Assembly: GCA_947503525.1 (NCBI GenBank)
Contig: CANNEA010000004.1
Location: forward strand, 186,001 to 250,000
DNA from: an uncultured Carboxylicivirga sp.
GTDB taxonomy: Bacteria > Bacteroidota > Bacteroidia > Bacteroidales > Marinilabiliaceae
Reading direction: 5' to 3'
Length of the DNA: 64,000 nucleotides
The translations under genes were made by a program, and so were the position numbers. The notes under the pieces are model-generated. The model was given only the letters and a program-made list of their open reading frames with translations, had not been told where the DNA came from and made no database searches. Shown one piece after another: positions 1 to 64,000 of this stretch (the first letter of the stretch is position 1; the number at the start of each line of letters is the position of its first letter).

Positions 1-178
1 ACTGAGATAATGCTTTTTTGTTTAATCTTTTTGTGCATTTAATTAGTCATTCTTAAATCAATCACAAGCTATAACCTTGTTTATCTACACATTAACCCTA
101 GTGATTTTTTGTTTATTTTTTTTCATTATTTGTTAAACACTGTTATTTTTGGCGCCTTAAATAGTTGCTAAAAAAGTT

Positions 179-186
179 TACCTTTG
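179..186 (+). promoter_or_regulatory. Bacteroidota -7 box upstream of yicC
   Basis: TACCTTTG matches the Bacteroidota sigma-ABfr -7 consensus TAnnTTTG and lies 23 bases before the yicC start. No TTG at the usual 17-23 base distance is visible upstream (the nearest TTG is only 11 bases away), so the -33 element is weak or absent. The preceding 178 bases are AT-rich and hold no other feature I can support. Confidence 0.4.
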
Positions 187-209
187 CTTCAAATTGTAAT
201 TAACGTTCC

Positions 210-1085
210 ATGATTCTATCAATGACGGGTTTCGGGAAAGGCGTCTGTGAACTTCCCAATAAAAAAGTAAGTATTGAAATCAAATCACTTAACAGCAAAC
301 AACTGGATTTAAACACCAGACTTCCTAACCTGTACAGGGAAAAGGAAATTGAGGTTAGAACCCAGGTTGGTAAGCGACTAACCAGAGGCAAGGTAGACCT
401 TGGTTTTTATGTTGAAGCTGCTACTTCAGATAAAATCACAAAGATCAACCATCAAGTGATAAAAAACTATCATGGTCAGTTAAAGGAGATTACAAGTGAG
501 CTTGGCTTATCAGACAACACTGACTTTCTTAAAGTCATTATGCCACTACCTGATACTGTTAAAGTAGAGCTAGCTGAACTTGATGAAAGTGAGTGGAAGG
601 CCATTTCTGCTGCAATTGAAGATGCCATTGAAGACATCATCTCATTCAGAAAAAGTGAAGGCAAGGCACTTGAATTAGATATTCGAGAAAGAATTTCCAT
701 TATTGGTGATCTTCTTAAAGAGGTTCCTAAATTTGAGACACAGCGAATTGATAAAATTAAAACTCGTATCAAGGATAACCTGGATGAAATAGCTCAAAGA
801 ACTCAGATTGATGAAAATCGATTTGAACAGGAAATTATATTCTATCTGGAGAAACTTGATGTAACAGAAGAAAAGGTAAGACTTGATAATCATTTGAAAT
901 ATTTCATTGAGACTTTAGAAGCCAATGATATCGTTGGTAAAAAACTTGGATTCATTACTCAGGAGATTGGAAGAGAAATCAATACACTTGGCTCTAAAGC
1001 TAATGATGCTGACATTCAGAAAATCGTTATCCGCATGAAGGATGAATTGGAAAAAATAAAAGAACAGATCCTAAATGTTCTTTAA
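210..1085 (+). CDS. yicC: YicC family endoribonuclease
   Basis: A 291-residue YicC/YloC family protein. The N-terminal YicC domain covers about residues 1-155 and opens with the typical MILSMTGFGKG. The C-terminal DUF1732 domain (about 207-291) carries the signature EIGREINTLGSKAND. E. coli YicC is an endoribonuclease involved in small-RNA turnover; that role is transferred from the family, not shown here. Length is normal for the family. It begins a run with gmk (29-base gap) and nadD (3-base gap), a gene order widely kept in Bacteroidota, so the three are probably one operon. The ATG follows a TAnnTTTG box by about 25 bases. Confidence 0.93.
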   Translation: MILSMTGFGKGVCELPNKKVSIEIKSLNSKQLDLNTRLPNLYREKEIEVRTQVGKRLTRGKVDLGFYVEAATSDKITKINHQVIKNYHGQLKEITSELGLSDNTDFLKVIMPLPDTVKVELAELDESEWKAISAAIEDAIEDIISFRKSEGKALELDIRERISIIGDLLKEVPKFETQRIDKIKTRIKDNLDEIAQRTQIDENRFEQEIIFYLEKLDVTEEKVRLDNHLKYFIETLEANDIVGKKLGFITQEIGREINTLGSKANDADIQKIVIRMKDELEKIKEQILNVL

Positions 1086-1114
1086 TGACATGTTAAAACA
1101 TTGATTGTTTTTTA

Positions 1115-1678
1115 ATGAAAAAAGGAAAACTACTCATATTTTCTGCTCCATCGGGTTCAGGGAAAAGTACTATTGTGCAAGCCTTATTAAAAAAAGATTA
1201 TAAGCTTGAATTTTCAGTTTCAGCAACCAGCCGTTCCCCTCGTGGAGATGAGCAACATGGCAAAGAATATTATTTCCTGACACCTGAAGAGTTTCGGTTT
1301 AAGATAAATCAAGGTGATTTTTTAGAATGGGAGGAAGTATATACTGACAACTATTACGGTACTCTGCGAAGCGAAGTGGAACGAATTACATCAGCAGGCT
1401 ATAATGTGATTTTTGACGTGGATGTTGTAGGTGGTATAAATATTAAAAAGGAATTTGATGAAGATGCATTAAGCATTTTTGTGCAGCCTCCATCGGTTGA
1501 GGAATTAAGGAAGCGATTAATTGGGCGTGCTACAGATTCGATGGATAAAATTGAACAGCGACTAGCAAAAGCGGAGTACGAATTAGAGTATGCTTCCCAA
1601 TTCGATAAAGTGGTTATTAATGACAAGCTTGATCAAGCGATAAGAGATACTGAAAAACTACTAAACGACTTTTTGTAA
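1115..1678 (+). CDS. gmk: Guanylate kinase
   Basis: Phosphorylates GMP (and dGMP) to GDP using ATP, in the cytoplasm, as part of purine nucleotide synthesis and salvage. The 187-residue protein has the P-loop APSGSGKS at residues 11-18, the GMP-binding SRSPRGDE segment near residue 40 followed by GKEYYF, and the conserved FDVDVVGG around 107. Length is normal for bacterial Gmk. It is the middle gene of the yicC-gmk-nadD operon and ends 3 bases before nadD, which suggests translational coupling. No abnormality is seen. Confidence 0.96.
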   Translation: MKKGKLLIFSAPSGSGKSTIVQALLKKDYKLEFSVSATSRSPRGDEQHGKEYYFLTPEEFRFKINQGDFLEWEEVYTDNYYGTLRSEVERITSAGYNVIFDVDVVGGINIKKEFDEDALSIFVQPPSVEELRKRLIGRATDSMDKIEQRLAKAEYELEYASQFDKVVINDKLDQAIRDTEKLLNDFL

Positions 1679-1681
1679 ACC

Positions 1682-2257
1682 ATGAAGCAGATAGGTCTAT
1701 TCTTCGGTTCGTTCAATCCAATTCACATTGGACATTTGGCATTAGCTAACTACATGTGTGAATTTGAAGATATAGATGAGGTTTGGTTTGTGGTTAGTCC
1801 GCAGAACCCTTTTAAGGATAGTTCTGAACTATTAGACACCAGGCATCGCGTTGAGATGGTAATGTTGGCTACTGAACACTATTCGAAATTTAAGGTTGAA
1901 GAAATAGAGTTGGAGCTACCGATTCCTTCATATACCATTGACACACTAAATGAGCTTCAGAAAAGATATTCCGATTGTTTTTTCAATATTATTATGGGCG
2001 CGGATAACATCCAATCGATCAATAGATGGAAAGATGCTGATATGATTCTAAGCAATTATTGTATTCTGGTTTATCCTCGAATTGGTTTTGACACCTCTGA
2101 TTTGGATTTACCGCTTAGTGTTAAAATAACTAAGGCTCCTACTATTGAAATGGCCTCTACGCAAATAAGAGACTGGATAAAACAAGGTAAGCAACTTCCA
2201 TATTTTGTTAGCCATCCAGTTTTCGAGTATATTAAAACACAAGAGCTCTATAAATAA
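1682..2257 (+). CDS. nadD: Nicotinate-nucleotide adenylyltransferase
   Basis: Joins ATP and nicotinate mononucleotide to form deamido-NAD in NAD biosynthesis. The 191-residue protein has the nucleotidyltransferase start GLFFGSFNPIHIGH, with the HxGH motif at residues 15-18, and near the C-terminus the ASTQIRDWI segment that corresponds to the family's SSTxIR ATP-binding motif. Size is typical. It is the last gene of the yicC-gmk-nadD operon and is followed at once by a strong hairpin with T-tails on both sides. Confidence 0.95.
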   Translation: MKQIGLFFGSFNPIHIGHLALANYMCEFEDIDEVWFVVSPQNPFKDSSELLDTRHRVEMVMLATEHYSKFKVEEIELELPIPSYTIDTLNELQKRYSDCFFNIIMGADNIQSINRWKDADMILSNYCILVYPRIGFDTSDLDLPLSVKITKAPTIEMASTQIRDWIKQGKQLPYFVSHPVFEYIKTQELYK

Positions 2258-2287
2258 AAAAGGATCGAAATAACTTCGATCCTTTTT
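2257..2287. terminator. Bidirectional terminator between nadD and the EEP nuclease gene
   Basis: A 13-base perfect inverted repeat (2257-2269 with 2275-2287, core GGATCGAA/TTCGATCC, 5-base loop) flanked by A-run and T-run. It can end transcription of nadD from the left and of the converging nuclease gene from the right. Confidence 0.9.
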
Positions 2288-2319
2288 CGTAACTAAAGGT
2301 TTAGATTGAAGAAAGAACA

Positions 2320-3369
2320 TTAAATCTCTTTCAGCAATATTATATATACCGGGAAGTGATCGCTATAACCACCTCTATAACTTGTTCGGCTAACATAAGT
2401 GCGATAAGGATAACCTTTATAGCGTCCATCAGGCACTAAAAGTTTCTTTTTATTATAAATATGTGCCGATTTAAAAGTATATGTTTTCTTGTCCTTCGAC
2501 ACCAGACTTGGAGTCACAATTATCTGATCAAATAAGTTCCATTTATCTCTGTATGCCAAAGTACCAATGCCATTTTTATAGTGTGAATACATGGTGTTAT
2601 AAAGATCACCCTTTTTCATTTTATTAACCTTACCCACCGCGCTCAAATGCATAGCTACACTTTCATTAATAGGATCATCATTTAAATCTCCCATTAATAT
2701 TACCTTCGCTTTTTTATCAATCGTCTGTATTGAATCAATTATAGAACGACTAAGTTTTGCCGCTTCGTTTCGCAAATGGCGGCTTCGAGCCTCGCCCCCA
2801 TATCTCGATGGCCAGTGATTCACAATAAAATGCATCGGCTCTCCATCGAAAATTCCGGAAACCATTAGCTGATCTCTGGTATATAAACGATCATCCGACT
2901 CGTCCTTATAAATTATTAAAGGATATGATTTACTGTTTGTAACCTGAAAATAGCGAGGTTGATAAATTAAACATACATCTATCCCTCTTTCATCAGGTGA
3001 ATCATAATGAACGATCTGATAGTTGAATGGTTTAAGTTTGGGATCATTAATTAAATCTTCAATAACCGCTTTGTTTTCCAACTCACACAATCCAACAACT
3101 GCCGGAGCACCTATTCCCTCATCTACACCAATATCAGAAATAACATCTGCCATTTTGCTGATTTTATCCCAATACCTTTCTCCTGTCCATTTATTACTCC
3201 CATCAGGTGTAAATTCCGTATCTCTTACATCTGGTGTGTCAATCGTATCAAATAAATTTTCCAGATTATAGAAAGCTACAATTCCAGCCTTGTAAGTTTG
3301 TCCAGTGGCTGTAAAACTGCCAAATGCAACAACACTAAGCAGTATAAGAATAAATCGTCTATTTAACAT
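2320..3369 (-). CDS. Secreted endonuclease/exonuclease/phosphatase (EEP) family nuclease
   Basis: A 349-residue protein with a cleavable signal peptide (MLNRRFILILLSVVAFG, Gln-Thr after the likely cleavage site) followed by a full EEP (DNase I-like) domain. Family catalytic motifs are present in order: GLCELENK (metal-binding Glu), IVNHWPSRYGG (catalytic His), ILMGDLNDDP (Asp/Asn pair) and the terminal SDHFPVY (Asp-His). The protein is therefore probably an active, secreted or periplasmic Mg-dependent nuclease or phosphodiesterase; substrate cannot be read from sequence. It faces away from the TonB receptor gene across a 248-base divergent region and lies near another secreted nuclease at 8834, which argues for a role in breaking down external nucleic acid. 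Confidence 0.88.
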   Translation of the reverse strand: MLNRRFILILLSVVAFGSFTATGQTYKAGIVAFYNLENLFDTIDTPDVRDTEFTPDGSNKWTGERYWDKISKMADVISDIGVDEGIGAPAVVGLCELENKAVIEDLINDPKLKPFNYQIVHYDSPDERGIDVCLIYQPRYFQVTNSKSYPLIIYKDESDDRLYTRDQLMVSGIFDGEPMHFIVNHWPSRYGGEARSRHLRNEAAKLSRSIIDSIQTIDKKAKVILMGDLNDDPINESVAMHLSAVGKVNKMKKGDLYNTMYSHYKNGIGTLAYRDKWNLFDQIIVTPSLVSKDKKTYTFKSAHIYNKKKLLVPDGRYKGYPYRTYVSRTSYRGGYSDHFPVYIILLKEI

Positions 3370-3516
3370 ACTATCATGTATTTTTCGTGAGCAAGTTAAT
3401 ATTTTTTAAAGAATATACCCAAACACATTTGTCAATAACAATATCAAAAGCATATCAAAAGGCACCCAACATTAGTTAAATGTTAATTTCCTCTTAAGTT
3501 CATCAAAAAATTTCAT

Positions 3517-3530
3517 AGACCGTCCGGTCT
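3517..3530. promoter_or_regulatory. Palindromic operator-like site before the TonB receptor gene
   Basis: AGACCG-TC-CGGTCT is a perfect 6+6 inverted repeat with a 2-base centre, about 88 bases before the TonB receptor start and within the region divergent to the EEP nuclease. Its form resembles operators of TetR-family repressors, but no such regulator is encoded nearby. The assignment is inference from symmetry and position. Confidence 0.4.
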
Positions 3531-3617
3531 GTATAAATATTTTCCTAAATTGCATCCAATGTATTTAATCCGTAAATTAAGTACTCGTTAAAAAACCAAT
3601 AATCTAAAAAATCATCT

Positions 3618-6317
3618 ATGTTAGCTAAATTCTCATGGCTACTTGGCTTGTTACTTCTGGTAGTAACAGCTTCTGCCCAAGAAGCAGCCATCTCGGGACT
3701 TATAAAAGATGCCGAATCCAACCAACTTATTGAAGGGGTAAAAGTTGAAGCTTCTGATAAATCAAGCCTAAGCGATAGCAAAGGTTATTTTATTCTTAAG
3801 CTTGACAAAGGCGGAAATTACGAAGTTACCTTTTCAAGAGAGGGGTATCGGAGCCTAACCATGCAAGCTAAAGTCGGAGCAGAAGGAACAACGGATATTG
3901 GCCCCATCTTTCTGGTTAATCTAACAACCGATATTCAGGATGTGCCTACCATTACAATTTCAGATTCTGACAGCGAAAATACCTTAGAATCTCAAACCAT
4001 TCCAGGTTTACTGAGCTCTTCTCGTGATGTTTTTGTCTCGGCTGCGGCTTATACTTTTGGTCCAGCCCGCTATCGCATACGTGGTTACGACTCTGAATTA
4101 CAATCGGTAATGATAAATGGCTTTATCATGAATGAAGTAGAATCAGGTCGTCCTTACTGGTCGAATTGGGGTGGTTTAAATGATGTAATGCGCAATACAG
4201 TTATTACTACTGATGCCGATCCTACCGGAGCCATGTATGAACCGCTTGGCGGTTTGACCAATGTATTAACCACTGCTTCGGAATATCGTCCGGGTGTAAA
4301 ATTAGTTTATTCTAATTCCAACCGCAGTTATCGAAACCGAGCAATGGCTACCTATTCAACCGGCCTTATGGATAATAACTGGGCATTTACAGTTTCAGGT
4401 TCTCGCCGTTGGAGTCAGGAAGGGTATAAAGAAGCCACCTTCTATGATTCAAACAGCTTTTTTGTAGCTGCTGAAAAAGTTTTTAATGAAAAACATCGCC
4501 TTAATTTCACAGCGCTCACCTCAATGTATAGTCGTGGCGTTGGTGGCGGAGCAATGCAAGAGGTATATGATCTGGTAGATGATAATTACTACAACCCATA
4601 TTGGGGTTATCAAAATGGGAACAAACGTAATGCGCGGGTAAGAAGTGGAAACAAACCTATGTTCTCGTTGCAACACATCTGGACACCAACACCATCTACA
4701 AAAGTTCGCAGTACGGTTGGCTACTGGTTTGGAAAGGGTGGCTACACCTCTTTAAACTGGAATAATGCGAAGGATCCACGTCCGGATTATTATCGTTACC
4801 TGCCAAGTTATTATACTAATTCTGAAGATCAGGAACGAATTGCTGAAATGTGGAGAACTGATCCAACTGTTAGGCAAATTGATTGGGATGGCCTATATCG
4901 AGCTAACCGAAACAATGGTTACTTTGAAGTTCCAAATGCAAATGGTGTTGAAGGCAACACCTATAAAGGTATCCGTTCTTTCTATATTGTTGAGGATCGA
5001 AGAAATGATATCTCCCAATTTCAATTCAACTCCAATTTCGAACACGATTTTAACGAAAGTAATTGGGGCCTGAATGGTGGATTAAATGTTGATATCTATA
5101 CTGGTGATGTTTTTAATGTTGTTGATGATTTATTAGGCGGCGAATACTGGCTCGATATCGATCAGTTTGCAGAAAGAGATTTTCCTGACAACGTTGATAT
5201 TATTCAAAACGATTTAAACAATCCAAATCGAATTGTAAAAGAAGGTGATATATATTCTCACCATTATAAGTCGCATGTCAACACCTATAACTTATGGATG
5301 ATGGCCAATTATAATGCCGATAAATACAAAGTGTATTTCGGTGGTAATTATAAATACAATGAATTCTGGAGAGAAGGATTAATGCGCAAGGGACTTTTCC
5401 CTGATAATTCATTTGGAAATTCGGAAAAACAGCAATTTAATACTTTTGGACTTAGAGCCGGAGGAGAATATCGCATAACAGGAAGACATATCCTAAAAGC
5501 CAATGCCAGTTATGGTAAGCAACCTCCATTATTTCGCAATGCCTATGTTTCTCCTCGTACGAGAGATAATTTAATTCCAAACCTAAAAGAAGAAACTCAT
5601 ATTTCGATTGATGGAGGCTACTACTTTAATTCCCCAACATTAACCATGAGAGTCAGTGGGTATTATACCCGACTCAATGATCAGTTAAAGAACATGAACT
5701 TTTATCATGAAGAATTGAGATCATTTGTAAACTATTCACAGTCTAATATTGACAAGCAATACATGGGACTTGAATTTGGTGCTGAATATAAAATCACTTC
5801 TACATTAAGTGCTAATCTGGTGGCCTCAGTGGGTGAATATACTTATCAATCAAACCCTGATGTAACCGTAACACAAGATAACAACAGAGAACTGCTTGAA
5901 ACCGGAAAGGTGTATTCGCAAGGTTTTAAAATCAGTGGCACACCCCAACAGGCTTTTGCGATAGGTTTAAAATATAATTCACCAAAATACTGGTGGGCAG
6001 GTGTGACCGCATCTTATTTTGATCAGATATTCATGGATTTTAACCCTATCCCAAGAACAAGTGATCAATACTGGACTCTACCCGAACAGTTGGATGCTGC
6101 TTATACCATTGACGCTTTTGCAGGTAAAAGCTGGCGTTTAGACGATTTCTTTATTTCACTTAGTGCCAACTTAAGTAACGTAACCAATAACCAAAGTTTT
6201 ATTACTGGTGGATACGAACAATTACGCTTCAACTCTGAACGTCCTGAATTATTCGATTCGAAGTACTACTACTACTATGGCTTTAATTATTTTATCAACC
6301 TAAGTGTTAGCTTCTAA
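3618..6317 (+). CDS. TonB-dependent receptor with CarboxypepD_reg-like N-terminal domain
   Basis: An 899-residue outer-membrane transporter. A signal peptide (to about residue 20, ending SAQ) leads into a carboxypeptidase-like regulatory domain (about 22-105), a plug domain (about 125-230, including RIRGYDSELQSVMING) and a long 22-strand-type barrel ending in aromatic Phe (NLSVSF). It imports a substrate using TonB energy. There is no SusD gene after it; instead come a DUF5689 lipoprotein, a double choice-of-anchor J lipoprotein and a secreted endonuclease, so nucleic-acid fragments, nucleotides or phosphate are better guesses than glycans. Stop codon and the next gene's ATG are 10 bases apart, so they are co-transcribed. 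Confidence 0.92.
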   Translation: MLAKFSWLLGLLLLVVTASAQEAAISGLIKDAESNQLIEGVKVEASDKSSLSDSKGYFILKLDKGGNYEVTFSREGYRSLTMQAKVGAEGTTDIGPIFLVNLTTDIQDVPTITISDSDSENTLESQTIPGLLSSSRDVFVSAAAYTFGPARYRIRGYDSELQSVMINGFIMNEVESGRPYWSNWGGLNDVMRNTVITTDADPTGAMYEPLGGLTNVLTTASEYRPGVKLVYSNSNRSYRNRAMATYSTGLMDNNWAFTVSGSRRWSQEGYKEATFYDSNSFFVAAEKVFNEKHRLNFTALTSMYSRGVGGGAMQEVYDLVDDNYYNPYWGYQNGNKRNARVRSGNKPMFSLQHIWTPTPSTKVRSTVGYWFGKGGYTSLNWNNAKDPRPDYYRYLPSYYTNSEDQERIAEMWRTDPTVRQIDWDGLYRANRNNGYFEVPNANGVEGNTYKGIRSFYIVEDRRNDISQFQFNSNFEHDFNESNWGLNGGLNVDIYTGDVFNVVDDLLGGEYWLDIDQFAERDFPDNVDIIQNDLNNPNRIVKEGDIYSHHYKSHVNTYNLWMMANYNADKYKVYFGGNYKYNEFWREGLMRKGLFPDNSFGNSEKQQFNTFGLRAGGEYRITGRHILKANASYGKQPPLFRNAYVSPRTRDNLIPNLKEETHISIDGGYYFNSPTLTMRVSGYYTRLNDQLKNMNFYHEELRSFVNYSQSNIDKQYMGLEFGAEYKITSTLSANLVASVGEYTYQSNPDVTVTQDNNRELLETGKVYSQGFKISGTPQQAFAIGLKYNSPKYWWAGVTASYFDQIFMDFNPIPRTSDQYWTLPEQLDAAYTIDAFAGKSWRLDDFFISLSANLSNVTNNQSFITGGYEQLRFNSERPELFDSKYYYYYGFNYFINLSVSF

Positions 6318-6327
6318 GATAAATATC

Positions 6328-7164
6328 ATGAAAAGAACAAAACTTAATATATTATCCTTAATTCTTTTTTTAACAATAGCGTTTTCATCTTGTGTTACCA
6401 ATAACGAAGATGCTCCTCCTCTTGAGCCGTTTGTAGCTTTTGAAAAGGCAAGCATAACAGATGTCAAAGAGCTGTATGCGGATCAATTAAATGAACATTG
6501 GACCAATAGAGAACCTGTTGAAATCAGATATGAATGGAGTATTAAAGGAATTATAATAGCCGATGATAAAACCTCAAATGGTAATTTTTACAAAGAAGCC
6601 TACGTTCAAGATGAAAGTGGAGGTATACGAGTTACTTTTCTTTCAACTGGAGGTTTGTATGTCAATGACTCTGTAATAATTAATCTTCAGGGATTATACC
6701 TTAGCGATTATGGTGATTTTATCCAACTTGGTGGAGATCCTTATTTTGATGACAGCAATAATTACAGATTAACCGGAATTGACAAACACAAATATTTAAA
6801 ACGAACAGTAATTGAAGGTCAGAAACAGCTTCCAACTGAACTAACTATCGACGAATTGAGTGAGGAGCATATGGGCACACTGATTAAACTTAAAGACGTA
6901 CAGTTCGCCAATTTTGAATTAGGCAAAACATTTGCCACACCTGAAGAAGGTGATACTGAGGCTCGCTCCGAAAACAGAGAGTTAGAAGACTGCAATGGTA
7001 ATGATATCATTGTAAGATCAAGTGGTTATTCAACCTTTGCAGGCACGATACTGCCTGAAGGTAAAGGCTCCTTTGTGGGAGTTTTAACTAAATTTAATTC
7101 AGATTATCAAATCCAAATCAGGCATTTTGATGAAGTTAATCTGGAAGGACCAAGATGTAATTAA
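6328..7164 (+). CDS. DUF5689 domain lipoprotein (OB-fold-like)
   Basis: A surface or periplasmic lipoprotein of 278 residues from the ATG at 6328; an upstream in-frame GTG (6304) overlaps the receptor gene and would put eight residues before the signal peptide, so the ATG is preferred. The lipobox is AFSSC. Residues about 35-270 match DUF5689, with the recurrent IKGIIIADDKTSNGNFYKEAYVQDE... core followed by VNDSVIINLQG; this family is thought to be built on OB-like folds, a fold often used to bind nucleic acid. It sits directly after the TonB receptor and may serve as its substrate-binding partner in place of SusD. Function is inferred from context. Confidence 0.8.
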   Translation: MKRTKLNILSLILFLTIAFSSCVTNNEDAPPLEPFVAFEKASITDVKELYADQLNEHWTNREPVEIRYEWSIKGIIIADDKTSNGNFYKEAYVQDESGGIRVTFLSTGGLYVNDSVIINLQGLYLSDYGDFIQLGGDPYFDDSNNYRLTGIDKHKYLKRTVIEGQKQLPTELTIDELSEEHMGTLIKLKDVQFANFELGKTFATPEEGDTEARSENRELEDCNGNDIIVRSSGYSTFAGTILPEGKGSFVGVLTKFNSDYQIQIRHFDEVNLEGPRCN

Positions 7165-7201
7165 AAACTAATACCAACACAAACAAATTAATTTTAATCT
7201 T

Positions 7202-8764
7202 ATGAAATCATTCTTGAAGTATTGCTCTTTTTTTATGATGACAGCCTTGATTTTATCAAGCTGTAGTGAAGATCCGGCAGCTCCAGCACCACCGGAGGAA
7301 AAGGATCCTGTTGAAGTATGTGGAATTACAGCGAATCCTGTTGCTGAATTTGAAGATGACTTTAGTTCAGCGGTAGATTACGAAGACTATGAAAAAAATG
7401 GTTGGATGAATGTAATCGTTTCTGGTGAGCGTAAATGGCAAGGTAAAGATTTTGCTGGCAATAAATATTTACAAGCATCAGCTCACAAAGCTGCGGAAGG
7501 CAGTCACGAATCATGGTTGATTAGTCCTCCTCTTGACATTGACAATGCTACTAAGAAAGTTGTTAGTTTTAAAACAGCAAAGGCTTATTGGAAGAGTAGC
7601 TCAATGTTTGAAGTATACGTGCTTAAATGCGAAAATGACAAAACTGTTCGATACAAGATAACGCCAACTATTGCTAAGGAAGGAGATGATGATCATGATT
7701 GGATTGAATCCGGCGAGTTTGATCTTTCATCATATAGCGGAACTATACATATTGCCTTTAAATATTTAGGTGAAGGTGGTGAAAGCAATTCTACTACTTG
7801 GAGAATTGATGATTTCGTATTTGGTAAAGAACCTACTAATGGTGGTGGAAATGAATCGGGAACAGGAACAAAAGATGATCCTTACAATCCAGCTTATGTT
7901 ATTAATGCAGCTGATGATGGTTCAATTACTGGATGGGTTAAAGGCTACATTATAGGAACCATCCCTAGTACTGGTGAAGCTACTTTAACAGGTCCATTTG
8001 ATGTTCATACGAATATGTTAATTGCTGAATCAGCTGACGAAACTGATGTTACTAAAATGGTTTCTGTTCAGTTGCCTAGTGGCGCAATCAGAGATGCTCT
8101 AAACCTAAAGGATAATTCAGGCAACCATAAAAAAGAAGTTCTTGTATATGGAGCTTTGGAGTACTATTATGGCTTTAAAGGTGTAAAAGCACTTACTGGC
8201 TACTGGATAGATGGAGATGGCATAGAGCCTGGACCAGGTGATATGGAAAAACCAGCGAATAGTTTCTTTTTTGAAAACTTTGCTTCTGTTGTTGATTACG
8301 ATGACATAGCTATACAAGGTTGGAATAATGTAGCAGAAACAGGAACTAGAAAATGGATAGGCAAAGTCAATTCAGGCAACCATTATGCGCAATTTTCAGC
8401 CTACAATTCTGCTGAATCAAATAATGTTTCGTGGCTAGTTACACCAGCGATTGACCTTACTGGCAAAACTGCTCCAAAGTTATCTTTCGAAACCACAATA
8501 GGATACGATAATGGTGCTACTCTCCAAGTCTTTATATCTACCGATTACACTAATGATGTAGCAACTGCCACCTGGACAGAATTAAGTCCAACGCTTGCAA
8601 GTAAACCGGAAACGGGCAACTATTCTGATTGGGTAAAATCAGGTGACATTGATTTATCATCATACAGCGGAAGCATTTATGTAGCTTTTAAGTATGTAGG
8701 AGGAGATACTGGAACAAGTAAAACAACTACTTGGCAAGTTGATAATTTCAATTGCTTTGAATAA
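7202..8764 (+). CDS. Lipoprotein with two choice-of-anchor J domains around a DUF6359-like domain
   Basis: A 520-residue lipoprotein (lipobox ILSSC). Two paralogous choice-of-anchor J (jelly-roll, MAM-like) units lie at about residues 48-210 and 350-520; they share the pattern D/NF.S.VDY.D...GW.NV...G.RKW.G, then SWL(I/V).P.(L/I)D and the ending DLSSYSG.(I)(H/Y)(I/V)AFKY...TTW..D(D/N)F. Between them, about 222-340, is a DUF6359/OB-like unit (GSITGWVKGYIIG). The architecture suggests a surface-exposed binding protein. It follows the DUF5689 gene by 37 bases and is closed by a strong terminator. Substrate is unknown; nucleic acid is inferred from neighbours. Confidence 0.8.
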   Translation: MKSFLKYCSFFMMTALILSSCSEDPAAPAPPEEKDPVEVCGITANPVAEFEDDFSSAVDYEDYEKNGWMNVIVSGERKWQGKDFAGNKYLQASAHKAAEGSHESWLISPPLDIDNATKKVVSFKTAKAYWKSSSMFEVYVLKCENDKTVRYKITPTIAKEGDDDHDWIESGEFDLSSYSGTIHIAFKYLGEGGESNSTTWRIDDFVFGKEPTNGGGNESGTGTKDDPYNPAYVINAADDGSITGWVKGYIIGTIPSTGEATLTGPFDVHTNMLIAESADETDVTKMVSVQLPSGAIRDALNLKDNSGNHKKEVLVYGALEYYYGFKGVKALTGYWIDGDGIEPGPGDMEKPANSFFFENFASVVDYDDIAIQGWNNVAETGTRKWIGKVNSGNHYAQFSAYNSAESNNVSWLVTPAIDLTGKTAPKLSFETTIGYDNGATLQVFISTDYTNDVATATWTELSPTLASKPETGNYSDWVKSGDIDLSSYSGSIYVAFKYVGGDTGTSKTTTWQVDNFNCFE

Positions 8765-8785
8765 AACTCTATTAATTTGAAATTT

Positions 8786-8809
8786 AAGGCTACCCTTGGG
8801 GGTAGCCTT
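8786..8809 (+). terminator. Rho-independent terminator after the anchor-J lipoprotein gene
   Basis: A 10-base perfect stem (AAGGCTACCC with GGGTAGCCTT) and a 4-base loop, followed by a T-run on the plus strand. It ends the TonB receptor operon before the endonuclease I gene, which starts 25 bases later and could still receive read-through. Confidence 0.9.
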
Positions 8810-8833
8810 TTTACTCTGTTAATACTCATATAA

Positions 8834-9733
8834 ATGAAACATTTAATTTGCTTTCTTGCTTTAAGCTCCTTGCTCTATTCATGCACCAAGTCAGAAGATC
8901 CGATTAATGAACCGCCAAAAACTAACCCTGATAAAGAGAATTATTTAGTGGCTGAAGTAGACAATGAAGGCAAAATTATTGTTCGTCACAGCCCAAAAGA
9001 TTATGTTTTAAACGTTGATAAAGGTCAACACACCTTATCGGTTCGAATACCTGATAACTACTACTCCTCTGCCTCATCCTTAAGTGGGACCGAATTAAAA
9101 GCAACACTGAAAACTATCATTACAACTGGGGCAAAACAACTACAATACACCAGTAGCACAAGTTCAGACGTTTGGGATATGTGTGAGGCTGGTGATGAAA
9201 ACCCATCTAACAGTAACGAAGTTTGGTTGATTTATACTGAAAAAAGCATGGCTAAAACCTACCATAGCAGTGGATCAGATGGCTGGAATCGTGAACACGT
9301 TTGGGCTAAATCACATGGTGATCTAGGCACTAGTCCCGGGCCAGGAACGGATGGTCATCATTTAAGAGCCTCAGATGCTCAGGAAAATGGTAAGCGTGGA
9401 AACCTTGATTTTGATGATGTGAATGGACCCCGAACAAAAAACAGTACATATTACGAACCTCCTTTAAGTGCCAAAGGCGATGTGGCACGCTCTATCTTTT
9501 ATATGGCTTTACGCTATGGATATATGGTTGACAATGGTTCCGGAAGCGGTGCGCGACATGGTAAACTGGAAACGCTACTAAAATGGAACGAGCTCGATCC
9601 TGTTGATCCCTATGAAATAAGGCGAAATAATGTGATCTTCCAATTTCAGAATAATCGCAATCCCTTTATCGATCATCCTGAATTGGTCAAATACATTTAT
9701 GGTTATAAGCAAGACAATGAATGGATTGAATAA
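8834..9733 (+). CDS. Endonuclease I family (EndA/NucM-like) lipoprotein
   Basis: A 299-residue exported nuclease. The lipobox is SLLYSC (Cys17). Residues about 95-285 form an Endonuclease_1 (PF04231) domain with the beta-beta-alpha metal motif WNREHVWAKSHGD (catalytic His155) and the following TDGHHLRASDAQENGKRGN segment. Relatives cut DNA and RNA non-specifically outside the cytoplasm and serve in nutrient acquisition. As a lipoprotein it would stay on the cell surface next to the TonB receptor. A terminator separates it from the lipoprotein genes upstream, but the shared direction, 69-base spacing and predicted function make it part of the same locus. Confidence 0.9.
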   Translation: MKHLICFLALSSLLYSCTKSEDPINEPPKTNPDKENYLVAEVDNEGKIIVRHSPKDYVLNVDKGQHTLSVRIPDNYYSSASSLSGTELKATLKTIITTGAKQLQYTSSTSSDVWDMCEAGDENPSNSNEVWLIYTEKSMAKTYHSSGSDGWNREHVWAKSHGDLGTSPGPGTDGHHLRASDAQENGKRGNLDFDDVNGPRTKNSTYYEPPLSAKGDVARSIFYMALRYGYMVDNGSGSGARHGKLETLLKWNELDPVDPYEIRRNNVIFQFQNNRNPFIDHPELVKYIYGYKQDNEWIE

Positions 9734-9742
9734 TAAACTAAA

Positions 9743-9767
9743 CAGGTCGATATAGGATATCGACCTG
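9743..9767. terminator. Bidirectional hairpin between endonuclease I and DUF4139 genes
   Basis: An 11-base perfect inverted repeat, CAGGTCGATAT with ATATCGACCTG, around a 3-base loop. It lies between two converging genes. The T-tails are short, so efficiency is uncertain. Confidence 0.7.
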
Positions 9768-9778
9768 CCATTTAATTT

Positions 9779-11650
9779 CTACTCAACAAGCAGGACCTTA
9801 TTTTTAGGGTATTTTACTGAATACATCAATTCAAGCTCAACTTGTTCTGCTGAGGTCAATTGAAGACTCCAGATAACTTCACCATTTTCTTTATTAAGTT
9901 CACCTTTGCTCAATTCATCAACTTTAACCTCTATCTCTTCCATTAATGAAACCGGCACCTGGTCGAAGAGCTTTAAACTTATCGATTGTTGCTTATTATT
10001 CCGAATTACCGTTTTCCATGCTCTGCTAACTTCTTTTTTCCCGCCAACAAATTGTTTAGTACTATGATCTTTAATTTTCTCACGCCTAACCATTACTTGC
10101 TTATCTCGCCCAAGAGACAACTCCAAGGTATCACTTTGGTTTGTCACATTAAGTATTGATTTCCCAATGTAAGTATCCTCGAAAAAGATATTAGCTTCAC
10201 CTTCTAACAAATTATACTTCTGCCAATCGGTAATTTGAGCCATTAAAAAGGCATCTTGATCTACCTTAGGAATACTGTAATATTCATAGTTTGAAGGCAT
10301 TTCATAGGCGATCATATCAACAACATAACTTTCATTGTTACTTTTTATGCTGTAAGGTGTTTCAATCTGAAATTCAACTCTTGTCTGATGATGAATACTC
10401 TCTATTGGAATAGATAAACTACTACCTCCTTGTATTTTAAGCTTATCTTTCTTCATACGACTTTTACTCCTATTTACAACTGATTCCTTGTTTGAACTAC
10501 CATAGCCAACAAGAACCACCTCATCCAAAGCAACAGTATTAGCTTCAAGCCTAACATTCATTTGTTTACCACTTATTGACAAAGCTTTCCTATTCATTCC
10601 AATAAAAGAATAGACAAGAACAGAATGATTATCGGGCACAGTCAGCGAATAGTATCCTGACGCATCTGTTACCGTTCCAATGGTAGTACCTTTCACTACA
10701 ACATTACAGCCAGGCAAGGGCAAATTTGATTCATCCGTCACCCTACCTACAACCTGATTAATTGATGATGAATAATTTGGAGCTAACATTCCATACGCCA
10801 ATTGATACTTTTTAAGTACCGGTGCTACTCCTCCAGCATTTGGATCAGACGAAGAGAAAGTTAACTTCACATCTTTCCATTCTACAAGCGTGTTCTGATA
10901 CACATTTGCCTTATAGATAAGTTGAATGGGTTGGTCAATGCTTTTAGCCCTGATATCGTAAGTAGGAAACCAACCAGCATTACTTACCAGATATGAAACT
11001 TCAAAACTTGCAGTAACAGCCTTCTTGGCCCTAACCTTAACAAAAACCTCTCCTGTTGGATCTTTTTTAATACCAGATAAATTATTAATCTGCATTTGTA
11101 AGGCATTCCGCTCAGCATTTAAGGATTGAATAGTTCTGTTGCGCTTTATATCGTCCAATTTTAATTCTGTCAAACGCTTTCCATAATACTCGCTTGCTTG
11201 CTGAAGATGAGTAATATCAATATTCGAATCTTCACCTCTAACGTTTCTGTTTTCCCTTAGAAATTCTAATTCTTCTTTTATAATGGATTGATAAGCAGAT
11301 TCAACCTCAAGTTTATTATCAATAGTTTTAATTTGCTGCCTGATGGTAAGAACCTCATCTGTATTACTTACATGGGAATGAAAGTTTTTTTGATGGCTTA
11401 TGGATACTACCATAATATCACCTTTTGATTTAACCTGAATACTTTTAGCATCAATATAGGGAGATAAGTTGCTAAACTTTAAAATAGTTGTTCCTGCACC
11501 AACAGCAACGGTCTTATTTCGCATAACATGCGCGCCTTGCAGAAAAACGGTTACCTCCTTTACCTTAGAATCTATTTCTTTTTCAGAAACTGTTGTTGCA
11601 AATACAGACGAAATAATTAAGCAAAAAACCAGTGTGTGAAGAATTTTCAT
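9779..11650 (-). CDS. DUF4139 (MuiA-like) protein with inserted CarboxypepD_reg domain
   Basis: A 623-residue exported protein with a signal peptide (to about residue 18). The N-terminal DUF4140 domain (about 28-125) and coiled-coil segment are followed by the DUF4139 domain (about 200-620), the arrangement of mucoidy-inhibitor MuiA-like proteins of unknown function. DUF4139 is interrupted at about residues 299-385 by a carboxypeptidase-like regulatory domain (GRVTDESNLPLPGCNVVVKG, GYYSLTVP) that runs into VALDEVVLVGYGSS, the linker that normally opens the plug of SusC-type TonB receptors. The insert looks like a domain captured from a TonB receptor. Single gene, no operon partners. A cell-envelope role is inferred. 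Confidence 0.85.
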   Translation of the reverse strand: MKILHTLVFCLIISSVFATTVSEKEIDSKVKEVTVFLQGAHVMRNKTVAVGAGTTILKFSNLSPYIDAKSIQVKSKGDIMVVSISHQKNFHSHVSNTDEVLTIRQQIKTIDNKLEVESAYQSIIKEELEFLRENRNVRGEDSNIDITHLQQASEYYGKRLTELKLDDIKRNRTIQSLNAERNALQMQINNLSGIKKDPTGEVFVKVRAKKAVTASFEVSYLVSNAGWFPTYDIRAKSIDQPIQLIYKANVYQNTLVEWKDVKLTFSSSDPNAGGVAPVLKKYQLAYGMLAPNYSSSINQVVGRVTDESNLPLPGCNVVVKGTTIGTVTDASGYYSLTVPDNHSVLVYSFIGMNRKALSISGKQMNVRLEANTVALDEVVLVGYGSSNKESVVNRSKSRMKKDKLKIQGGSSLSIPIESIHHQTRVEFQIETPYSIKSNNESYVVDMIAYEMPSNYEYYSIPKVDQDAFLMAQITDWQKYNLLEGEANIFFEDTYIGKSILNVTNQSDTLELSLGRDKQVMVRREKIKDHSTKQFVGGKKEVSRAWKTVIRNNKQQSISLKLFDQVPVSLMEEIEVKVDELSKGELNKENGEVIWSLQLTSAEQVELELMYSVKYPKNKVLLVE

Positions 11651-12068
11651 AAAAAAATAATTTAGTCAATAATCTGTTCCTTTCATTTAAAGATGCAAGG
11701 ACACCTCAGTTTCCATAATCTAAAACGTAGATTTTTTTAAATAATATTCAACTACCATATAATATTGCATTTATTAAAAACGGCCCTATCAAATTAATAG
11801 CTTTTCATTTATTACAATTATCATCTGTAATTTACGATTTACATATTTTAAGACAATTATTGCTTTAGATTGATATTTTTTATCATTTAGCTTTACCCCT
11901 GCATTTTTTTAAATAATCCCGGAAATTTTATATTTTCCAGTTCTACACCCCTTCAAAACACTGAAAAAATGAGTATTACATAATCTATTTTCAACAAAAG
12001 ACCCCATCGTAGACTTGTTTCATATTGATACTTAATTGTGACTTTTGCTTATTTTTCGTAAGTTTTAG
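11651..12068. other. AT-rich intergenic region with no recognisable gene
   Basis: About 420 bases between divergent genes. I see no coding remnant, repeat or RNA gene. It must hold the promoter of the DUF4139 gene; the asnB promoter follows at 12069. Confidence 0.5.
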
Positions 12069-12098
12069 TTGCTTTTAAATATTAATTCATTACTTTTG
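12069..12098 (+). promoter_or_regulatory. asnB promoter
   Basis: TTG at 12069-12071, 19 bases, then TACTTTTG at 12091-12098: an exact fit to the Bacteroidota TTG-N19-TAnnTTTG promoter. Predicted start of transcription is near 12105, giving a leader of about 45 bases before asnB. Confidence 0.75.
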
Positions 12099-12151
12099 AT
12101 GTAGAATTTAATTCAAATTAACTCCATTACAATAATTAAAGATTAAATGTC

Positions 12152-13738
12152 ATGTGCGGATTTGCAGTGTATACAGGAAGCGACAAAATGGACAAACTAA
12201 AGTTTGCCAGAGAGTTTAAGAAGATCCAATATCGAGGACCTGACAACTCAATTACTAGAGATTTTGAAGATGATGGTTGGATGGGATTCCATAGATTGAG
12301 CATCATGGATGTTTCAGCAGCAGGAAATCAACCATTGGTTTATAAGCACATTAATTTGGTATGTAATGGAGAAGTATACAATTACAATGCGCTAAGAAAT
12401 CAATATGAAGATTCATTCAACTTTAAATCTACAAGCGATTGCGAAGTGATTATTCCGTTGTTTTTAGAGAAAGGGATTGAAGAAACAGCCAAAGTCTTAG
12501 ATGCTGAATTTGTGTTTGTCATCTACGATTCGGTTGCTAAAAAATATTTTGCGGCTCGTGATCCTATTGGAATACGTCCTTTGTTTTATGGCTATGATCA
12601 AGATGATAAAATCATGTTTGCTAGCGAAATGAAGTCTTTGCACACTTTATGCAAAGAAGTTAAACCATTCCCTCCGGGACACTATTACGATGGTGAGAGC
12701 ATTAAACAATACAGAGATATTTCTAAAGTTAAAGAGTTTGTTGATCACGACCAAGATGAAATATTTAAAAATATAAATGAAAAATTGACAGCCGGTATTG
12801 AAAAGCGATTGCATGCTGATGTACCTGTAGGGTTTTTATTGAGCGGTGGACTTGACTCCAGTGTTGTTTGCGCGGTAGGAGCCAAAATGCTGGATAAACC
12901 TATTCGTACTTTTGCAGTAGGTATCGAAGACGATCCTATTGATACGAAATATGCAAGAGTGGTTGCTGATTACCTGGGTGCTGATCACACCGAGATTTTA
13001 TTTAAGCGTCAGGATATATTTGATTCATTAAGCCATCTGATTTATTGTCTTGAGACCTATGATATCACAACCATCCGTGCAGCCATGGGCATGTACATGA
13101 TTTGTAAATATGTTGGTGAGAATACAGACATTAAAGTATTAATGACCGGGGAAATCAGTGACGAAATATTTGGATACAAATACACTGATTATGCGCCTAC
13201 CCCATTAGCGTTTCAGGAAGAAGCAGAAAAGCGATTGAAAGAAATATACATGTATGATGTATTAAGAGCCGATCGTAGTATCTCATGTCATGGACTTGAG
13301 GCTCGTGTTCCTTTTGGAGATCTTGACTTTGTAGAATATGTAATGAGTATTCCTCCAGAAAAGAAGATGAACTACACCGGTGTTGGTAAATATATTCTTC
13401 GTAAAGCTTTTGAAGGGGAATATTTACCGCAAGATATCTTATATCGTGAAAAAGCAGCATTCTCGGATGCAGTTGGTCATAGCTGTGTTGATTATTTGAA
13501 AGCTTATGCTGAAGAAATGTATTCGGATGAGGATTTACAAAAAGCTCAATTTAAATTCAAACACGCTACTCCAATTTCGAAAGAATCATTAATGTATCGT
13601 GAGATATTTGAACAGCACTTCGAAGGCCGAAGCGAGGCGATTAAAGACTTCTGGATGCCAAACAAAGAATGGGAAAACTGTGATGTTGACGATCCTAGTG
13701 CAAGAGTTCTTCCAAACTATGGTCAAAGTGGTAGCTAA
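12152..13738 (+). CDS. asnB: Asparagine synthase B (glutamine-hydrolysing)
   Basis: Makes asparagine from aspartate, ATP and glutamine in the cytoplasm. The 528-residue protein starts MCGFA, leaving Cys2 as the glutaminase nucleophile after Met removal. The class II amidotransferase domain (about 2-190) has CNGEVYNY and the C-terminal synthetase domain (about 205-500) has the PP-loop LLSGGLDSSV and the SCHGLEARVPFGD motif. Length is slightly below E. coli AsnB (554). It stands alone, with its own consensus promoter and a strong terminator. Confidence 0.96.
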   Translation: MCGFAVYTGSDKMDKLKFAREFKKIQYRGPDNSITRDFEDDGWMGFHRLSIMDVSAAGNQPLVYKHINLVCNGEVYNYNALRNQYEDSFNFKSTSDCEVIIPLFLEKGIEETAKVLDAEFVFVIYDSVAKKYFAARDPIGIRPLFYGYDQDDKIMFASEMKSLHTLCKEVKPFPPGHYYDGESIKQYRDISKVKEFVDHDQDEIFKNINEKLTAGIEKRLHADVPVGFLLSGGLDSSVVCAVGAKMLDKPIRTFAVGIEDDPIDTKYARVVADYLGADHTEILFKRQDIFDSLSHLIYCLETYDITTIRAAMGMYMICKYVGENTDIKVLMTGEISDEIFGYKYTDYAPTPLAFQEEAEKRLKEIYMYDVLRADRSISCHGLEARVPFGDLDFVEYVMSIPPEKKMNYTGVGKYILRKAFEGEYLPQDILYREKAAFSDAVGHSCVDYLKAYAEEMYSDEDLQKAQFKFKHATPISKESLMYREIFEQHFEGRSEAIKDFWMPNKEWENCDVDDPSARVLPNYGQSGS

Positions 13739-13786
13739 GCGAAATAAAGCAAAACATTAACCATAAATATCAAAATTTAACCACAG

Positions 13787-13821
13787 AAAAGCCGAAATGC
13801 AAATTATGCATTTCGGCTTTT
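13787..13821 (+). terminator. asnB terminator
   Basis: A 15-base perfect stem (AAAAGCCGAAATGCA with its complement) and 5-base loop followed by TTTTTATTTTTT on the plus strand. The A-run on the other side means it could also act on minus-strand read-through. Confidence 0.92.
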
Positions 13822-13884
13822 TTTATTTTTTCTGTACAAACGGTCTGGCTTAATACCATCAAGTACATCATATAAGCCTATCGA

Positions 13885-14283
13885 TTATCGGGATTCAACC
13901 TCAAGAAATTCTTTTATGGCCCCCAGATAAGAGTCATTCCATCCCTCAACTATATCTTCATATGCCTCATCCGGTATATTGGTGTGTAATAAATCCACCT
14001 GAATTTTACCACCACTTTGCGTAAAGAACTTAATCGTAACAATAGACTGCTCCTCTTGTGGACCAAAGTACCATTCCTGAATCATATGTTTATTTTCAAG
14101 CGCTTCAACAACATGTCCGGCAATATCACCTTCCCACATCGAGAATTCCGAACCTGACTCTGTGCTCATAGTAGCAGGATAACCGCTCCAAAGTTCAATT
14201 GTAAAAGGATTAGTAAAAGCTGCATAAACATCTTCCATCTCAGCTTTTATCTTAACACGTGTTTTAAATTCTTTAAGCATCAT
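13885..14283 (-). CDS. SRPBCC/AHSA1-like domain protein
   Basis: A 132-residue cytoplasmic protein with no signal peptide, spanning a single SRPBCC (START/Bet v1-like) fold of the AHSA1 type: the N-terminal strand-helix VYAAFTNPFTIELWSG, the central EGDIAGHVVE...IQEWYFGP and the C-terminal helix DIVEGWNDSYLGAIKEFL are all recognisable. AHSA1-type proteins include Hsp90 co-chaperone-like and ligand-binding members; nothing in the neighbours narrows the role. Two alternative ATGs (MM) sit at the start. Monocistronic. Confidence 0.8.
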   Translation of the reverse strand: MMLKEFKTRVKIKAEMEDVYAAFTNPFTIELWSGYPATMSTESGSEFSMWEGDIAGHVVEALENKHMIQEWYFGPQEEQSIVTIKFFTQSGGKIQVDLLHTNIPDEAYEDIVEGWNDSYLGAIKEFLEVESR

Positions 14284-14382
14284 TCTATGTTTTAAACAAA
14301 GGAACTAAAATTAATGATTAATAATAGCAGAAAGGAGTTATACTTCTTTGGATTACAAACACAGCGTAAATAGCAAAACTCA

Positions 14383-14754
14383 CTATATACCTAGGGCATT
14401 GGTTAAATCAGCAACACGCATTAAATGCACCTTAGAAATACTTGCCATCTGCTGACGAAGTTCTTCATGTTCCACAAAAAATTTATGCACCTTGGTTATC
14501 GGAAAATCCTTATTATAATATTGCATTTCATTCTCCTGAACCTTAATGCGATTTAATAACTTTTTCAACTGGTCGGTATGCTCATCCAGAACAAGTAATT
14601 CAACTGTATTGAGTTCCTCGATATACTCCTCTGTTTTTACTTCCTCATTCCGATTTTTAAGAATATCAATCTCCTTGACAAACAATGTGAGTCGACTCTT
14701 CCACATTTTATATTCGAAGTCCAGATCAACAAGATTAATTTTACCATCTTTCAT
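14383..14754 (-). CDS. Hypothetical charged alpha-helical protein
   Basis: A 123-residue protein that I do not recognise by family. It is strongly helical and charged, with heptad-like Leu/Ile/Val spacing over about residues 12-75 (coiled coil expected), and has no signal peptide or membrane segment. It lies 99 bases from the AHSA1-like gene on the same strand and may be transcribed with it. Amino-acid use and ATG start look genuine. No function can be assigned. Confidence 0.6.
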   Translation of the reverse strand: MKDGKINLVDLDFEYKMWKSRLTLFVKEIDILKNRNEEVKTEEYIEELNTVELLVLDEHTDQLKKLLNRIKVQENEMQYYNKDFPITKVHKFFVEHEELRQQMASISKVHLMRVADLTNALGI

Positions 14755-14930
14755 AACCAGGTGTATTTGTGATTTTGAATAAATAAGATAGTGAAAAATA
14801 ATATTTAATCAAACTATGGAAAAGCTACACCCATCAAAACTGCGTCATGACATTTATATTAAATGATGCTAAATCACATAGGAAGTTACAATACTAAATC
14901 GCAATTGACACATATCATAATCAATGTTTT

Positions 14931-15140
14931 TGAAACTCTGTTTTAAAAATACTCTTGAAACCAAGGTATAATTTTCCGCAAAGTAAAAAACGTTGACTCA
15001 GTTGATACTGCATCTCAAATAAGCCACCCTCATCATATTTATCCAGATCATTATTAAGGAGTAACTTGTATTTTGAATTCCTGACAAGCGGCCATCGGTT
15101 GACGCTATGTCAAAAACATTGTAAAACGAGCACTTAGATA
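14931..15140 (-). pseudogene. Remnant of an outer-membrane beta-barrel gene (3' end)
   Basis: Minus-strand reading gives two adjoining protein-like segments in different frames: first about FYNVFDIASTDGRLSGIQNT, then LNNDLDKYDEGGLFEMQYQL continuing as SQRFLLCGKLYLGFKSIFKT and ending FQKH followed by a stop at 14931-14933. Alternating polar/aromatic residues resemble the last strands of an outer-membrane barrel. There is no start codon, and a frameshift near 15040 separates the parts. It is best read as the C-terminal relic of a deleted gene. The family is not identified; a chance open stretch cannot be ruled out. Confidence 0.4.
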
Positions 15141-15251
15141 AAAATCAATTTATTTATAAGGTTTATTGTTGATCTAATTTCAATAGTAGCTATTTTATCT
15201 AAAAAAAATTCTATTTTAACAGTATATATCAGGACATTAAGGACAAGACAT

Positions 15252-15728
15252 ATGAACAAGGACGTCAACATAGATAAGGAAATGGTTGAGCCAATTAAAC
15301 AAATCAACGTTGAAACCATAAGCGAGCTTTGGTCCAAAACCTATAATACAGCAGGACAACCTGATTGGTCGCACATTCTTCCATACTATGATAAGGACAT
15401 CTATTTTAGAGACTCAGTACAAAAAATCCATGGTTTTGAAAATTTTAAAGCAATGACTGAGCGCCTAAGCAAACGCTCAAAAGATTTGACAATGAAGGTG
15501 GTCAGAGCCGTTATGAACGACAAAATTGTCTTTATTGAGTGGGAAATGACCATTGCCTATAAAAAATATCCCAGTTCCGTTTTATTTGGATCAAGCCGAC
15601 TCACCATAAACGAAAAGGGATTGATAGCTGAGCAGCGCGATTACTACGACTTGTGGGGTGATATATTTGATAACATCCCCCGTTTCGGAAAAGCCTATCG
15701 GAAATTTATGAGTAGAAAATTTGGCTGA
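15252..15728 (+). CDS. NTF2/SnoaL-like protein
   Basis: A 158-residue cytoplasmic protein with a single NTF2-like (SnoaL) alpha+beta fold over about residues 18-145. Typical features are the start helix ELWSKTYNT, PYYDKDIYFRDSVQKIHGFE (pocket-forming segment) and the closing strands with QRDYYDLWGDIF. This fold houses polyketide cyclases, epoxide hydrolases and many small-molecule binders. It precedes an SDR by 55 bases and an FAD oxidoreductase after that, and a second SnoaL-like gene follows, so all probably act on the same lipophilic or polyketide-like substrate. Reaction unknown. Confidence 0.8.
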   Translation: MNKDVNIDKEMVEPIKQINVETISELWSKTYNTAGQPDWSHILPYYDKDIYFRDSVQKIHGFENFKAMTERLSKRSKDLTMKVVRAVMNDKIVFIEWEMTIAYKKYPSSVLFGSSRLTINEKGLIAEQRDYYDLWGDIFDNIPRFGKAYRKFMSRKFG

Positions 15729-15783
15729 GCCCATTGAAGCATACTATTTTCCTATGTTATGTATTTCCTAAAATCATTATTGA

Positions 15784-16764
15784 ATGACTAACAACAAAAA
15801 GTTCTTTAAATATTTCAAAGAGTACGAGTGGTCGAATGTGTATGCCATGATTAAAAACAACCGCCTGGATCCCAAAATTTGCACTGAAGATTTCAAAGGA
15901 CGACTGGTTGTGATAACGGGTGCAACCTCTGGAATTGGGAAAGTAACTGCCCGGAAATATGCCTCAATGGGCGCTAATATCCTATGTATTAATCGCAACC
16001 CCATAAAATCTGAAGCCCTTAAAGCCGAAATAGAAAATGAATTTAAGGTGGATTGCAATTACATTACAGCCGACTTAAGTGGTTTGGATGACATTTACAG
16101 AGCAAGTCGTGAGTTAAACAAGATCACTACACCTATTGATGTAATAATTCATAATGCCGGAGTATATCTGACGAAGAAGGAATTAACGATTGATGGCTTG
16201 GAAACCGTTTTTGTAGTGCACTATCTTTCGTCATTTATTATCAACTACTTATTGGCTGATAAATTAAAATCTCAGGATAAAGCTCGAATAATTATGGTAG
16301 GATCTGAAGGGCATCGTTTTGCAGCATGGGGCTTAAAGGTAGATGATCTCAACTGGAACAAACACCGTTATTCCGGTTTAAAAAGCTATGGTTCGGCCAA
16401 AACAGCACAACTATTATCGATGCTTATTTTTAAGGATCAATTTAACAACACCGGTTTAACCATCAACACCATGCATCCGGGGGCGGTTAAAACAGATACC
16501 GGCCAGGAAAATGGCCCCATTTACAAGTGGTTTAAAAAGCACCTGTTTGATAAAACCTTGAAATCGCCTGAGATATCAGCAGAAGCATTGTATTACCTAG
16601 GCGTTTCTGATAATCTTGATGATGTAAGTGGAAAGTTTTTTAACCTAACCACTTTAGAAGAACCTGCTCCTCCAGCTTTAGATATTGAAGTTGCACATCA
16701 GCTTTGGCAAAAAAGCCTTGAACTAAGTCAATTAAACACGCGAGAACTTAATCCAATCCTTTAA
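15784..16764 (+). CDS. SDR family oxidoreductase, retinol-dehydrogenase-like
   Basis: A 326-residue short-chain dehydrogenase. The Rossmann nucleotide motif is VVITGATSGIG (about residues 41-51), followed by NRNP which suits NADP(H) binding. The NNAG equivalent is IHNAGVY, the catalytic Ser lies in IIMVGSEGHR and the catalytic YxxxK is YGSAK. An extra 38-residue N-terminal helix-rich segment and overall plan resemble the RDH11-14/WWOX-like extended group. It ends 12 bases before the FAD oxidoreductase gene, so both are one transcription unit. Likely acts on an alcohol or ketone of a hydrophobic substrate; the substrate is unknown. Confidence 0.88.
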   Translation: MTNNKKFFKYFKEYEWSNVYAMIKNNRLDPKICTEDFKGRLVVITGATSGIGKVTARKYASMGANILCINRNPIKSEALKAEIENEFKVDCNYITADLSGLDDIYRASRELNKITTPIDVIIHNAGVYLTKKELTIDGLETVFVVHYLSSFIINYLLADKLKSQDKARIIMVGSEGHRFAAWGLKVDDLNWNKHRYSGLKSYGSAKTAQLLSMLIFKDQFNNTGLTINTMHPGAVKTDTGQENGPIYKWFKKHLFDKTLKSPEISAEALYYLGVSDNLDDVSGKFFNLTTLEEPAPPALDIEVAHQLWQKSLELSQLNTRELNPIL

Positions 16765-16776
16765 AACCTGAAAAAA

Positions 16777-18375
16777 ATGAGCAATGCAAAATATGATAGC
16801 ATTATTGTTGGAGCTGGAATAGCTGGATTAACCTCGGCTGCCTACCTGGCGCGCGAAGGCAAAAAAGTATTGCTAATTGAAAGAAACAAGGAATGTGGTG
16901 GCCTTGTCAATTCATTTTCAGTGGATGGCTTTCATTTTGATGCTGGAGTTAGAGCTCTGGAAGATGCAGGTATTATCTTTCCAATGCTGGAAGACTTGGG
17001 AATTGATTTGGAAGTGGTGAAGAGCAACGTTTCGGTTGGCGTTGAAAATGACATATTGGATATTAAGGACTTAAATAGCTTGAATGACTATAGAGACCTT
17101 CTCTTAAGAACCTATCCGGACAGTCAAGCTGATATAGATAAAGTACTAAGTTCAATTAAAAAAGTTATGAAACATATGGATGTGCTATACGGCATTGAAA
17201 ACCCCGTGTTTAAAGACTTAAAAAAGGACACTCAATTCATCTTCAAAAAGCTGTTGCCCTGGCTACCCAAGTTTATTTTTACAGTTGGCAAGATCAATAA
17301 GATGAATATGCCCGTAGAGAATTACTTGAAAACAATTATAAAAAATGATTCTTTGCGAGATATTATCTCACAACATTTTTTCAAGCATACGCCCACATTT
17401 TTTGCCCTTAGTTATTTCTCCTTGTATTTAGATTATTTCTATCCTAAAGGTGGTGTTGGCCGACTGGCAGAAGTTATACAAGAGAAAATTATTGATTGGG
17501 GTGGTGAAATAAAAACCGAATGCACCATCACTAGGGTTAACGCATATCAAAAGGAAGTTATTGATGAGAATAATAATGCATACAGGTACAATACCTTAAT
17601 ATGGGCAGGCGATTTAAAAACCCTCTATCGAAATACCAATACTGAGGCTTTACCTCAAAAGCAAATTAATACTTTTGAGGCCACCAAGGTTAAAATGCTT
17701 GAGCGACGAGGAGGAGAATCTGTTTTCAGTCTATATCTCAGGGTTAATGTTCCATTGGAAGAATTTAGAAAAATTGCCAATGGTCACTTCTTTTACACGC
17801 CTTCCAAATTGGGCCTAGGTGAAGTTCATGGTAAAGATTTATATCGTCTACTTTCAAACTGGAAAGCATGCTGCAAAGAAGATGTTTATAGTTGGATGGA
17901 AAAGTACATTCAGTTGAACACATTTGAAATTTCAATACCTGGTTTAAAATATCCAGAACTGGCACCCGAGGGCAAAACCGGGATGATAATAAGTTTTCTG
18001 GCTGAATATGATTTATTCAAAAAAATCAGTGAAACCGATTGGAAAGACGAATTTAAAAGTAAACTTGAAAATCAAGTCATTCAAGTTATTAATGACTCTA
18101 TTTTTCCGAAGCTTAAGGAAAATATTATTGGTCATTTTTCATTCTCCCCTATAAGTATTGAAAATAGAACTGGCAGCTCGGAAGGTGCAATTATCGGATG
18201 GTCTTTTCAGGAGCCGGTTCCTGTTTTAAATAAAATACAACATGCAGGCAAATCAGTTCTTACACCTATCCCATCTATATTTCAAGCCGGCCAATGGGCC
18301 TATAGCCCAGCTGGCGTGCCCATGTCCATCTTAACAGGTAAAATAGCATCAGACAAAATAATTAAGTTATCTTAA
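16777..18375 (+). CDS. FAD-dependent oxidoreductase, phytoene-desaturase/retinol-saturase-like
   Basis: A 532-residue flavoprotein. The N-terminal dinucleotide motif is SIIVGAGIAGLTSAAYLA with the acidic residue in LLIERN and the GG pair in ECGGLVNSF. The C-terminal FAD-closing motif is GQWAYSPAGVPMSI. This plan is that of CrtI-type phytoene desaturases, CRTISO isomerases and retinol saturases. There are no carotenoid synthesis genes in the window, so a carotenoid role is not implied; saturation or isomerisation of a polyunsaturated substrate is possible. It sits between an SDR (12-base gap) and a secreted SnoaL-like protein (20-base gap) in one operon. Confidence 0.87.
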   Translation: MSNAKYDSIIVGAGIAGLTSAAYLAREGKKVLLIERNKECGGLVNSFSVDGFHFDAGVRALEDAGIIFPMLEDLGIDLEVVKSNVSVGVENDILDIKDLNSLNDYRDLLLRTYPDSQADIDKVLSSIKKVMKHMDVLYGIENPVFKDLKKDTQFIFKKLLPWLPKFIFTVGKINKMNMPVENYLKTIIKNDSLRDIISQHFFKHTPTFFALSYFSLYLDYFYPKGGVGRLAEVIQEKIIDWGGEIKTECTITRVNAYQKEVIDENNNAYRYNTLIWAGDLKTLYRNTNTEALPQKQINTFEATKVKMLERRGGESVFSLYLRVNVPLEEFRKIANGHFFYTPSKLGLGEVHGKDLYRLLSNWKACCKEDVYSWMEKYIQLNTFEISIPGLKYPELAPEGKTGMIISFLAEYDLFKKISETDWKDEFKSKLENQVIQVINDSIFPKLKENIIGHFSFSPISIENRTGSSEGAIIGWSFQEPVPVLNKIQHAGKSVLTPIPSIFQAGQWAYSPAGVPMSILTGKIASDKIIKLS

Positions 18376-18395
18376 AACAATTAAATCCATATCTT

Positions 18396-18854
18396 ATGAA
18401 ACTCAGACTATTCTCCCTTGTTATTTGCCTAGCCGCAATCACTCCATCTTTTGCTCAGCAAAACTATTCAAAAGTTGAAAAAGAAGTTAATGCCCATTTT
18501 TTGTCAATGCTTGAGGCAGCTGAGGAGCTAAACAATGACAAATTAGATGCAGGTGTTGACGACAGTCTTAAAGCGGGCTTTGTCTCGAATAATGTTTACT
18601 ATAAGGACTTTGCAAAACTGTTATCAGTTGTAAAAGTAAATAGTAAAGGAGTGTCAAAACAAGAGGTGACCATCAACACTAAAAAGATTACTGAACTAAG
18701 CACAAACCTGGCTCTAGTGACCTGTCATGGAATAGCCAATGCCAGCTTAGATGACGGACGCCAATTCAGCAATAGCTTTTGCTGGTCTTTTGTTTACAAA
18801 AAAATCAATGGCGCCTGGAAGGTTATTCATTCACACCAATCTGCAGCACGCTAA
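18396..18854 (+). CDS. Secreted SnoaL/NTF2-like protein
   Basis: A 152-residue protein with a signal peptide (MKLRLFSLVICLAAITPSFA, cut before QQN) and an NTF2-like domain over about residues 28-150, including VYYKDFAKLL and the end SFVYKKINGAWKVIHSHQS typical of DUF4440/SnoaL-like ketosteroid-isomerase relatives. Being exported, it cannot work in the same compartment as the SDR and FAD enzymes unless the substrate crosses the membrane. It follows the FAD gene by 20 bases. Confidence 0.82.
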   Translation: MKLRLFSLVICLAAITPSFAQQNYSKVEKEVNAHFLSMLEAAEELNNDKLDAGVDDSLKAGFVSNNVYYKDFAKLLSVVKVNSKGVSKQEVTINTKKITELSTNLALVTCHGIANASLDDGRQFSNSFCWSFVYKKINGAWKVIHSHQSAAR

Positions 18855-18932
18855 AAGATTAACATTTGACTTTTGCTTGTAAGGTATTGTATATTACGAC
18901 GACCAAATGCGTATGACACTAAAACTCTTACT

Positions 18933-19844
18933 ATGTACAGAACTACCCTATTAAGTCTTGCAGCGCTATTAATAGTCGCTTTAACACCTTATGCACAGTC
19001 AACAGCAACTTACGACATTACTTTTACAAGTATTTGGAATGCGACTGATCACACCAGCGTTCCAGGCAATGCCCATTGGTCAAAACTAGTTGGGGCCACG
19101 CATAAAACAGCTGATACCTTTTTTAAGCTTGGAGAATTAGTTTCACCGGGAATTAAAAATGTGGCCGAGACAGGCAACAACACTGTATTTAATAGTGAGG
19201 TAGATGAACAAATTACCTTAAATGAAGCCAATCAATACATTAATGGTCCTTCTTTAGGTACCGCAACAGGCGATATGCTAATTTCTAATTTAGAAGTAAG
19301 TGAGAACTTTCCTTTAATCACTCTGATTTCGATGATTGCACCTAGTCCGGATTGGGTGATCGCAATGAATGGTTTTAATTTATTGGATGTTGATGGCAAT
19401 TGGAAAACTTCAGTTACAATGGATATGTTTGCGTATGATGCAGGAACGGACGATGGTACAGACTATACCTCCGGTGATATCGTTAGTGATCCTGTGCAGC
19501 CTATGTCAATGATTAACAGTGCACCAACCAATGGAAATAAAATGGGTACTTTAAGCATTACACTTACCAATGTTACCGACATTAAGGCTTCTATTAATAA
19601 TGGTAATATAAAGGTTTTTCCAAATCCTGTAAGCAATGGGCAAATTACAATTGATAATATTGAAGGTCTTGAGCTTACAAGTATAGAATTATACAATAAT
19701 GTTGGATCACTGGTTGGAACACAATTGATCAATCAATCTACCAAGGTGAACATGAATATAATGCAATTTCCGGATGGTATATATTTTCTTCGATTAAGAA
19801 GCAAGAACAAGCAATCAATTACTCGTAAACTAGTCATTCAATAA
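18933..19844 (+). CDS. Spondin-domain protein with T9SS sorting tail
   Basis: A 303-residue secreted protein from the ATG at 18933; an upstream in-frame TTG would add 20 residues before the signal peptide and is rejected. Signal peptide to about residue 23 (PYAQS), then a Spondin_N domain (about 25-190) with YDITFTSIWNATDH, HWSKLVGATH and the SPSPDW-like SPDWVIAMNGF. A Type A T9SS C-terminal sorting domain (about 225-303) has VFPNPVSNGQITI and DGIYFLRLRSKNKQ. Spondin_N domains mediate adhesion in eukaryotes and in bacterial relatives are mostly uncharacterised. Last gene of the SnoaL-SDR-FAD cluster, 78 bases after the previous stop. Confidence 0.87.
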   Translation: MYRTTLLSLAALLIVALTPYAQSTATYDITFTSIWNATDHTSVPGNAHWSKLVGATHKTADTFFKLGELVSPGIKNVAETGNNTVFNSEVDEQITLNEANQYINGPSLGTATGDMLISNLEVSENFPLITLISMIAPSPDWVIAMNGFNLLDVDGNWKTSVTMDMFAYDAGTDDGTDYTSGDIVSDPVQPMSMINSAPTNGNKMGTLSITLTNVTDIKASINNGNIKVFPNPVSNGQITIDNIEGLELTSIELYNNVGSLVGTQLINQSTKVNMNIMQFPDGIYFLRLRSKNKQSITRKLVIQ

Positions 19845-19851
19845 ACAAATA

Positions 19852-19880
19852 AAAAAGGATAATCAATGATTATCCTTTTT
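19852..19880. terminator. Bidirectional terminator between spondin protein and M16C protease
   Basis: A 14-base inverted repeat AAAAAGGATAATCA with its complement, centred on one A, with A-run left and T-run right. Converging genes on both sides share it. Confidence 0.88.
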
Positions 19881-19895
19881 TACTGTTCGGAATAT

Positions 19896-22880
19896 CTATT
19901 CCGTAATATTGACTACTTCGCCAAAGAGCTCAGCATTTTCTTTAACTTTTTCTTCGTTACCATAAACACAGATGGCATCCTGCTCCAAGATGTCTTCCAC
20001 CATTTTCTTCATGCCTTTAATATCTTCAACAGTCGTTGCCAGCACTTCCTGACGCTCGGCTTTCAACTCTTCAGCTGTAGTCTGTTCGAAGTAATAACGT
20101 ACAGCCCTGCTTCCCTTTTGTGAAGGTGTCATTGGCCCATCCATACGAGAAATCGTTCCGATAATATAACGCGTCATTTCTTTATCATCAGCTTCAAACT
20201 CGTCCAGATAAGTTGGTGTATTATTATAGTTGTCAATAGTTTCCGACAAGTTTGGATCACGGTAGGACGCAAAATAAACATTTCCACTTTCTGAAAATCC
20301 TGCGAAACCTCCGTATGCTCCGCCAATAACTCTTACCTGAGTTTGCAACCAGTCTCTGGAAATAACCTGATTTAGCACACGCATCTTACCATTGTACTCA
20401 TAACCTAATTTCTTAAAGTCATAACCTTTTACAACATACTGCACTTTCGATGCTGAAGTCAGTCCTTCATTCTTCTTTTCAAAATCAAATTGCCAATCAA
20501 ATAAGGCAGGTGCACCTTCTTTTAAACCAGAGGCGAAGGATTCGACACCTTTAGAGTATGAGGAATAATCATTTTCATCACAAGTGATTGACGCCACCAT
20601 ATTCTCTTTTGTAAAAAGTAATTGCACTGTCTTTTCAAGATTAGTTACGATCTCTTCACTTTTTGAATCAAAGTTTTCAGACAAATCACTAACGAAACGA
20701 TAATATTCCATACCATTGGTCTTTTCGTTAAATGCTCCTGAGTTTGAATAATATGAACGTAAACGCGTCATGGCATAATTAAGCCCGTTATTTTTAATGT
20801 TAGCATCAACCTTTGCCTGATGACGTGTAATTAACTCCTTCAATCTTTCAGTGTCGTTTAATTTCGATTTATACAGTACTTCACTTGTTAACTCAAACAT
20901 CTTTGAAGCCTTCAAGGTAGTAGCTTTTCCATAAACCGTAAATTTCGGGATAAGATTATCATCTGAATGGTTACCCAGAAAACTGCTTGTATAGGTACCG
21001 AATCCTCCTGTATGAATATTTAATTCATTATCCAGATCTCCATACGTATAATTCTCTGTATTTAATTTACCTAATACCGATGAAAGTAATTTGGCATATG
21101 GGATAAGATCAATAGGTAAAGCACGAATGTCGAAGTATAGGTTACTGTACAATATTCCATTTGTAAAAGCATCGTGGTGCAAAACAGATACATCAGCTAC
21201 TGATTTTTCATTAATTCCAAACCATTCCACCTCACTGCTAATATCAGTTAATTCAAGCATCGGAATAGTAGCAAGTGCTTCTGGTGTATCTTCTCTTTTT
21301 TGATGTTCAATCAACACTTTTGTTTCTTCAATCAACTTATCTTTATCTTCATCACTCAAACTGGCCTGATAAGCTTTTAATTCCTCATTGGTGGCCTCTG
21401 TAATTTTTGCCTGCAAGCCCGGTTCCGGTTTCAATACCATTAATAGGGCATGTGGGTTATTTAAGAGTTGAGAATTAACCGTTGATTCAAGTAGATTTGT
21501 TTCAAGAGATGTTTTTGCCTCTTCCAAAGGTGCATTAAATTCAAGTCCAAGGAAAGGATCATCGGCAAAAAACCAGGTCTGATAACTCTGGAACACATAC
21601 ATTAATCCTTTTTGAGGCGAATCACCTTCTTTCATATTGAATTCCATACGGTTTAAAATCCCTTCAACCGTTGTTTTGTCAAAACCTTCTTCAGCCGCTT
21701 TTTTCATCGTAGCAAAAACAACTTCTTTAAACTTATCCTTATCTTCAGGATTGGCATTCTGAACGGTAATCTGGAATGTATTCTGCTTGGCTTCGCTATA
21801 TGAAGCTCTAACATCTTTACCTATACCTGCCTCTTGAAGTGCCAGACGAACAGGAGCCGATTCATGATTGACCATTACATCAGATAATACATCAAAAGTT
21901 AACGATAATGCACGATCAGTGCTTTGTCCGGTAACAATACTAAGGCTTAAAAAAGTCTGGTCTTCTGTTGGTGCTCCTTCCGGCATAGCATAAGTACCTT
22001 CTGCTTCCTTCATTGCCTCAAATGGCTTCTGCAAAGGAATTTCAACCTTCTCCTTTGACAACTCATAGGCCGACAAATATTCTGTATCGATAAACTGTAG
22101 TTCTTTATCTAAATCGGCATTTCCGTATAGCCAGATATAGCTATTACCCGGATGGTAGAACTTCTTATGGAAATTTACAAAAGCCTCGTGAGTTAGTTTT
22201 GGTATCTCGCTTGGGTAACCTCCCGATGAAACCCCATAAGTATTATCAGGGAATAGTATTTTATTAATTTGATAGCCAAGCTCTCTTCGTGGATTTGAAA
22301 ATGAACCTTTCATTTCGTTATAAACGACTCCCTTATACACCACTTCACCTTCTTTACTATCCAGCTCATGATGCCAGCCTTCTTGTTGAAGAATTTTAGG
22401 ATCGCTATAGATTAAAGGATTTAAGACAGCATCAAGATATACATGCATCAGGTTAAAATAATCCTTATCATTCATACTTGCTACAGGGTACGTGGTAATA
22501 TCCGAACCCGTCATGGCATTAAGGAAAGTATTTAAAGAGCCTTTCAGTAGAACATCAAAGGGACTTTTAACCGGGAAATTCTTCGAACCATTCAATACCG
22601 AATGCTCCATAATATGTGGCGTACCACAATCATTATCAGGTGCAGTCTTAAAAGCGATGTTAAATAATTTGTTAGGATCGTCACTGGCAATTTTTAACAA
22701 ACGAGCTCCACTTTTGTCGTGCTTAAAAAGCAAACACTCTGCATTTACTTCTTCCACAAACTTTTTCTCAACTAAGGTAAAACCATGGTATTTTTTACCG
22801 GTTTTAAATTTTGCTTCGGGTGTACAAGCAAATTGGGCAACCAAGAACAGCCCAAATAAGAAAAGAGCAGTTTTTCTCAT
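19896..22880 (-). CDS. M16C (presequence protease/insulinase) family lipoprotein peptidase
   Basis: A 994-residue zinc metallopeptidase with a lipobox (VAQFAC, Cys19), so anchored in the cell envelope. The inverted zinc motif HxxEH is HIMEH at residues 89-93, with the third ligand in VVYNEMKG about 80 residues later. Four M16 half-domains and the linking M16C-associated region give the normal length of about 970-1000 for PreP-type enzymes. PreP-like proteases degrade short unstructured peptides inside a closed chamber. Gene is monocistronic. A role in peptide nutrition fits the amino-acid fermentation genes downstream in the window, but that is inference. Confidence 0.92.
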   Translation of the reverse strand: MRKTALFLFGLFLVAQFACTPEAKFKTGKKYHGFTLVEKKFVEEVNAECLLFKHDKSGARLLKIASDDPNKLFNIAFKTAPDNDCGTPHIMEHSVLNGSKNFPVKSPFDVLLKGSLNTFLNAMTGSDITTYPVASMNDKDYFNLMHVYLDAVLNPLIYSDPKILQQEGWHHELDSKEGEVVYKGVVYNEMKGSFSNPRRELGYQINKILFPDNTYGVSSGGYPSEIPKLTHEAFVNFHKKFYHPGNSYIWLYGNADLDKELQFIDTEYLSAYELSKEKVEIPLQKPFEAMKEAEGTYAMPEGAPTEDQTFLSLSIVTGQSTDRALSLTFDVLSDVMVNHESAPVRLALQEAGIGKDVRASYSEAKQNTFQITVQNANPEDKDKFKEVVFATMKKAAEEGFDKTTVEGILNRMEFNMKEGDSPQKGLMYVFQSYQTWFFADDPFLGLEFNAPLEEAKTSLETNLLESTVNSQLLNNPHALLMVLKPEPGLQAKITEATNEELKAYQASLSDEDKDKLIEETKVLIEHQKREDTPEALATIPMLELTDISSEVEWFGINEKSVADVSVLHHDAFTNGILYSNLYFDIRALPIDLIPYAKLLSSVLGKLNTENYTYGDLDNELNIHTGGFGTYTSSFLGNHSDDNLIPKFTVYGKATTLKASKMFELTSEVLYKSKLNDTERLKELITRHQAKVDANIKNNGLNYAMTRLRSYYSNSGAFNEKTNGMEYYRFVSDLSENFDSKSEEIVTNLEKTVQLLFTKENMVASITCDENDYSSYSKGVESFASGLKEGAPALFDWQFDFEKKNEGLTSASKVQYVVKGYDFKKLGYEYNGKMRVLNQVISRDWLQTQVRVIGGAYGGFAGFSESGNVYFASYRDPNLSETIDNYNNTPTYLDEFEADDKEMTRYIIGTISRMDGPMTPSQKGSRAVRYYFEQTTAEELKAERQEVLATTVEDIKGMKKMVEDILEQDAICVYGNEEKVKENAELFGEVVNITE

Positions 22881-22899
22881 GTCTAAATCATTTAATGGG

Positions 22900-23488
22900 T
22901 TTAGATGAATGTTATTTAACTTAAATATCTACATAAATGTATAGTTTTTTTTCATTAATGCATTATAAACTCTTAAAAAAACAAAAATTCAAATAAATTG
23001 ATTACTACCCACTTATAAACAATACACCATACCACTAAACCTAAGCCTACACTATTTTTTAAAGCAAACTTGACAAGCCTTATTCTCTTATGAGTTATAA
23101 AAATTTAATAATACAGGATTATGGAAAAACACTACACAATATCTACTTCCTCAATAATTTATTTATTGATATGGTCATATCTCTTTAGTATTTCACGATA
23201 TAAGTAACGATCCACATGTTTTTGAACCATGCCAAACCCTGAACTAAAGAACGCGAGTGAATAAAAACCTTCTTGACACTGCCTAAATGATTCCGTAATT
23301 TAGATATAAATAGAAGCCTAATTAAGAAAGATTTTTATTTAATTAATTGAAACCATTCTTACAGACCATTAGCATTATATAGCAACTTAGATACAGATCT
23401 CGTGCACCATTAACACAATCAGTCTTATCCTTAACAAATACAGCGCTAAGTCATCTAATTAAAGACAAATCCTATTAAAATTATTCCC
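22900..23488. other. 590-base intergenic region with one possible gene relic
   Basis: AT-rich spacer between divergent genes; it must contain both promoters, though no full TTG-N19-TAnnTTTG pair is clear. On the minus strand, 23159-23298 is an open 46-codon stretch without a start (ITESFRQCQEGFYSLAFFSS, then GFGMVQKHVDRYLYREILKR, ending at TAA) whose composition looks protein-like. It may be a gene relic; no family is recognised. Nothing else supported. Confidence 0.3.
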
Positions 23489-24259
23489 ATGAGTGACATG
23501 AAAGAAAAAGTTGTACTGATTACTGGAGCTAGTAGCGGTATTGGAAGAGCAACAGCAGAAGCCTTCGCTGCAAAAGGTGCACACGCTGTAGTAGCTGCAC
23601 GTAGAAAAGAGGAACTGGATAAATTAGTGACTTCCATTGAAGCGATTGGAGCTAAGGCTTCTGCAATAAAGACTGATGTTTCGATAGCAATGGATGTGGA
23701 ACAAATGGTAGAACATACTATTGAGGTATTTGGAGGCCTGGATTATGCAATTAATAATGCTGGCATTGAGGGCAAACTAAATGGAATAACAGAAATTACA
23801 GAAGATGAATGGGATCAGGTTCTAGACATAAACCTTAAAGGAATATTTCTTTGCATGAAATACGAAGCTAAAGCTATGCTTAACCTTGGTCACCCGGGAG
23901 CGATTGTAAATATTGGTTCAGTCAATTCATTTCTAGGATTTCCGACAGGCTCGCCTTATGTAACTTCAAAACATGGTTTGATAGGACTAACCTCAAGTGT
24001 CTCGGCAGAATTAGGACCTCAAGGTATTCGGGTAAACCTTTTATGTCCAGGTGTTACAGATACGCCTATGCACCATCGTCTGAGAGGCATTGTTGGAGAT
24101 GACTTGTATGACCAGGGATTGTTACCAAAAGTTCACCTGCAGCGTGCAGGCCTCCCTGAAGAAATTGCTAAGGCTATTGTTTTTCTTTGTTCTAATGACT
24201 CGAGTTATATTACGGGCTCCACACTTATCGCAGATGGCGGATTCACTTTAACATTATAG
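23489..24259 (+). CDS. SDR family oxidoreductase (classical, glucose 1-dehydrogenase-like)
   Basis: A 256-residue classical short-chain dehydrogenase: TGASSGIG nucleotide motif (about residues 12-19), AARRKEE suggesting NADP preference, NNAG at about 90, catalytic Ser in IGSVNSF and the catalytic YVTSK, then the C-terminal GSTLIADGGF. Sequence type resembles the broad FabG/glucose-1-dehydrogenase group; substrate cannot be assigned. Alternative Met at residue 3 (MSDMK). Monocistronic, with a strong terminator after it. Confidence 0.9.
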   Translation: MSDMKEKVVLITGASSGIGRATAEAFAAKGAHAVVAARRKEELDKLVTSIEAIGAKASAIKTDVSIAMDVEQMVEHTIEVFGGLDYAINNAGIEGKLNGITEITEDEWDQVLDINLKGIFLCMKYEAKAMLNLGHPGAIVNIGSVNSFLGFPTGSPYVTSKHGLIGLTSSVSAELGPQGIRVNLLCPGVTDTPMHHRLRGIVGDDLYDQGLLPKVHLQRAGLPEEIAKAIVFLCSNDSSYITGSTLIADGGFTLTL

Positions 24260-24321
24260 CCTATGTAATGTATTAGAACTGTATTCAACAATCTAATAAA
24301 CTATTACTATAGCTTCATAAT

Positions 24322-24364
24322 AAAAGGGATAATTAACTGGCATTTCCAATTAATTATCCCTTTT
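24322..24364. terminator. Bidirectional terminator between SDR and Tyr-rich protein genes
   Basis: A 15-base perfect stem (AAAAGGGATAATTAA with its complement) and 13-base loop, T-run on the right and A-run on the left, between converging genes. Confidence 0.88.
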
Positions 24365-24387
24365 TCTATTTGCTTTTCATTACTAAA

Positions 24388-25833
24388 TTATCTTCTTCTA
24401 CCCCCAGCCGGACGAGACGCTGGTCTAGATGCCGGTCGCGTCGTAGGTTGACGAAAACTCTCATTCTGTCGGTAGTTATTATAGTTCATAGGCCTTTGAC
24501 TTGGCGTTGTTGAAGGCCTGGAAGTTGGCGTTTGTGCAGGCTTAGTAGTAGGCGTTTGCGATGGTCGCTGATTTGGCACATTTGATGGTCGGGTTGATGG
24601 TCGTTGAGAAGGCGTGGTGGCAGGCCTGTTAATGTTTCCATTCCCCGCATTACCCGGCCGCGTTGAAGGCCTCATGACCTGATTTCCCATTCGGTTATCA
24701 ATCCTCACCAAATTATCGCGATTCACATTCACATTATTATTGATGTTAGCATTAACCGTTCTGTTAAAATTGTATCGTGAATGAGGGTGTCGATATGAAT
24801 GACGACAATAATGATATGATAAATGTGGATATCGATTTGGATATCTTCTATGATGCCAGCCTACATAATAGTAAGAAGGCATTCCAATAAACACCATTCG
24901 TCCGCCAGGTCCGTAATAAAAACCTGTATGAAAATACCAAGGGTAAGGCCTCCAATAAGGCGAAGCATACCAATAGGGATAACCATACCAATACGAATAA
25001 TGATGAACATGAACAATTTCAACATTCTGTTTCTGCCCTTTGGTTACATTGTCTCCTCCGTTTTCGGCAGTATATGTTTTAGCCGCTTCAATCATTTCGG
25101 CCATCGCTTCCTCATCCTCTTCCAATTGCTTTTGGTAATCAGCTAATTCCTTTGCCTTTTGCTCATTTATCTTATTATGCCTCTTTTTCAATTTAGCTTC
25201 CACCTCCTCAGGTGACTTTCTATAAGCATCGCCAATTAGTCTCACTAATTCCATGTTTTCCGACATCCCTCCCAGAATCTCAGGATAATCAAGCAAGCGT
25301 TTTATACTGTTTTGAACATCTTCATCATAGGTAGAAATGGTTTGAGCAAATTCTTCCTTATTCTTCTCATTAAGATGATTAATTGAAGCCAAAGCTTTAT
25401 ATTGTTTACGACCATACTTCTTTCCTGATTCATGAATATCTTCAGGATAAGCCATCACGACTTGTTCAACTTCCTTTTTACTTTTTTTGCCATCAACAGT
25501 TAAGGCATTAATTAATTCAGGATAACGACTTAATTCATAAAGACCAAACTGAACATCTTGTTTGTAAGGATCTATAATCTTTTGAAAAGCTTCTTGCGAT
25601 GAGTTTCTAATTTCAATTAAGCGGTCCATCAGTTCCGGATTTTTTGATACTCTTAAAACATCTGTTCGTATGTTTTGATCGAATCCAGCCAATCCATCCA
25701 ACACGGTACTGTCCTCTTGATAAATTTCTCTGAGTTTCTCCACATTATCTTGTGCATATATGGATGCAGTAATGCATAAAACAAACAACATTACTGAAAC
25801 TCTTAATGGTAGGGTTAAATACGGTTTCTTCAT
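24388..25833 (-). CDS. Secreted protein with Tyr/Trp-rich patch and Pro/Arg/Ser/Thr repeat tail
   Basis: A 481-residue protein from the ATG at 25833; in-frame TTG (25857) and ATG (25845) further up are less suited to the signal peptide MKKPYLTLPLRVSVMLFVLC. After the signal lies a helical, DUF3300-like region of about 200 residues with repeated YP(E/D)...I/L patterns (SRYPELINAL, MAYPEDIHES, LDYPEILGGM), a charged coiled coil, then an aromatic patch rich in Tyr-Trp-Pro (YWYGYPYWYASPYW, HTGFYYGPGG) and a low-complexity tail of RPST/TRPS/QRPS repeats ending RPAGGRRR. Function unknown; a surface or envelope structural role is plausible. Confidence 0.75.
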   Translation of the reverse strand: MKKPYLTLPLRVSVMLFVLCITASIYAQDNVEKLREIYQEDSTVLDGLAGFDQNIRTDVLRVSKNPELMDRLIEIRNSSQEAFQKIIDPYKQDVQFGLYELSRYPELINALTVDGKKSKKEVEQVVMAYPEDIHESGKKYGRKQYKALASINHLNEKNKEEFAQTISTYDEDVQNSIKRLLDYPEILGGMSENMELVRLIGDAYRKSPEEVEAKLKKRHNKINEQKAKELADYQKQLEEDEEAMAEMIEAAKTYTAENGGDNVTKGQKQNVEIVHVHHYSYWYGYPYWYASPYWRPYPWYFHTGFYYGPGGRMVFIGMPSYYYVGWHHRRYPNRYPHLSYHYCRHSYRHPHSRYNFNRTVNANINNNVNVNRDNLVRIDNRMGNQVMRPSTRPGNAGNGNINRPATTPSQRPSTRPSNVPNQRPSQTPTTKPAQTPTSRPSTTPSQRPMNYNNYRQNESFRQPTTRPASRPASRPAGGRRR

Positions 25834-25929
25834 GATATAATTCATTAGAAGCGTCAAGATATTAATTTAACTTCAATATCTCAGCGAAAAAGAATTTAAG
25901 AATAGATTCCAGCCAAACGTACATAACGA

Positions 25930-25962
25930 AAAAAGCACAACTTGCTGAAGGTTGTGCTTTTT
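25930..25962. terminator. Terminator of the 2-oxoacid oxidoreductase operon
   Basis: A 12-base perfect stem AAAAAGCACAAC with GTTGTGCTTTTT and a 9-base loop. On the minus strand it lies 60 bases after the last oxidoreductase gene and ends in a T-run. Confidence 0.85.
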
Positions 25963-26023
25963 CTGGATTTTCACTTTGACCTATAAAGGTCTTGGATTTT
26001 GCCTTTCGGCTGTTATATCTGAT

Positions 26024-26578
26024 TTACTCCACCATCGAAACTTCTTTGATTATTTCAGTTCCACGCGCAATGGCGTTCTCATTCATAGGAATAAGATGAT
26101 GATGACGTTCAGGTAAGGACTTCTTTAAACCTGCTATTACATTTTTCATTTCAACTACAGGATTCACTTTCAGGTAACCACCCAATACAATCATATTAAA
26201 TGTTTTAATAGAATGCATGCGAGCAGCTTCTTCAGTTGCATCTACACGATAAATATTAATATCAGTACGTGTTGGATGATGTGTTATACCGTTGCTATCG
26301 TATATTAAAGTTCCACCTGGCTTAACATCCTTTTCGAATTTATCCATCGATTGCTGGTTAAGAATAATAGCGGTATCATATTCGTGTAATATAGGTGAAC
26401 TAATACGTTCATCACTTAAGATAACCGTTACATTGGCAGTACCTCCGCGCATTTCCGGACCGTAAGCTGGCATCCACGATACTTCCATATCGCCCATAAC
26501 GCCTGAGTAAGCCAAAATCTTACCCATCGAAAGAACTCCTTGTCCACCAAATCCGGCTATAATTATTTCTTCTTTCAT
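26024..26578 (-). CDS. 2-oxoacid:ferredoxin oxidoreductase, gamma subunit
   Basis: The 184-residue gamma (catalytic domain III) subunit of a 2-oxoacid:ferredoxin oxidoreductase. It has the family start IIAGFGGQGVLSMGKILAYS, the MRGGTANVTV segment and ends in a helical domain. With the alpha and beta subunits and the small ferredoxin upstream it forms a four-subunit cytoplasmic enzyme that converts a 2-oxoacid plus CoA into acyl-CoA, CO2 and reduced ferredoxin. Last gene of the operon, 28 bases after the beta subunit. Confidence 0.92.
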   Translation of the reverse strand: MKEEIIIAGFGGQGVLSMGKILAYSGVMGDMEVSWMPAYGPEMRGGTANVTVILSDERISSPILHEYDTAIILNQQSMDKFEKDVKPGGTLIYDSNGITHHPTRTDINIYRVDATEEAARMHSIKTFNMIVLGGYLKVNPVVEMKNVIAGLKKSLPERHHHLIPMNENAIARGTEIIKEVSMVE

Positions 26579-26606
26579 TGTTTTAATTTTAAAAGATTAA
26601 ACCGAA

Positions 26607-27371
26607 CTACTTGTTCTTGATATCACCAAGTGGGTAGTATGGGAACATATTTTCTTCCATCCATTCATTGGATTTAACTGGCGTCATTTTCCAACCTGAG
26701 TTACAGTTTGAAACCACTTCAACCAACGAAGTTCCTTTATTAGCTTTCTGATTTTCAAAAGCCTTACGTAGAGCTTTTTTCGTCTTACGAACATTGGCTG
26801 CCGTATGTACCGATTGACGCGTTACATAACACGTTCCAGGTAATTGCGCTAATATTTCAGAAATCTTAATAGGCTCACCATCATGACTTACGTCACGACC
26901 TGCGGGGCAAGTCGAAGCCGGCATACCAGGTAAAGTTGTTGGCGCCATCTGACCACCAGTCATACCGTAGATTCCATTATTAATGAAAATCATCACGATA
27001 TTTTCACCACGGTTACAAGCATGAATTGTTTCAGCAGTACCAATAGCGGCTAAGTCACCATCTCCCTGATAGGAAAACACATTCTTCTCTGGCATTAATC
27101 GCTTAACAGCCGTAGCCAATGCCGGAGCACGACCATGAGCAGCTTGTTGCCAATCAATTTCTAAATAATTATAGGCTAACACAGAACAACCAACAGGAGC
27201 AATACCAATAGTTGTATCCTGGATATCCATTTCTTCGATAACCTCTGCAATTAGCTTATGAACAGTTCCATGGCCGCAACCAGGACAGTAGCTTAAATCA
27301 TTATCTGAAAGAACCTCGGTTCTTTTGTATGTAAGATTTTCAGGCTTTATAATTGTATTTATATCTGACAT
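26607..27371 (-). CDS. 2-oxoacid:ferredoxin oxidoreductase, beta subunit (TPP-binding)
   Basis: The 254-residue thiamine-diphosphate-binding subunit. It has the early CPGCGHG motif, the TPP/Mg motif GDGDLAAIG...NNGIYGMTGGQ and a C-terminal region typical for Kor/VorA-type beta chains. It acts with the alpha subunit encoded 3 bases upstream to decarboxylate a 2-oxoacid. Whether branched-chain 2-oxoacids or 2-oxoglutarate are preferred cannot be read directly; the alpha subunit resembles VorB. Confidence 0.92.
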   Translation of the reverse strand: MSDINTIIKPENLTYKRTEVLSDNDLSYCPGCGHGTVHKLIAEVIEEMDIQDTTIGIAPVGCSVLAYNYLEIDWQQAAHGRAPALATAVKRLMPEKNVFSYQGDGDLAAIGTAETIHACNRGENIVMIFINNGIYGMTGGQMAPTTLPGMPASTCPAGRDVSHDGEPIKISEILAQLPGTCYVTRQSVHTAANVRKTKKALRKAFENQKANKGTSLVEVVSNCNSGWKMTPVKSNEWMEENMFPYYPLGDIKNK

Positions 27372-27374
27372 TGC

Positions 27375-28457
27375 TTATCCTCCTATTAGTTTTTGCTCCA
27401 GTGCCTCAACCACTTCTCCCGGAGAATGCACAGAACCTCCAAATCGACCAAAATGCTCAACCGGAATTTTACACTCTACAGCTAACTTAACATCTTCAAC
27501 CATTTGTCCGGCACTCATCTCTACAGACAACATACCTTTAACCTGTTCAGCTCTTTTACGTAGCTGCTCAGCTGGGAATGGATATAAGGTGATTGGACGA
27601 AGCATACCTACTTTAATGCCTTTTTCACGCGCTATCTCAATTGATTTTTGACAGATACGTGCACTTGAGCCATAGGCAACAATAATATATTCAGCATCAT
27701 CACATAATACTTCTTCAAACAATACTTCATTTTCCTCAACCGCTCGATACTTCGCCTGTAACTTATGATTGAAAGCTTCCTGAACCGATGCTTCAAGCTG
27801 AACTGATGTGATAATATTTTTTGCTCTTTCCTTTTTCTTACCAGTGGTAGCCCAAGGATGATTTTCTTCGATATAATCCATTGTCCAGCGCGGAGCGAAC
27901 TCTTTAAGCTCAACTTTTTCCATCATCTGACCAATTACTCCATCCGACAATATCATTACCGGATTGCGATATTTAAATGCCAGGTTAAAAGCGTCTTCTA
28001 CGAAATCCGCCATTTCCTGAACAGAAGCAGGTGCTAAAGTGATTAATTTATAATCGCCATGTCCGCCACCTTTAACTGTTTGAAAGTAATCTGACTGAGC
28101 TGGCTGAATGGTACCTAATCCAGGTCCTCCTCTAACAACATTAACTACAACACATGGTAGTTCAGCTCCTGCAAGGTAAGTTAATCCTTCCTGCATCAAA
28201 CTAACACCGGGACTTGAAGAAGTAGTCATAACGCGTTTTCCACAACCCGCGCCACCATAAACCATATTAATTGATGCAATTTCACTTTCAGCCTGAAGAA
28301 CAACCATACCGGTCGACTCCCAAGGCCTAAGGTCCATGAGGGTCTCCATAATCTCCGATTGAGGCGTAATAGGATATCCAAAATATCCATCAACACCACA
28401 GCGGATAGCAGCTTCTGCTACAGCCTCATTGCCTTTCATTAATTTTAGTTCTCTCAT
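27375..28457 (-). CDS. vorB: 2-oxoacid:ferredoxin oxidoreductase, alpha subunit (VorB-like)
   Basis: The 360-residue alpha subunit, usually annotated 3-methyl-2-oxobutanoate dehydrogenase subunit VorB. It contains the pyrimidine-binding domain (MKGNEAVAEAAIRCGVDGYF, GYPITPQSEIME, TTSSSPGVSLMQEG) and the transketolase-C-like domain with IIVAYGSSARICQKS. Gene order is ferredoxin-alpha-beta-gamma, with alpha ending 3 bases before beta. Substrates of such enzymes are 2-oxoacids from valine, leucine, isoleucine or 2-oxoglutarate. A neighbouring aminotransferase and ADP-forming acyl-CoA synthetase fit amino-acid degradation. Confidence 0.9.
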   Translation of the reverse strand: MRELKLMKGNEAVAEAAIRCGVDGYFGYPITPQSEIMETLMDLRPWESTGMVVLQAESEIASINMVYGGAGCGKRVMTTSSSPGVSLMQEGLTYLAGAELPCVVVNVVRGGPGLGTIQPAQSDYFQTVKGGGHGDYKLITLAPASVQEMADFVEDAFNLAFKYRNPVMILSDGVIGQMMEKVELKEFAPRWTMDYIEENHPWATTGKKKERAKNIITSVQLEASVQEAFNHKLQAKYRAVEENEVLFEEVLCDDAEYIIVAYGSSARICQKSIEIAREKGIKVGMLRPITLYPFPAEQLRKRAEQVKGMLSVEMSAGQMVEDVKLAVECKIPVEHFGRFGGSVHSPGEVVEALEQKLIGG

Positions 28458-28488
28458 GTGATACTAAATTTCCTTTATTCAGTTTTCA

Positions 28489-28725
28489 TTAAGCAGTAGC
28501 ACCTGCTTTAGCGCGATAAACAGTAATACAAGTATCGGGACAAATTATCCCGCAGTTGGAGCAACCGATGCAGGCATCAGGATTAGCCATATAGGCATAA
28601 TGATATCCTTTACCATTCACTTCGGCAGCCAATTCAATTACCTTTGTCGGACAAGCTGTTGTACAAACGCCGCAGCCTTTACACCTCGCTTTATCAACTA
28701 CAATTGCACCTTTTGCTTTTGCCAT
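28489..28725 (-). CDS. 4Fe-4S dicluster ferredoxin subunit of 2-oxoacid oxidoreductase
   Basis: A 78-residue bacterial-type ferredoxin with two cluster motifs: CKGCGVCTTACP and CIGCSNCGIICP. It is the first gene of the oxidoreductase operon, 31 bases ahead of the alpha subunit, and serves as its delta (electron-transfer) subunit, handing electrons to free ferredoxin or flavodoxin. A consensus promoter lies just upstream. Confidence 0.92.
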   Translation of the reverse strand: MAKAKGAIVVDKARCKGCGVCTTACPTKVIELAAEVNGKGYHYAYMANPDACIGCSNCGIICPDTCITVYRAKAGATA

Positions 28726-28750
28726 TTTATTGAGTCTTTAATAGATGTTT

Positions 28751-28779
28751 CAAATTTACACATCCTTTAGTAAAAACAA
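28751..28779 (-). promoter_or_regulatory. Promoter of the 2-oxoacid oxidoreductase operon
   Basis: On the minus strand TTG (28779-28777), an 18-base spacer and TAAATTTG (28758-28751) fit the Bacteroidota promoter consensus, starting transcription about 20 bases before the ferredoxin-subunit ATG. Confidence 0.65.
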
Positions 28780-28852
28780 CATGATTAGTATCACTATTCC
28801 GCTGCCACCAAAGGATTAATAGAGCTTACAAATTAACACCAAGAATTCTTTT

Positions 28853-30172
28853 CTAAGTATGATTTGCTTTAAAAGACTCTAGTCTTTCTTTCAATTCTCC
28901 AAAGCGTTCCTGCCCTGTTTGCGATACACATGCACGCAATCCTTCTTGCTTACTTCCTGTTTTACCTAAGGTAATGGCACTTACACCGTAGTACAACATT
29001 TCTTTAAGTAATTCCCCCCCAGTCATAGTACCATAACGTACTGTAAAATAAAAGCCGTCAGCTAAGGGCTGCTCCATATCCTTATCATAGATAATTGAGA
29101 AGCCATTCCCAACAAATAATTCCTTCATTAAACGCCCTCTTTCTCCATATTCCTTCACCTCATCCAGGAATTTAAATTCACCGTCGTTGGCTGCCTTTAA
29201 CATGGCTGACAGAGCATATTGAGCAGAATGACATGTACCGGACGACAAGCTATATAATACTCTTGCCACAAGCACCTGTCCATATTTGGCTAATCCAAAG
29301 CGATTATCTAGATTTTGATACTTCCGGTGATAAAGACTATCAGAAACACACATCATTCCAGTGCGTTGTCCGGCATAACTAAATGCTTTAGAACTCGATA
29401 TTAACAATACGTAATTATCGGTATAGTGTCCTACACTTGTTTGATAAGGAGCTTCAAATGGTTTTGATAAGTCCTGTCGGAAATCCATGGCAAAATAGGC
29501 CAAATCTTCAATAACAACCACATCATACTTAGTTGCCAACTCACCAATTATCTTCAACTCTTCCTCGGTGAAACAAATCCATGTTGGATTATTCGGATTT
29601 GAATAGATTACCGATGCAATCTTACCACTTGAAAAATAGGACTCTAATTTCTCTCTTAGTGACTCTCCTCGAAAGTCATATACATCAAACGATTCATAAT
29701 TGTAACCTAATACATCAAGCTGTTGCTTCTGTACCGGGAATCCGGGATCAATAAAAAGTATGGTATCCTTTTCCGGAAAAAGCTTTCCTGTCACAAGAAA
29801 ATTGGCGTAAGAACCTTGCATGGATCCAACGGTTGGGACACATCCCTCAGGTGAGATATCCAAATTCATAAAAGCCTTAACAAAACGACTTGCTTCATTT
29901 TTTAAGGATTTTATTCCTTCCAACATCGGATATTTGGAAGCCATGCCATTTTGAAGCGCTTCTATTTCAGCTTTAGTTCCAATTTCAGAAGGCATTAACC
30001 CCGGAACACCCATTTCCATTCGAATAAACTTCTCTCCACTCTCTTCTTCAATATCATTTACGATAGAAACAATTTCACGAATGGTTGCTTCATTTAAATC
30101 ACCAATCTGATATTTATCCAGAACACGATTTACTATTTCAGCAGGTATTGGAGTTGTTGTATGTTGTTGCAT
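28853..30172 (-). CDS. PLP-dependent aminotransferase (class I/II fold)
   Basis: A 439-residue fold-type I aminotransferase. Visible landmarks are the substrate-binding GVPGLMPSEIG, YSNPNNPTWICF (Asn of the PLP pocket), VVIEDLAYFAMD (Asp) and the Schiff-base Lys in ISSSKAFSYAGQRTG. C-terminal Arg for carboxylate binding is in EGLRACVSQTGQERF. It probably moves amino groups from amino acids to 2-oxoglutarate, supplying 2-oxoacids to the oxidoreductase encoded just downstream; the amino-acid substrate is not evident. It is separated from the oxidoreductase operon by its own promoter region. Confidence 0.9.
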   Translation of the reverse strand: MQQHTTTPIPAEIVNRVLDKYQIGDLNEATIREIVSIVNDIEEESGEKFIRMEMGVPGLMPSEIGTKAEIEALQNGMASKYPMLEGIKSLKNEASRFVKAFMNLDISPEGCVPTVGSMQGSYANFLVTGKLFPEKDTILFIDPGFPVQKQQLDVLGYNYESFDVYDFRGESLREKLESYFSSGKIASVIYSNPNNPTWICFTEEELKIIGELATKYDVVVIEDLAYFAMDFRQDLSKPFEAPYQTSVGHYTDNYVLLISSSKAFSYAGQRTGMMCVSDSLYHRKYQNLDNRFGLAKYGQVLVARVLYSLSSGTCHSAQYALSAMLKAANDGEFKFLDEVKEYGERGRLMKELFVGNGFSIIYDKDMEQPLADGFYFTVRYGTMTGGELLKEMLYYGVSAITLGKTGSKQEGLRACVSQTGQERFGELKERLESFKANHT

Positions 30173-30194
30173 TATAACTATAATTAATTCAATA

Positions 30195-30214
30195 CCTTAT
30201 TTCAATAAATAAGG
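30195..30214. promoter_or_regulatory. Inverted repeat upstream of the aminotransferase gene
   Basis: CCTTATTT-CAAT-AAATAAGG is a perfect 8-base inverted repeat 23 bases before the aminotransferase start. Position suits an operator, but it is AT-rich and could be chance or a weak hairpin. Confidence 0.3.
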
Positions 30215-30231
30215 CAGAATAAATACAAAAA

Positions 30232-30255
30232 AAGGTAGCACAATAGTACTACCTT
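30232..30255 (-). terminator. Flavodoxin terminator
   Basis: A 7-base stem AAGGTAG/CTACCTT with a T-run of seven on the minus strand, 16 bases after the flavodoxin stop codon. Confidence 0.75.
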
Positions 30256-30270
30256 CATTAATTATTTAAT

Positions 30271-30795
30271 CTAGAAACCAAACTCATTCACGAGTCGGTT
30301 CACCCAATTTTTAACGCGAAGATCTGTCATGTGCGGCTCACTATCTTCATCTACAGGCAATCCTAAAAAATGACCATCTCTAACCGCTTCAGATTCTACA
30401 AAATCATAATCTTCAGCAGGACAAAAACCTACCACTTCGACATTAAACCTTTCTAATCTCTCATAAATCCAGCCAATACCATCAACAAAATGTTCTGGAT
30501 ATTGAATGTGATCTCCTAATCCGAAAATGGCAACCTTCTTCCCTTCCCAATTAGCATCCTTCAATTTGGTCGAGAAAACATCCCAATCTGAATCCTTATA
30601 TTCAGAATCCCAGTTCGTCTTTCCAATAGTAGAAGCACCAAAAATAATATTGTCAAATTTATTGATCGCATTACCATCACACTGCTTAACAGGGATCAAC
30701 TCTACCCTATCACTACCAAGACGCTCGGCAATTAAGCGGGCAACCTTCTCAACACTACCCAATTCCGGGCCATAAAAGATACCAATTTGAGACAT
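30271..30795 (-). CDS. Flavodoxin
   Basis: A 174-residue long-chain flavodoxin, a small FMN electron carrier of the cytoplasm. It has the start GIFYGPELGSVEKVARLIAERLG (phosphate-loop region, with Pro-Glu-Leu where most flavodoxins have T-G-N-T), IIFGASTIGKTNWDSEYKDSDW (first isoalloxazine loop) and VAIFGLGDHIQYPEHFVDGI (second loop). The altered phosphate loop is unusual but the rest is standard. Placed between the 2-oxoacid oxidoreductase/aminotransferase and the acyl-CoA synthetase, it is a likely electron acceptor under low iron or for the fermentation genes here. Confidence 0.9.
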   Translation of the reverse strand: MSQIGIFYGPELGSVEKVARLIAERLGSDRVELIPVKQCDGNAINKFDNIIFGASTIGKTNWDSEYKDSDWDVFSTKLKDANWEGKKVAIFGLGDHIQYPEHFVDGIGWIYERLERFNVEVVGFCPAEDYDFVESEAVRDGHFLGLPVDEDSEPHMTDLRVKNWVNRLVNEFGF

Positions 30796-30841
30796 AATTT
30801 GTATTTTTTGCTGGTTTTGAATTAATTCAAATATGCTTTAA

Positions 30842-31567
30842 TTATGTGAGATTTGCAACCTCAAGATCCTTCTCTTTAGACTTGGAACCCGCAATTGCCA
30901 ATAACACACCTAATACTATTCCTAACAAAGCTGCAAAAAGCACCCTGTATTCAGGAGCCATAAGAAATGTAATTGTATGCGCCGGAATCCAGAAAAAAGG
31001 AATAGTCTTTTTTAAGACAAAGTTCCATTGCATATCCCAATCCATCTCCTTTAATATTTTTCCAAACTTAATATTCTTTAACAAAGCTGATAAGCGACCA
31101 CCATGCGATACAATATGTGTATCGGTAATACGGTGCAAAGTCATCATCACAGGGGCATAAACCAGATTCATTACAACACTTATTGAAAATGCCGCCAGTA
31201 ATTTAGTTGTGTTAAAATCTCCTTTCATAGCCTCAACCACTCCATTAATACCCATTTTTTCAAGAAACAGTGGAACACCTGCGGCAAATACTACAAAGGC
31301 TACTTTAATGGTGATCCCTAAAACTCCCCAAACAACAGCTCGTGGAATTACGCCAAATCCTTCAGAAGTATATTTACCAGTTTTAATTCGCAATCCTATG
31401 ACTTCACCTAATGTTGCAAGAATGGCAAATTTAATAAAACTCATAATCAAAGGATGCTGAACATTAAACTGTTCGTAGGAATGGAAAACCAAATCCGACA
31501 CAAAAAATGGCACAAATAACAATACTACTGCCAAAATAAAAATAATGTCCTTTTTAATGCTTGCCAT
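30842..31567 (-). CDS. Integral membrane protein, possibly Mpv17/PMP22-like
   Basis: A 241-residue protein with five to six hydrophobic segments (about residues 5-25, 40-58, 75-100, 125-148, 180-205, 208-228) and a charged C-terminal tail. The end region (FFWIPAHTITFLMAPEYRVLFAA) resembles the W..P..N/T..VP..R signature of Mpv17/PMP22 family proteins, which is suggestive only. It lies 46 bases upstream of flavodoxin on the same strand and may share its transcript. Substrate or role unknown. Confidence 0.65.
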   Translation of the reverse strand: MASIKKDIIFILAVVLLFVPFFVSDLVFHSYEQFNVQHPLIMSFIKFAILATLGEVIGLRIKTGKYTSEGFGVIPRAVVWGVLGITIKVAFVVFAAGVPLFLEKMGINGVVEAMKGDFNTTKLLAAFSISVVMNLVYAPVMMTLHRITDTHIVSHGGRLSALLKNIKFGKILKEMDWDMQWNFVLKKTIPFFWIPAHTITFLMAPEYRVLFAALLGIVLGVLLAIAGSKSKEKDLEVANLT

Positions 31568-31722
31568 AACCAGCTTTACTCGTTTTGAAGAAATTAATCC
31601 CTATACTTTAATTACAATTTGTAAGCTTCCACAAAAATAATATCATTTATTAGATATAATAGTTTTAGCCTAATGATATAAGTCAACTTTAGAACTATTT
31701 TTCTCTATTAGTACTAAAACAT

Positions 31723-31754
31723 AAAAAGCCGACTTAGCGATAAGTCAGCTTTTT
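31723..31754 (-). terminator. Terminator of the ADP-forming acyl-CoA synthetase gene
   Basis: A 14-base arm pair with one C/A mismatch (AAAAAGCCGACTTA with TAAGTCAGCTTTTT, 4-base loop). It lies 22 bases past the synthetase stop on the minus strand and carries T-runs for both directions. Confidence 0.8.
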
Positions 31755-31775
31755 AATTGATTTTATGAACTTTAA

Positions 31776-33836
31776 CTATTTCTCTATTCGAATACGAGCA
31801 TCCACAGCAACTACTTTATCTCCCTCCCCTAACAAAGGATTGATATCCATCTCCTTTATTTCAGGAGCATGTTTAAGCATTGACGATAAACGAACTATAA
31901 CCTCGGCATAAACCTGCTCATCAACACCTTGCTGACCTCTTACGCCTTTAATTATTTCATAACCTTTCAAATCCTTAATCATCTGAAGGGCTTCAGTATT
32001 TGACAAAGGAGCCAAACCAGAACTTACATCCTTAAGAACCTCAACAAAGATTCCTCCAAGTCCGCATAATACCATATGCCCAAACCCAGGTTCATAAGTT
32101 GCTCCAATAAACAATTCCTTTCCACTTAACATGGGCTGAATCATTACAGCTGTTGCATCCTTAATCTCCATCATTCGATTAAATTCGACTTCCAACTGTA
32201 TATCCGAATTAACATTTAACACTACACCACCAACATCGGATTTATGAACCGGACCTACAACTTTCATTACGACCGGGTAGCCGGTTTCCTTAATAGCAGC
32301 ATTCAACCCTTTCAAGATATTATCGACATACTCTTTCACTCTTGGCACACCTGCAGCATCCAATAAGCTCTGAACAACTTCAGGCGCCACATAACCATCT
32401 TCCTGAGCATCAATAATCCGACGCACTTCTTCTACATTAACCACTTCCGATTCCTTGGCCAACTCCGCAGGCAAAGGATTATTAAATACTTTAGTTAAAG
32501 CCTGACCTAACTGTACTTCATCAGGAAAGTTGATATTGCCCTTTGATAAAAAATGCTCAATATCATCTTTCGCATTCACAACTGATGGTAAAACCGGATA
32601 GATTGGCTTTTTGCACGTTCTCATCTTTTCATGTAACACATCATAAACTTCACCGATTGGAAATAAGCCCGGACTGCCAAATATCACAGCCATAGCGTCA
32701 ATATTATCGAAGTCATTTTCACATGCATCAATTATATCGCCAAGTTGTTCAGCTGTACCAGTGGCCAAAAAATCAATAGGGTTAGCTACACTTGAACCTG
32801 GATATAATTTCTCCAATAATTGATCAGCTTTTGATCCTTCAATATGAGGAATCTCCAAACCTCCATTTGATAATGCATCGGTCAACATTACAGCCGGTCC
32901 TCCTGCATGTGTTATTATAGCTACATTTTTCCCTTTAAGCTCTTTAGCCATAAAAACAGCGGCCACATTTGCCAAATCTTCACGACCATAGCAACGAACT
33001 ATACCCGCTTTTTTAAACAAGGCATCCACAGCTAAATCACTACTTGCCAAAGCCCCCGTATGACTTGACGCGGCTCTACTTCCCGCTTCTGAGTTACCAG
33101 CCTTAATAGCTGCAATTTTACATCCTTTCCGAATTAAAGAAGAAGCGTGTTTTAATAACTTCTCAGGTTTGTTTACACTTTCAAGATAAAGCAACTTAAT
33201 ACGAGAACTTTTTTCAGGATCAAATGAATTATCCAGATACTCTAACACTTCTTCTACACCGGTCTGAGCACTATTTCCAACTGAATAAACACTATTAAAC
33301 TTTAAGCCTTTTGAAGTTCCAGCTTCAATAATAAAAACAGCGGTTGCACCTGAGCCGGAAACAAAATCAGCACCTGTACTTTCCAAGGCTGGTATCGGAG
33401 TTGTAAACACACTGTTGTGATGCGTGGTTAATACACCAACACAATTAGGACCTATTAAACAGCCTCCAACTTCATTTATTGTATCTACCACTTGCTGCTC
33501 CAGTTTGGCTCCTTCTTCATTCTCTTCACTAAAACCCGCTGAAATAATAATAAATGCTTTGGTTCCTTTTTGCTTAGCTAAAACTTCTACGGTAGATGGA
33601 CAAAATTTAGCCGCAATAGCCAAAACCGCTAAATCTACATTACCAGGTAAATCAGCCACATCTTTATAGCATTCAATCCCCTGCACACTGTCACTTTTTG
33701 GATTGGTAACATACAAATCACCGCCGTACTGACCATCAATAATATTTTTAAGAATCTTACCTCCCGGTTTATGGATATTATCCGACCCACCTACAACAAC
33801 AATGCTTTTGGGATTAAGTAGCTGCTCATTTATCAT
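31776..33836 (-). CDS. Acetate/acyl-CoA ligase (ADP-forming), fused alpha-beta
   Basis: A 686-residue NDP-forming acyl-CoA synthetase: acyl-CoA + ADP + Pi gives acid + CoA + ATP. Order of parts: CoA-binding domain (residues about 5-130, with VVGGSDNIHKPGGKI), CoA-ligase domain with the phospho-His in ASSHTGALASSD (about 255), and a C-terminal ATP-grasp beta part (about 465-686, with YPVVMKVVGPVHKSDVGGV). The alpha-beta fusion is the usual bacterial form. In peptide fermenters the enzyme gains ATP from acyl-CoA made by 2-oxoacid oxidoreductases, which are encoded nearby. Starts by ATG after a 170-base spacer divergent from hydE. Confidence 0.92.
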   Translation of the reverse strand: MINEQLLNPKSIVVVGGSDNIHKPGGKILKNIIDGQYGGDLYVTNPKSDSVQGIECYKDVADLPGNVDLAVLAIAAKFCPSTVEVLAKQKGTKAFIIISAGFSEENEEGAKLEQQVVDTINEVGGCLIGPNCVGVLTTHHNSVFTTPIPALESTGADFVSGSGATAVFIIEAGTSKGLKFNSVYSVGNSAQTGVEEVLEYLDNSFDPEKSSRIKLLYLESVNKPEKLLKHASSLIRKGCKIAAIKAGNSEAGSRAASSHTGALASSDLAVDALFKKAGIVRCYGREDLANVAAVFMAKELKGKNVAIITHAGGPAVMLTDALSNGGLEIPHIEGSKADQLLEKLYPGSSVANPIDFLATGTAEQLGDIIDACENDFDNIDAMAVIFGSPGLFPIGEVYDVLHEKMRTCKKPIYPVLPSVVNAKDDIEHFLSKGNINFPDEVQLGQALTKVFNNPLPAELAKESEVVNVEEVRRIIDAQEDGYVAPEVVQSLLDAAGVPRVKEYVDNILKGLNAAIKETGYPVVMKVVGPVHKSDVGGVVLNVNSDIQLEVEFNRMMEIKDATAVMIQPMLSGKELFIGATYEPGFGHMVLCGLGGIFVEVLKDVSSGLAPLSNTEALQMIKDLKGYEIIKGVRGQQGVDEQVYAEVIVRLSSMLKHAPEIKEMDINPLLGEGDKVVAVDARIRIEK

Positions 33837-34069
33837 CTCTAAAGTTTTATCTGGTTTATTGCTATTATTAACACAAATTCAATTTTTAATTACAATTTAT
33901 CATTAGAGCACATACCTCACCAACAAACCAATACGGAAATACTAAATCAATTTTAACTCTACTTCAATAACAATTTGTAATTGTCGCAAAAATACACGAA
34001 TGATTGAACTTACAAACTGATAGATATTCTTTTTTTCTTATTTTTACACTTTCTAAAAAAGGATATAAG

Positions 34070-35164
34070 GTGAGCGAAATCATATCACAAATTATTAATA
34101 AAGATCAACTTAGCAAAGCAGATCTTATACATTTATTAAGTCTTGAAGGTGACGATCGTGATTTTTTCTTAAGAGAATCGGGTAACAAATACATTGAGAA
34201 CCTTGGGAATAAAGTTTATTATCGCGGACTGGTAGAATTCTCAAACTACTGCACCAAGGATTGTTATTATTGTGGCATTAGAAAAGGAAACCCTAATGCT
34301 GAAAGGTATGAAATTGATGATAAATCGATAATAGAAGCCGCCAAATTCGCCCATGAAAACCACTATGGATCGGTCGTACTTCAAGCAGGAGAGCGAAGCG
34401 ACGATGCTTTTACTAAGCGCATTACGAATATTCTTAAAGAAATTAAGAATGTTACGAATGGAGAAGTTGGCATTACCATTTCACTCGGAGAGCAAACGGA
34501 AGAAACATACAGAGAATGGTTCGAAGCTGGAGCACATCGCTATCTCTTACGAATCGAAACTTCTAACAAAGACTTATATTATAAAATTCATCCAGAGAAT
34601 AAAAATCATAATTTCGAAGATCGCCTTAACTGCATTCACACCTTGCAAAAGATCGGTTACCAAACAGGCACAGGTGTCATGATTGGTCTTCCTTTTCAGG
34701 AGATTGAGCAACTTGCTAATGATTTATTATTCTTTAAAGCCATGAATATTGACATGGTTGGGATGGGACCATTTATTGAACACACCGAAACCCCATTATA
34801 TCAGCATAAAGATAAACTTTGGTCATTGCAGAGACGTTTTGATGTTTCCTTGAACATGATTGCGGCACTGCGTTTGTTAATGCCTAATATTAATATTGCT
34901 GCTGCAACTGCTCTTCAGGCCATTGATCCAATGGGCAGGGAAAAAGCCCTTCGCTATGGTGCGAATGTTATTATGCCAAATATTACTCCAACACTTCATC
35001 GAAAGGATTATACCTTGTATGAGAATAAACCTTGTACCGATGAAGGCGCTGAGGACTGTTCAAATTGCTTAAGCATAAGGGTTGAAATGGCCGGACGAAA
35101 GGTTGGATTAGATGAATGGGGCGATTCCAAACATTATTTTAATCGCACTTCTGGCAAACAATAA
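34070..35164 (+). CDS. hydE: [FeFe] hydrogenase H-cluster maturase HydE (radical SAM)
   Basis: A 364-residue radical SAM protein needed to build the di-iron subcluster of [FeFe] hydrogenase. The radical SAM cluster motif is CTKDCYYCG (CxxxCxxC), followed by GSVVLQAGE and the HydE-typical YLLRIETSNKDLYYKIHP. Near the C-terminus CTDEGAEDCSNC gives CX7CX2C, the optional second-cluster motif seen in Thermotoga HydE. The GTG at 34070 is chosen; an in-frame TTG at 34004 adds 22 residues, has no support and precedes the family's usual start. HydF, HydG and a hydrogenase are not in the window. Confidence 0.9.
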   Translation: MSEIISQIINKDQLSKADLIHLLSLEGDDRDFFLRESGNKYIENLGNKVYYRGLVEFSNYCTKDCYYCGIRKGNPNAERYEIDDKSIIEAAKFAHENHYGSVVLQAGERSDDAFTKRITNILKEIKNVTNGEVGITISLGEQTEETYREWFEAGAHRYLLRIETSNKDLYYKIHPENKNHNFEDRLNCIHTLQKIGYQTGTGVMIGLPFQEIEQLANDLLFFKAMNIDMVGMGPFIEHTETPLYQHKDKLWSLQRRFDVSLNMIAALRLLMPNINIAAATALQAIDPMGREKALRYGANVIMPNITPTLHRKDYTLYENKPCTDEGAEDCSNCLSIRVEMAGRKVGLDEWGDSKHYFNRTSGKQ

Positions 35165-35201
35165 TGCCTACCTTTCAGTTATCTATTGAAACATTATTAC
35201 C

Positions 35202-36731
35202 GTGAATCAACCAAAAAACCACATACTCGTCATTTTTGGTGCATCAGGCGACTTAACCTATCGCAAACTTGTACCTGCGGTTTATGATCTTTTTGATCAA
35301 AACCTTTTACCTGAAAACTTTGCTATTCTTGGTCTGGGCCGTACCGAGCTTGAAAATGATGCCTTTCGGAGCAAGATGAAAGAAGGCATTGAGCAGTTTG
35401 CCATGAACAAGGTTAAGGACGAAAAGCACTTACAAACCTACTTGGAGAAATTGCATTATTTTTCGTTTGACACCAAATCGCCGGATGAATATACCTTACT
35501 AAAGGGTCAACTCCGCGAATTGGATGAACAATATAATACCAATAGTAATTTCATTTTTTACATGGCTACACCGCCCAGTATGTATGAAATTATTCCTGAG
35601 CAATTGGCTGCTCAAGGCTTAAGTGATGAAAAAACAGGTTTTAAACGTCTTATTGTTGAGAAACCTTTTGGATATGATTTGGCGACAGCTAAAAAATTAA
35701 ACAAAGAATTACTTCAGTACTTTAAAGAGGAACAGATCTACCGAATAGATCATTACCTGGGAAAAGAAACAGTTCAAAACCTTCTGGTTACACGCTTTTC
35801 CAATGGGATATTCGAACCGCTATGGAATCGCAACTACATTCATCATGTTGAAATAACCGGGGCTGAAAATATTGGTGTAGGAAACAGAGGTGGTTATTAC
35901 GAAGGATCAGGTGCCATGCGAGATATGATTCAAAATCATCTACTTCTTTTGGCCGGGCTTGTTGCTATGGAACCTCCTGCTTTAATCGACTCGACAAACA
36001 TCCGTAATGAGATAGCTAAAGTGTTTCATTCATTACGGCCAATTGATGAGAAAGATGTCGCAAAATATACCATTCGAGGTCAATATACGGCTTCAAAGAT
36101 AAAAGGTGAGGATGTAAAAGGTTACCGCGAAGAACAAGGTGTTGATCCAAATTCTCGCACAGAGACTTTTGTGGCGATGAAACTTTTTATTGACAACTGG
36201 CGATGGGCTGATGTTCCTTTTTATATCCGAAGTGGCAAAATGCTCCCTACCAGAGTAACTGAAATCGTAATTCATTTTAAGGCGACACCACATCACCTAT
36301 TTGCTGATAATGAAAGCATTTGTAAAAACTACAACCAATTGGTAATTCGTATTCAACCTGATGAGGGAGTACTCTTGAAGTTTGGAATGAAAGTACCTGG
36401 TGCCGGTTTCAATGTGCAAAATGTCAATATGGATTTCCACTATAGCGAGCTATCCGACACCTACCTGCCAAGTGCCTACGAGCGCTTGCTTTTGGACTGT
36501 ATGATGGGCGACGGAACTTTATATCACAGAGGAGATGCAGTAGAGGCGGCCTGGAAATTTGTTGATCCAATTTTGAACGCCTGGAAAAACGACAATAGTA
36601 TTCCTGTACATGGCTATCCGGCTGGATCTTGGGGACCGGACGTTTCCGATGACCTAATTGAGGAAGATGATATCGCCTGGAGATACCCTTGTAAAAATCT
36701 GTCAGACGACGGAAATTACTGCGAATTATAA
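35202..36731 (+). CDS. zwf: Glucose-6-phosphate dehydrogenase
   Basis: Oxidises glucose 6-phosphate to 6-phosphogluconolactone with NADP, first step of the oxidative pentose phosphate path. The 509-residue protein starts at a GTG 37 bases after hydE, with the nucleotide motif IFGASGDLTYRKL, the substrate motif RIDHYLGKETVQN and the EKPFG segment. Length is normal. In many Bacteroidota zwf is followed directly by pgl; here pgl is 8 kb away (44832) beyond an aldo/keto reductase and an efflux operon on the other strand. Confidence 0.95.
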   Translation: MNQPKNHILVIFGASGDLTYRKLVPAVYDLFDQNLLPENFAILGLGRTELENDAFRSKMKEGIEQFAMNKVKDEKHLQTYLEKLHYFSFDTKSPDEYTLLKGQLRELDEQYNTNSNFIFYMATPPSMYEIIPEQLAAQGLSDEKTGFKRLIVEKPFGYDLATAKKLNKELLQYFKEEQIYRIDHYLGKETVQNLLVTRFSNGIFEPLWNRNYIHHVEITGAENIGVGNRGGYYEGSGAMRDMIQNHLLLLAGLVAMEPPALIDSTNIRNEIAKVFHSLRPIDEKDVAKYTIRGQYTASKIKGEDVKGYREEQGVDPNSRTETFVAMKLFIDNWRWADVPFYIRSGKMLPTRVTEIVIHFKATPHHLFADNESICKNYNQLVIRIQPDEGVLLKFGMKVPGAGFNVQNVNMDFHYSELSDTYLPSAYERLLLDCMMGDGTLYHRGDAVEAAWKFVDPILNAWKNDNSIPVHGYPAGSWGPDVSDDLIEEDDIAWRYPCKNLSDDGNYCEL

Positions 36732-36783
36732 ATGATCCATGTTAAGGATATAGTCGACCACTCTTGAGAATTGCAAGTTGAAG

Positions 36784-37968
36784 ATGGAATATAGAAGATT
36801 TGGTAAAACCAATAAGCAAATTAGTGCAATTACTTTGGGCGGCATGCGATTTAAGCATTGCTGGGATGAACCCAAAAATGAAATTCCTCCAGCAACACAA
36901 GAGCATTGCAACCAGATGGTGGATTTAGCCATTAAAAATGGCATCAATCATTTTGAAACTGCTTATGGCTATGTTAAAAGCGAAAAGGTTTTTGGACGTA
37001 CTTTAAATGAAGAACTTAAAATTGATCGCTCTTCATATTACTTAATGACCAAGGGCAACCCAAAGACAGCTGATGAAACCCGAAAACTTGTAGAAGAGCA
37101 ACTTAAAACGCTTCAAACCGACTATATCGATTTTTATGCATGGCATGGCATTAACAACAACGAACTGTTAAAAAGCGCATGTCAATCTGGTGGAGCCATT
37201 GAAGAACTTCATCGTTTGAAAGAAGAAGGAGTAATCAAACATATTGGCTTTAGCACTCATGGCCCATTAGAAACAATACAAGATACGATTTCAACCGATT
37301 TGTTTGAGTTCGTTAATCTGCATTATTATTACTTCTACCAAAGAAATAAGGCGGCCGTTGATTTGGCACAACAAAACGACTTGGGTGTTTTTATAATATC
37401 ACCCAACGATAAGGGCGGTCAATTATATAAAGCTCCGGATAAAATCAAAAAGGCCATACCTCACGCTACCCCAATTCAATGGAATGCACGATTTTGCTTA
37501 AGCCACCCGGGTATTCATACCTTATCATTTGGCATGACTGAGGAAGCTCATCTTGATGAGATGAATGGAATTTTTCCGAGCGATGGTCAATATCTGCAGA
37601 AAGATCTTGAATCCAAAAATCAACTGGATGAAATGGTTTTTGAAGATGAATTTGCGGCTATTGATGCCTATAATTTAAAAAACGAGACGTCTGATTTGGA
37701 CCTTCCATTACTTCTACACTGGCGTAAACTCTGGAAATGTTATGACATGCTTGATTTTGCAAAGTACAGATATAAGGAGCTCAAAACACCTAATCATTGG
37801 GTACCCGGCGCTTTCGCCACCAATAAAGAAATCAGCAAACTTGATTGTTCAAAGATCCCACAAAACCTACCCTTAAAGGAATTATTAAGTGAGCTTCATG
37901 AAGCTTTGTATCAGGCTCCGATGGAAAAGCCCAATATTGACCCAAAGAATTTAAAGCTGGTAAAATAG
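36784..37968 (+). CDS. Aldo/keto reductase family oxidoreductase
   Basis: A 394-residue protein from the ATG at 36784 (a TTG two codons up is ignored). The barrel carries the AKR tetrad: Asp region around IKNGINHFE, Tyr in ETAYGYVKSEKVFG, Lys in YLMTKGNPK and His in YAWHGIN; HIGFSTHGP follows. C-terminal extension of about 90 residues (from about 305) resembles the ferredoxin-like tail of Fe-S AKRs but keeps only isolated Cys residues (LWKCYD, LDCSK), so no 4Fe-4S cluster is expected. It follows zwf by 52 bases and may draw on its NADPH; substrate unknown. Confidence 0.87.
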   Translation: MEYRRFGKTNKQISAITLGGMRFKHCWDEPKNEIPPATQEHCNQMVDLAIKNGINHFETAYGYVKSEKVFGRTLNEELKIDRSSYYLMTKGNPKTADETRKLVEEQLKTLQTDYIDFYAWHGINNNELLKSACQSGGAIEELHRLKEEGVIKHIGFSTHGPLETIQDTISTDLFEFVNLHYYYFYQRNKAAVDLAQQNDLGVFIISPNDKGGQLYKAPDKIKKAIPHATPIQWNARFCLSHPGIHTLSFGMTEEAHLDEMNGIFPSDGQYLQKDLESKNQLDEMVFEDEFAAIDAYNLKNETSDLDLPLLLHWRKLWKCYDMLDFAKYRYKELKTPNHWVPGAFATNKEISKLDCSKIPQNLPLKELLSELHEALYQAPMEKPNIDPKNLKLVK

Positions 37969-38064
37969 TTGGACTATTCTTTTCGTTTATGCAACAAAAA
38001 AATACTCCAACTTTAAATAAGCCGGAGTAATTCAATATTCTTTTTACAATCTGTAATATCTGGT

Positions 38065-38250
38065 TTATTTTGGTACACCTAGTTTCGTTAGGATATCTGT
38101 CATTAAGCACCACTTAGTTAAAGACGATTGTACTAAATTCACTCCAACAAAACCTGCCAGATATAACCAATTAATATTTACACTTATTGCCAATATCACA
38201 CTCACAAGTACCATGGCACCAGCTACTGCTCTAACAATTCTTTCCTGCAT
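38065..38250 (-). CDS. DUF2892 small membrane protein
   Basis: A 61-residue protein with two hydrophobic helices (about 6-25 and 28-44) and the DUF2892 end NLVQSSLTKWCLMTDILTKLGV; most relatives have a Cys-Pro at the position of the single Cys. It resembles the transmembrane piece of YgaP-type rhodaneses. It is the last gene of the RND efflux operon (60 bases after the PII-like gene). Such small proteins recur beside transporters and sulfur-trafficking genes in other bacteria; its task is unknown. Confidence 0.8.
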   Translation of the reverse strand: MQERIVRAVAGAMVLVSVILAISVNINWLYLAGFVGVNLVQSSLTKWCLMTDILTKLGVPK

Positions 38251-38310
38251 AACTATTCCATTTTAAGATGATTTTTTTTATAAGTATTCCTTCTGTTACT
38301 ATGAAAGGCA

Positions 38311-38613
38311 TTACACACTCTCAGCAATATCAATAACATATGCATTAATTTCACAATGAGGAACTTCAGCCTTACATTGCAGTAATTTTTCCAGCAAACT
38401 ACTTGCCTGGGTGTCGCCCACAAATGCAAGGAATGCAATGTTGTTTACGCCCATTGTTCCTTTACCAAACCAATTCCCTAGTCTGTGTTGATTTTGGAGC
38501 TTGCGCATACCTTTCATTTCAAACTCGTTATAATACGACACTTGCTGTTCACTAAAAAACTCCTGCAAGTGCTCTCTTAATTCAGCTACCGTAATGGCTA
38601 TTAATAGTTTCAT
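38311..38613 (-). CDS. PII-like (ferredoxin-like fold) protein linked to RND efflux
   Basis: A 100-residue protein from the ATG at 38613 (an in-frame TTG seven codons up is rejected). The pattern MKLLIAITVAEL, helix, then GMGV-like KGTMGVNNIAFLAFVGDTQ and the terminal strand CEINAYVIDIAES suggests a ferredoxin-like beta-alpha-beta fold of the PII/DUF3240 kind, proteins often encoded next to RND metal pumps. No T-loop Tyr/GlnB signature is kept. It lies 33-54 bases after the RND permease gene. Fold assignment is moderate; function (perhaps metal or nucleotide sensing) is inferred. Confidence 0.55.
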   Translation of the reverse strand: MKLLIAITVAELREHLQEFFSEQQVSYYNEFEMKGMRKLQNQHRLGNWFGKGTMGVNNIAFLAFVGDTQASSLLEKLLQCKAEVPHCEINAYVIDIAESV

Positions 38614-38666
38614 ATATAAGTTCTTTTTGCTCAATCCCGCACTTCAAATTAAAGCACGGGATGTTT

Positions 38667-41600
38667 TTATTTGTTCTGGTTATTATCGTTTTGTTCCTTT
38701 TCCTCACTTTTATTTTCAGTGTTAATTATCAATGGTTCTGGTACCACTACTTTTTGCTCATATTTCTTTCTCTCAGTCATAAAAAAGATCAATGGTACAA
38801 TTACCAGGGTTAAAACAGTTGAGGCGATTGTACCACCCATTAAAGAAATGGCCAATCCTTGAAATATTGGATCAAATAAAATCACTACTGCCCCAATAAC
38901 AACCGTTCCCGCAGTTAACAAAATAGGTATGGTACGTACAGCTCCAGCTTCTATTACAGCTTCACGAAGGGGCACTCCTTCATCGAGACGTATATTGACA
39001 AAATCGATAAGCAATATAGAATTCCGGACCATAATCCCTGCCAGAGCGATCATTCCAATCATAGAAGTTGCAGTAAAAAAGGCATTTAACATCCAATGCC
39101 CCAACACAATTCCCACCAAGGATAAGGGAATAGCTACCATCATCACAAACGGTACTTTAAGGTTTTGAAACCATCCCACTATCAACATATAGATAATGAC
39201 TAAAACCACAGCAAAAGCAGTTCCTAAATCACGAAACACTTCATAGGTAATTTGCCATTCTCCATCCCACTTTAATCCAAAGTTGCTCTCGTTAAAAGGT
39301 TGACCGTTATAGAATTCTTCAATGTTATATCCCTCAGGCAATTTAATTTCATCCATACGCTCACTCATATCCAAAATAGCGTACACAGGGCTCTCCAGCG
39401 TTCCCGCAACATCAGCCGTTACATAAACTACTTGCTTCTGGTTTTTACGGAAGATACTTTTTTCCTTCACTACATCTACAACATCCACCATGTCGCCAAC
39501 TACATGCATCTGTCCATTCTGAGACATCAGACTGATGTTTTTAAGGTCATCAAGACTAGCTCTATTTTCTTCGGCTAAACGGAGAGTAATTCCCACCTGC
39601 CCATGATCTTTTTCTGCATAGATCTGCGAAACAGTTGCCCCTCGAAGAGCCATATTTAAAGCTTGAATAATCTGTTGTGGAGCTACTCCAGACAACATTG
39701 CTTTTTCCTTATCCACATTAAATCGATATTCCAATTGATCATCTTCCATCATCCAATCAATATCAACAACACTTTCTGTGGTAGCAAACAAATCTTTTAC
39801 CTGCGCAGCAACATTTTTCTGCGCCTCATAATCAGGCCCATAAATTTCAGCAACAAGAGTTGACATCACAGGAGGCCCTGGAGGAACTTCCACCACCTTT
39901 ACATTGGCATTGAATTTCTCACCTATTTCCTGTAAGCCCGGTCTAAGTTCTTTTGCTATATCATGCGATTGCAAATCACGTTCTTTTTTCGATACCAGAT
40001 TCACCTGGATATCCGCCACATTTGAACCCCTTCGTAAATCATAATGTCGAACTAAACCATTAAAATTAATTGGAGCCGAGGTACCGACATAGGTTTGATA
40101 GTTAGTTACCAAATCATGATTACGAAGATAGGCTGCTAATTCCTTTGTAACATTTGCTGTTTCTTCTAAAGTTGTTCCCTCCGGCATATCAATAACAACC
40201 TGAAATTCATTCTTATTATCGAATGGAAGAATCTTTACCGTAACAACTTTAAACAAAAACAAACTTGCCGACCCGAATAACAATACGGTAACTCCGATAA
40301 TAAATACCCATCGCTTCATTGGGCTTTCTATCATCGGACGCATTGTTTTATCATACATTTTATAAATCAATGTCTTCTCAAGCGAATAATCTTTGTCTTC
40401 ATCCTTTTTATCATCATGTTTCAACAAGCGATAAGCCAACCATGGCGTAATCATCAAGGCAACAAGTAAAGAAAAGATCATGGCTATCGATGCCCCAATT
40501 GGCATCGGACTCATATATGGCCCCATCATTCCGGAAACAAATACCATTGGAATTACAGCAGCTATTACTGTAAATGTGGCCAAAATGGTTGGATTACCTA
40601 CCTCATCAATTGAACGCAGAGCAGCTTGCCAGAAAGGCAATTGCTTCATCTTAAAATGGCGGTGCATATTTTCAGCAATGATAATGGAGTCATCTACCAC
40701 AATACCAGTTACGAAAACCAAAGCAAAAAGCGTAATTCGATTTAAGGTGTAATCGAGGAAATAATAGCTAAACATGGTTAAGGCAAAAGTGATGGGTACA
40801 GAAATAAACACGACCAAACCACCGCGCCAGCCCATTGCCAGCATCACTACAAATGTTACAGCAATAATGGCACCTAATAAGTGCATTAAAAGCTCACCTA
40901 CCTTTTCTGAAGCTGTTTCTCCATAATTACGGGTAACTTCCACATTAATATCACCAGGAATCAGATCTTGCCTTAGAATCTCCACCTTCTCATTAATGAG
41001 CTCAGCTAAACGCATGGCATCAGCACCTCGTCGCTTAGCAACTGAAATAGTTACGGCCGAATATTCACTTTTAAAACTTTCTTTTTGTTCACTGGCCTTT
41101 CCGTAACCAAACGCAACATAAGAATCCGGAATGGCAGGACCATCGTCAACCTTTGCGACCTGATGTAAATAAACAGGTGAGTTCTGATGAATCCCAATAA
41201 TAAGGTTAGATACTTCTTCTGCTGATTCGAAAAACTTACCGGTCCGAACCACATATTCTTTATTGTTTTGATTAAAACTGCCTGAAGAAACCTGATGGTT
41301 TGCTGCCTGCAGTTGCTGAGTAATTATTAAAGGATCAACCTTAAACGCAGTCATCTTATCACGATCAAGAATAACCTGTATTTCACGATTTCGACCACCA
41401 ATAACTTTTGTTTCCGATACGTCAGTTATTTTTTCGATTTCAGAAGTTAACTCCTGAGCCACACGCTTTAATTGATAATCACTATAATTCTCACTCCATA
41501 AAGTCAGTCCCATCACTGGAACATCATCAATCGAACGGGTTTTTACCAGAGGAAGTGTAACCCCTGCTGGCATCTGATCCATGTTTTTAATTATCTCGTT

Positions 41601-41942
41601 GTACAGCTTAACAAGGCTACGTTCAATATCTTCACCTACATAAAACTGCACAATTAACATGGCTTGTTCAGATAAGGATTGAGAATAAACATATTCCACA
41701 CCCTTAACATTAGAAATAACTTTCTCTATAGGAGTCACTATTTTAGATTCTATTTCCTTTGGGCTTGCTCCCGGGTAGCCAATAAAGATATCAGCGATGG
41801 GAACGTCAATCTGAGGTTCTTCCTCACGCGGTGTCAGGTAAGAACTATAAACACCAATGATCATAAATACGACCATTAAAAGAGGTGTTAGTTTTGATTT
41901 TATAAACATACGGGCCAGTGTTCCCGCAAATCCAGTTTTCAT
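38667..41942 (-). CDS. RND efflux permease, inner-membrane component
   Basis: A 1091-residue AcrB/CusA-type proton antiporter with 12 predicted membrane helices and two large periplasmic loops. The N-terminus (ARMFIKSKLTPLLMVVFMII, then LTPREEEPQIDVPIADIFI) belongs to the REEEPQI subgroup. TM4 carries the proton-relay pair in VVDDSIIIAENMHRH. Substrate is not evident: the Met-rich CusA pathway is not seen. With the fusion protein and TolC-like gene just upstream it builds a tripartite pump through the envelope. The C-terminal tail is charged and low-complexity (NKSEEKEQNDNNQNK). Confidence 0.93.
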   Translation of the reverse strand: MKTGFAGTLARMFIKSKLTPLLMVVFMIIGVYSSYLTPREEEPQIDVPIADIFIGYPGASPKEIESKIVTPIEKVISNVKGVEYVYSQSLSEQAMLIVQFYVGEDIERSLVKLYNEIIKNMDQMPAGVTLPLVKTRSIDDVPVMGLTLWSENYSDYQLKRVAQELTSEIEKITDVSETKVIGGRNREIQVILDRDKMTAFKVDPLIITQQLQAANHQVSSGSFNQNNKEYVVRTGKFFESAEEVSNLIIGIHQNSPVYLHQVAKVDDGPAIPDSYVAFGYGKASEQKESFKSEYSAVTISVAKRRGADAMRLAELINEKVEILRQDLIPGDINVEVTRNYGETASEKVGELLMHLLGAIIAVTFVVMLAMGWRGGLVVFISVPITFALTMFSYYFLDYTLNRITLFALVFVTGIVVDDSIIIAENMHRHFKMKQLPFWQAALRSIDEVGNPTILATFTVIAAVIPMVFVSGMMGPYMSPMPIGASIAMIFSLLVALMITPWLAYRLLKHDDKKDEDKDYSLEKTLIYKMYDKTMRPMIESPMKRWVFIIGVTVLLFGSASLFLFKVVTVKILPFDNKNEFQVVIDMPEGTTLEETANVTKELAAYLRNHDLVTNYQTYVGTSAPINFNGLVRHYDLRRGSNVADIQVNLVSKKERDLQSHDIAKELRPGLQEIGEKFNANVKVVEVPPGPPVMSTLVAEIYGPDYEAQKNVAAQVKDLFATTESVVDIDWMMEDDQLEYRFNVDKEKAMLSGVAPQQIIQALNMALRGATVSQIYAEKDHGQVGITLRLAEENRASLDDLKNISLMSQNGQMHVVGDMVDVVDVVKEKSIFRKNQKQVVYVTADVAGTLESPVYAILDMSERMDEIKLPEGYNIEEFYNGQPFNESNFGLKWDGEWQITYEVFRDLGTAFAVVLVIIYMLIVGWFQNLKVPFVMMVAIPLSLVGIVLGHWMLNAFFTATSMIGMIALAGIMVRNSILLIDFVNIRLDEGVPLREAVIEAGAVRTIPILLTAGTVVIGAVVILFDPIFQGLAISLMGGTIASTVLTLVIVPLIFFMTERKKYEQKVVVPEPLIINTENKSEEKEQNDNNQNK

Positions 41943-41997
41943 ATTTAATTATTTACTGTCGAAGCATAAAACTTCTATGATTTACCAACTAGGGATA

Positions 41998-43071
41998 CTA
42001 GTTCAACTCTAATTTAGCGCCTTCAAACAAACGTCCTTCTGCCGAAGAAATAACAACACTACCTGCATTCAAGCCTGAAAGAACTTCAATTCTGTCTCCG
42101 TACGAACGTCCTAAACGAACCCATCGTAACAAAGCATTATTTGATTGACTAACAGCCCATACTCCTTTTAACTGGCCACGTTCAACAATCATGGATTTTC
42201 GCAACAATAGCTTTTGCTCCTCTCCCTTGAGATGATCAACATGAGCAAAAACACCACTTCTGATTAGTTCTTTTTGTTGCTCACTTGGTTGCAAGTTTAT
42301 ACTTGCATCAAATTGCGAACCTGAAAAACGACTTGAAGGACTTATCCTTGATATGGTACCAGTGATTATTTCTTCACAAGCATCAATGCGAACTTCTACC
42401 TTATCACCTTTCTCTACTCTGGAAATCTCCGATTCAGGAATTCTTGCATTCACTTCAAACAAACCCGGAGCTTCAATTGCCATTAAGGGCATACCAGGAT
42501 TAGCCATATCTCCATTATCAACAAACTTCTGTGTAATAACACCTGCATAAGGTGCACGAATATTTGCATATGTCAACATTTCAGTCACTTCTTCCTTAGC
42601 CTTTTGGGCAACCTCCAATTGCGCTTTAGTCATTTCAAAATGGACAATAATATCATCCAATTCTTTTTGCGTTGCACTTTTTGAATCAAATAATGACTGT
42701 ATACGTTTGTAGTTATCCTCAGCATGTTTAAATGCCGCTTTGGCTTGAATAATATTAGCCTCAACTTGCTTTTGTTTAGCTTGAATATCTTTGCTCCTAA
42801 TCGATAACAACAGCTGTCCTTTAGACACTACATCACCTTCGAGAACATATACCTTGCTGATTTGCCCCATAATACGGGTACTTAAGGTAGATTGATTAAC
42901 TGAAGCGACAGTACCTGTAAACTGTACCTTTTGTGGCACATTCATCAAGCTGATGACTTCTGACATTGCTTTTATAGCTTGTTTTCCCTGGGTTTGATCT
43001 GTATCCTTACTTCCACATGCCTGAATTAAAAGGGCAAGTAACAACAATACAATTGATTTAATTGAATTCAT
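41998..43071 (-). CDS. RND efflux periplasmic adaptor (membrane fusion lipoprotein)
   Basis: A 357-residue HlyD/AcrA-type adaptor with lipobox LLIQAC (Cys19). Domains in order: beta-barrel/lipoyl half (about 50-95, VYVLEGDVVSKGQLLLSI), alpha-hairpin (about 96-165), second lipoyl half (IRAPYAGVITQKFVDNGD) and membrane-proximal domain. It links the permease encoded 55 bases downstream to the outer-membrane channel encoded 20 bases upstream. Confidence 0.93.
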   Translation of the reverse strand: MNSIKSIVLLLLALLIQACGSKDTDQTQGKQAIKAMSEVISLMNVPQKVQFTGTVASVNQSTLSTRIMGQISKVYVLEGDVVSKGQLLLSIRSKDIQAKQKQVEANIIQAKAAFKHAEDNYKRIQSLFDSKSATQKELDDIIVHFEMTKAQLEVAQKAKEEVTEMLTYANIRAPYAGVITQKFVDNGDMANPGMPLMAIEAPGLFEVNARIPESEISRVEKGDKVEVRIDACEEIITGTISRISPSSRFSGSQFDASINLQPSEQQKELIRSGVFAHVDHLKGEEQKLLLRKSMIVERGQLKGVWAVSQSNNALLRWVRLGRSYGDRIEVLSGLNAGSVVISSAEGRLFEGAKLELN

Positions 43072-43091
43072 ATAATGAGTTTTATAATTTC

Positions 43092-44453
43092 TTAATTTTT
43101 CGAATCAGAAACTGATCCTTCCAATTCTGATTCCGACACTAACATTTGATATTTAAAAACGGCCATATTGTAATTATAGATTGCATATAATTGCTTAAGC
43201 ACGCTCTCTTCTGACTTAGTTTCAGCCATTAATAAATCTGATGTTCGCTCAAGTCCTTTGTCGTATCTATTCGCCCTTATCCTTAACGATTCTTTGGCAT
43301 GTTCAGAAGCCAATCTATAGGTCAGCAGTTGACTTTCGGCAAGAGCTATTGAGCGCATAGCTTGAGAAAGTTCCATTGTGCCTTTATCAACATATTCCTG
43401 ATAAGATATTTGCGCTTTATTATAATTGGCCTTAGAATGTTTGTATTTACCTAGATTTTTGCCACCATTAAAAATTCGCCATTGCAGTTTTATACCCAGC
43501 ATATAGCTATTTGCACCGAAGCTTGCAAAATCAGAGTCATACAAATTATATGATCCAAAAGCATTGATACGTGGGGCAAATTTCATTAAATCACTTTTCG
43601 ACATTTGATGATGGGCATCAATACCATGTTGCATGGCCAGCACATCTGAACGTTTATAAATATTAGTCGATGTATTGAATGAAAATGAAACCTGCGTAAT
43701 TGAGTCCGCTATTTGAGATTCATCAGTTAAAGGTCGCCCAATCAAAAAATTTAAAGATTCTTGCACAGTTTTTACCTGATTTTTGGCCTCTTGAAGCATA
43801 GCATCCTGCTCGTATTGACGAACCTTAATGGCCATTACATCAGCATCTTTTAAATAGCCTTGCTCATAATTGTCTTCAGCCATTTTTAAATATGAACTTG
43901 TGGTTTCCTGCGCCTTTTTTAACACACGAACTTTGTTTATTGCTAACTGCAAAGCATAATAAGTTTGCTTGGCCATATAACTTACATATTCTCGAGTATA
44001 TTCCGTTTTTAATTGCGTTGCCTTGAACTGACTACTTGCAGCACTCTTCCCCATCCATGCATCAATATTGATTAGTGGTTGTTCAAGCGTAAGCTGAGTA
44101 GTAAAATGAGACGTTTGCCCTGGTGAATTCAAAATATTAGGATCAAAATCGGCCATTGTAACAGTTTGCTGCTGCAACTTAAATCCAAATGCATACAAAG
44201 GATCATCTGAAACTGCATACCCACTTGACACCTCCAACGATGGTAAAAAAGCAGCATTAGCCTGCTGATTATTTGCTTTGGCTGCATCCTCTTCAGCATT
44301 AGCTTTTAATATCTCGGTATTATTCTCAGAAGCCAATTTCAGCACCTCACTTAGGGTTAACATTTTTGAAGAATCGCCATCCTGAGCCCAACTTGAAACA
44401 TGAACTCCAAGAAGAAAAATAACGAATAGCTTGGTAATAATAATTTTGTACAT
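43092..44453 (-). CDS. TolC-family outer-membrane channel of RND pump
   Basis: A 453-residue outer-membrane efflux protein (OEP repeat family). It has a signal peptide (to about residue 23, SSWAQ), then two OEP repeats at about 35-225 and 250-440 rich in Ala/Gln/Asn helices (NNTEILKANAEEDAAKANNQ). First gene of the five-gene pump operon (channel, adaptor, permease, PII-like, DUF2892). A consensus promoter and a palindrome are found immediately upstream. Confidence 0.92.
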   Translation of the reverse strand: MYKIIITKLFVIFLLGVHVSSWAQDGDSSKMLTLSEVLKLASENNTEILKANAEEDAAKANNQQANAAFLPSLEVSSGYAVSDDPLYAFGFKLQQQTVTMADFDPNILNSPGQTSHFTTQLTLEQPLINIDAWMGKSAASSQFKATQLKTEYTREYVSYMAKQTYYALQLAINKVRVLKKAQETTSSYLKMAEDNYEQGYLKDADVMAIKVRQYEQDAMLQEAKNQVKTVQESLNFLIGRPLTDESQIADSITQVSFSFNTSTNIYKRSDVLAMQHGIDAHHQMSKSDLMKFAPRINAFGSYNLYDSDFASFGANSYMLGIKLQWRIFNGGKNLGKYKHSKANYNKAQISYQEYVDKGTMELSQAMRSIALAESQLLTYRLASEHAKESLRIRANRYDKGLERTSDLLMAETKSEESVLKQLYAIYNYNMAVFKYQMLVSESELEGSVSDSKN

Positions 44454-44479
44454 TTTAATTCTATTTCTGTTTTCGCAGG

Positions 44480-44510
44480 CAAACTTATATGTATTTTTTT
44501 ATATATCCAA
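44480..44510 (-). promoter_or_regulatory. Promoter of the RND efflux operon
   Basis: On the minus strand TTG (44510-44508), a 20-base spacer and TAAGTTTG (44487-44480) match the Bacteroidota consensus. Transcription would start near 44473, about 20 bases before the channel gene. Confidence 0.65.
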
Positions 44511-44526
44511 CTTTCTAGATATTTGC

Positions 44527-44539
44527 ATATGTCACATAT
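44527..44539. promoter_or_regulatory. Palindrome upstream of the RND operon promoter
   Basis: ATATGT-C-ACATAT is a perfect 6+6 inverted repeat, nested in a wider GCATA...TATGC pair ending at 44549. It lies 17 bases above the -33 element, an activator-like position. No regulator gene adjoins. Inference from symmetry and position. Confidence 0.4.
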
Positions 44540-44553
44540 CGCCCTATGCATTT

Positions 44554-44831
44554 ATTTATCTGATATTTAGATATAGCATATTTTTTTATCTTTTTTTCTT
44601 TTTCTCCATTATAAGTCCACAACACACTTCAAAAAAAATCGTCTTATCAATGCAATGTTCATTTCCTACCAAACATATCCTCAACTAAAGCAAGCTTCTT
44701 TTTGATTCTTTTCAATCATGACATTAGCAATTCCTAATACCAATATTATTAGTGAAAATATGAACATCAGAGTAGTCATAATTGTATAAGTATAGTATAC
44801 TTTTCAACTTAACTCATTAGGCAATTCAAAT
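44554..44831. other. AT-rich intergenic region before pgl
   Basis: About 280 bases with poly-T tracts and no supported gene. It should hold the pgl promoter; a near-match TACTTTTC occurs about 40 bases before the pgl ATG. A 23-codon ATG frame at 44719 lacks any coding sign. Confidence 0.4.
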
Positions 44832-45536
44832 ATGAACATCAAAACATTTAATAATAAAATAGCTCTGTCACATTACTTTGGTGATTTCTTAAAACAACTA
44901 TCTCTGGAAAAAAAAGGGGTAAATATTGCTTTATCTGGAGGAAGCACACCTAAAGCTATTTTTGGAGTTTTATCGCATGAATATAAAAATCAGATAGATT
45001 GGAGTAATATTAATTTCTACTGGGGTGATGAACGCTGTGTTGCACCTACCCATCATGAGAGTAATTTTGGAATGACTCGGGAACACTTATTTGATCACGT
45101 TGGGACAAAAGCGGATAATATCCACAGAGTAAAAGGAGAATTAAAACCTGAACAGGCATTGGAAGATTATATTAATACAATTAATGAAAATGTACCCTTA
45201 AAAAATGGACTACCCTACTTTGATCTTATGATTCTTGGTATGGGAGATGACGGGCATACAGCATCTATATTTCCATATCAGATGGATTTATGGAATAGTC
45301 AAAACATCTGTGAAATAGCGCAACATCCAGCCAGTGGTCAAAACCGACTTACATTAACGGGTAAAGTGATAAATAATTCAGAGAATATCTTCTTTTTAGT
45401 TACCGGCGCAAATAAAGCTGAAAAGGTAGATGAAATCATTAACCAAAAAGGTAATTACAAGAATTATCCTGCAGCATTAGTAAGCCCAGGCAAAACAACA
45501 TGGCTCATGGACGCAGATGCCTCATCCAAACTTTGA
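44832..45536 (+). CDS. pgl: 6-phosphogluconolactonase
   Basis: Hydrolyses 6-phosphogluconolactone to 6-phosphogluconate after Zwf. The 234-residue SOL/DevB-type protein has ALSGGSTPKAIFGVL (phosphate loop), FYWGDERCVAPTHHESNFGM and the catalytic LGMGDDGHTASIFP with its His. Length is normal. It is separated from zwf by 8 kb including an oppositely oriented efflux operon, an unusual split of the usual zwf-pgl pair. Confidence 0.94.
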   Translation: MNIKTFNNKIALSHYFGDFLKQLSLEKKGVNIALSGGSTPKAIFGVLSHEYKNQIDWSNINFYWGDERCVAPTHHESNFGMTREHLFDHVGTKADNIHRVKGELKPEQALEDYINTINENVPLKNGLPYFDLMILGMGDDGHTASIFPYQMDLWNSQNICEIAQHPASGQNRLTLTGKVINNSENIFFLVTGANKAEKVDEIINQKGNYKNYPAALVSPGKTTWLMDADASSKL

Positions 45537-45619
45537 AATCAATTTTTTGATCTAAAATAGGCTTAGGTCTGACTTTCCTCCTTTTTTTGTGTAAATTGTA
45601 GGAAATCTATTCCTAATTT

Positions 45620-46795
45620 ATGACAGGTTTAAAACCCACCATACTGCTCGTTGATGATTCTGATGTCAATTTAGAAATCTTAAAAGACTCATTATCTAAA
45701 TACAAGCTTTTTACGGCCATGGAAGGTGATTCTGCTCTGGAGCTAGCATTTTCCAGAGACAAACCTGACTTAATTTTACTCGACATTATTATGCCTGGTC
45801 TGGATGGGTATGAAGTGTGCCAATACATTAAAACAAATGAGCTAACAAAGGATATTCCGGTAATATTTATTACTGGTCAGAATGATCCGGATAGTATTAT
45901 AAAAGGATTTGAGGCTGGTGCAGTGGATTTTATCACAAAACCATTTAACATTCACGAACTCAAGGCAAGAGTTAAAACTCAGCTCACCATAAAAATGGCC
46001 AGAGATCAGAACAAGCGACTGATTCAAAAGATCGAAGCCATCAATAAGAAATTGACCGATAGCATTAATTATGCGAAGAAAATTCAGAACGCAAGTCTAC
46101 CAAAAAAAATCGATATGGATTTGCTACTTCCGGAACACTTCGTTATGCTTAGGCCAAGAGATATTGTAAGTGGTGACTTTTATTGGTTAAGCCAAGTAGA
46201 TGATAAAGTCATTCTGATAGCTGCAGATTGCACTGGGCATGGTGTACCTGGAGCTATTATGAGCATGTTTGGAATTGCATACCTGCATGAAATTATTAAT
46301 GATCATGGAGAAACAGAACCTGCTAAAATATTAGATCGCTTACGGGAAATTGTAATTCAATCGCTCCAGCAAGATGAAGAAAGTGAGATTAAGGATGGTA
46401 TGGACATTAGTATAGTTACCATTGATAAGAATAAACAAGAGTTGCAATTTGCCGGTGCCTTTAACCCTATAGTAGTTATACGTAACAAATTTCTTAATAT
46501 TTATCCGGCTGATCACATGCCCGTATCCTATGGTGAAGTGAACCGCTCATTCCGTAATCATACCATTCAATATCAAAACGGAGATTGTTTATATATGTAT
46601 TCCGATGGTTATGCCTCTCAATTTGGCGGTCCAAGAGATAAGAAACTTATGCAAAAAGGGTTTAGACAACTTATTCTTGATAATCATCATCATTCGATGC
46701 CTAATCAAAAGCAGAATTTTGAGACTTTCTTTGATGAATGGAAAGGAACAAATGAGCAAATTGATGATGTATTACTTATTGGATTAAGATTATAA
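45620..46795 (+). CDS. Receiver-domain protein with PP2C/SpoIIE-type phosphatase output
   Basis: A 391-residue cytoplasmic signalling protein. An N-terminal receiver domain (about 5-125) has the acidic pair in LLVDDSD, phospho-Asp in LILLDIIMPGLDG, Thr in IFITGQN and Lys in ITKPF. A short coiled linker (about 125-165) leads to a PP2C-like SpoIIE phosphatase domain (about 170-391) with VSGDFYWLSQ, ADCTGHGVPGAIMSM and DGMDISI metal ligands. Such RsbU-type proteins dephosphorylate anti-sigma-factor antagonists; no such partner is nearby. Monocistronic. Confidence 0.9.
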   Translation: MTGLKPTILLVDDSDVNLEILKDSLSKYKLFTAMEGDSALELAFSRDKPDLILLDIIMPGLDGYEVCQYIKTNELTKDIPVIFITGQNDPDSIIKGFEAGAVDFITKPFNIHELKARVKTQLTIKMARDQNKRLIQKIEAINKKLTDSINYAKKIQNASLPKKIDMDLLLPEHFVMLRPRDIVSGDFYWLSQVDDKVILIAADCTGHGVPGAIMSMFGIAYLHEIINDHGETEPAKILDRLREIVIQSLQQDEESEIKDGMDISIVTIDKNKQELQFAGAFNPIVVIRNKFLNIYPADHMPVSYGEVNRSFRNHTIQYQNGDCLYMYSDGYASQFGGPRDKKLMQKGFRQLILDNHHHSMPNQKQNFETFFDEWKGTNEQIDDVLLIGLRL

Positions 46796-46920
46796 ACCAC
46801 TACATATCTACCACTTACACACCAACCTACCATTTTATTTAAATTTGAATAGGGGTATATCGGTTTAAGACTTGTCCTTTACACGACAACATCAATAATA
46901 AACAATTAAACCTATATACC

Positions 46921-48228
46921 ATGAAAACAAAACAGCGATTTTCCATAACAATCAGCCGAACTTTCTTACTGATTTTAGTAGCCTTCTTTTTTGCTGCCAA
47001 TGCATCCGCCGGCAACAGTATTTTTAAAAAGAAAGCTCAGATAGACACGCTCTCATTTAAACTCGTTAAAGGATTTGTTGTAGACTCAGACAATGGTTCT
47101 CCTCTTATTTTTGCCAATCTAGCAATTGAAGGCACAAACATTGCAACCGTAACCAACTCTGAAGGTGGATTTAGTCTTAAAATCCCTAAGGATATGACAA
47201 GTAAGAATCTGCTTGTATCCTATATAGGTTACAAACGTTCAACACTCCCCATCACTAAATTAAAGACTGATAAAAATAAGATTAAGTTGGAACTGTTAAC
47301 CGTTTCTCTTGACGCGATAAATGTATTCCCAAAAGATCCCTACTTACTCATACAAGCTGTACTTAACAGGCGTAATGAGAACTATGTGCAAGATGAAAGC
47401 TTAATGACCGCCTTTTATCGTGAAACAATTAAAAACAGACGTAAGTATGCATCTTTATCGGAAGCAGTAGTAGAAGTTTACAAACATGCTTACATGAATG
47501 ACAGAAGCGACGTGGTTCGTTTAATGAAAGGCAGAAAAAGTGCAGATTACTCTAAATTAGATACCTTATTATTCAAACTTCAGGGTGGTCCGTATTCAAC
47601 CTTGATGCTGGATATAATGAAAAATCCGTACATGATATTAAATGAAGAAGGACTGTCAGATTATACCTTCAAAATTGCAAATGTAACACGCCAGGATGAT
47701 CGTCTACTTTATGTTTTGGAATTTAAACAGCATGAATGGATTGAAGATCCTTTATTCTATGGCAAACTATATATCGACTCAGAAAACCTTGCTATTATCA
47801 ATGCCACTTACAATGTAAACACTGAGGATAAAGCCGCTGTTGGTCGTATGTTTATTAAACGTAAGCCTTCCGGAGCTGATGTTTACCCAACCGAAGCCAG
47901 CTATTTGGTATCTTATAGAGAAAAAGATGGTAAATGGATTTATGGTTACTCAAGAGGTCAGATAACTTTTAAAGTAAAATGGAAGAAGCGTTTATTTAAC
48001 TCTGTGTTCCACACTGGAATTGAAATGGCTGTAACAGATTGGAAAGCAACTGATACTAAACCATTCAGAGGCTCTGACAGAATGAAAATGAATGTAGTAA
48101 TGTCAGATGCTCATTTAGGTTTTGCTGATGAAAATTTCTGGGGTGAATATAATGTAATAGAACCTGAAAAATCAATTGAATCAGCGATCAAAAAGATTCA
48201 GAAGAACCTTAACAAAATAGAAAACTAA
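46921..48228 (+). CDS. Exported CarboxypepD_reg-like domain protein
   Basis: A 435-residue protein with a signal peptide (to about residue 30, NASAG), a carboxypeptidase-like regulatory domain (about 49-130: VKGFVVDSDNGSPLIFANLAIEG split by GGFSLKIP and LLVSYIGYK), and a C-terminal domain of about 290 residues starting MTAFYRETIKNRRKYASLSEA. That second part is common in Bacteroidota proteins of unknown function, probably envelope beta-sheet structures. Nothing in the neighbourhood explains it. A 125-base leader and a bidirectional terminator enclose it. Confidence 0.85.
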   Translation: MKTKQRFSITISRTFLLILVAFFFAANASAGNSIFKKKAQIDTLSFKLVKGFVVDSDNGSPLIFANLAIEGTNIATVTNSEGGFSLKIPKDMTSKNLLVSYIGYKRSTLPITKLKTDKNKIKLELLTVSLDAINVFPKDPYLLIQAVLNRRNENYVQDESLMTAFYRETIKNRRKYASLSEAVVEVYKHAYMNDRSDVVRLMKGRKSADYSKLDTLLFKLQGGPYSTLMLDIMKNPYMILNEEGLSDYTFKIANVTRQDDRLLYVLEFKQHEWIEDPLFYGKLYIDSENLAIINATYNVNTEDKAAVGRMFIKRKPSGADVYPTEASYLVSYREKDGKWIYGYSRGQITFKVKWKKRLFNSVFHTGIEMAVTDWKATDTKPFRGSDRMKMNVVMSDAHLGFADENFWGEYNVIEPEKSIESAIKKIQKNLNKIEN

Positions 48229-48268
48229 AATATTCCCTACCACAGTTAATAGTGATAATTAAACTTTC

Positions 48269-48291
48269 GGCCAGACTCAATGAGTCTGGCC
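48269..48291. terminator. Bidirectional terminator overlapping the MATE gene stop codon
   Basis: An 11-base perfect stem GGCCAGACTCA with TGAGTCTGGCC around one A, then TTTTT on the plus strand. The MATE stop codon (48277-48279) lies inside the left arm, so the hairpin forms part of that gene's last codons. Confidence 0.88.
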
Positions 48292-49650
48292 TTTTTGTAT
48301 AGCAATACGCTCGTTAAGCTTTCGTATTTCGCGCATAAGAAAAAACGAAGTTATAATGGCTGATAGTGTATCTGAAATAGGCCCGGCCATCCATACTCCA
48401 TCTAATCCTAAATAATTGGGAAGGATTAAAAGAATCGGCATCAGTATAATTACCTGACGCAACAGTGAGATTAAAGTTGCCAGTCCGGCTTTCCCGGTTG
48501 ATTGAAAATAATTACCCGTAATAACCTGAAAGCCTACAAGTGGCAAGGCTAATAAGAATATCCTTAAGCCTCTCACTCCTATCTCTAACAAATCTGCATC
48601 CTTAGAATTAAACATTTTAATAATTGTACGAGGGAACAATTCTCCCAACAAGAATCCTATTACAGAAATTACAGTTGCTGCAATTAAACTAATTACTAAA
48701 GTTTGCTTAACACGTTTAAAATCCTTGGCTCCATAATTAAAACTAATAATTGGCTGCGAAGCCATATTAATGGCAATAATTGTCATTACCAGAAGCATGG
48801 CAATACTCATAACAATTCCCATAGCTCCAACTGCTATATCACCACCATGCTTAATTAATTGAACGTTAAAGGTTCCGAACACTAAACTTGAGGCCATCTG
48901 CATTGAAAATGGGGCGAAACCAATTGTCACAATATACCAGGCGATATCTTTTCTCACCTTAAAATTTCGCATCCTAAGCCGTATCAAGGAACGTTTACTA
49001 CGAAAATGCGCAATGACCCAAATGCATAAAACCAACTGAGATAAAACTGTAGCATATGCAGCACCCTTCACTCCCATGTTTAATCCAAAAATAAAGATGG
49101 GATCTAATACAGTATTGAGTCCGGCACTTATTAACATCGAATACATAGCCACACGCGCACTTCCTTCTGATCGAATAAGATTATTCAGTGAATACCCAAC
49201 AATATGAAATATCGATCCTGCAAGAATAATATCAAGATAATCATTCGCGTAAGAATAGGTCTCATTATTGACACCAAAGAAAGTAAGTAAGGGATCCTTT
49301 ATCGTATAACCAACCAGCATAATAGCAATAGAGACAACTACCATCAATACAAAAGAATTTCCCAATACTTTTTCTGCCCGATCAAAGTCTTTTTTACCCA
49401 AATTAAAAGAAACACGTACTCCTGCTCCCACACCTATAAGCATTCCAAAAGCCATCATGATAACCATTATTGGAAATATTGCGCTAAGTCCGGATAAGGC
49501 AAGTGCACCTACGCCCTGACCAATAAAAATTCGATCAACAATATTGTATAAAGAATTAACAATAACACCGGCAAATGCTGGCATAAAATACTTAAACAGC
49601 AGCTTGGGAATGCTCTTGTGCTCTAATTCTCTTACATTGCTTTCTGCCAT
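48277..49650 (-). CDS. MATE family multidrug/cation efflux transporter
   Basis: A 457-residue protein with 12 predicted membrane helices in two MatE repeats (about 15-180 and 240-400). The opening IPKLLFKYFMPAFAGVIVNSLYNIVDRIFIGQG is typical of NorM/MepA-like MATE carriers, which expel drugs or organic cations with a Na+ or H+ gradient. Full length and intact. A -7-like TAGCTTTG is 21-28 bases before the ATG. Confidence 0.93.
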   Translation of the reverse strand: MAESNVRELEHKSIPKLLFKYFMPAFAGVIVNSLYNIVDRIFIGQGVGALALSGLSAIFPIMVIMMAFGMLIGVGAGVRVSFNLGKKDFDRAEKVLGNSFVLMVVVSIAIMLVGYTIKDPLLTFFGVNNETYSYANDYLDIILAGSIFHIVGYSLNNLIRSEGSARVAMYSMLISAGLNTVLDPIFIFGLNMGVKGAAYATVLSQLVLCIWVIAHFRSKRSLIRLRMRNFKVRKDIAWYIVTIGFAPFSMQMASSLVFGTFNVQLIKHGGDIAVGAMGIVMSIAMLLVMTIIAINMASQPIISFNYGAKDFKRVKQTLVISLIAATVISVIGFLLGELFPRTIIKMFNSKDADLLEIGVRGLRIFLLALPLVGFQVITGNYFQSTGKAGLATLISLLRQVIILMPILLILPNYLGLDGVWMAGPISDTLSAIITSFFLMREIRKLNERIAIQKGQTH

Positions 49651-49824
49651 TTAAATGAACTTTTGAGCCACAAAGCTAGTAAAAGCGACCAAACTCAGGA
49701 CTTGAATTAAGGATTTAATATTTATTAATATTCCATACTATATTGACAATTCACTTGCTATCATACAACTACAATATAAATTTGAATTTTAGCTGATAAC
49801 ACTGTCCATTTTTTTTCAAATACT

Positions 49825-49855
49825 TTTGATCAATTAAGCTGAATGATTATCTTTG
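49825..49855 (+). promoter_or_regulatory. tRNA-Arg promoter
   Basis: TTTG at 49825-49828, a 19-base spacer and TATCTTTG at 49848-49855 form a perfect Bacteroidota promoter. Predicted transcription start is near 49862, about 24 bases before the tRNA. Confidence 0.75.
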
Positions 49856-49885
49856 CAACGCTTTTGAAAAAAGGCATTAAAGGAT

Positions 49886-49959
49886 GGTCCAGTAGCTCAG
49901 TTGGATAGAGCAATAGCCTTCTAAGCTATGGGTCGTGGGTTCGAATCCCGCCTGGATCA
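49886..49959 (+). tRNA. tRNA-Arg (anticodon TCT)
   Basis: A 74-base cloverleaf: acceptor GGTCCAG/CTGGATC (one G-U pair) plus discriminator A, D arm GCTC...GAGC, anticodon arm ATAGC/GCTAT with loop CTTCTAA (anticodon TCT at 49920-49922, reading AGA), T arm GTGGG-TTCGAAT-CCCGC. No CCA is encoded. An integrase gene follows 300 bases later, making the 3' end a likely attachment site. Confidence 0.95.
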
Positions 49960-49983
49960 CTTTAAAGAACTATAAATCAACAC

Positions 49984-50017
49984 AAAAGCGCTTAAAACTA
50001 ATGTTTTAGGCGCTTTT
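49984..50017 (+). terminator. Terminator after tRNA-Arg
   Basis: A 15-base arm pair with one T/G wobble (AAAAGCGCTTAAAAC with GTTTTAGGCGCTTTT) and 4-base loop, then a T-run. It starts 25 bases after the tRNA. Confidence 0.85.
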
Positions 50018-50062
50018 TTTATTTTAACGAAAGTCAAAAAACTGCGTAAAATAAGGTATTAA

Positions 50063-50220
50063 TCGAGACTAAATCGAGACCTATTGCCAAAATCTAAAAA
50101 CAGGTCTCGGCAAAACACTATCTAGCTGATATTCTTTTATTTAATTTAGTTCAAAATGCACTATTTTAGGTTTTGTTTATTGGATAAACGTCTATATTTT
50201 TGAATATAGCGAGACCTATT
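50063..50220. repeat. GAGACC repeats, candidate integrase arm-type sites
   Basis: TCGAGACT at 50063, TCGAGACCTATT at 50074, the inverted AGGTCTCGG at 50102-50110 and CGAGACCTATT at 50210. Four copies of one short word in direct and inverted order between a tRNA attachment site and an integrase gene is the layout of integrase arm-binding sites. GTTCAAAATG (50151) and its inverted copy CATTTTGAAC (near 50232) form a further pair. Inference from pattern. Confidence 0.55.
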
Positions 50221-50260
50221 TTGAATCCATAGCACATTTTGAACCTAAAACATTTAAGAT

Positions 50261-51457
50261 ATGCGATTAATAACAAATTTTCTTTTAAAGAAATCTAAAC
50301 TAAAAAAAAATGGCACTTGCCCCATTTACATTAGATGTATTCTTGACTCTAAGCGTATTGAACTCTCAACTGGAGTATACGTTGATGAAAACTGTTGGGA
50401 TAATATTGCTCAGCAAATAGTCCCACCTTCTAGAAATGCCAAACTTTTTAATAAAAAGCTCAATAGTTTTGTTACTAAAGTTCATGACACATACTATCAA
50501 TTAGAAGCCTTAGGGAATGACTTTGACATTTACTCAATTAAAGATCAAATAACTAACAAACCAAAACACCACTTAATTTCAATATTCAGAACAACCATCA
50601 GTAACATTGAACAAAGGGTTGGCCATGACTATGCCTATGGGACGTTCAAACACTACAAGACTATATATGGAAGATTAAAAGAGTTCGTTGAAAATAGGTA
50701 TAATAAAACAGATATACCGATAGTTCAGGTGGACTTCAAATTCCTTAGCTTATTTGATTCATACCTAAGGATTACCCATAATGTAGGACCAAATACCGTT
50801 ACACATTACCACAAAAAACTAAAGAAAGTTTTAAATGATTGTCTAGCTATGGGATATATTGAAATAAATCCTTACATGAAATTCAGAGTTAAACAGCACC
50901 ATCCAAATAGAGATTACCTAAGTATAGAAGAGCTAAAACGAATTGAAGAAAAAGAAATTTTATTGGATCGAATATCTACTGTTCGTGACATATTTGTTTT
51001 TGCTTGTTATACCGGGTTATCATATTCCGACATCAAACAACTATCACAATCACACATCATTCATATTGATAGTAATGAAACTTGGATATCGATTGATCGA
51101 GTTAAAACATCAAACCGTTGCAGAATCCCATTACTTCCTAAAGCTAAAACAATACTAGATAAATATGCTAATCACCCTAAATGTATCAACTCTTTCAAAT
51201 TGCTGCCTACCAACTCTAACCAAAGAATGAATTCTTATTTAAAAGAAATAGCTGACATATGTAAAATTAATAAAGACCTAACAATGCATGTTGCGAGACA
51301 TACTTTTGCAACCACCATAACACTGACAAATGGTGTACCAATTGAAACTGTCTCGAAAATGCTTGGCCATAATTCTCTCAAGACAACACAGATATATGGC
51401 AAAATAGTTGATTCAAAGATTCGCAGCGATATGGCGAAGTTAAAAGAGATGTTTTAA
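50261..51457 (+). CDS. Tyrosine site-specific integrase (IntDOT-like, SAM5-type)
   Basis: A 398-residue recombinase. An N-terminal Arm-DNA-binding region (about 1-95, FLLKKSKLKKNGTCPIYIRC), a phage_int_SAM_5 core-binding domain (about 105-205) and a catalytic domain (about 215-395). Catalytic residues: Lys in RVKTSNRCRIPLL, HVARHTFA (His and Arg), LGHNSLKTTQIYG (His and nucleophile Tyr). The first Arg is replaced by Ser in CYTGLSYSDIK, as known for IntDOT and relatives. The gene looks intact, unlike the rest of the element. It is oriented away from tRNA-Arg. Confidence 0.92.
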   Translation: MRLITNFLLKKSKLKKNGTCPIYIRCILDSKRIELSTGVYVDENCWDNIAQQIVPPSRNAKLFNKKLNSFVTKVHDTYYQLEALGNDFDIYSIKDQITNKPKHHLISIFRTTISNIEQRVGHDYAYGTFKHYKTIYGRLKEFVENRYNKTDIPIVQVDFKFLSLFDSYLRITHNVGPNTVTHYHKKLKKVLNDCLAMGYIEINPYMKFRVKQHHPNRDYLSIEELKRIEEKEILLDRISTVRDIFVFACYTGLSYSDIKQLSQSHIIHIDSNETWISIDRVKTSNRCRIPLLPKAKTILDKYANHPKCINSFKLLPTNSNQRMNSYLKEIADICKINKDLTMHVARHTFATTITLTNGVPIETVSKMLGHNSLKTTQIYGKIVDSKIRSDMAKLKEMF

Positions 51458-51625
51458 CGACCCATGCCTAGCCTGTACAAAACGATCAATACTTAGCATG
51501 TTGCTCCCGTTGATATAATTAAAATTGAATTTTTAGTATTTATTGTAAAGAATCAGTTTAATCGATTTATTGTCATTTTTTCTACATAAGAATACATTAG
51601 TATTTTTAAAGCTTAGGAAATTTAA

Positions 51626-51677
51626 TTTTCTAAAATTCGGAGGCCTACCAACTTTCACTAAAGTTGGTGATTTTTTT
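51626..51677 (+). terminator. Hairpin with T-tail downstream of the integrase (first of two)
   Basis: TTTTCTAAAATTC (51626-51638), then a 9-base perfect stem ACCAACTTT/AAAGTTGGT (51647-51655, 51660-51668; loop CACT) and seven T. It is 170 bases past the integrase stop and may end its transcript. Confidence 0.6.
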
Positions 51678-51836
51678 ATTCAGTTAACTCTTTAGATTAT
51701 TAATATTAGTAAACCTGCCTTGGTTGATTCGGATTGATGAATTACAATAACCATAAGACTTAAAATCAAATGTTTATTTAATTTTTATTATCTAGACCTC
51801 TGATTTATTTCTAACTTTGTAGAGATAACTTTACTG

Positions 51837-51891
51837 TTTTCTAAAATTCAAATTACCTCGTCATTGGAAAGCTAATGACGAGGTATTTTTA
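51837..51891 (+). terminator. Hairpin with T-tail (second, sharing the leader)
   Basis: The same TTTTCTAAAATTC (51837-51849) followed by an unrelated 11-base perfect stem ACCTCGTCATT/AATGACGAGGT (51855-51865, 51874-51884) and ATTTTT. It lies opposite the 3' end of the mobC relic. Between the two hairpins no gene is seen. Confidence 0.6.
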
Positions 51892-51919
51892 TCATCTATT
51901 CGTTTCGTGATTGGTTATC

Positions 51920-52316
51920 TCATTTATATAAATCCATTGCCATCATATGCTTTTCCAAGGCTTTTCTGCAGTCCCTAAGTAATCTAAAGCAGCCCTTAAA
52001 CACCTCCTTATCTTCTGTGCTGAGAATATATGTGTTATAGGCATTAAGTTTATGAGCGATCTGATTGAAGTTAGTCCCAATCTATGTCAGATCATAGTCC
52101 AGAGTTCGAAAGACAAAAACAAATTCTTCACTCACTTCAACCTGATTCTTAAGTCGCTTCTTAAGTAGTCGCTGCCTGACAAATTCACTTAAAGAACAGA
52201 TCCGCTCAGAATGATAAGTCTCCATTATTTTGCGTCTTCCTTCAGCTGTTATGTAAACTTTCAATTGGATATTACGCTTGTCTTTATCATCTAATTTTGG
52301 TCGTATCTCAACTCAT
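51920..52316 (-). pseudogene. mobC relaxosome gene, inactivated
   Basis: Minus-strand reading gives EIRPKLDDKDKRNIQLKVYI (N-terminal ribbon-helix-helix), CSLSEFVRQRLLKKRL, then LDYDLT, an amber TAG at 52084-52082, and in the same frame IGTNFNQIAHKLNAYNTYIL and onward to DLYK and TGA at 51922-51920. IG(T/N)NxNQIA is the hallmark of MobC mobilization proteins; the full length of about 129 residues is normal. The only ATG (52316) is out of frame by one base (AGTTGAG where AGTGAG would restore MSEIRPKL). So there are two lesions: a start-proximal frameshift and a nonsense codon. The relaxase gene that usually follows is absent. Confidence 0.75.
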
Positions 52317-52319
52317 TTT

Positions 52320-52470
52320 TTTGATACCCCCGGAGGGCAAGGCCAAAGGTTTTTTAGGTACTAAAAAACACATCTTGCATTCACTTCGTAGAAGTTTAGA
52401 TTTCACTATTTTTTAAGGCAAAATTATCAATTCTTGGTTCCGTTTTTCCCAAGTTCATACCAACTTGGGT
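52320..52470. other. Candidate oriT / mob promoter region
   Basis: Directly upstream of mobC are a G/C-rich CCCCCGGAGGG (52327-52337), a perfect 9-base hairpin GTTTTTTAG-GTA-CTAAAAAAC (52349-52369), a second small hairpin ACTTC-GTA-GAAGT (52383-52395) and CCCAAGTT/AACTTGGG (52448-52469). Clustered hairpins beside a relaxosome gene are typical for oriT. No nic site can be named. Inference. Confidence 0.4.
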
Positions 52471-52599
52471 GAAATTATTTTTCTTGTAGCGCTTAGGTCT
52501 GATTTGACTTTATCAAACGACTCGATTCGCATTAAACTTGATTGGTTTTATTCTTTTTTGATAATAAATAAGCCATCTATGATGGTTTTGGTTTTTCCC

Positions 52600-53290
52600 A
52601 AGTTGGGCTTTTTTATTTCAAAGCAAAGGTTTTGAATTGTTTTGACTCCTCTAAAAGGCATAATGAAACATATTGCGGCATTTCTTTATCGCTTAAGCCA
52701 CTTTTATTAAAAGGGAGGCGTAGGCTGCAAAAGGAAGCGGATATAAATAGCCGGCGCGCGAGCAAGGATTGATGGGTATTACCCCTTTGACAACAAAACT
52801 GATGTGCTTTTAAGGGCTTAAATAGTTTTAAGGTGTCGCTTAAAATAAATGTAAAAGCACATTTGTTTTGGTCATCATTTAATTGCAATGCGCATCAATG
52901 GCGGGTTTATGCCGAACGCTTTTGCACATCGCCGACCGACAATAGCTTTGCTAAAGCGTATAAGAAATGCGTGGCTAAAAAAACATGGTTTAATTGGCTA
53001 TTAAAAGGGCATCTTTGGTGAAGAGGCGAGGACAAGCAAGGCTTGGCTGGCTCCGGGAAACTTGTCTTCGCCGATGATCCTGTGATGCCTTTATCGGGCA
53101 GGCCTTGCGCCTAAACGGCTTATTGGGAAAAGTTAAGCCTTCTAGAAGTGCTTTTCCCAATCGGCCGTGGGGATTTGTCTTAATGGGGGATTGATTCTTA
53201 GCCAATAAGAATCGTTGGAAAAGATGTATTTAAAGCTTGTTTGATCTAGATCAATAGATGTAGTGTAAGGTGAAGTTATTTTTGAATGGT
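52600..53290. other. GC-richer structured non-coding stretch in the element
   Basis: About 690 bases visibly richer in G+C than the flanks, with many short inverted repeats. Open frames here (up to 91 codons) run in overlapping opposite directions and have unlikely compositions, so I do not call genes. The clearest structure is at 53116-53167. Comparable non-coding stretches occur in Bacteroidota mobile elements, perhaps as replication, transfer or RNA-regulator sites; that is inference. Confidence 0.45.
53116..53167. repeat. Long hairpin within the element's non-coding stretch
   Basis: CGGC-tt-ATTGGGAAAAG (53116-53132) pairs with CTTTTCCCAAT-cg-GCCG (53151-53167): 11 plus 4 base pairs with a 2x2 internal loop. 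A competing pair, GGCTTA (53118-53123) with TAAGCC (53134-53139), shares the left arm, so two exclusive folds are possible. No T-tail, so not a simple terminator. Confidence 0.55.
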
Positions 53291-53298
53291 GAAGTAAA

Positions 53299-53616
53299 TT
53301 AGTTTAATAGCAGGCCTTCTGTATCTAATTTCTTATAGATGGGTGTATCCTTAAACTGCTTATGCCACTTATTTAAGGGATAGATATACAAGGTCAAGCT
53401 TTCGCCACTTTTCATTTCAACCTCATAACGGGCATTTTCATAGGCTTGCTCTGTATTCAAATCCACCTTTTGCAGTGTTAACACATAGATCTGCTTTTCC
53501 TCTCCGGCAGCTGAGTGCTTTGTATTTAGGAGGATGATCTCAGCCTTTGAATCAATGGATCCAATATGCTGCTTGATAAGCTCTGCTATGTCTGTTTTAG
53601 TCTTCATTCGCCGCAA
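53299..53616 (-). CDS. Nucleotidyltransferase-like protein lacking the catalytic motif
   Basis: A 105-residue protein. Layout resembles Bacteroidota minimal nucleotidyltransferases: start helix IAELIKQHIGSIDSKAEIIL, later VDLNTEQAYENARYEVEMKS, and the ending WHKQFKDTPIYKKLDTEGLLL, close to W....TP.Y..I.KEG..L of that group. Where those proteins have GSRARG...DSDxD, here stands NTKHSAAGEEKQIYV, so neither the Gly-Ser nor the metal Asp pair is kept and activity is not expected. It lies in the decayed element. It may be a degenerated toxin-antitoxin-type gene or a domesticated binding protein. Confidence 0.5.
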   Translation of the reverse strand: MRRMKTKTDIAELIKQHIGSIDSKAEIILLNTKHSAAGEEKQIYVLTLQKVDLNTEQAYENARYEVEMKSGESLTLYIYPLNKWHKQFKDTPIYKKLDTEGLLLN

Positions 53617-53641
53617 ATTTAAGCTTTATATCCGCTTGCAT

Positions 53642-55059
53642 TCATTGTCTTTTATCAACGACATGCCGATCAAAACTGATCAAATTAAACATCTCACGCA
53701 TTCTACTTCGTAAGCGATTGCCATACAAGCCTTCAGCTCTGAGGCTGATAAATTGGTGGTCAGGTGGGTCAGCATCTTTTTATTGACAAAATGATCATAT
53801 CTACTGAGTAATATCTCGCCCATCACATTACATTCGTTACCAAAATAAAATACCGGACGATCGATACCAACATCATCAAAACAATACACAGCCGGCACAT
53901 AACCTTGTTTGGTAAAGCGATAAAAGGAGGTGGTGTATTGACTTAGCAGCTGATAGCCTTGCCTGACAAAGGCAAAACAGACCTCTCGGGCTGAGCGAAC
54001 AACATACTGTTTTTCCTTTGGGAAGAAGGTATTGATAAGTTGCATCAGGCTTGTTTTGCCGCACCCCACAGGGCCTGAAAGCAATATGCCTTTGTTTGGA
54101 TTGAGGTCTTTCAGCTTCATATTTTCCTTATCGCCAATGGCGTAGATCAAGAGTTTATAAAGCAGTTCATGGTCTTTTTTATGGATCTTAAACTGATCCC
54201 CAAAACGTTTCTTACCTGCATGATCCAACCAGGATAAACAGGCCGGGAAACTATAGTTCATCCAGCCATTTTTCTCCCATCTTATGGGTTTACAGTGGCT
54301 CTCCATAATCTTTATCGTTTTTGTGGACAAATGGTTATCGCTTTGAGATCTGCTATACTTCTCAATGTTCAGTATCCAGTTCCTGGCTGCGGCTTTCCAA
54401 TCCTTCATGGGACTCTTACCCCCTACTCTCCAGCCATTGGAGTCAAAATGATTCATAAAGCGTTCTGCTTCCAGTTCATCCTGATCTTTGCTGGCAAAAT
54501 AGACTTTGAGTTCTTCAAGCTTTGGCTTGACAAAGCGTTTGGATGTTTTACTTTTAGTTTCATTTGAATTTTCATTTTCTGAAAGTGAAATGAGTTCTTT
54601 CTCGTGCGCGTGCTCTCTATTGTTTGTTATTTGTTTATTACTGTTTTTTAAGTTTATAATAGTTTTATAGTTATTATTTAAAGGAAATAATTCGCTTGTA
54701 GCAGTGCTATTATCACTGCTTATATCACTGCTTGTACCACTGCTAATAGCAGTGCTTATATCAGTGCTTGTATCAAAAGTGATAATAGTGACACTGGATA
54801 ATCGATAGGCACTCTGTGAAGGTTGATAGCGCAGGTAGCCGATGGCATCCAGCTCTTTCATGGTTTTGATGAAGGTATTGACTGAGCCAATCTTTCCCTG
54901 CCTCATCAACTCATTTCGATCAAAATGGATCGGATTGATGAATTTTAGTTTATTCCACAGGTAAAAAAGGGCCAGATACAAACTGATGTGCCTGGGCACA
55001 ATGCGGGCATCTTGTGCAAAAGAGTGCAAAACAGCGTTCATATGTTTGATGTAGTTCAT
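53642..55059 (-). pseudogene. Element replication/primase-helicase-loader-like ATPase, 3' frameshift
   Basis: The open frame (53680-55059) gives 459 residues: an N-terminal winged-helix-like region (about 1-95), a Ser/Thr-rich linker with near-repeats (DISTAISSGTSSDISSDN), and a DnaC-like AAA+ domain (about 290-459) with Walker A GILLSGPVGCGKTSL and Walker B-like AVYCFDDVG. It ends abnormally after SASELKAC. Shifting one base at 53725-53727 (a T lost from TGT-TAT) restores YGNRLRSRMREM and FNLISFDRHVVDKRQ with a stop at 53642-53644, the normal family end with its Arg-rich sensor segment. The start overlaps the HTH gene by ATGA. Confidence 0.7.
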
Positions 55060-55385
55060 GGTTTGAACTGCCCTATTGTTGCTTTATGCTCCTTGAGCAT
55101 CTTTTGAATATCAGTGTATTCGTAAAAAATCATACCGCCTACTTTGGTGAAGGGCAATAGACCCTCATCACGAAGATTTTGGAGCTTTCCGGGTGAAATA
55201 CCCAAAAGCTTTCTGACCTCGAAACTCTTGATCCATTTCTTGGGTGTGGAGCTATAGTTATCAGCAATGATGCGTACCAGGTCTTTTAAAAGGACTTCTT
55301 TGAATTCAACAAGGTCGAAAGTGGTGACAATTTGTTCGCGATAGAGCTTTTCTTGGCCATAATCGCGTTCTGATTTGAGTGCCAT
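55056..55385 (-). CDS. Helix-turn-helix (excisionase/MerR-like) protein
   Basis: A 109-residue DNA-binding protein from the ATG at 55385; a start 12 codons earlier (55421) is also open. The HTH_17-type domain (about 55-105) has WIKSFEVRKLLGISPGKLQNLRDEGLLPFTKVGGMIFYEYTDI, typical of the small regulators or excision factors that precede the ATPase gene in Bacteroidota mobile elements. Its stop overlaps the next gene's start by four bases (ATGA), so the two are translationally coupled. Intact. Confidence 0.8.
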   Translation of the reverse strand: MALKSERDYGQEKLYREQIVTTFDLVEFKEVLLKDLVRIIADNYSSTPKKWIKSFEVRKLLGISPGKLQNLRDEGLLPFTKVGGMIFYEYTDIQKMLKEHKATIGQFKP

Positions 55386-55459
55386 AATGTTTCGTTTTAA
55401 TGAGAATTGGTTTATCCTCAAAGTTCAGAAGCGTTTTTCGAAAAAAATCCCAAGGTCTA

Positions 55460-55470
55460 CCCAAGTTGGG
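55460..55470. repeat. CCCAAGTTGGG dispersed motif
   Basis: The same 11-base near-palindrome occurs at 52597-52607, and CCCAAGTT with a separate AACTTGGG arm occurs at 52448-52469; TTTTTCCCAAGTT is identical at the two left sites. All three lie in non-coding parts of the element. Confidence 0.5.
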
Positions 55471-55702
55471 GAAAATATTTTTATTTTAGTATTACAGATA
55501 CTAATTTAACTTCAATAACATCTCGTGCATAATAGCCTTATTTACTTGATACAATGCCGATTACCATTATTAAAAGACAATCCAATTTAACCTCATAATA
55601 TTTTGAATTTATCAAATACAAACTTATTTGATCTAAAAAATACCAATATTGTGATTTATAAAACTTTTAATCTTCTTTTTGTTTATTTTTTAACTCTTAT
55701 CC

Positions 55703-56184
55703 ATGAACTACCCTAGTTAGAAAGAATGTTATGCTCAATTTATAACGGAGATAAACGAATTTAAATCAACAATAACGCGATACGATGAGAATTTTGCTAC
55801 ATGTAAAGATTATTTATATCCTCGATTTAAAGTTTTTAAAATGATGATCGAGTATTATAAACATGAAAATGAGATATTTAAAAGTGGCCAGACTATTAAA
55901 GTTTGTAGTTCCATAACTCCCTGAAACCGATAGGCACGCATATTGAAGCAACAGAACTTATTTACTCAATTTCTTCAATTAAGTGAATTAATAATGGTGA
56001 AATAGATATTTATTATTTGGTTGAAATAATATGTTCTAGCATCGACTAACTTAACTTTGACATTTATCGCTCATTTATTAACATTAAGAATCGTAAGAAG
56101 AATCCAACAACCTTCTTGAATAAGATGAAAAAGGGATTAATGGTAATAATCATAATAAGTAAATTCACTCCTACTAGCCAATAA
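55703..56184 (+). pseudogene. rteC-like regulator relic
   Basis: Plus-strand reading from an ATG at 55703 gives MNYPS, TAG (55718), then an uninterrupted KECYAQFITEINEFKSTITR, YDENFATCKDYLYPRFKVFK and on to a TGA at 55922. After a frame change, ATELIYSISSIK, TGA (55984), INNGEIDIYYLVEI, TAA (56047) and LNFDIYRSFINIKNRKKNPT, TFLNKMKKGLM. The last two blocks correspond to the C-terminal signature of RteC (INNG.ADI; DFYRTFLEIRxRKxNRTKFLD), a regulator of conjugative-transposon excision. The N-terminal half is missing and there are at least four lesions. Confidence 0.6.
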
Positions 56185-56339
56185 ATCTGCAAGGGTGAAT
56201 TGTCTCAATATAACTAAATAGCATTATCACCACCAACGACATCCGTAATTGTTTATAAGACCTTAAAACCTTTATAAAGCCACTCAAAAACTTAAACTAA
56301 TATTCAGAACAACAATCGAATTAATTTCTAGAATAACTT

Positions 56340-59300
56340 CTACCCTTTATACTTACCTGGGCTAACACCAAACTTCTCCTTAAATAATTTCGAGAAATGG
56401 GTTCGACTTTTAAAGCCCGTCATTGCAAAAGCATCATTAACCGACATTTTCTCATCTGAAAGGAAATCAGCGGCTTTAGTAATACGATATTCTTTTAATA
56501 ATTCAAATGGAGTGAAGTTGGTTATTGCTTTTACCTTTTGATAGAAATGGGTTCTATTTAAATATAGTGCTGAGGCTAACTGATCCACATCTAATTCCTG
56601 ATTATCCAGGTTTTTAGCTAACTCTTCATATAACTTCTCCAGGAATACTTCATCCGAATTACTGCCTTTCTCAAGTGTTAGAGGAATATTTAATCGAAAA
56701 CGTTCCCGTAATTGAATCCTGCTGCGCAGGCAAGCTTCTATACTTGATACCAGTAGCTGAATATCGAATGGTTTGGTTAAGTATTTGTCAGCACCTAACT
56801 CAGCTCCATGGATTTTATCATCAATTGAAGTACAAGCTGTGAGTAATATGATTGGAAGATGACTGGTCTTTATGTTGTTTTTTACACTTTTGCAAAGTTC
56901 AAAACCATTCATCTCGGGCATTAACACATCACTCACAATTATATCTGGCCATTCATGATCTAATGCTTTAAGACATTCTTTACCATTACTAAACGGCGTT
57001 ACTACAAAAAATTGAGACAAAGCTTTGGATACAAATGAACGCATATCCGTATTATCCTCGACAAAGAATAAATGTGATTTAGCTAAAGACTCATCAGTTT
57101 TAAGATCCTTAGGTGTAATGATATCCTTAATGGTAGCTTTATCATTATGATCAGCTTTAAGTATCTGCTCCTCTATATGAGCGACTTCCATTGAAGTACT
57201 ATTAACAATTACAGGTAATGTAAGGGTAATAGTTGTTCCTTTGCCCATATCACTTTCTGCTTTGATCTCACCATAGTGCATTTCCACAAGTCTTTTTGTA
57301 AAAGCTAAACCAATACCCGATCCTCCAATATATGGACTTTCCTGACTCCGTGATTGATAGAAACGATTAAAAACATATGGAAGATCTGATTTCTCAATCC
57401 CTCTTCCAGTATCAGTAATTGTAATAATCAATTGCTTTCCTTTTTGATGACAATCTACATTTATGGTATCCTTTTCCTGAGTATATTTAAAAGCATTATT
57501 TAAAATATTATTAAGTGCTTTTTCTAGTTTATCTTTATCAGCACTTATATAAACTTCTTTAGAACTAATTTTACATGCTAAAGATTTATTCTCGCTTTTC
57601 GCATAGAATTCAAAATCTGTCAGTAAATCCTGTAAAAACGTATTAAACTTAAATTGGGTATAATGCATCTTCAGTAACTCAGCGTCTGACTTTTGGAAAT
57701 CTAAAACCTGATTAATAAGCTGAGTAATTTTTTTTGATTGCCTTTTAATTATACCAAGCTGCTCACCCAAATCATCTTGTGTATTATATTTATTTGTTAA
57801 TGCCTCAATTGGTCCGGATATAAGCGTGATAGGTGTTTTAATTTCATGTGAGATATTAGCAAAGTATCTTAATTTGGCTTCATCAACATCTTTTTGTTTT
57901 GTTTTCTCCAGATGTTCAATTTCCAAATTATGTTTCAATTGAATCATTCTGAATCTAAACTTAACAACCATATAAATAATTGAAATTAAAATAACTATAT
58001 AAATAATAATGGCCAATGGGGTTCGCCAAAATGGACTTGCAATATCTATATGAAGCACTTTCTCCTCTGTCCATTCATCAAGAGCATTTGAAGCACTAAC
58101 CCTTAATTTGTACTTCCCCGGTGGAAGACTACTATAATTTACATATCTCTGATTCGAAGGCAAGGACACCCAGTCATTACTAATGGGTTCGAGTTTGTAT
58201 TTGATAAAGTGGTTATTGGGATTAGAGTAATGCAATGAAACAATCTCGATAGATATCAGATCTTCATAATGCTTTAACGTAATTCTATCCTCCGATTGTA
58301 TTGCATGATTCAAAATAACCCTGTTATTAATTGTATCACCTGGGTTTACAATGGTATTTAACACTCTTAATTCGCCAAAATCTAGTATAGGCAGAGGTTC
58401 ACGTCTAATGTTCTCACTTGTATAGTGTATACATAGTCCTCCATATCCTCCAAATAATACAGCTCCATGTTTTAAGCGGGCTGAAGAAAAATTGTAAGCT
58501 TTAAAGGGAAGACCTTCTTCTACAGTAAAGCTCCTAAAATATTCCTTCTCATAATTAAATTGATTAAGCCCATTATTTGTTGAAACCCACAAATTGCCTT
58601 CTTCATCAACTTGAATAGCCTTAACTGCATGGTTCGACAAACCTTCTTTCTCGCTGTAAGACTTAAAATTAATTTGACCCTTCTCATCCTCAACACGGCA
58701 TATACCTCCACCTTCTGTTCCTACCCATAATTCATTATTAGATAGCCTAACTATGGTTGTAACAAAGTTTCCAGAGATACTATTGGTCTCCAATTTGTTC
58801 TTTTTAAATTGCTCTAAGTTCTGTTCCTTTAATAGGATATTCGGATCATTTTCCATCCTAATTAAACCCTCTGCATCAGCTGCAAGCCATATATAATTAC
58901 TCTTTGGATCCACAAATATCTTGCGCGCTACGGTAATGGGTGTTTCTTCGAAATGAGAGTGATTATTAAGAGACTCCACCATTTGTGCATCCATAGATTC
59001 ATTAAGCTTTATTCGGTGAACACCACTTAAGCCGCCAATCCAAAGCTGGTTATATTGGTCAAGATCGAGAGTTCGTATTAAAACATTCAAAAATCGATTG
59101 CTCTTATTACCCAATACAAACTTGGCTCCTCTAATTCCTTTTCTAACTAAATATAAACCATTAAAACCTACTTGAATCCATATATGACCCAATTTATCCA
59201 CGTGAACACTTCGAGCCATACGTTTAATATTTGCTCGCACAAAAAAAGGCAACTCTTCAAATTCTTGACTTTGGATATTATAACATGATAAACCTCCATT

Positions 59301-60434
59301 TTCTGTTACTATTAACACACGCGAATCATCATATTCCGCAAGGCTAATTACATTATTAGATTTTAAACCATATATATTTCCCTCTGCTTTAAGATGCCTG
59401 AAGGCACTTTCATGATTCGCGAAACGCAAGATACCTTGATTTTCAGTAGCTATCCAACTACCCATATGAGGCGTTGAAAGAATTGAATTAACTGTTAGCT
59501 GAGAATTGGTAGGTAAATATTGTTCATAAACAGGCCTGTCGGACAAGATTGATTTCCAACTGGCAAAACGTAATAAACCATTACGTTGAGTGGCCAGCCA
59601 AACCCTTCCAATATTGTCAATGGAGGCTGAACTGACTTTGAAGCCCTGAAGAGCTTCTTTAATAAGCGTGATTTCATACTGTTCTCCAGATTTTGACACT
59701 CTAAATAGGCTAACATTGGTATTATTATTTGTTAACCATAAAGAATCATTCAATTTAAGAATTGTGCCTCGATATAAAGGAGAATGATTAAATAGTTTGA
59801 AATATTCTCCTGTATGACAGTTAAACTGAAAAACGCCATGAGAATAGGAAAGTAAGATATTGTGATTATCTAATTCTTTTGCTTCAAAAAACAAAAATTT
59901 ACGATCTGTCGCATTTAGTTCATCTGGTGAATCATATTGATTTGTAAGTTGGTAATCATAATTAAAAAGAAGTAGGCCATTACCTTCAGAAACTGCTATT
60001 ATTCCATAATCAGGCATTTCTACAAAACTTCTAATAACTGGTCCTTTTTTGGTTTCTATTTTATTCTCATTAGTAAAAATGGTAACAAAATCGTTTTGCT
60101 CGTAATCGAACATACAAATACCGGCCCCAGTACCAATCCAAATATTGCCCTTTGAATCTTCGAATAGGGATCTAATTCTATTACTTAATAAAACCTGTTG
60201 ATCTGATGTATTTTTATAGTTTGTGAATTCGTAGCCATTATATCTGTTTAAACCATCAAATGTTCCAACCCATACATACCCTTTAGAATCTTCCAGAATG
60301 GAAGTAGCACCAACATGAGTAAGTCCATCGGATAAAGAATAACTTTTATAAGGTTGAAAACTATTTGCTGAACTAACATAACTGGTGAAAGCTAACAAAA
60401 GTACACAAACGAATTTAAAGAATCTCCCAAACAT
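56340..60434 (-). CDS. Hybrid two-component system regulator (HTCS)
   Basis: A 1364-residue one-protein two-component system from the ATG at 60434 (an in-frame GTG 15 codons up would precede the signal peptide MFGRFFKFVCVLLLAFTSYV). Order: signal peptide; two Reg_prop beta-propellers (about 25-690, repeats such as GYVWVGTFDGLNRYN and GNLWVSTNNGLNQFN); Y_Y_Y domain (about 720-790); one membrane helix; HisKA with phospho-His in FANISHEIKTPI; HATPase (NNAFKYT, DTGRGIEK, GGSGIGLAFT); receiver (phospho-Asp in IIVSDVLMPEMNG); AraC-type HTH at the end. It senses a glycan fragment in the periplasm and controls the adjoining polysaccharide locus. Confidence 0.95.
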   Translation of the reverse strand: MFGRFFKFVCVLLLAFTSYVSSANSFQPYKSYSLSDGLTHVGATSILEDSKGYVWVGTFDGLNRYNGYEFTNYKNTSDQQVLLSNRIRSLFEDSKGNIWIGTGAGICMFDYEQNDFVTIFTNENKIETKKGPVIRSFVEMPDYGIIAVSEGNGLLLFNYDYQLTNQYDSPDELNATDRKFLFFEAKELDNHNILLSYSHGVFQFNCHTGEYFKLFNHSPLYRGTILKLNDSLWLTNNNTNVSLFRVSKSGEQYEITLIKEALQGFKVSSASIDNIGRVWLATQRNGLLRFASWKSILSDRPVYEQYLPTNSQLTVNSILSTPHMGSWIATENQGILRFANHESAFRHLKAEGNIYGLKSNNVISLAEYDDSRVLIVTENGGLSCYNIQSQEFEELPFFVRANIKRMARSVHVDKLGHIWIQVGFNGLYLVRKGIRGAKFVLGNKSNRFLNVLIRTLDLDQYNQLWIGGLSGVHRIKLNESMDAQMVESLNNHSHFEETPITVARKIFVDPKSNYIWLAADAEGLIRMENDPNILLKEQNLEQFKKNKLETNSISGNFVTTIVRLSNNELWVGTEGGGICRVEDEKGQINFKSYSEKEGLSNHAVKAIQVDEEGNLWVSTNNGLNQFNYEKEYFRSFTVEEGLPFKAYNFSSARLKHGAVLFGGYGGLCIHYTSENIRREPLPILDFGELRVLNTIVNPGDTINNRVILNHAIQSEDRITLKHYEDLISIEIVSLHYSNPNNHFIKYKLEPISNDWVSLPSNQRYVNYSSLPPGKYKLRVSASNALDEWTEEKVLHIDIASPFWRTPLAIIIYIVILISIIYMVVKFRFRMIQLKHNLEIEHLEKTKQKDVDEAKLRYFANISHEIKTPITLISGPIEALTNKYNTQDDLGEQLGIIKRQSKKITQLINQVLDFQKSDAELLKMHYTQFKFNTFLQDLLTDFEFYAKSENKSLACKISSKEVYISADKDKLEKALNNILNNAFKYTQEKDTINVDCHQKGKQLIITITDTGRGIEKSDLPYVFNRFYQSRSQESPYIGGSGIGLAFTKRLVEMHYGEIKAESDMGKGTTITLTLPVIVNSTSMEVAHIEEQILKADHNDKATIKDIITPKDLKTDESLAKSHLFFVEDNTDMRSFVSKALSQFFVVTPFSNGKECLKALDHEWPDIIVSDVLMPEMNGFELCKSVKNNIKTSHLPIILLTACTSIDDKIHGAELGADKYLTKPFDIQLLVSSIEACLRSRIQLRERFRLNIPLTLEKGSNSDEVFLEKLYEELAKNLDNQELDVDQLASALYLNRTHFYQKVKAITNFTPFELLKEYRITKAADFLSDEKMSVNDAFAMTGFKSRTHFSKLFKEKFGVSPGKYKG

Positions 60435-60585
60435 TAATTTTGGATTTTTTAGGTTTTCTGACTCATTATAAAAATACACTTAAATGTCGAAAGTCCAATA
60501 CAAACATGCTAAAGAAAACCTTAACAAAAATCAAAAAAAGGGAACCATATTTATATAGCTCCCTTCCTTGCACCTATTAAGATTC

Positions 60586-62226
60586 TTATGGCTGATTGCC
60601 TTTCCATCCTTGTTTAAATTGATTCAACAACTCATTAACCAGCATTTGATTTTCATCTGCCACATTAACTGTTTCATTTGGATCAACGCGATGGTCATAC
60701 AGTTCGATGAAAATGGGTTCTTGTTCCGGATTGGTATAGTCCTTCCATACCACCAGCCGATAATCATCTGTTCGCATTCCATATCCCATTAATCGGTTTT
60801 CAAACAAATCCCTGTCCCATTTTTCCTTTTGTTGATCCTTAATATTCTCTTCAATCTCTTGAATAAGTGGACCAAAATAGGTTTCACGCATTCCTTCAGA
60901 CAGAGGATTAGCTGCCCATTCGCGAAGAGCTGGATTAGGAAACTGACTGAATACGGCAGCCTTCCAATTCCTGTTTGGATCTTGCAACAAAGGAACAAAT
61001 GAGGTCCCTTCCAGGTGAGTAGGCAAATTAACTTCGCTTAGTTCACATATGGAGGGGTACATATCAACCAATTCAACTAACGCTTTAGTACTTGTGCCTC
61101 GAACATTATCCGGAATATTAGGGGCAGAAACAATTAAAGGTACGCGAGTTGAAATCTCATAATTTGTAGCCTTACCCCAAATTCCCATATCCCCAAGGTG
61201 CCATCCATGATCACCCCATAAAACTATAATGGTATTTTCTATTTGTCCACTTTCTTCCAAAGCCTTTATCATCAAGCCTATTTGTGCATCAACATAACTC
61301 ACGCAAGCCAGGTAACCGTGTAAAAGCGTTTGTGCTAAAGTATCAGGAATATTGCCTTGCTTAGGAATGCCTGCTCTGGCCCGAAGTTCAAAAGAAGGAT
61401 GTAAACCCATTGCTGCTCCATTAACAGGTGCTTGCTGATGTTCTGCCAAAGGAATTTCGTCCCTTTCATACAAATCCCAATATTTTTTGGGAGCTATAAA
61501 ATTTAAATGTGGCTTTTTAAATCCTAAGCCCAAGAAGAAGGGTTTATCCGGATTATTCTTCACCATTTCCTTAAGTGTAGCAATCGCGGCCAAGGTATTA
61601 TAGCCATCTTCATAACTTGCATCCGGAACCTCAGCACATTCATAGGCTGGCCCTTGAGCCAAACCATTTCGTGGTGCATCCGGACCATATTTTTTAATCA
61701 TTTCTTCACGATCTTTCATCCAAAAGTCCTGATTTTCTTTTAAGGCAAAGCCACCTTTTGTAGATGCACGTTCTGCATTAGGTTGAGCAGGTTTTCTGCT
61801 CCATGACAAGTCTGGATCATTATACTTACCATGATATATTTTTCCGGCATAAACGGTTTCATATCCATTCGCTTTTAAATGCTGTGGTAAAGTAATGATA
61901 TCAGCATTTACATCTCGAAAATAAGTGTAGTTTTCAATTACACCTATTGATTCCGGTCTCGCACCTGTCATGAGGCTAGCCCTTGATGGACTGCAAATAG
62001 CTTCCTGGCAATAAGCATTTTCAAAAACTAATCCGTTTGCGGCCAATTTATCAATGTTTGGAGAAATGGCTATTTCGGAACCATAACATCCTAATTCAGG
62101 ACGAAGATCATCAACAGCAATAAAAAGAATATTAGGCTTTCGCTTTTCCTTATGCTCATCTGATTTATGTATTTTGCAACTTGTTGCCAGTATAATTAAA
62201 ACCAACACCCCTATTAAATACTTCAT
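60586..62226 (-). CDS. Sulfatase lipoprotein (iduronate-2-sulfatase-like, family S1)
   Basis: A 546-residue sulfatase with a lipobox (LATSC, Cys17). The active-site motif CSPSRASLMTG holds Cys78, to be converted to formylglycine; Asp39 and Asp40 in AVDDLRPELGCYG bind calcium, and LWGDHGWHLGDMGIWGK and the terminal region with YDHRVDPNETVNVADE are complete. As a Cys-type enzyme it needs a maturase (anSME or FGE), not in the window. It removes sulfate esters from a glycan, probably the same one attacked by the GH16 enzyme encoded 41 bases upstream. Confidence 0.94.
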   Translation of the reverse strand: MKYLIGVLVLIILATSCKIHKSDEHKEKRKPNILFIAVDDLRPELGCYGSEIAISPNIDKLAANGLVFENAYCQEAICSPSRASLMTGARPESIGVIENYTYFRDVNADIITLPQHLKANGYETVYAGKIYHGKYNDPDLSWSRKPAQPNAERASTKGGFALKENQDFWMKDREEMIKKYGPDAPRNGLAQGPAYECAEVPDASYEDGYNTLAAIATLKEMVKNNPDKPFFLGLGFKKPHLNFIAPKKYWDLYERDEIPLAEHQQAPVNGAAMGLHPSFELRARAGIPKQGNIPDTLAQTLLHGYLACVSYVDAQIGLMIKALEESGQIENTIIVLWGDHGWHLGDMGIWGKATNYEISTRVPLIVSAPNIPDNVRGTSTKALVELVDMYPSICELSEVNLPTHLEGTSFVPLLQDPNRNWKAAVFSQFPNPALREWAANPLSEGMRETYFGPLIQEIEENIKDQQKEKWDRDLFENRLMGYGMRTDDYRLVVWKDYTNPEQEPIFIELYDHRVDPNETVNVADENQMLVNELLNQFKQGWKGNQP

Positions 62227-62266
62227 AATATTTCGATATTAAATCGTACCACCTTAATACTGAGTT

Positions 62267-63784
62267 TTAAGAATTGATTGTAGAGCATTTTATAAACTTC
62301 AAAACTTTATGCCCTCTGTCGGATTCAAAGCTTAAAAAATAAACGCCATCAATTAAAGACGCTATAGTAAGCGTATACTGTTCCGACATAGGGGAAACCT
62401 CATTTTTGTAATGTACCGATCCGCGAGTATCAAATATGGACAAGCTTCCGGCCAAGCCCTCAAAACCTTCTATTGTAATACTTGTAGATGCCGGATTTGG
62501 GTATAACTTTAGAGTAGGTAAAAACTCATCATCAATTCCAACATCCTGCTTTACAATTTTGATCTCTTTTAACGGTTCATCCAGGTAAACATCACTATCA
62601 TCTTTTGTTGTCCTAAAAACAGGAATAATCTCATAATAATGCCCTTCAGTTAATTCATCAGACGGTACCAAATTGGAAATATCAAACTCTACTTTAGCTT
62701 GACCGGCCTGCATACCAACTGTGTTTGCATCTGTTGCCGCCCATTGCTTTTGAATTACGCCTTCAGCATTCTTTTCAACCAAAGTAACCTTTACACCACC
62801 CCAACTCTCCGCCGAAACCAAATGTCCTGTTCCGGCATCGTAATACAGATCAAAAATAAAAGGCTTTGTAACAGGAAATTCATTGCTAGTATAAGTTTCA
62901 CGATCAACTATTATCTGTGGTGGAGCTTCCCAAACACGCACATAATCGCAAAACATCTCAGTTGGAAAACCAGGTTCAGGGCTTGATTCCGGAAATGGCA
63001 TTACCGTTCTAACCCCATCAATATATTTCTCATATGGCGTTCGTAAACCCATCGAAACGGTTACGTGCATAGGCAAATGCCAGTAATGGTTTTTCTTTGC
63101 TCCACGTTGCACACCATCAACATACCAAAAAATTGAATCTGGTCTGTTCAAAACTCCATATGTATGATACTCATCTCTTGGATCCCATGGTGCATCCCAT
63201 GAGTTATGACAGAGTTCAGTATCTCCCTGCCCGGGACGTTTCCATGTTAATACTCCATTTTCAAGTATTCGGGTATGTAAGTTCATTTCAAGGCGTTGAT
63301 AGTTATTTGGGATTTGAAAAATCTCAATAACATCAATCTCGCAATATTTTACACCACCTTCTTCTGTAGGATCGGGTTGTCCTACACTATAGATCCAAAA
63401 AGCCGGACATGTTCCTTGCCCCTTTTCACTTGCTTTAATTCGTGTTTCAAAATATCCATAAGTTATTTCATCACTTATCTGTGCAATTCCTGAAGTAAAG
63501 TAGAATTTCTTATCAGCACCAGCCACCTTACGCGTATGCTCCTTTTGTTGCATTCGTATTATCAAATCCGTTTCCGAAGTGTAGGCATTTTCAGGTTCCC
63601 ACGACCAAGTACCCCAATCTCGCACATCGGTGTTCCATTTAGATGAATTTAATGTTCCACTATTAAATTCATCAGAATACTCAGGCTTTAAATCCCATTT
63701 CATATCCTGATGTGATACCGGTTTTTGAGCAAATAATGATATGCTTGAAACGATAAACAGAGCTACGATCAATATCCTTCCCAT
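62267..63784 (-). CDS. Secreted glycoside hydrolase family 16 enzyme with T9SS tail
   Basis: A 505-residue enzyme. Signal peptide (to about residue 20, SLFAQ), GH16 catalytic domain (about 25-290) with the full retaining motif EIDVIE (Glu149 nucleophile, Asp151, Glu154 acid/base), a linker sheet domain (about 300-410) and a Type A T9SS sorting domain (about 425-505: LKLYPNPASTSITIEGFEG, DGVYFLSFESDRGHKVLKF). GH16 enzymes cut beta-1,4 or beta-1,3 galactans and glucans; next to a sulfatase, agar, porphyran or carrageenan type substrates are likelier than laminarin. Secreted to the surface. Operon with the sulfatase. Confidence 0.92.
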   Translation of the reverse strand: MGRILIVALFIVSSISLFAQKPVSHQDMKWDLKPEYSDEFNSGTLNSSKWNTDVRDWGTWSWEPENAYTSETDLIIRMQQKEHTRKVAGADKKFYFTSGIAQISDEITYGYFETRIKASEKGQGTCPAFWIYSVGQPDPTEEGGVKYCEIDVIEIFQIPNNYQRLEMNLHTRILENGVLTWKRPGQGDTELCHNSWDAPWDPRDEYHTYGVLNRPDSIFWYVDGVQRGAKKNHYWHLPMHVTVSMGLRTPYEKYIDGVRTVMPFPESSPEPGFPTEMFCDYVRVWEAPPQIIVDRETYTSNEFPVTKPFIFDLYYDAGTGHLVSAESWGGVKVTLVEKNAEGVIQKQWAATDANTVGMQAGQAKVEFDISNLVPSDELTEGHYYEIIPVFRTTKDDSDVYLDEPLKEIKIVKQDVGIDDEFLPTLKLYPNPASTSITIEGFEGLAGSLSIFDTRGSVHYKNEVSPMSEQYTLTIASLIDGVYFLSFESDRGHKVLKFIKCSTINS

Positions 63785-63868
63785 GTTTTCCTTCTTTAAT
63801 GTTTTAATTTTTCAGCCTAACCTGACCAACAAATAAAAGAATGATAGTCAGTTACAGAGATTCACACT

Positions 63869-63899
63869 AATTCCTTCTTGCCATAAGCAAGAAGGAATT
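63869..63899. other. Intergenic hairpin in the polysaccharide locus
   Basis: A 13-base perfect stem AATTCCTTCTTGC/GCAAGAAGGAATT with a 5-base loop, between the last gene of the window and GH16. There is no T-tail, so it may protect or process the polycistronic mRNA and set unequal expression, rather than end it. Confidence 0.6.
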
Positions 63900-63909
63900 T
63901 GCTAAATTG

Positions 63910-64000
63910 TTATGGGCGTGTACCTGCATCAACTTTTCTTAATTCAAAATCATCAAGATAAAATGTTTGTTGACCTGATACACCAGTATTGTTAACTGCT
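63910..64000 (-). CDS. 3' end of a secreted, probably carbohydrate-associated protein (partial)
   Basis: The last 29 codons of a gene continuing beyond the window: AVNNTGVSGQQTFYLDDFEL, then RKVDAGTRP and TAA. FYLDDFEL is a typical closing strand of jelly-roll carbohydrate-binding or choice-of-anchor domains. Same direction as GH16, sulfatase and HTCS; likely another member of the locus (for example a surface glycan-binding protein). Confidence 0.6.
   Translation of the reverse strand, partial: AVNNTGVSGQQTFYLDDFELRKVDAGTRP

What the first reader, a model, noticed from the sequence alone, without database searches (positions are those of the whole stretch)
2320..9733. Possible extracellular DNA/RNA scavenging locus built around a TonB receptor and OB-fold-like lipoproteins
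Seen: a secreted EEP nuclease, a TonB receptor without SusD, a DUF5689 lipoprotein, a lipoprotein with two anchor-J units around a DUF6359-like domain, and a secreted endonuclease I lipoprotein, all adjacent. Known: EEP and endonuclease I families cut nucleic acids; OB folds commonly bind them. Inference: surface capture, cutting and TonB-driven import of nucleic-acid fragments, with OB-like lipoproteins replacing SusD. This would be a nucleic-acid counterpart of a glycan utilization locus.
Basis: partly seen in the sequence, partly recalled or inferred. Interest (0 to 1): 0.7.

Follow-up and report, generated by a model that had tools for sequence, protein, structure and literature searches.

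The report
Bacteroidota outer-membrane DNA-uptake gene cluster
These neighbouring genes are relatives of a pair that another bacterium needs to take up DNA from its surroundings and be genetically transformed, so they probably form a DNA-import gate in the outer membrane rather than a system for eating DNA.

Summary
The five genes are as described, and their clustering is not chance. The interpretation needs changing. The receptor is a full-length relative (30% identity, same supported clade) of the Riemerella anatipestifer gene RA0C_RS04915. The DUF5689 and anchor-J lipoproteins match the two halves of its operon partner RA0C_RS04920. Published clean deletions of either gene abolish natural transformation. 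The Riemerella locus has the same divergent EEP nuclease gene beside the receptor, and comEC about 4 kb away. In named Bacteroidota loci the core is EEP nuclease (59 of 73), receptor, DUF5689 lipoprotein (79 of 79). Endonuclease I (9 of 80) and DUF6359 (12 of 80) are optional. Models give a TonB-dependent-transporter fold and, for a related lipoprotein, probable OB-like domains plus an anchor-J jelly roll that resembles carbohydrate-binding and adhesin modules. This genome has ComEC about 16 kb away and no type IV pilus/T2SS ATPase above the family cut-off. Best reading: the outer-membrane DNA-uptake machine of natural transformation, with the EEP nuclease a candidate for the unidentified strand-processing enzyme. 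Nutrient scavenging is a weaker rival. No experiment in this organism supports either, and DNA passage through the barrel is inferred.

The parts
2320..3369 (-). Secreted EEP-family nuclease (Exo_endo_phos_3), divergent from the receptor gene; counterpart of the gene next to the receptor in R. anatipestifer (RA0C_RS04910 by tag order, inferred)
   Evidence: Pfam PF19580 426 bits; 41% identity to the Riemerella copy in L146; E37, E96, H185, D228, N230 invariant in 82 of 82 aligned sequences, D337 and H338 in 81 of 82, one gap
3370..3617 (.). Divergent intergenic region; holds a perfect 14-base inverted repeat at 3517-3530 (possible operator, not found in the other loci held)
3618..6317 (+). TonB-dependent-transporter-like outer-membrane receptor, 899 aa; relative of RA0C_RS04915
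   Evidence: model pLDDT 87.7; the 50 PDB matches listed are all TBDTs; 30% over the full length to Riemerella, 428 bits; best hit of the Riemerella receptor in this genome; same side of the tree, support 100
3690..3896 (+). N-terminal carboxypeptidase-regulatory-like domain of the receptor (residues 25-93)
   Evidence: PF13620
3927..4025 (+). Low-confidence segment (residues 104-136) before the plug with a recurring acidic/hydrophobic motif; candidate TonB-contact region (inferred)
   Evidence: pLDDT under 50 at 104-136; motif in the alignment
6328..7164 (+). DUF5689 lipoprotein, probably OB-like; matches the N-terminal half of RA0C_RS04920 / NF052645
   Evidence: PF18942 186 bits; NF052645 profile 7-280 of 457; 27% to Riemerella residues 1-286, E 1e-15
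7202..8764 (+). Lipoprotein: anchor J, DUF6359, anchor J; anchor J matches the C-terminal half of RA0C_RS04920
   Evidence: PF19886, NF038128 twice and NF052645 profile 286-455; 34% to Riemerella residues 309-464 and 28% to 305-466
8786..8809 (+). Terminator-like hairpin with T run, between the uptake operon and the endonuclease gene
   Evidence: 6 such sites in the region, 5.5 expected from shuffles, so weak on its own
8834..9733 (+). Secreted endonuclease I lipoprotein (optional accessory)
   Evidence: PF04231 124 bits; a PF04231-like gene in 9 of 80 named loci

Best explanation
The locus encodes the outer-membrane stage of natural transformation in this bacterium. Surface lipoproteins with OB-like domains (DUF5689, DUF6359) and anchor-J domains hold DNA at the mouth of a TonB-dependent-transporter barrel. 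TonB energises entry, and a secreted EEP nuclease trims, nicks or degrades one strand. A periplasmic helix-hairpin-helix protein and inner-membrane ComEC take the strand onward. Shown here: gene content, relationship of receptor and lipoproteins to the Riemerella pair, the conserved module, the receptor fold, ComEC presence, no pilus/T2SS ATPase above cut-off. Shown by others in R. anatipestifer: both pair members are essential for transformation. Inferred: DNA passes through the barrel, TonB drives it, the lipoproteins bind DNA, the EEP nuclease acts in uptake, endonuclease I is an accessory.
For: Receptor and lipoproteins are relatives of RA0C_RS04915/RS04920, whose markerless deletions drop transformation from 5.4e-5 to below detection (PMC8459023). 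Riemerella gene order recA, dinB, sdh genes, comEC, a short gap, carboxyltransferase, EEP, receptor, lipoprotein fits the published tags RS04870-RS04920. The Riemerella receptor's best hit in this whole genome is the window receptor, 393 bits against 87 for the next gene; in the other direction the window receptor scores 428 bits with it and 129 with the one Riemerella paralog that one search found. Tree: 40 orthologs including window and Riemerella on one side with support 100, 13 paralog rows on the other. Full-length receptor and strong DUF5689 are in the same 22 of 148 genomes. Named loci: DUF5689 downstream in 79 of 79 evaluable, EEP upstream in 59 of 73, 56 of these divergent. TBDT fold; Teb1/TEBP among fold matches. 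ComEC in all 22 sample carriers, about 16 kb from the receptor in this genome. T2SS/T4P ATPase over 400 bits in only 4 of 23 carriers, not in this genome or Riemerella. tonBA mutant lowers transformation without an iron defect (PMC8383284). In other genomes DUF5689 lies in one frame with Endonuclease_1 or, weakly, EEP matches.
Against: No transformation data for this organism. Identity to Riemerella is only 30% (receptor) and 27-34% (lipoproteins). The nuclease is not among the hits of the published screen nor among the deletions in that paper; it is not adjacent in 14 of 73 evaluable named loci and 7 of 21 sample relatives. Multi-HHH proteins are in 23 of 23 carriers but also in 15 of 15 same-class genomes without the receptor, so they do not discriminate. 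ComEC is within 30 kb in only 3 of 22 sample genomes. F. johnsoniae has the homologues but was not transformable under the tested conditions (PMC8459023, PMC7965970), and the latter paper sees pilus-type uptake homologues in it; 4 of 23 carriers do have a PilB/GspE-type ATPase. No TonB-dependent transporter is known to me to import DNA. The authors read the tonBA effect as nutrient transport.
Confidence: 0.72

Rival explanations
1. Nutrient scavenging: the nucleases digest extracellular DNA/RNA at the surface and the receptor imports oligonucleotides for phosphate, nitrogen or carbon.
For: Two secreted nucleases in the window; endonuclease I in the held stretch of 9 of 80 named loci, by a rough hand estimate ten-fold or more above chance, taking about 1.5 PF04231 matches per carrier genome. 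Bacteroidota degrade sediment DNA (PMC8289736, passages). R. columbina transforms more under phosphate restriction (PMC7965970, heading seen). Some TonB-transporters and nucleases are phosphate-regulated in Flavobacterium (PMC8115612, passages).
Against: The receptor and lipoprotein relatives are essential for gene transfer in Riemerella. No nucleotidase or nucleoside transporter among the seven proteins scanned. The phosphate-induced endonuclease-I genes of F. johnsoniae (EndA1, EndA2) are listed as 'Orphan'. In the 22 sample carriers a PF04231 gene lies near the receptor in 2 only, this genome and G103. Transformation of R. anatipestifer falls without phosphate (PMC8383284, abstract).
Confidence: 0.17
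2. A general surface transporter or envelope component whose loss disturbs the cell surface and blocks transformation indirectly.
For: The gene that names NF052645, M949_1556 of strain CH3, is reported to affect antigenicity and pathogenicity (a reference title and a review passage only), which suggests wider surface effects. The Riemerella lipoprotein exceeds that family's cut-off (599 against 475 bits).
Against: Conserved linkage to a nuclease with invariant catalytic residues, OB-like fold matches, comEC neighbourhood in Riemerella.
Confidence: 0.09
3. A glycan utilization locus with an unusual SusD substitute.
For: Anchor-J domain resembles carbohydrate-binding jelly rolls and gingipain adhesin domains.
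Against: No glycoside hydrolase or SusD among the five genes, no SusC-family (TIGR04056) hit for the receptor, nuclease partner instead; the listed fold hits are small-ligand transporters, with no SusC among the 50 rows shown.
Confidence: 0.02

Closest known systems
RA0C_RS04915-RA0C_RS04920 natural-transformation pair of Riemerella anatipestifer ATCC 11845 (PMC8459023)
   Same: Orthologous receptor, lipoprotein built from DUF5689 plus anchor J, operon order, divergent EEP gene upstream
   Different: Lipoprotein is split into two genes in the window, with an added anchor J and a DUF6359 domain; an endonuclease I gene follows; comEC is about 16 kb away instead of about 4 kb; transformation is untested
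SusCD glycan transporters / polysaccharide utilization loci
   Same: TonB-transporter fold, CarboxypepD_reg N-terminal domain, adjacent lipoproteins
   Different: No SusD, no TIGR04056 match, nuclease instead of glycoside hydrolases
ExeM/NucH and EndA-type extracellular nucleases used for DNA scavenging
   Same: EEP or endonuclease I catalytic families, secreted
   Different: Here the EEP protein is a separate single-domain enzyme tied to a receptor operon; matches to NF033681 and PRK15137 are far below cut-off
Type IV pilus / ComEA / ComEC natural transformation of other Gram-negative bacteria
   Same: Inner part: ComEC and helix-hairpin-helix proteins are present
   Different: Outer part: no pilus/T2SS assembly ATPase above cut-off in this genome or R. 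anatipestifer; a TBDT would replace secretin and pilus

Membership tests
Riemerella-type outer-membrane DNA-uptake pair | Receptor orthologous to RA0C_RS04915 | tested here: met
   Best hit in this genome 393 bits against 87; 428 bits against 129 for the Riemerella paralog; full-length 30% identity; one side of the tree, support 100. The reverse whole-genome search was not run
Riemerella-type outer-membrane DNA-uptake pair | Adjacent downstream lipoprotein with DUF5689 and anchor J | tested here: met
   Met as two genes; NF052645 aligns across both
Riemerella-type outer-membrane DNA-uptake pair | ComEC encoded in the genome | tested here: met
   G000:C4:172295-173092, 198 bits
Riemerella-type outer-membrane DNA-uptake pair | Required for natural transformation | not testable with these tools
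   Only shown for R. anatipestifer (PMC8459023)
Riemerella-type outer-membrane DNA-uptake pair | DprA, ComF, RecA and DUF1343 protein in the genome | not tested
SusCD polysaccharide utilization locus | SusD-family lipoprotein next to SusC | tested here: not met
   No SusD hit in the two lipoproteins
SusCD polysaccharide utilization locus | Receptor matches the SusC/RagA family model | tested here: not met
   No NCBIfam hit for the receptor at E 0.01
Nucleic-acid utilization (scavenging) locus | Secreted nucleases | tested here: met
   PF19580 and PF04231; secretion by eye
Nucleic-acid utilization (scavenging) locus | Nucleotidase, phosphatase or nucleoside transporter in the locus | tested here: not met
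   The five genes and the two flanking genes scanned show none; wider flanks only read by eye
Type IV pilus DNA uptake | PilB/PilT-type assembly ATPase | tested here: not met
   Best PF00437 match in this genome 21.3 bits, under the 24.9 cut-off
TonB-dependent transporter | Plug and large beta-barrel of the TBDT fold | tested here: met
   Model and Foldseek hits over about 740-840 columns, target TM-scores 0.60-0.74, although no Pfam plug/barrel model hits

The most novel reading that the evidence does not exclude
A TonB-dependent transporter is the DNA channel of natural transformation across much of the Bacteroidota: an OB-fold lipoprotein cap feeds a DNA end made by the partner EEP nuclease into the barrel, and TonB force replaces the pilus. 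The EEP enzyme would be the strand-processing nuclease named as unidentified in the Riemerella model.
Probability: 0.4. Interest if true: 0.9.

Novelty: new variant of a known kind. Interest (0 to 1): 0.64.

Why it matters
How Gram-negative bacteria without type IV pili bring DNA across the outer membrane is open. Two genes were found by a screen in one duck pathogen, with a speculative model. The present comparison turns them into a defined, widely conserved module: nuclease, TonB-transporter fold, probable OB-fold lipoprotein. It suggests which Bacteroidota, including environmental and oral members, may be transformable, gives a candidate for the missing nuclease, and makes the question directly testable by single-gene removals and DNA-binding assays.

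Tried and rejected
Helix-hairpin-helix co-occurrence as support: proteins with two or more HHH_3 matches are in all 23 carriers but also in all 15 same-class genomes without the receptor, so it was dropped as evidence. ComEC proximity: within 30 kb in 3 of 22 sample genomes (this one, G107, G053) against roughly 0.3 expected by a hand estimate; kept only as modest support. ComEC presence: all carriers have it, but so do 10 of 14 control genomes. The 14-base inverted repeat at 3517-3530 as a conserved operator: found in no other held locus than the window's own. Surface-export signal: net acidic residues after the cysteine are commoner in DUF5689 proteins (45% of 78 against 27% of 56 other lipobox ORFs), with a crude lipobox rule that misses the window's endonuclease; not used. 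PDB sequence searches: no relative of the DUF5689 or EEP protein, only the N-terminal domain for the receptor. A first motif count with loose patterns gave a misleading number for the first EEP motif and was replaced by alignment columns. Glycan locus: see rivals.

Evaluable means at least 1000 bases upstream or 600 downstream, or the gene found anyway. 'EEP beside' means an end within 1.5 kb upstream (largest gap seen 511). 'DUF5689 downstream' allowed 2.5 kb on the same strand: 75 of 79 named and 18 of 20 sample loci lie within 150 bases, the farthest 2168 bases away behind an anchor-J gene. Anchor J, DUF6359 and endonuclease I were counted anywhere in the held stretch, and many stretches are cut by contig ends. 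In one search at most 6 candidates per genome were scored in many genomes, so absences there are not proof. One row (L049_16900) that the tree script labelled ortholog is a paralog.

Searches compare it with the one Riemerella paralog known. ComEC distance was corrected from 17 to 16 kb.
Full report
OBSERVATION. Gaps of 10 and 37 bases fit one operon for receptor and lipoproteins. A terminator-like hairpin at 8786-8809 lies before the endonuclease gene. Pfam finds only a carboxypeptidase-regulatory domain in the receptor, so the name 'TonB receptor' needed a structural test. Its AlphaFold model (42 sequences, mean pLDDT 87.7, pTM 0.79) has an N-terminal domain at 23-99, a low-confidence stretch at 104-136, a mixed segment from about 138, then a long series of strands. 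Foldseek's 50 listed PDB matches are TonB-dependent transporters, led by PqqU/YncD, Fiu, FecA and FhuA.

LEAD FROM THE LITERATURE. In the held library DUF5689 is named in one paper only: a transposon screen for natural transformation in Riemerella anatipestifer (PMC8459023; I read sections 17, 18 and 21, plus abstract and passages). There RA0C_RS04915 (outer-membrane protein with a carboxypeptidase-regulatory domain) and RA0C_RS04920 (DUF5689 plus DUF5017, annotated choice-of-anchor J) are a predicted operon, and markerless deletion of either puts transformation below detection (wild type 5.4e-5). The authors propose that RS04920 binds DNA and RS04915 carries it across the outer membrane, and that an unidentified protein makes single strands. 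A search for these locus tags found no other paper in the held library; most subscription journals and preprints are not covered.

IS IT THE SAME SYSTEM? In G456 the gene order is recA, dinB, sdh genes, comEC, a short gap, a carboxyltransferase, EEP nuclease, receptor, DUF5689-anchor J lipoprotein, which fits the published tags RS04870, RS04895, RS04915 and RS04920; comEC is about 4 kb from the receptor. The window receptor aligns to the Riemerella receptor end to end at 30% identity (428 bits). The Riemerella receptor's best hit in the window's whole genome is the window receptor (393 bits against 87 for the next gene). The window receptor scores 129 bits with the one Riemerella paralog that one search revealed; it was not searched against that whole genome. 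The window's DUF5689 protein matches Riemerella lipoprotein residues 1-286 (27%, E 1e-15), and its anchor-J domains match residues 305-466 (28% and 34%). NCBIfam NF052645, whose cut-off the Riemerella protein passes (599 against 475 bits), aligns 7-280 to one window protein and 286-455 to the other, below that cut-off. So one fused Riemerella protein corresponds to two window genes. The nucleases match at 41% (the copy in G454). In a 53-row tree (21 sample orthologs, 16 of the 80 named, window, two Riemerella, 13 paralogs) the 40 orthologs are separated from the paralogs with support 100. Window and Riemerella lie in different halves of the ortholog side.

THE MODULE IS CONSERVED. In 148 genomes drawn from the phylum, 41 have a receptor match at E 1e-20 or better. 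Twenty-two of these, this genome included, have a full-length ortholog (best segment 249 bits or more), and matches to other genes score 164 bits or less. Strong DUF5689 hits (over 140 bits) fall in exactly these 22 genomes, within 0.8 kb of the receptor in 21; in G017 it lies on another contig; in G084 and G057 a small anchor-J gene stands between. PF19580 is in all 22 and lies beside the receptor in 15. In four genomes of one genus (g6, unnamed, I take it for Flavobacterium) it lies 16-41 kb away, in G107 about 9 kb, in G017 and G037 elsewhere. In 80 named loci from GTDB genomes, DUF5689 follows the receptor on the same strand in 79 of 79 evaluable loci, within 150 bases in 75. EEP is beside the receptor in 59 of 73 evaluable loci and divergent in 56 of those. 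Anchor J is in 57 of 80, DUF6359 in 12 of 80, endonuclease I in 9 of 80. In the 21 sample relatives the counts are DUF5689 20, EEP 14, anchor J 14, DUF6359 0, endonuclease I 1. Among 10 control loci around paralogous receptors (L032-L041) none has DUF5689, one has EEP and one anchor J. Named carriers include Kordia algicida, Crocinitomix algicola, Flammeovirga sp. OC4 and Porphyromonas sp. oral taxon 278. Locus L132 has the same domain set as the window (EEP, receptor, DUF5689, DUF6359, anchor J, endonuclease I). The EEP catalytic residues are invariant in 82 of 82 aligned sequences, or 81 of 82 for the C-terminal SDH motif, so an active enzyme seems to be maintained.

WHAT THE LIPOPROTEINS LOOK LIKE. 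The window proteins themselves were not modelled. The L132 protein, which carries DUF5689, DUF6359 and anchor J in one chain, was; its model is confident per residue (pLDDT 90.0) but not in domain arrangement (pTM 0.54). Foldseek's best PDB matches are jelly-roll domains (8jiy carbohydrate-binding domain, gingipain K1/K3 adhesin domains, MAM, ephrin-receptor domains), which I attribute to anchor J. OB-fold single-strand DNA-binding proteins also appear: Teb1 AB 3u58 (E 2e-5, target TM-score 0.32) and telomere-end-binding protein 1phj (9e-5, 0.22) (50 of 149 matches under 0.001 are shown). The listing gives no aligned ranges, so assigning these to DUF5689/DUF6359 rests on strand order and is an inference. 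In other genomes DUF5689 and Endonuclease_1 matches lie close together in open frames of the same length (G041, G143, G147), and so do DUF5689 and a weak EEP match (G139), which suggests fusions and ties DUF5689 to nucleic acids.

REST OF THE PATHWAY. This genome has one ComEC, about 16 kb before the receptor, and all 21 sample relatives have ComEC (in G115 the frame holds two stops). The assembly-ATPase family of type IV pili and type II secretion has a strong match in 4 of 23 carriers, and none over the cut-off in this genome or in R. anatipestifer, so pilus-driven uptake is not indicated there. Proteins with several HHH motifs are in all carriers but also in all 15 non-carriers tested. In R. 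anatipestifer, loss of tonBA lowers transformation without an iron defect (PMC8383284, abstract and passages). The authors suggest nutrient transport; a TonB-driven DNA transporter would explain it as well. TonB2 also matters in Acinetobacter transformation, but there its authors think it acts on pili (PMC8811193, passages).

MECHANISM, WITH WHAT IS SHOWN AND INFERRED. Shown by sequence and model: module, receptor fold, intact nuclease motifs. Shown genetically elsewhere: the pair is essential for transformation. Inferred: lipoproteins bind DNA on the surface; the receptor opens under TonB; the EEP nuclease, which by eye has a signal peptide and no lipobox, makes or removes a strand at the surface or in the periplasm; ComEC completes import. 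Endonuclease I, behind a terminator-like hairpin and seldom present, may shorten or recycle DNA, and could serve nutrition.

VERDICT. The nucleic-acid reading is right in kind, but the best-supported function is DNA uptake for transformation, not feeding. The pair is known genetically from one species. The association with the EEP nuclease, the TBDT and OB-like folds and the split lipoprotein I found in no paper of the held library (searches; only the papers named here were opened). The 2021 paper itself says that homologues of the pair are widespread in Bacteroidetes, so distribution alone is not new.

Noticed in passing
window 3517-3530: Perfect 14-base inverted repeat between the divergent nuclease and receptor genes, resembling a TetR-type operator (recalled); not seen in any other held locus.
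   Followed up: partly
window 9779-11650 (-): MuiA-like DUF4139/DUF4140 protein with an inserted carboxypeptidase-regulatory domain and a match to the start of the SusC/RagA model (residues 299-412, TIGR04056, below cut-off), although it does not look like a barrel protein.
   Followed up: no
G115:C1:162198-162944: The comEC reading frame of this receptor-carrying relative holds two TAA stops, so it may have lost transformation while keeping the outer-membrane module.
   Followed up: no
L145:6819-11932 (-): In R. anatipestifer, genes that read like Cas1 and Cas9 (by eye, no family search; the Cas9-like one in two overlapping frames) lie less than 2 kb beyond the DNA-uptake operon.
   Followed up: no
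L134, L136, L141: In these three loci the EEP gene is on the same strand as the receptor and directly upstream, so nuclease and receptor may be co-transcribed.
   Followed up: no
L094:6936-8381, L095:7525-9027: EEP gene lies on the other side of the lipoprotein gene, with a longer open frame of 481-500 aa.
   Followed up: no
L132:12193-14088, L068:3654-5483: Endonuclease I neighbours of the receptor carry a type IX secretion sorting domain.
   Followed up: partly
G064:C22 near 466000, G037:C47 near 70000: A gene with several HHH motifs lies about 1 kb from comEC in these two genomes.
   Followed up: no
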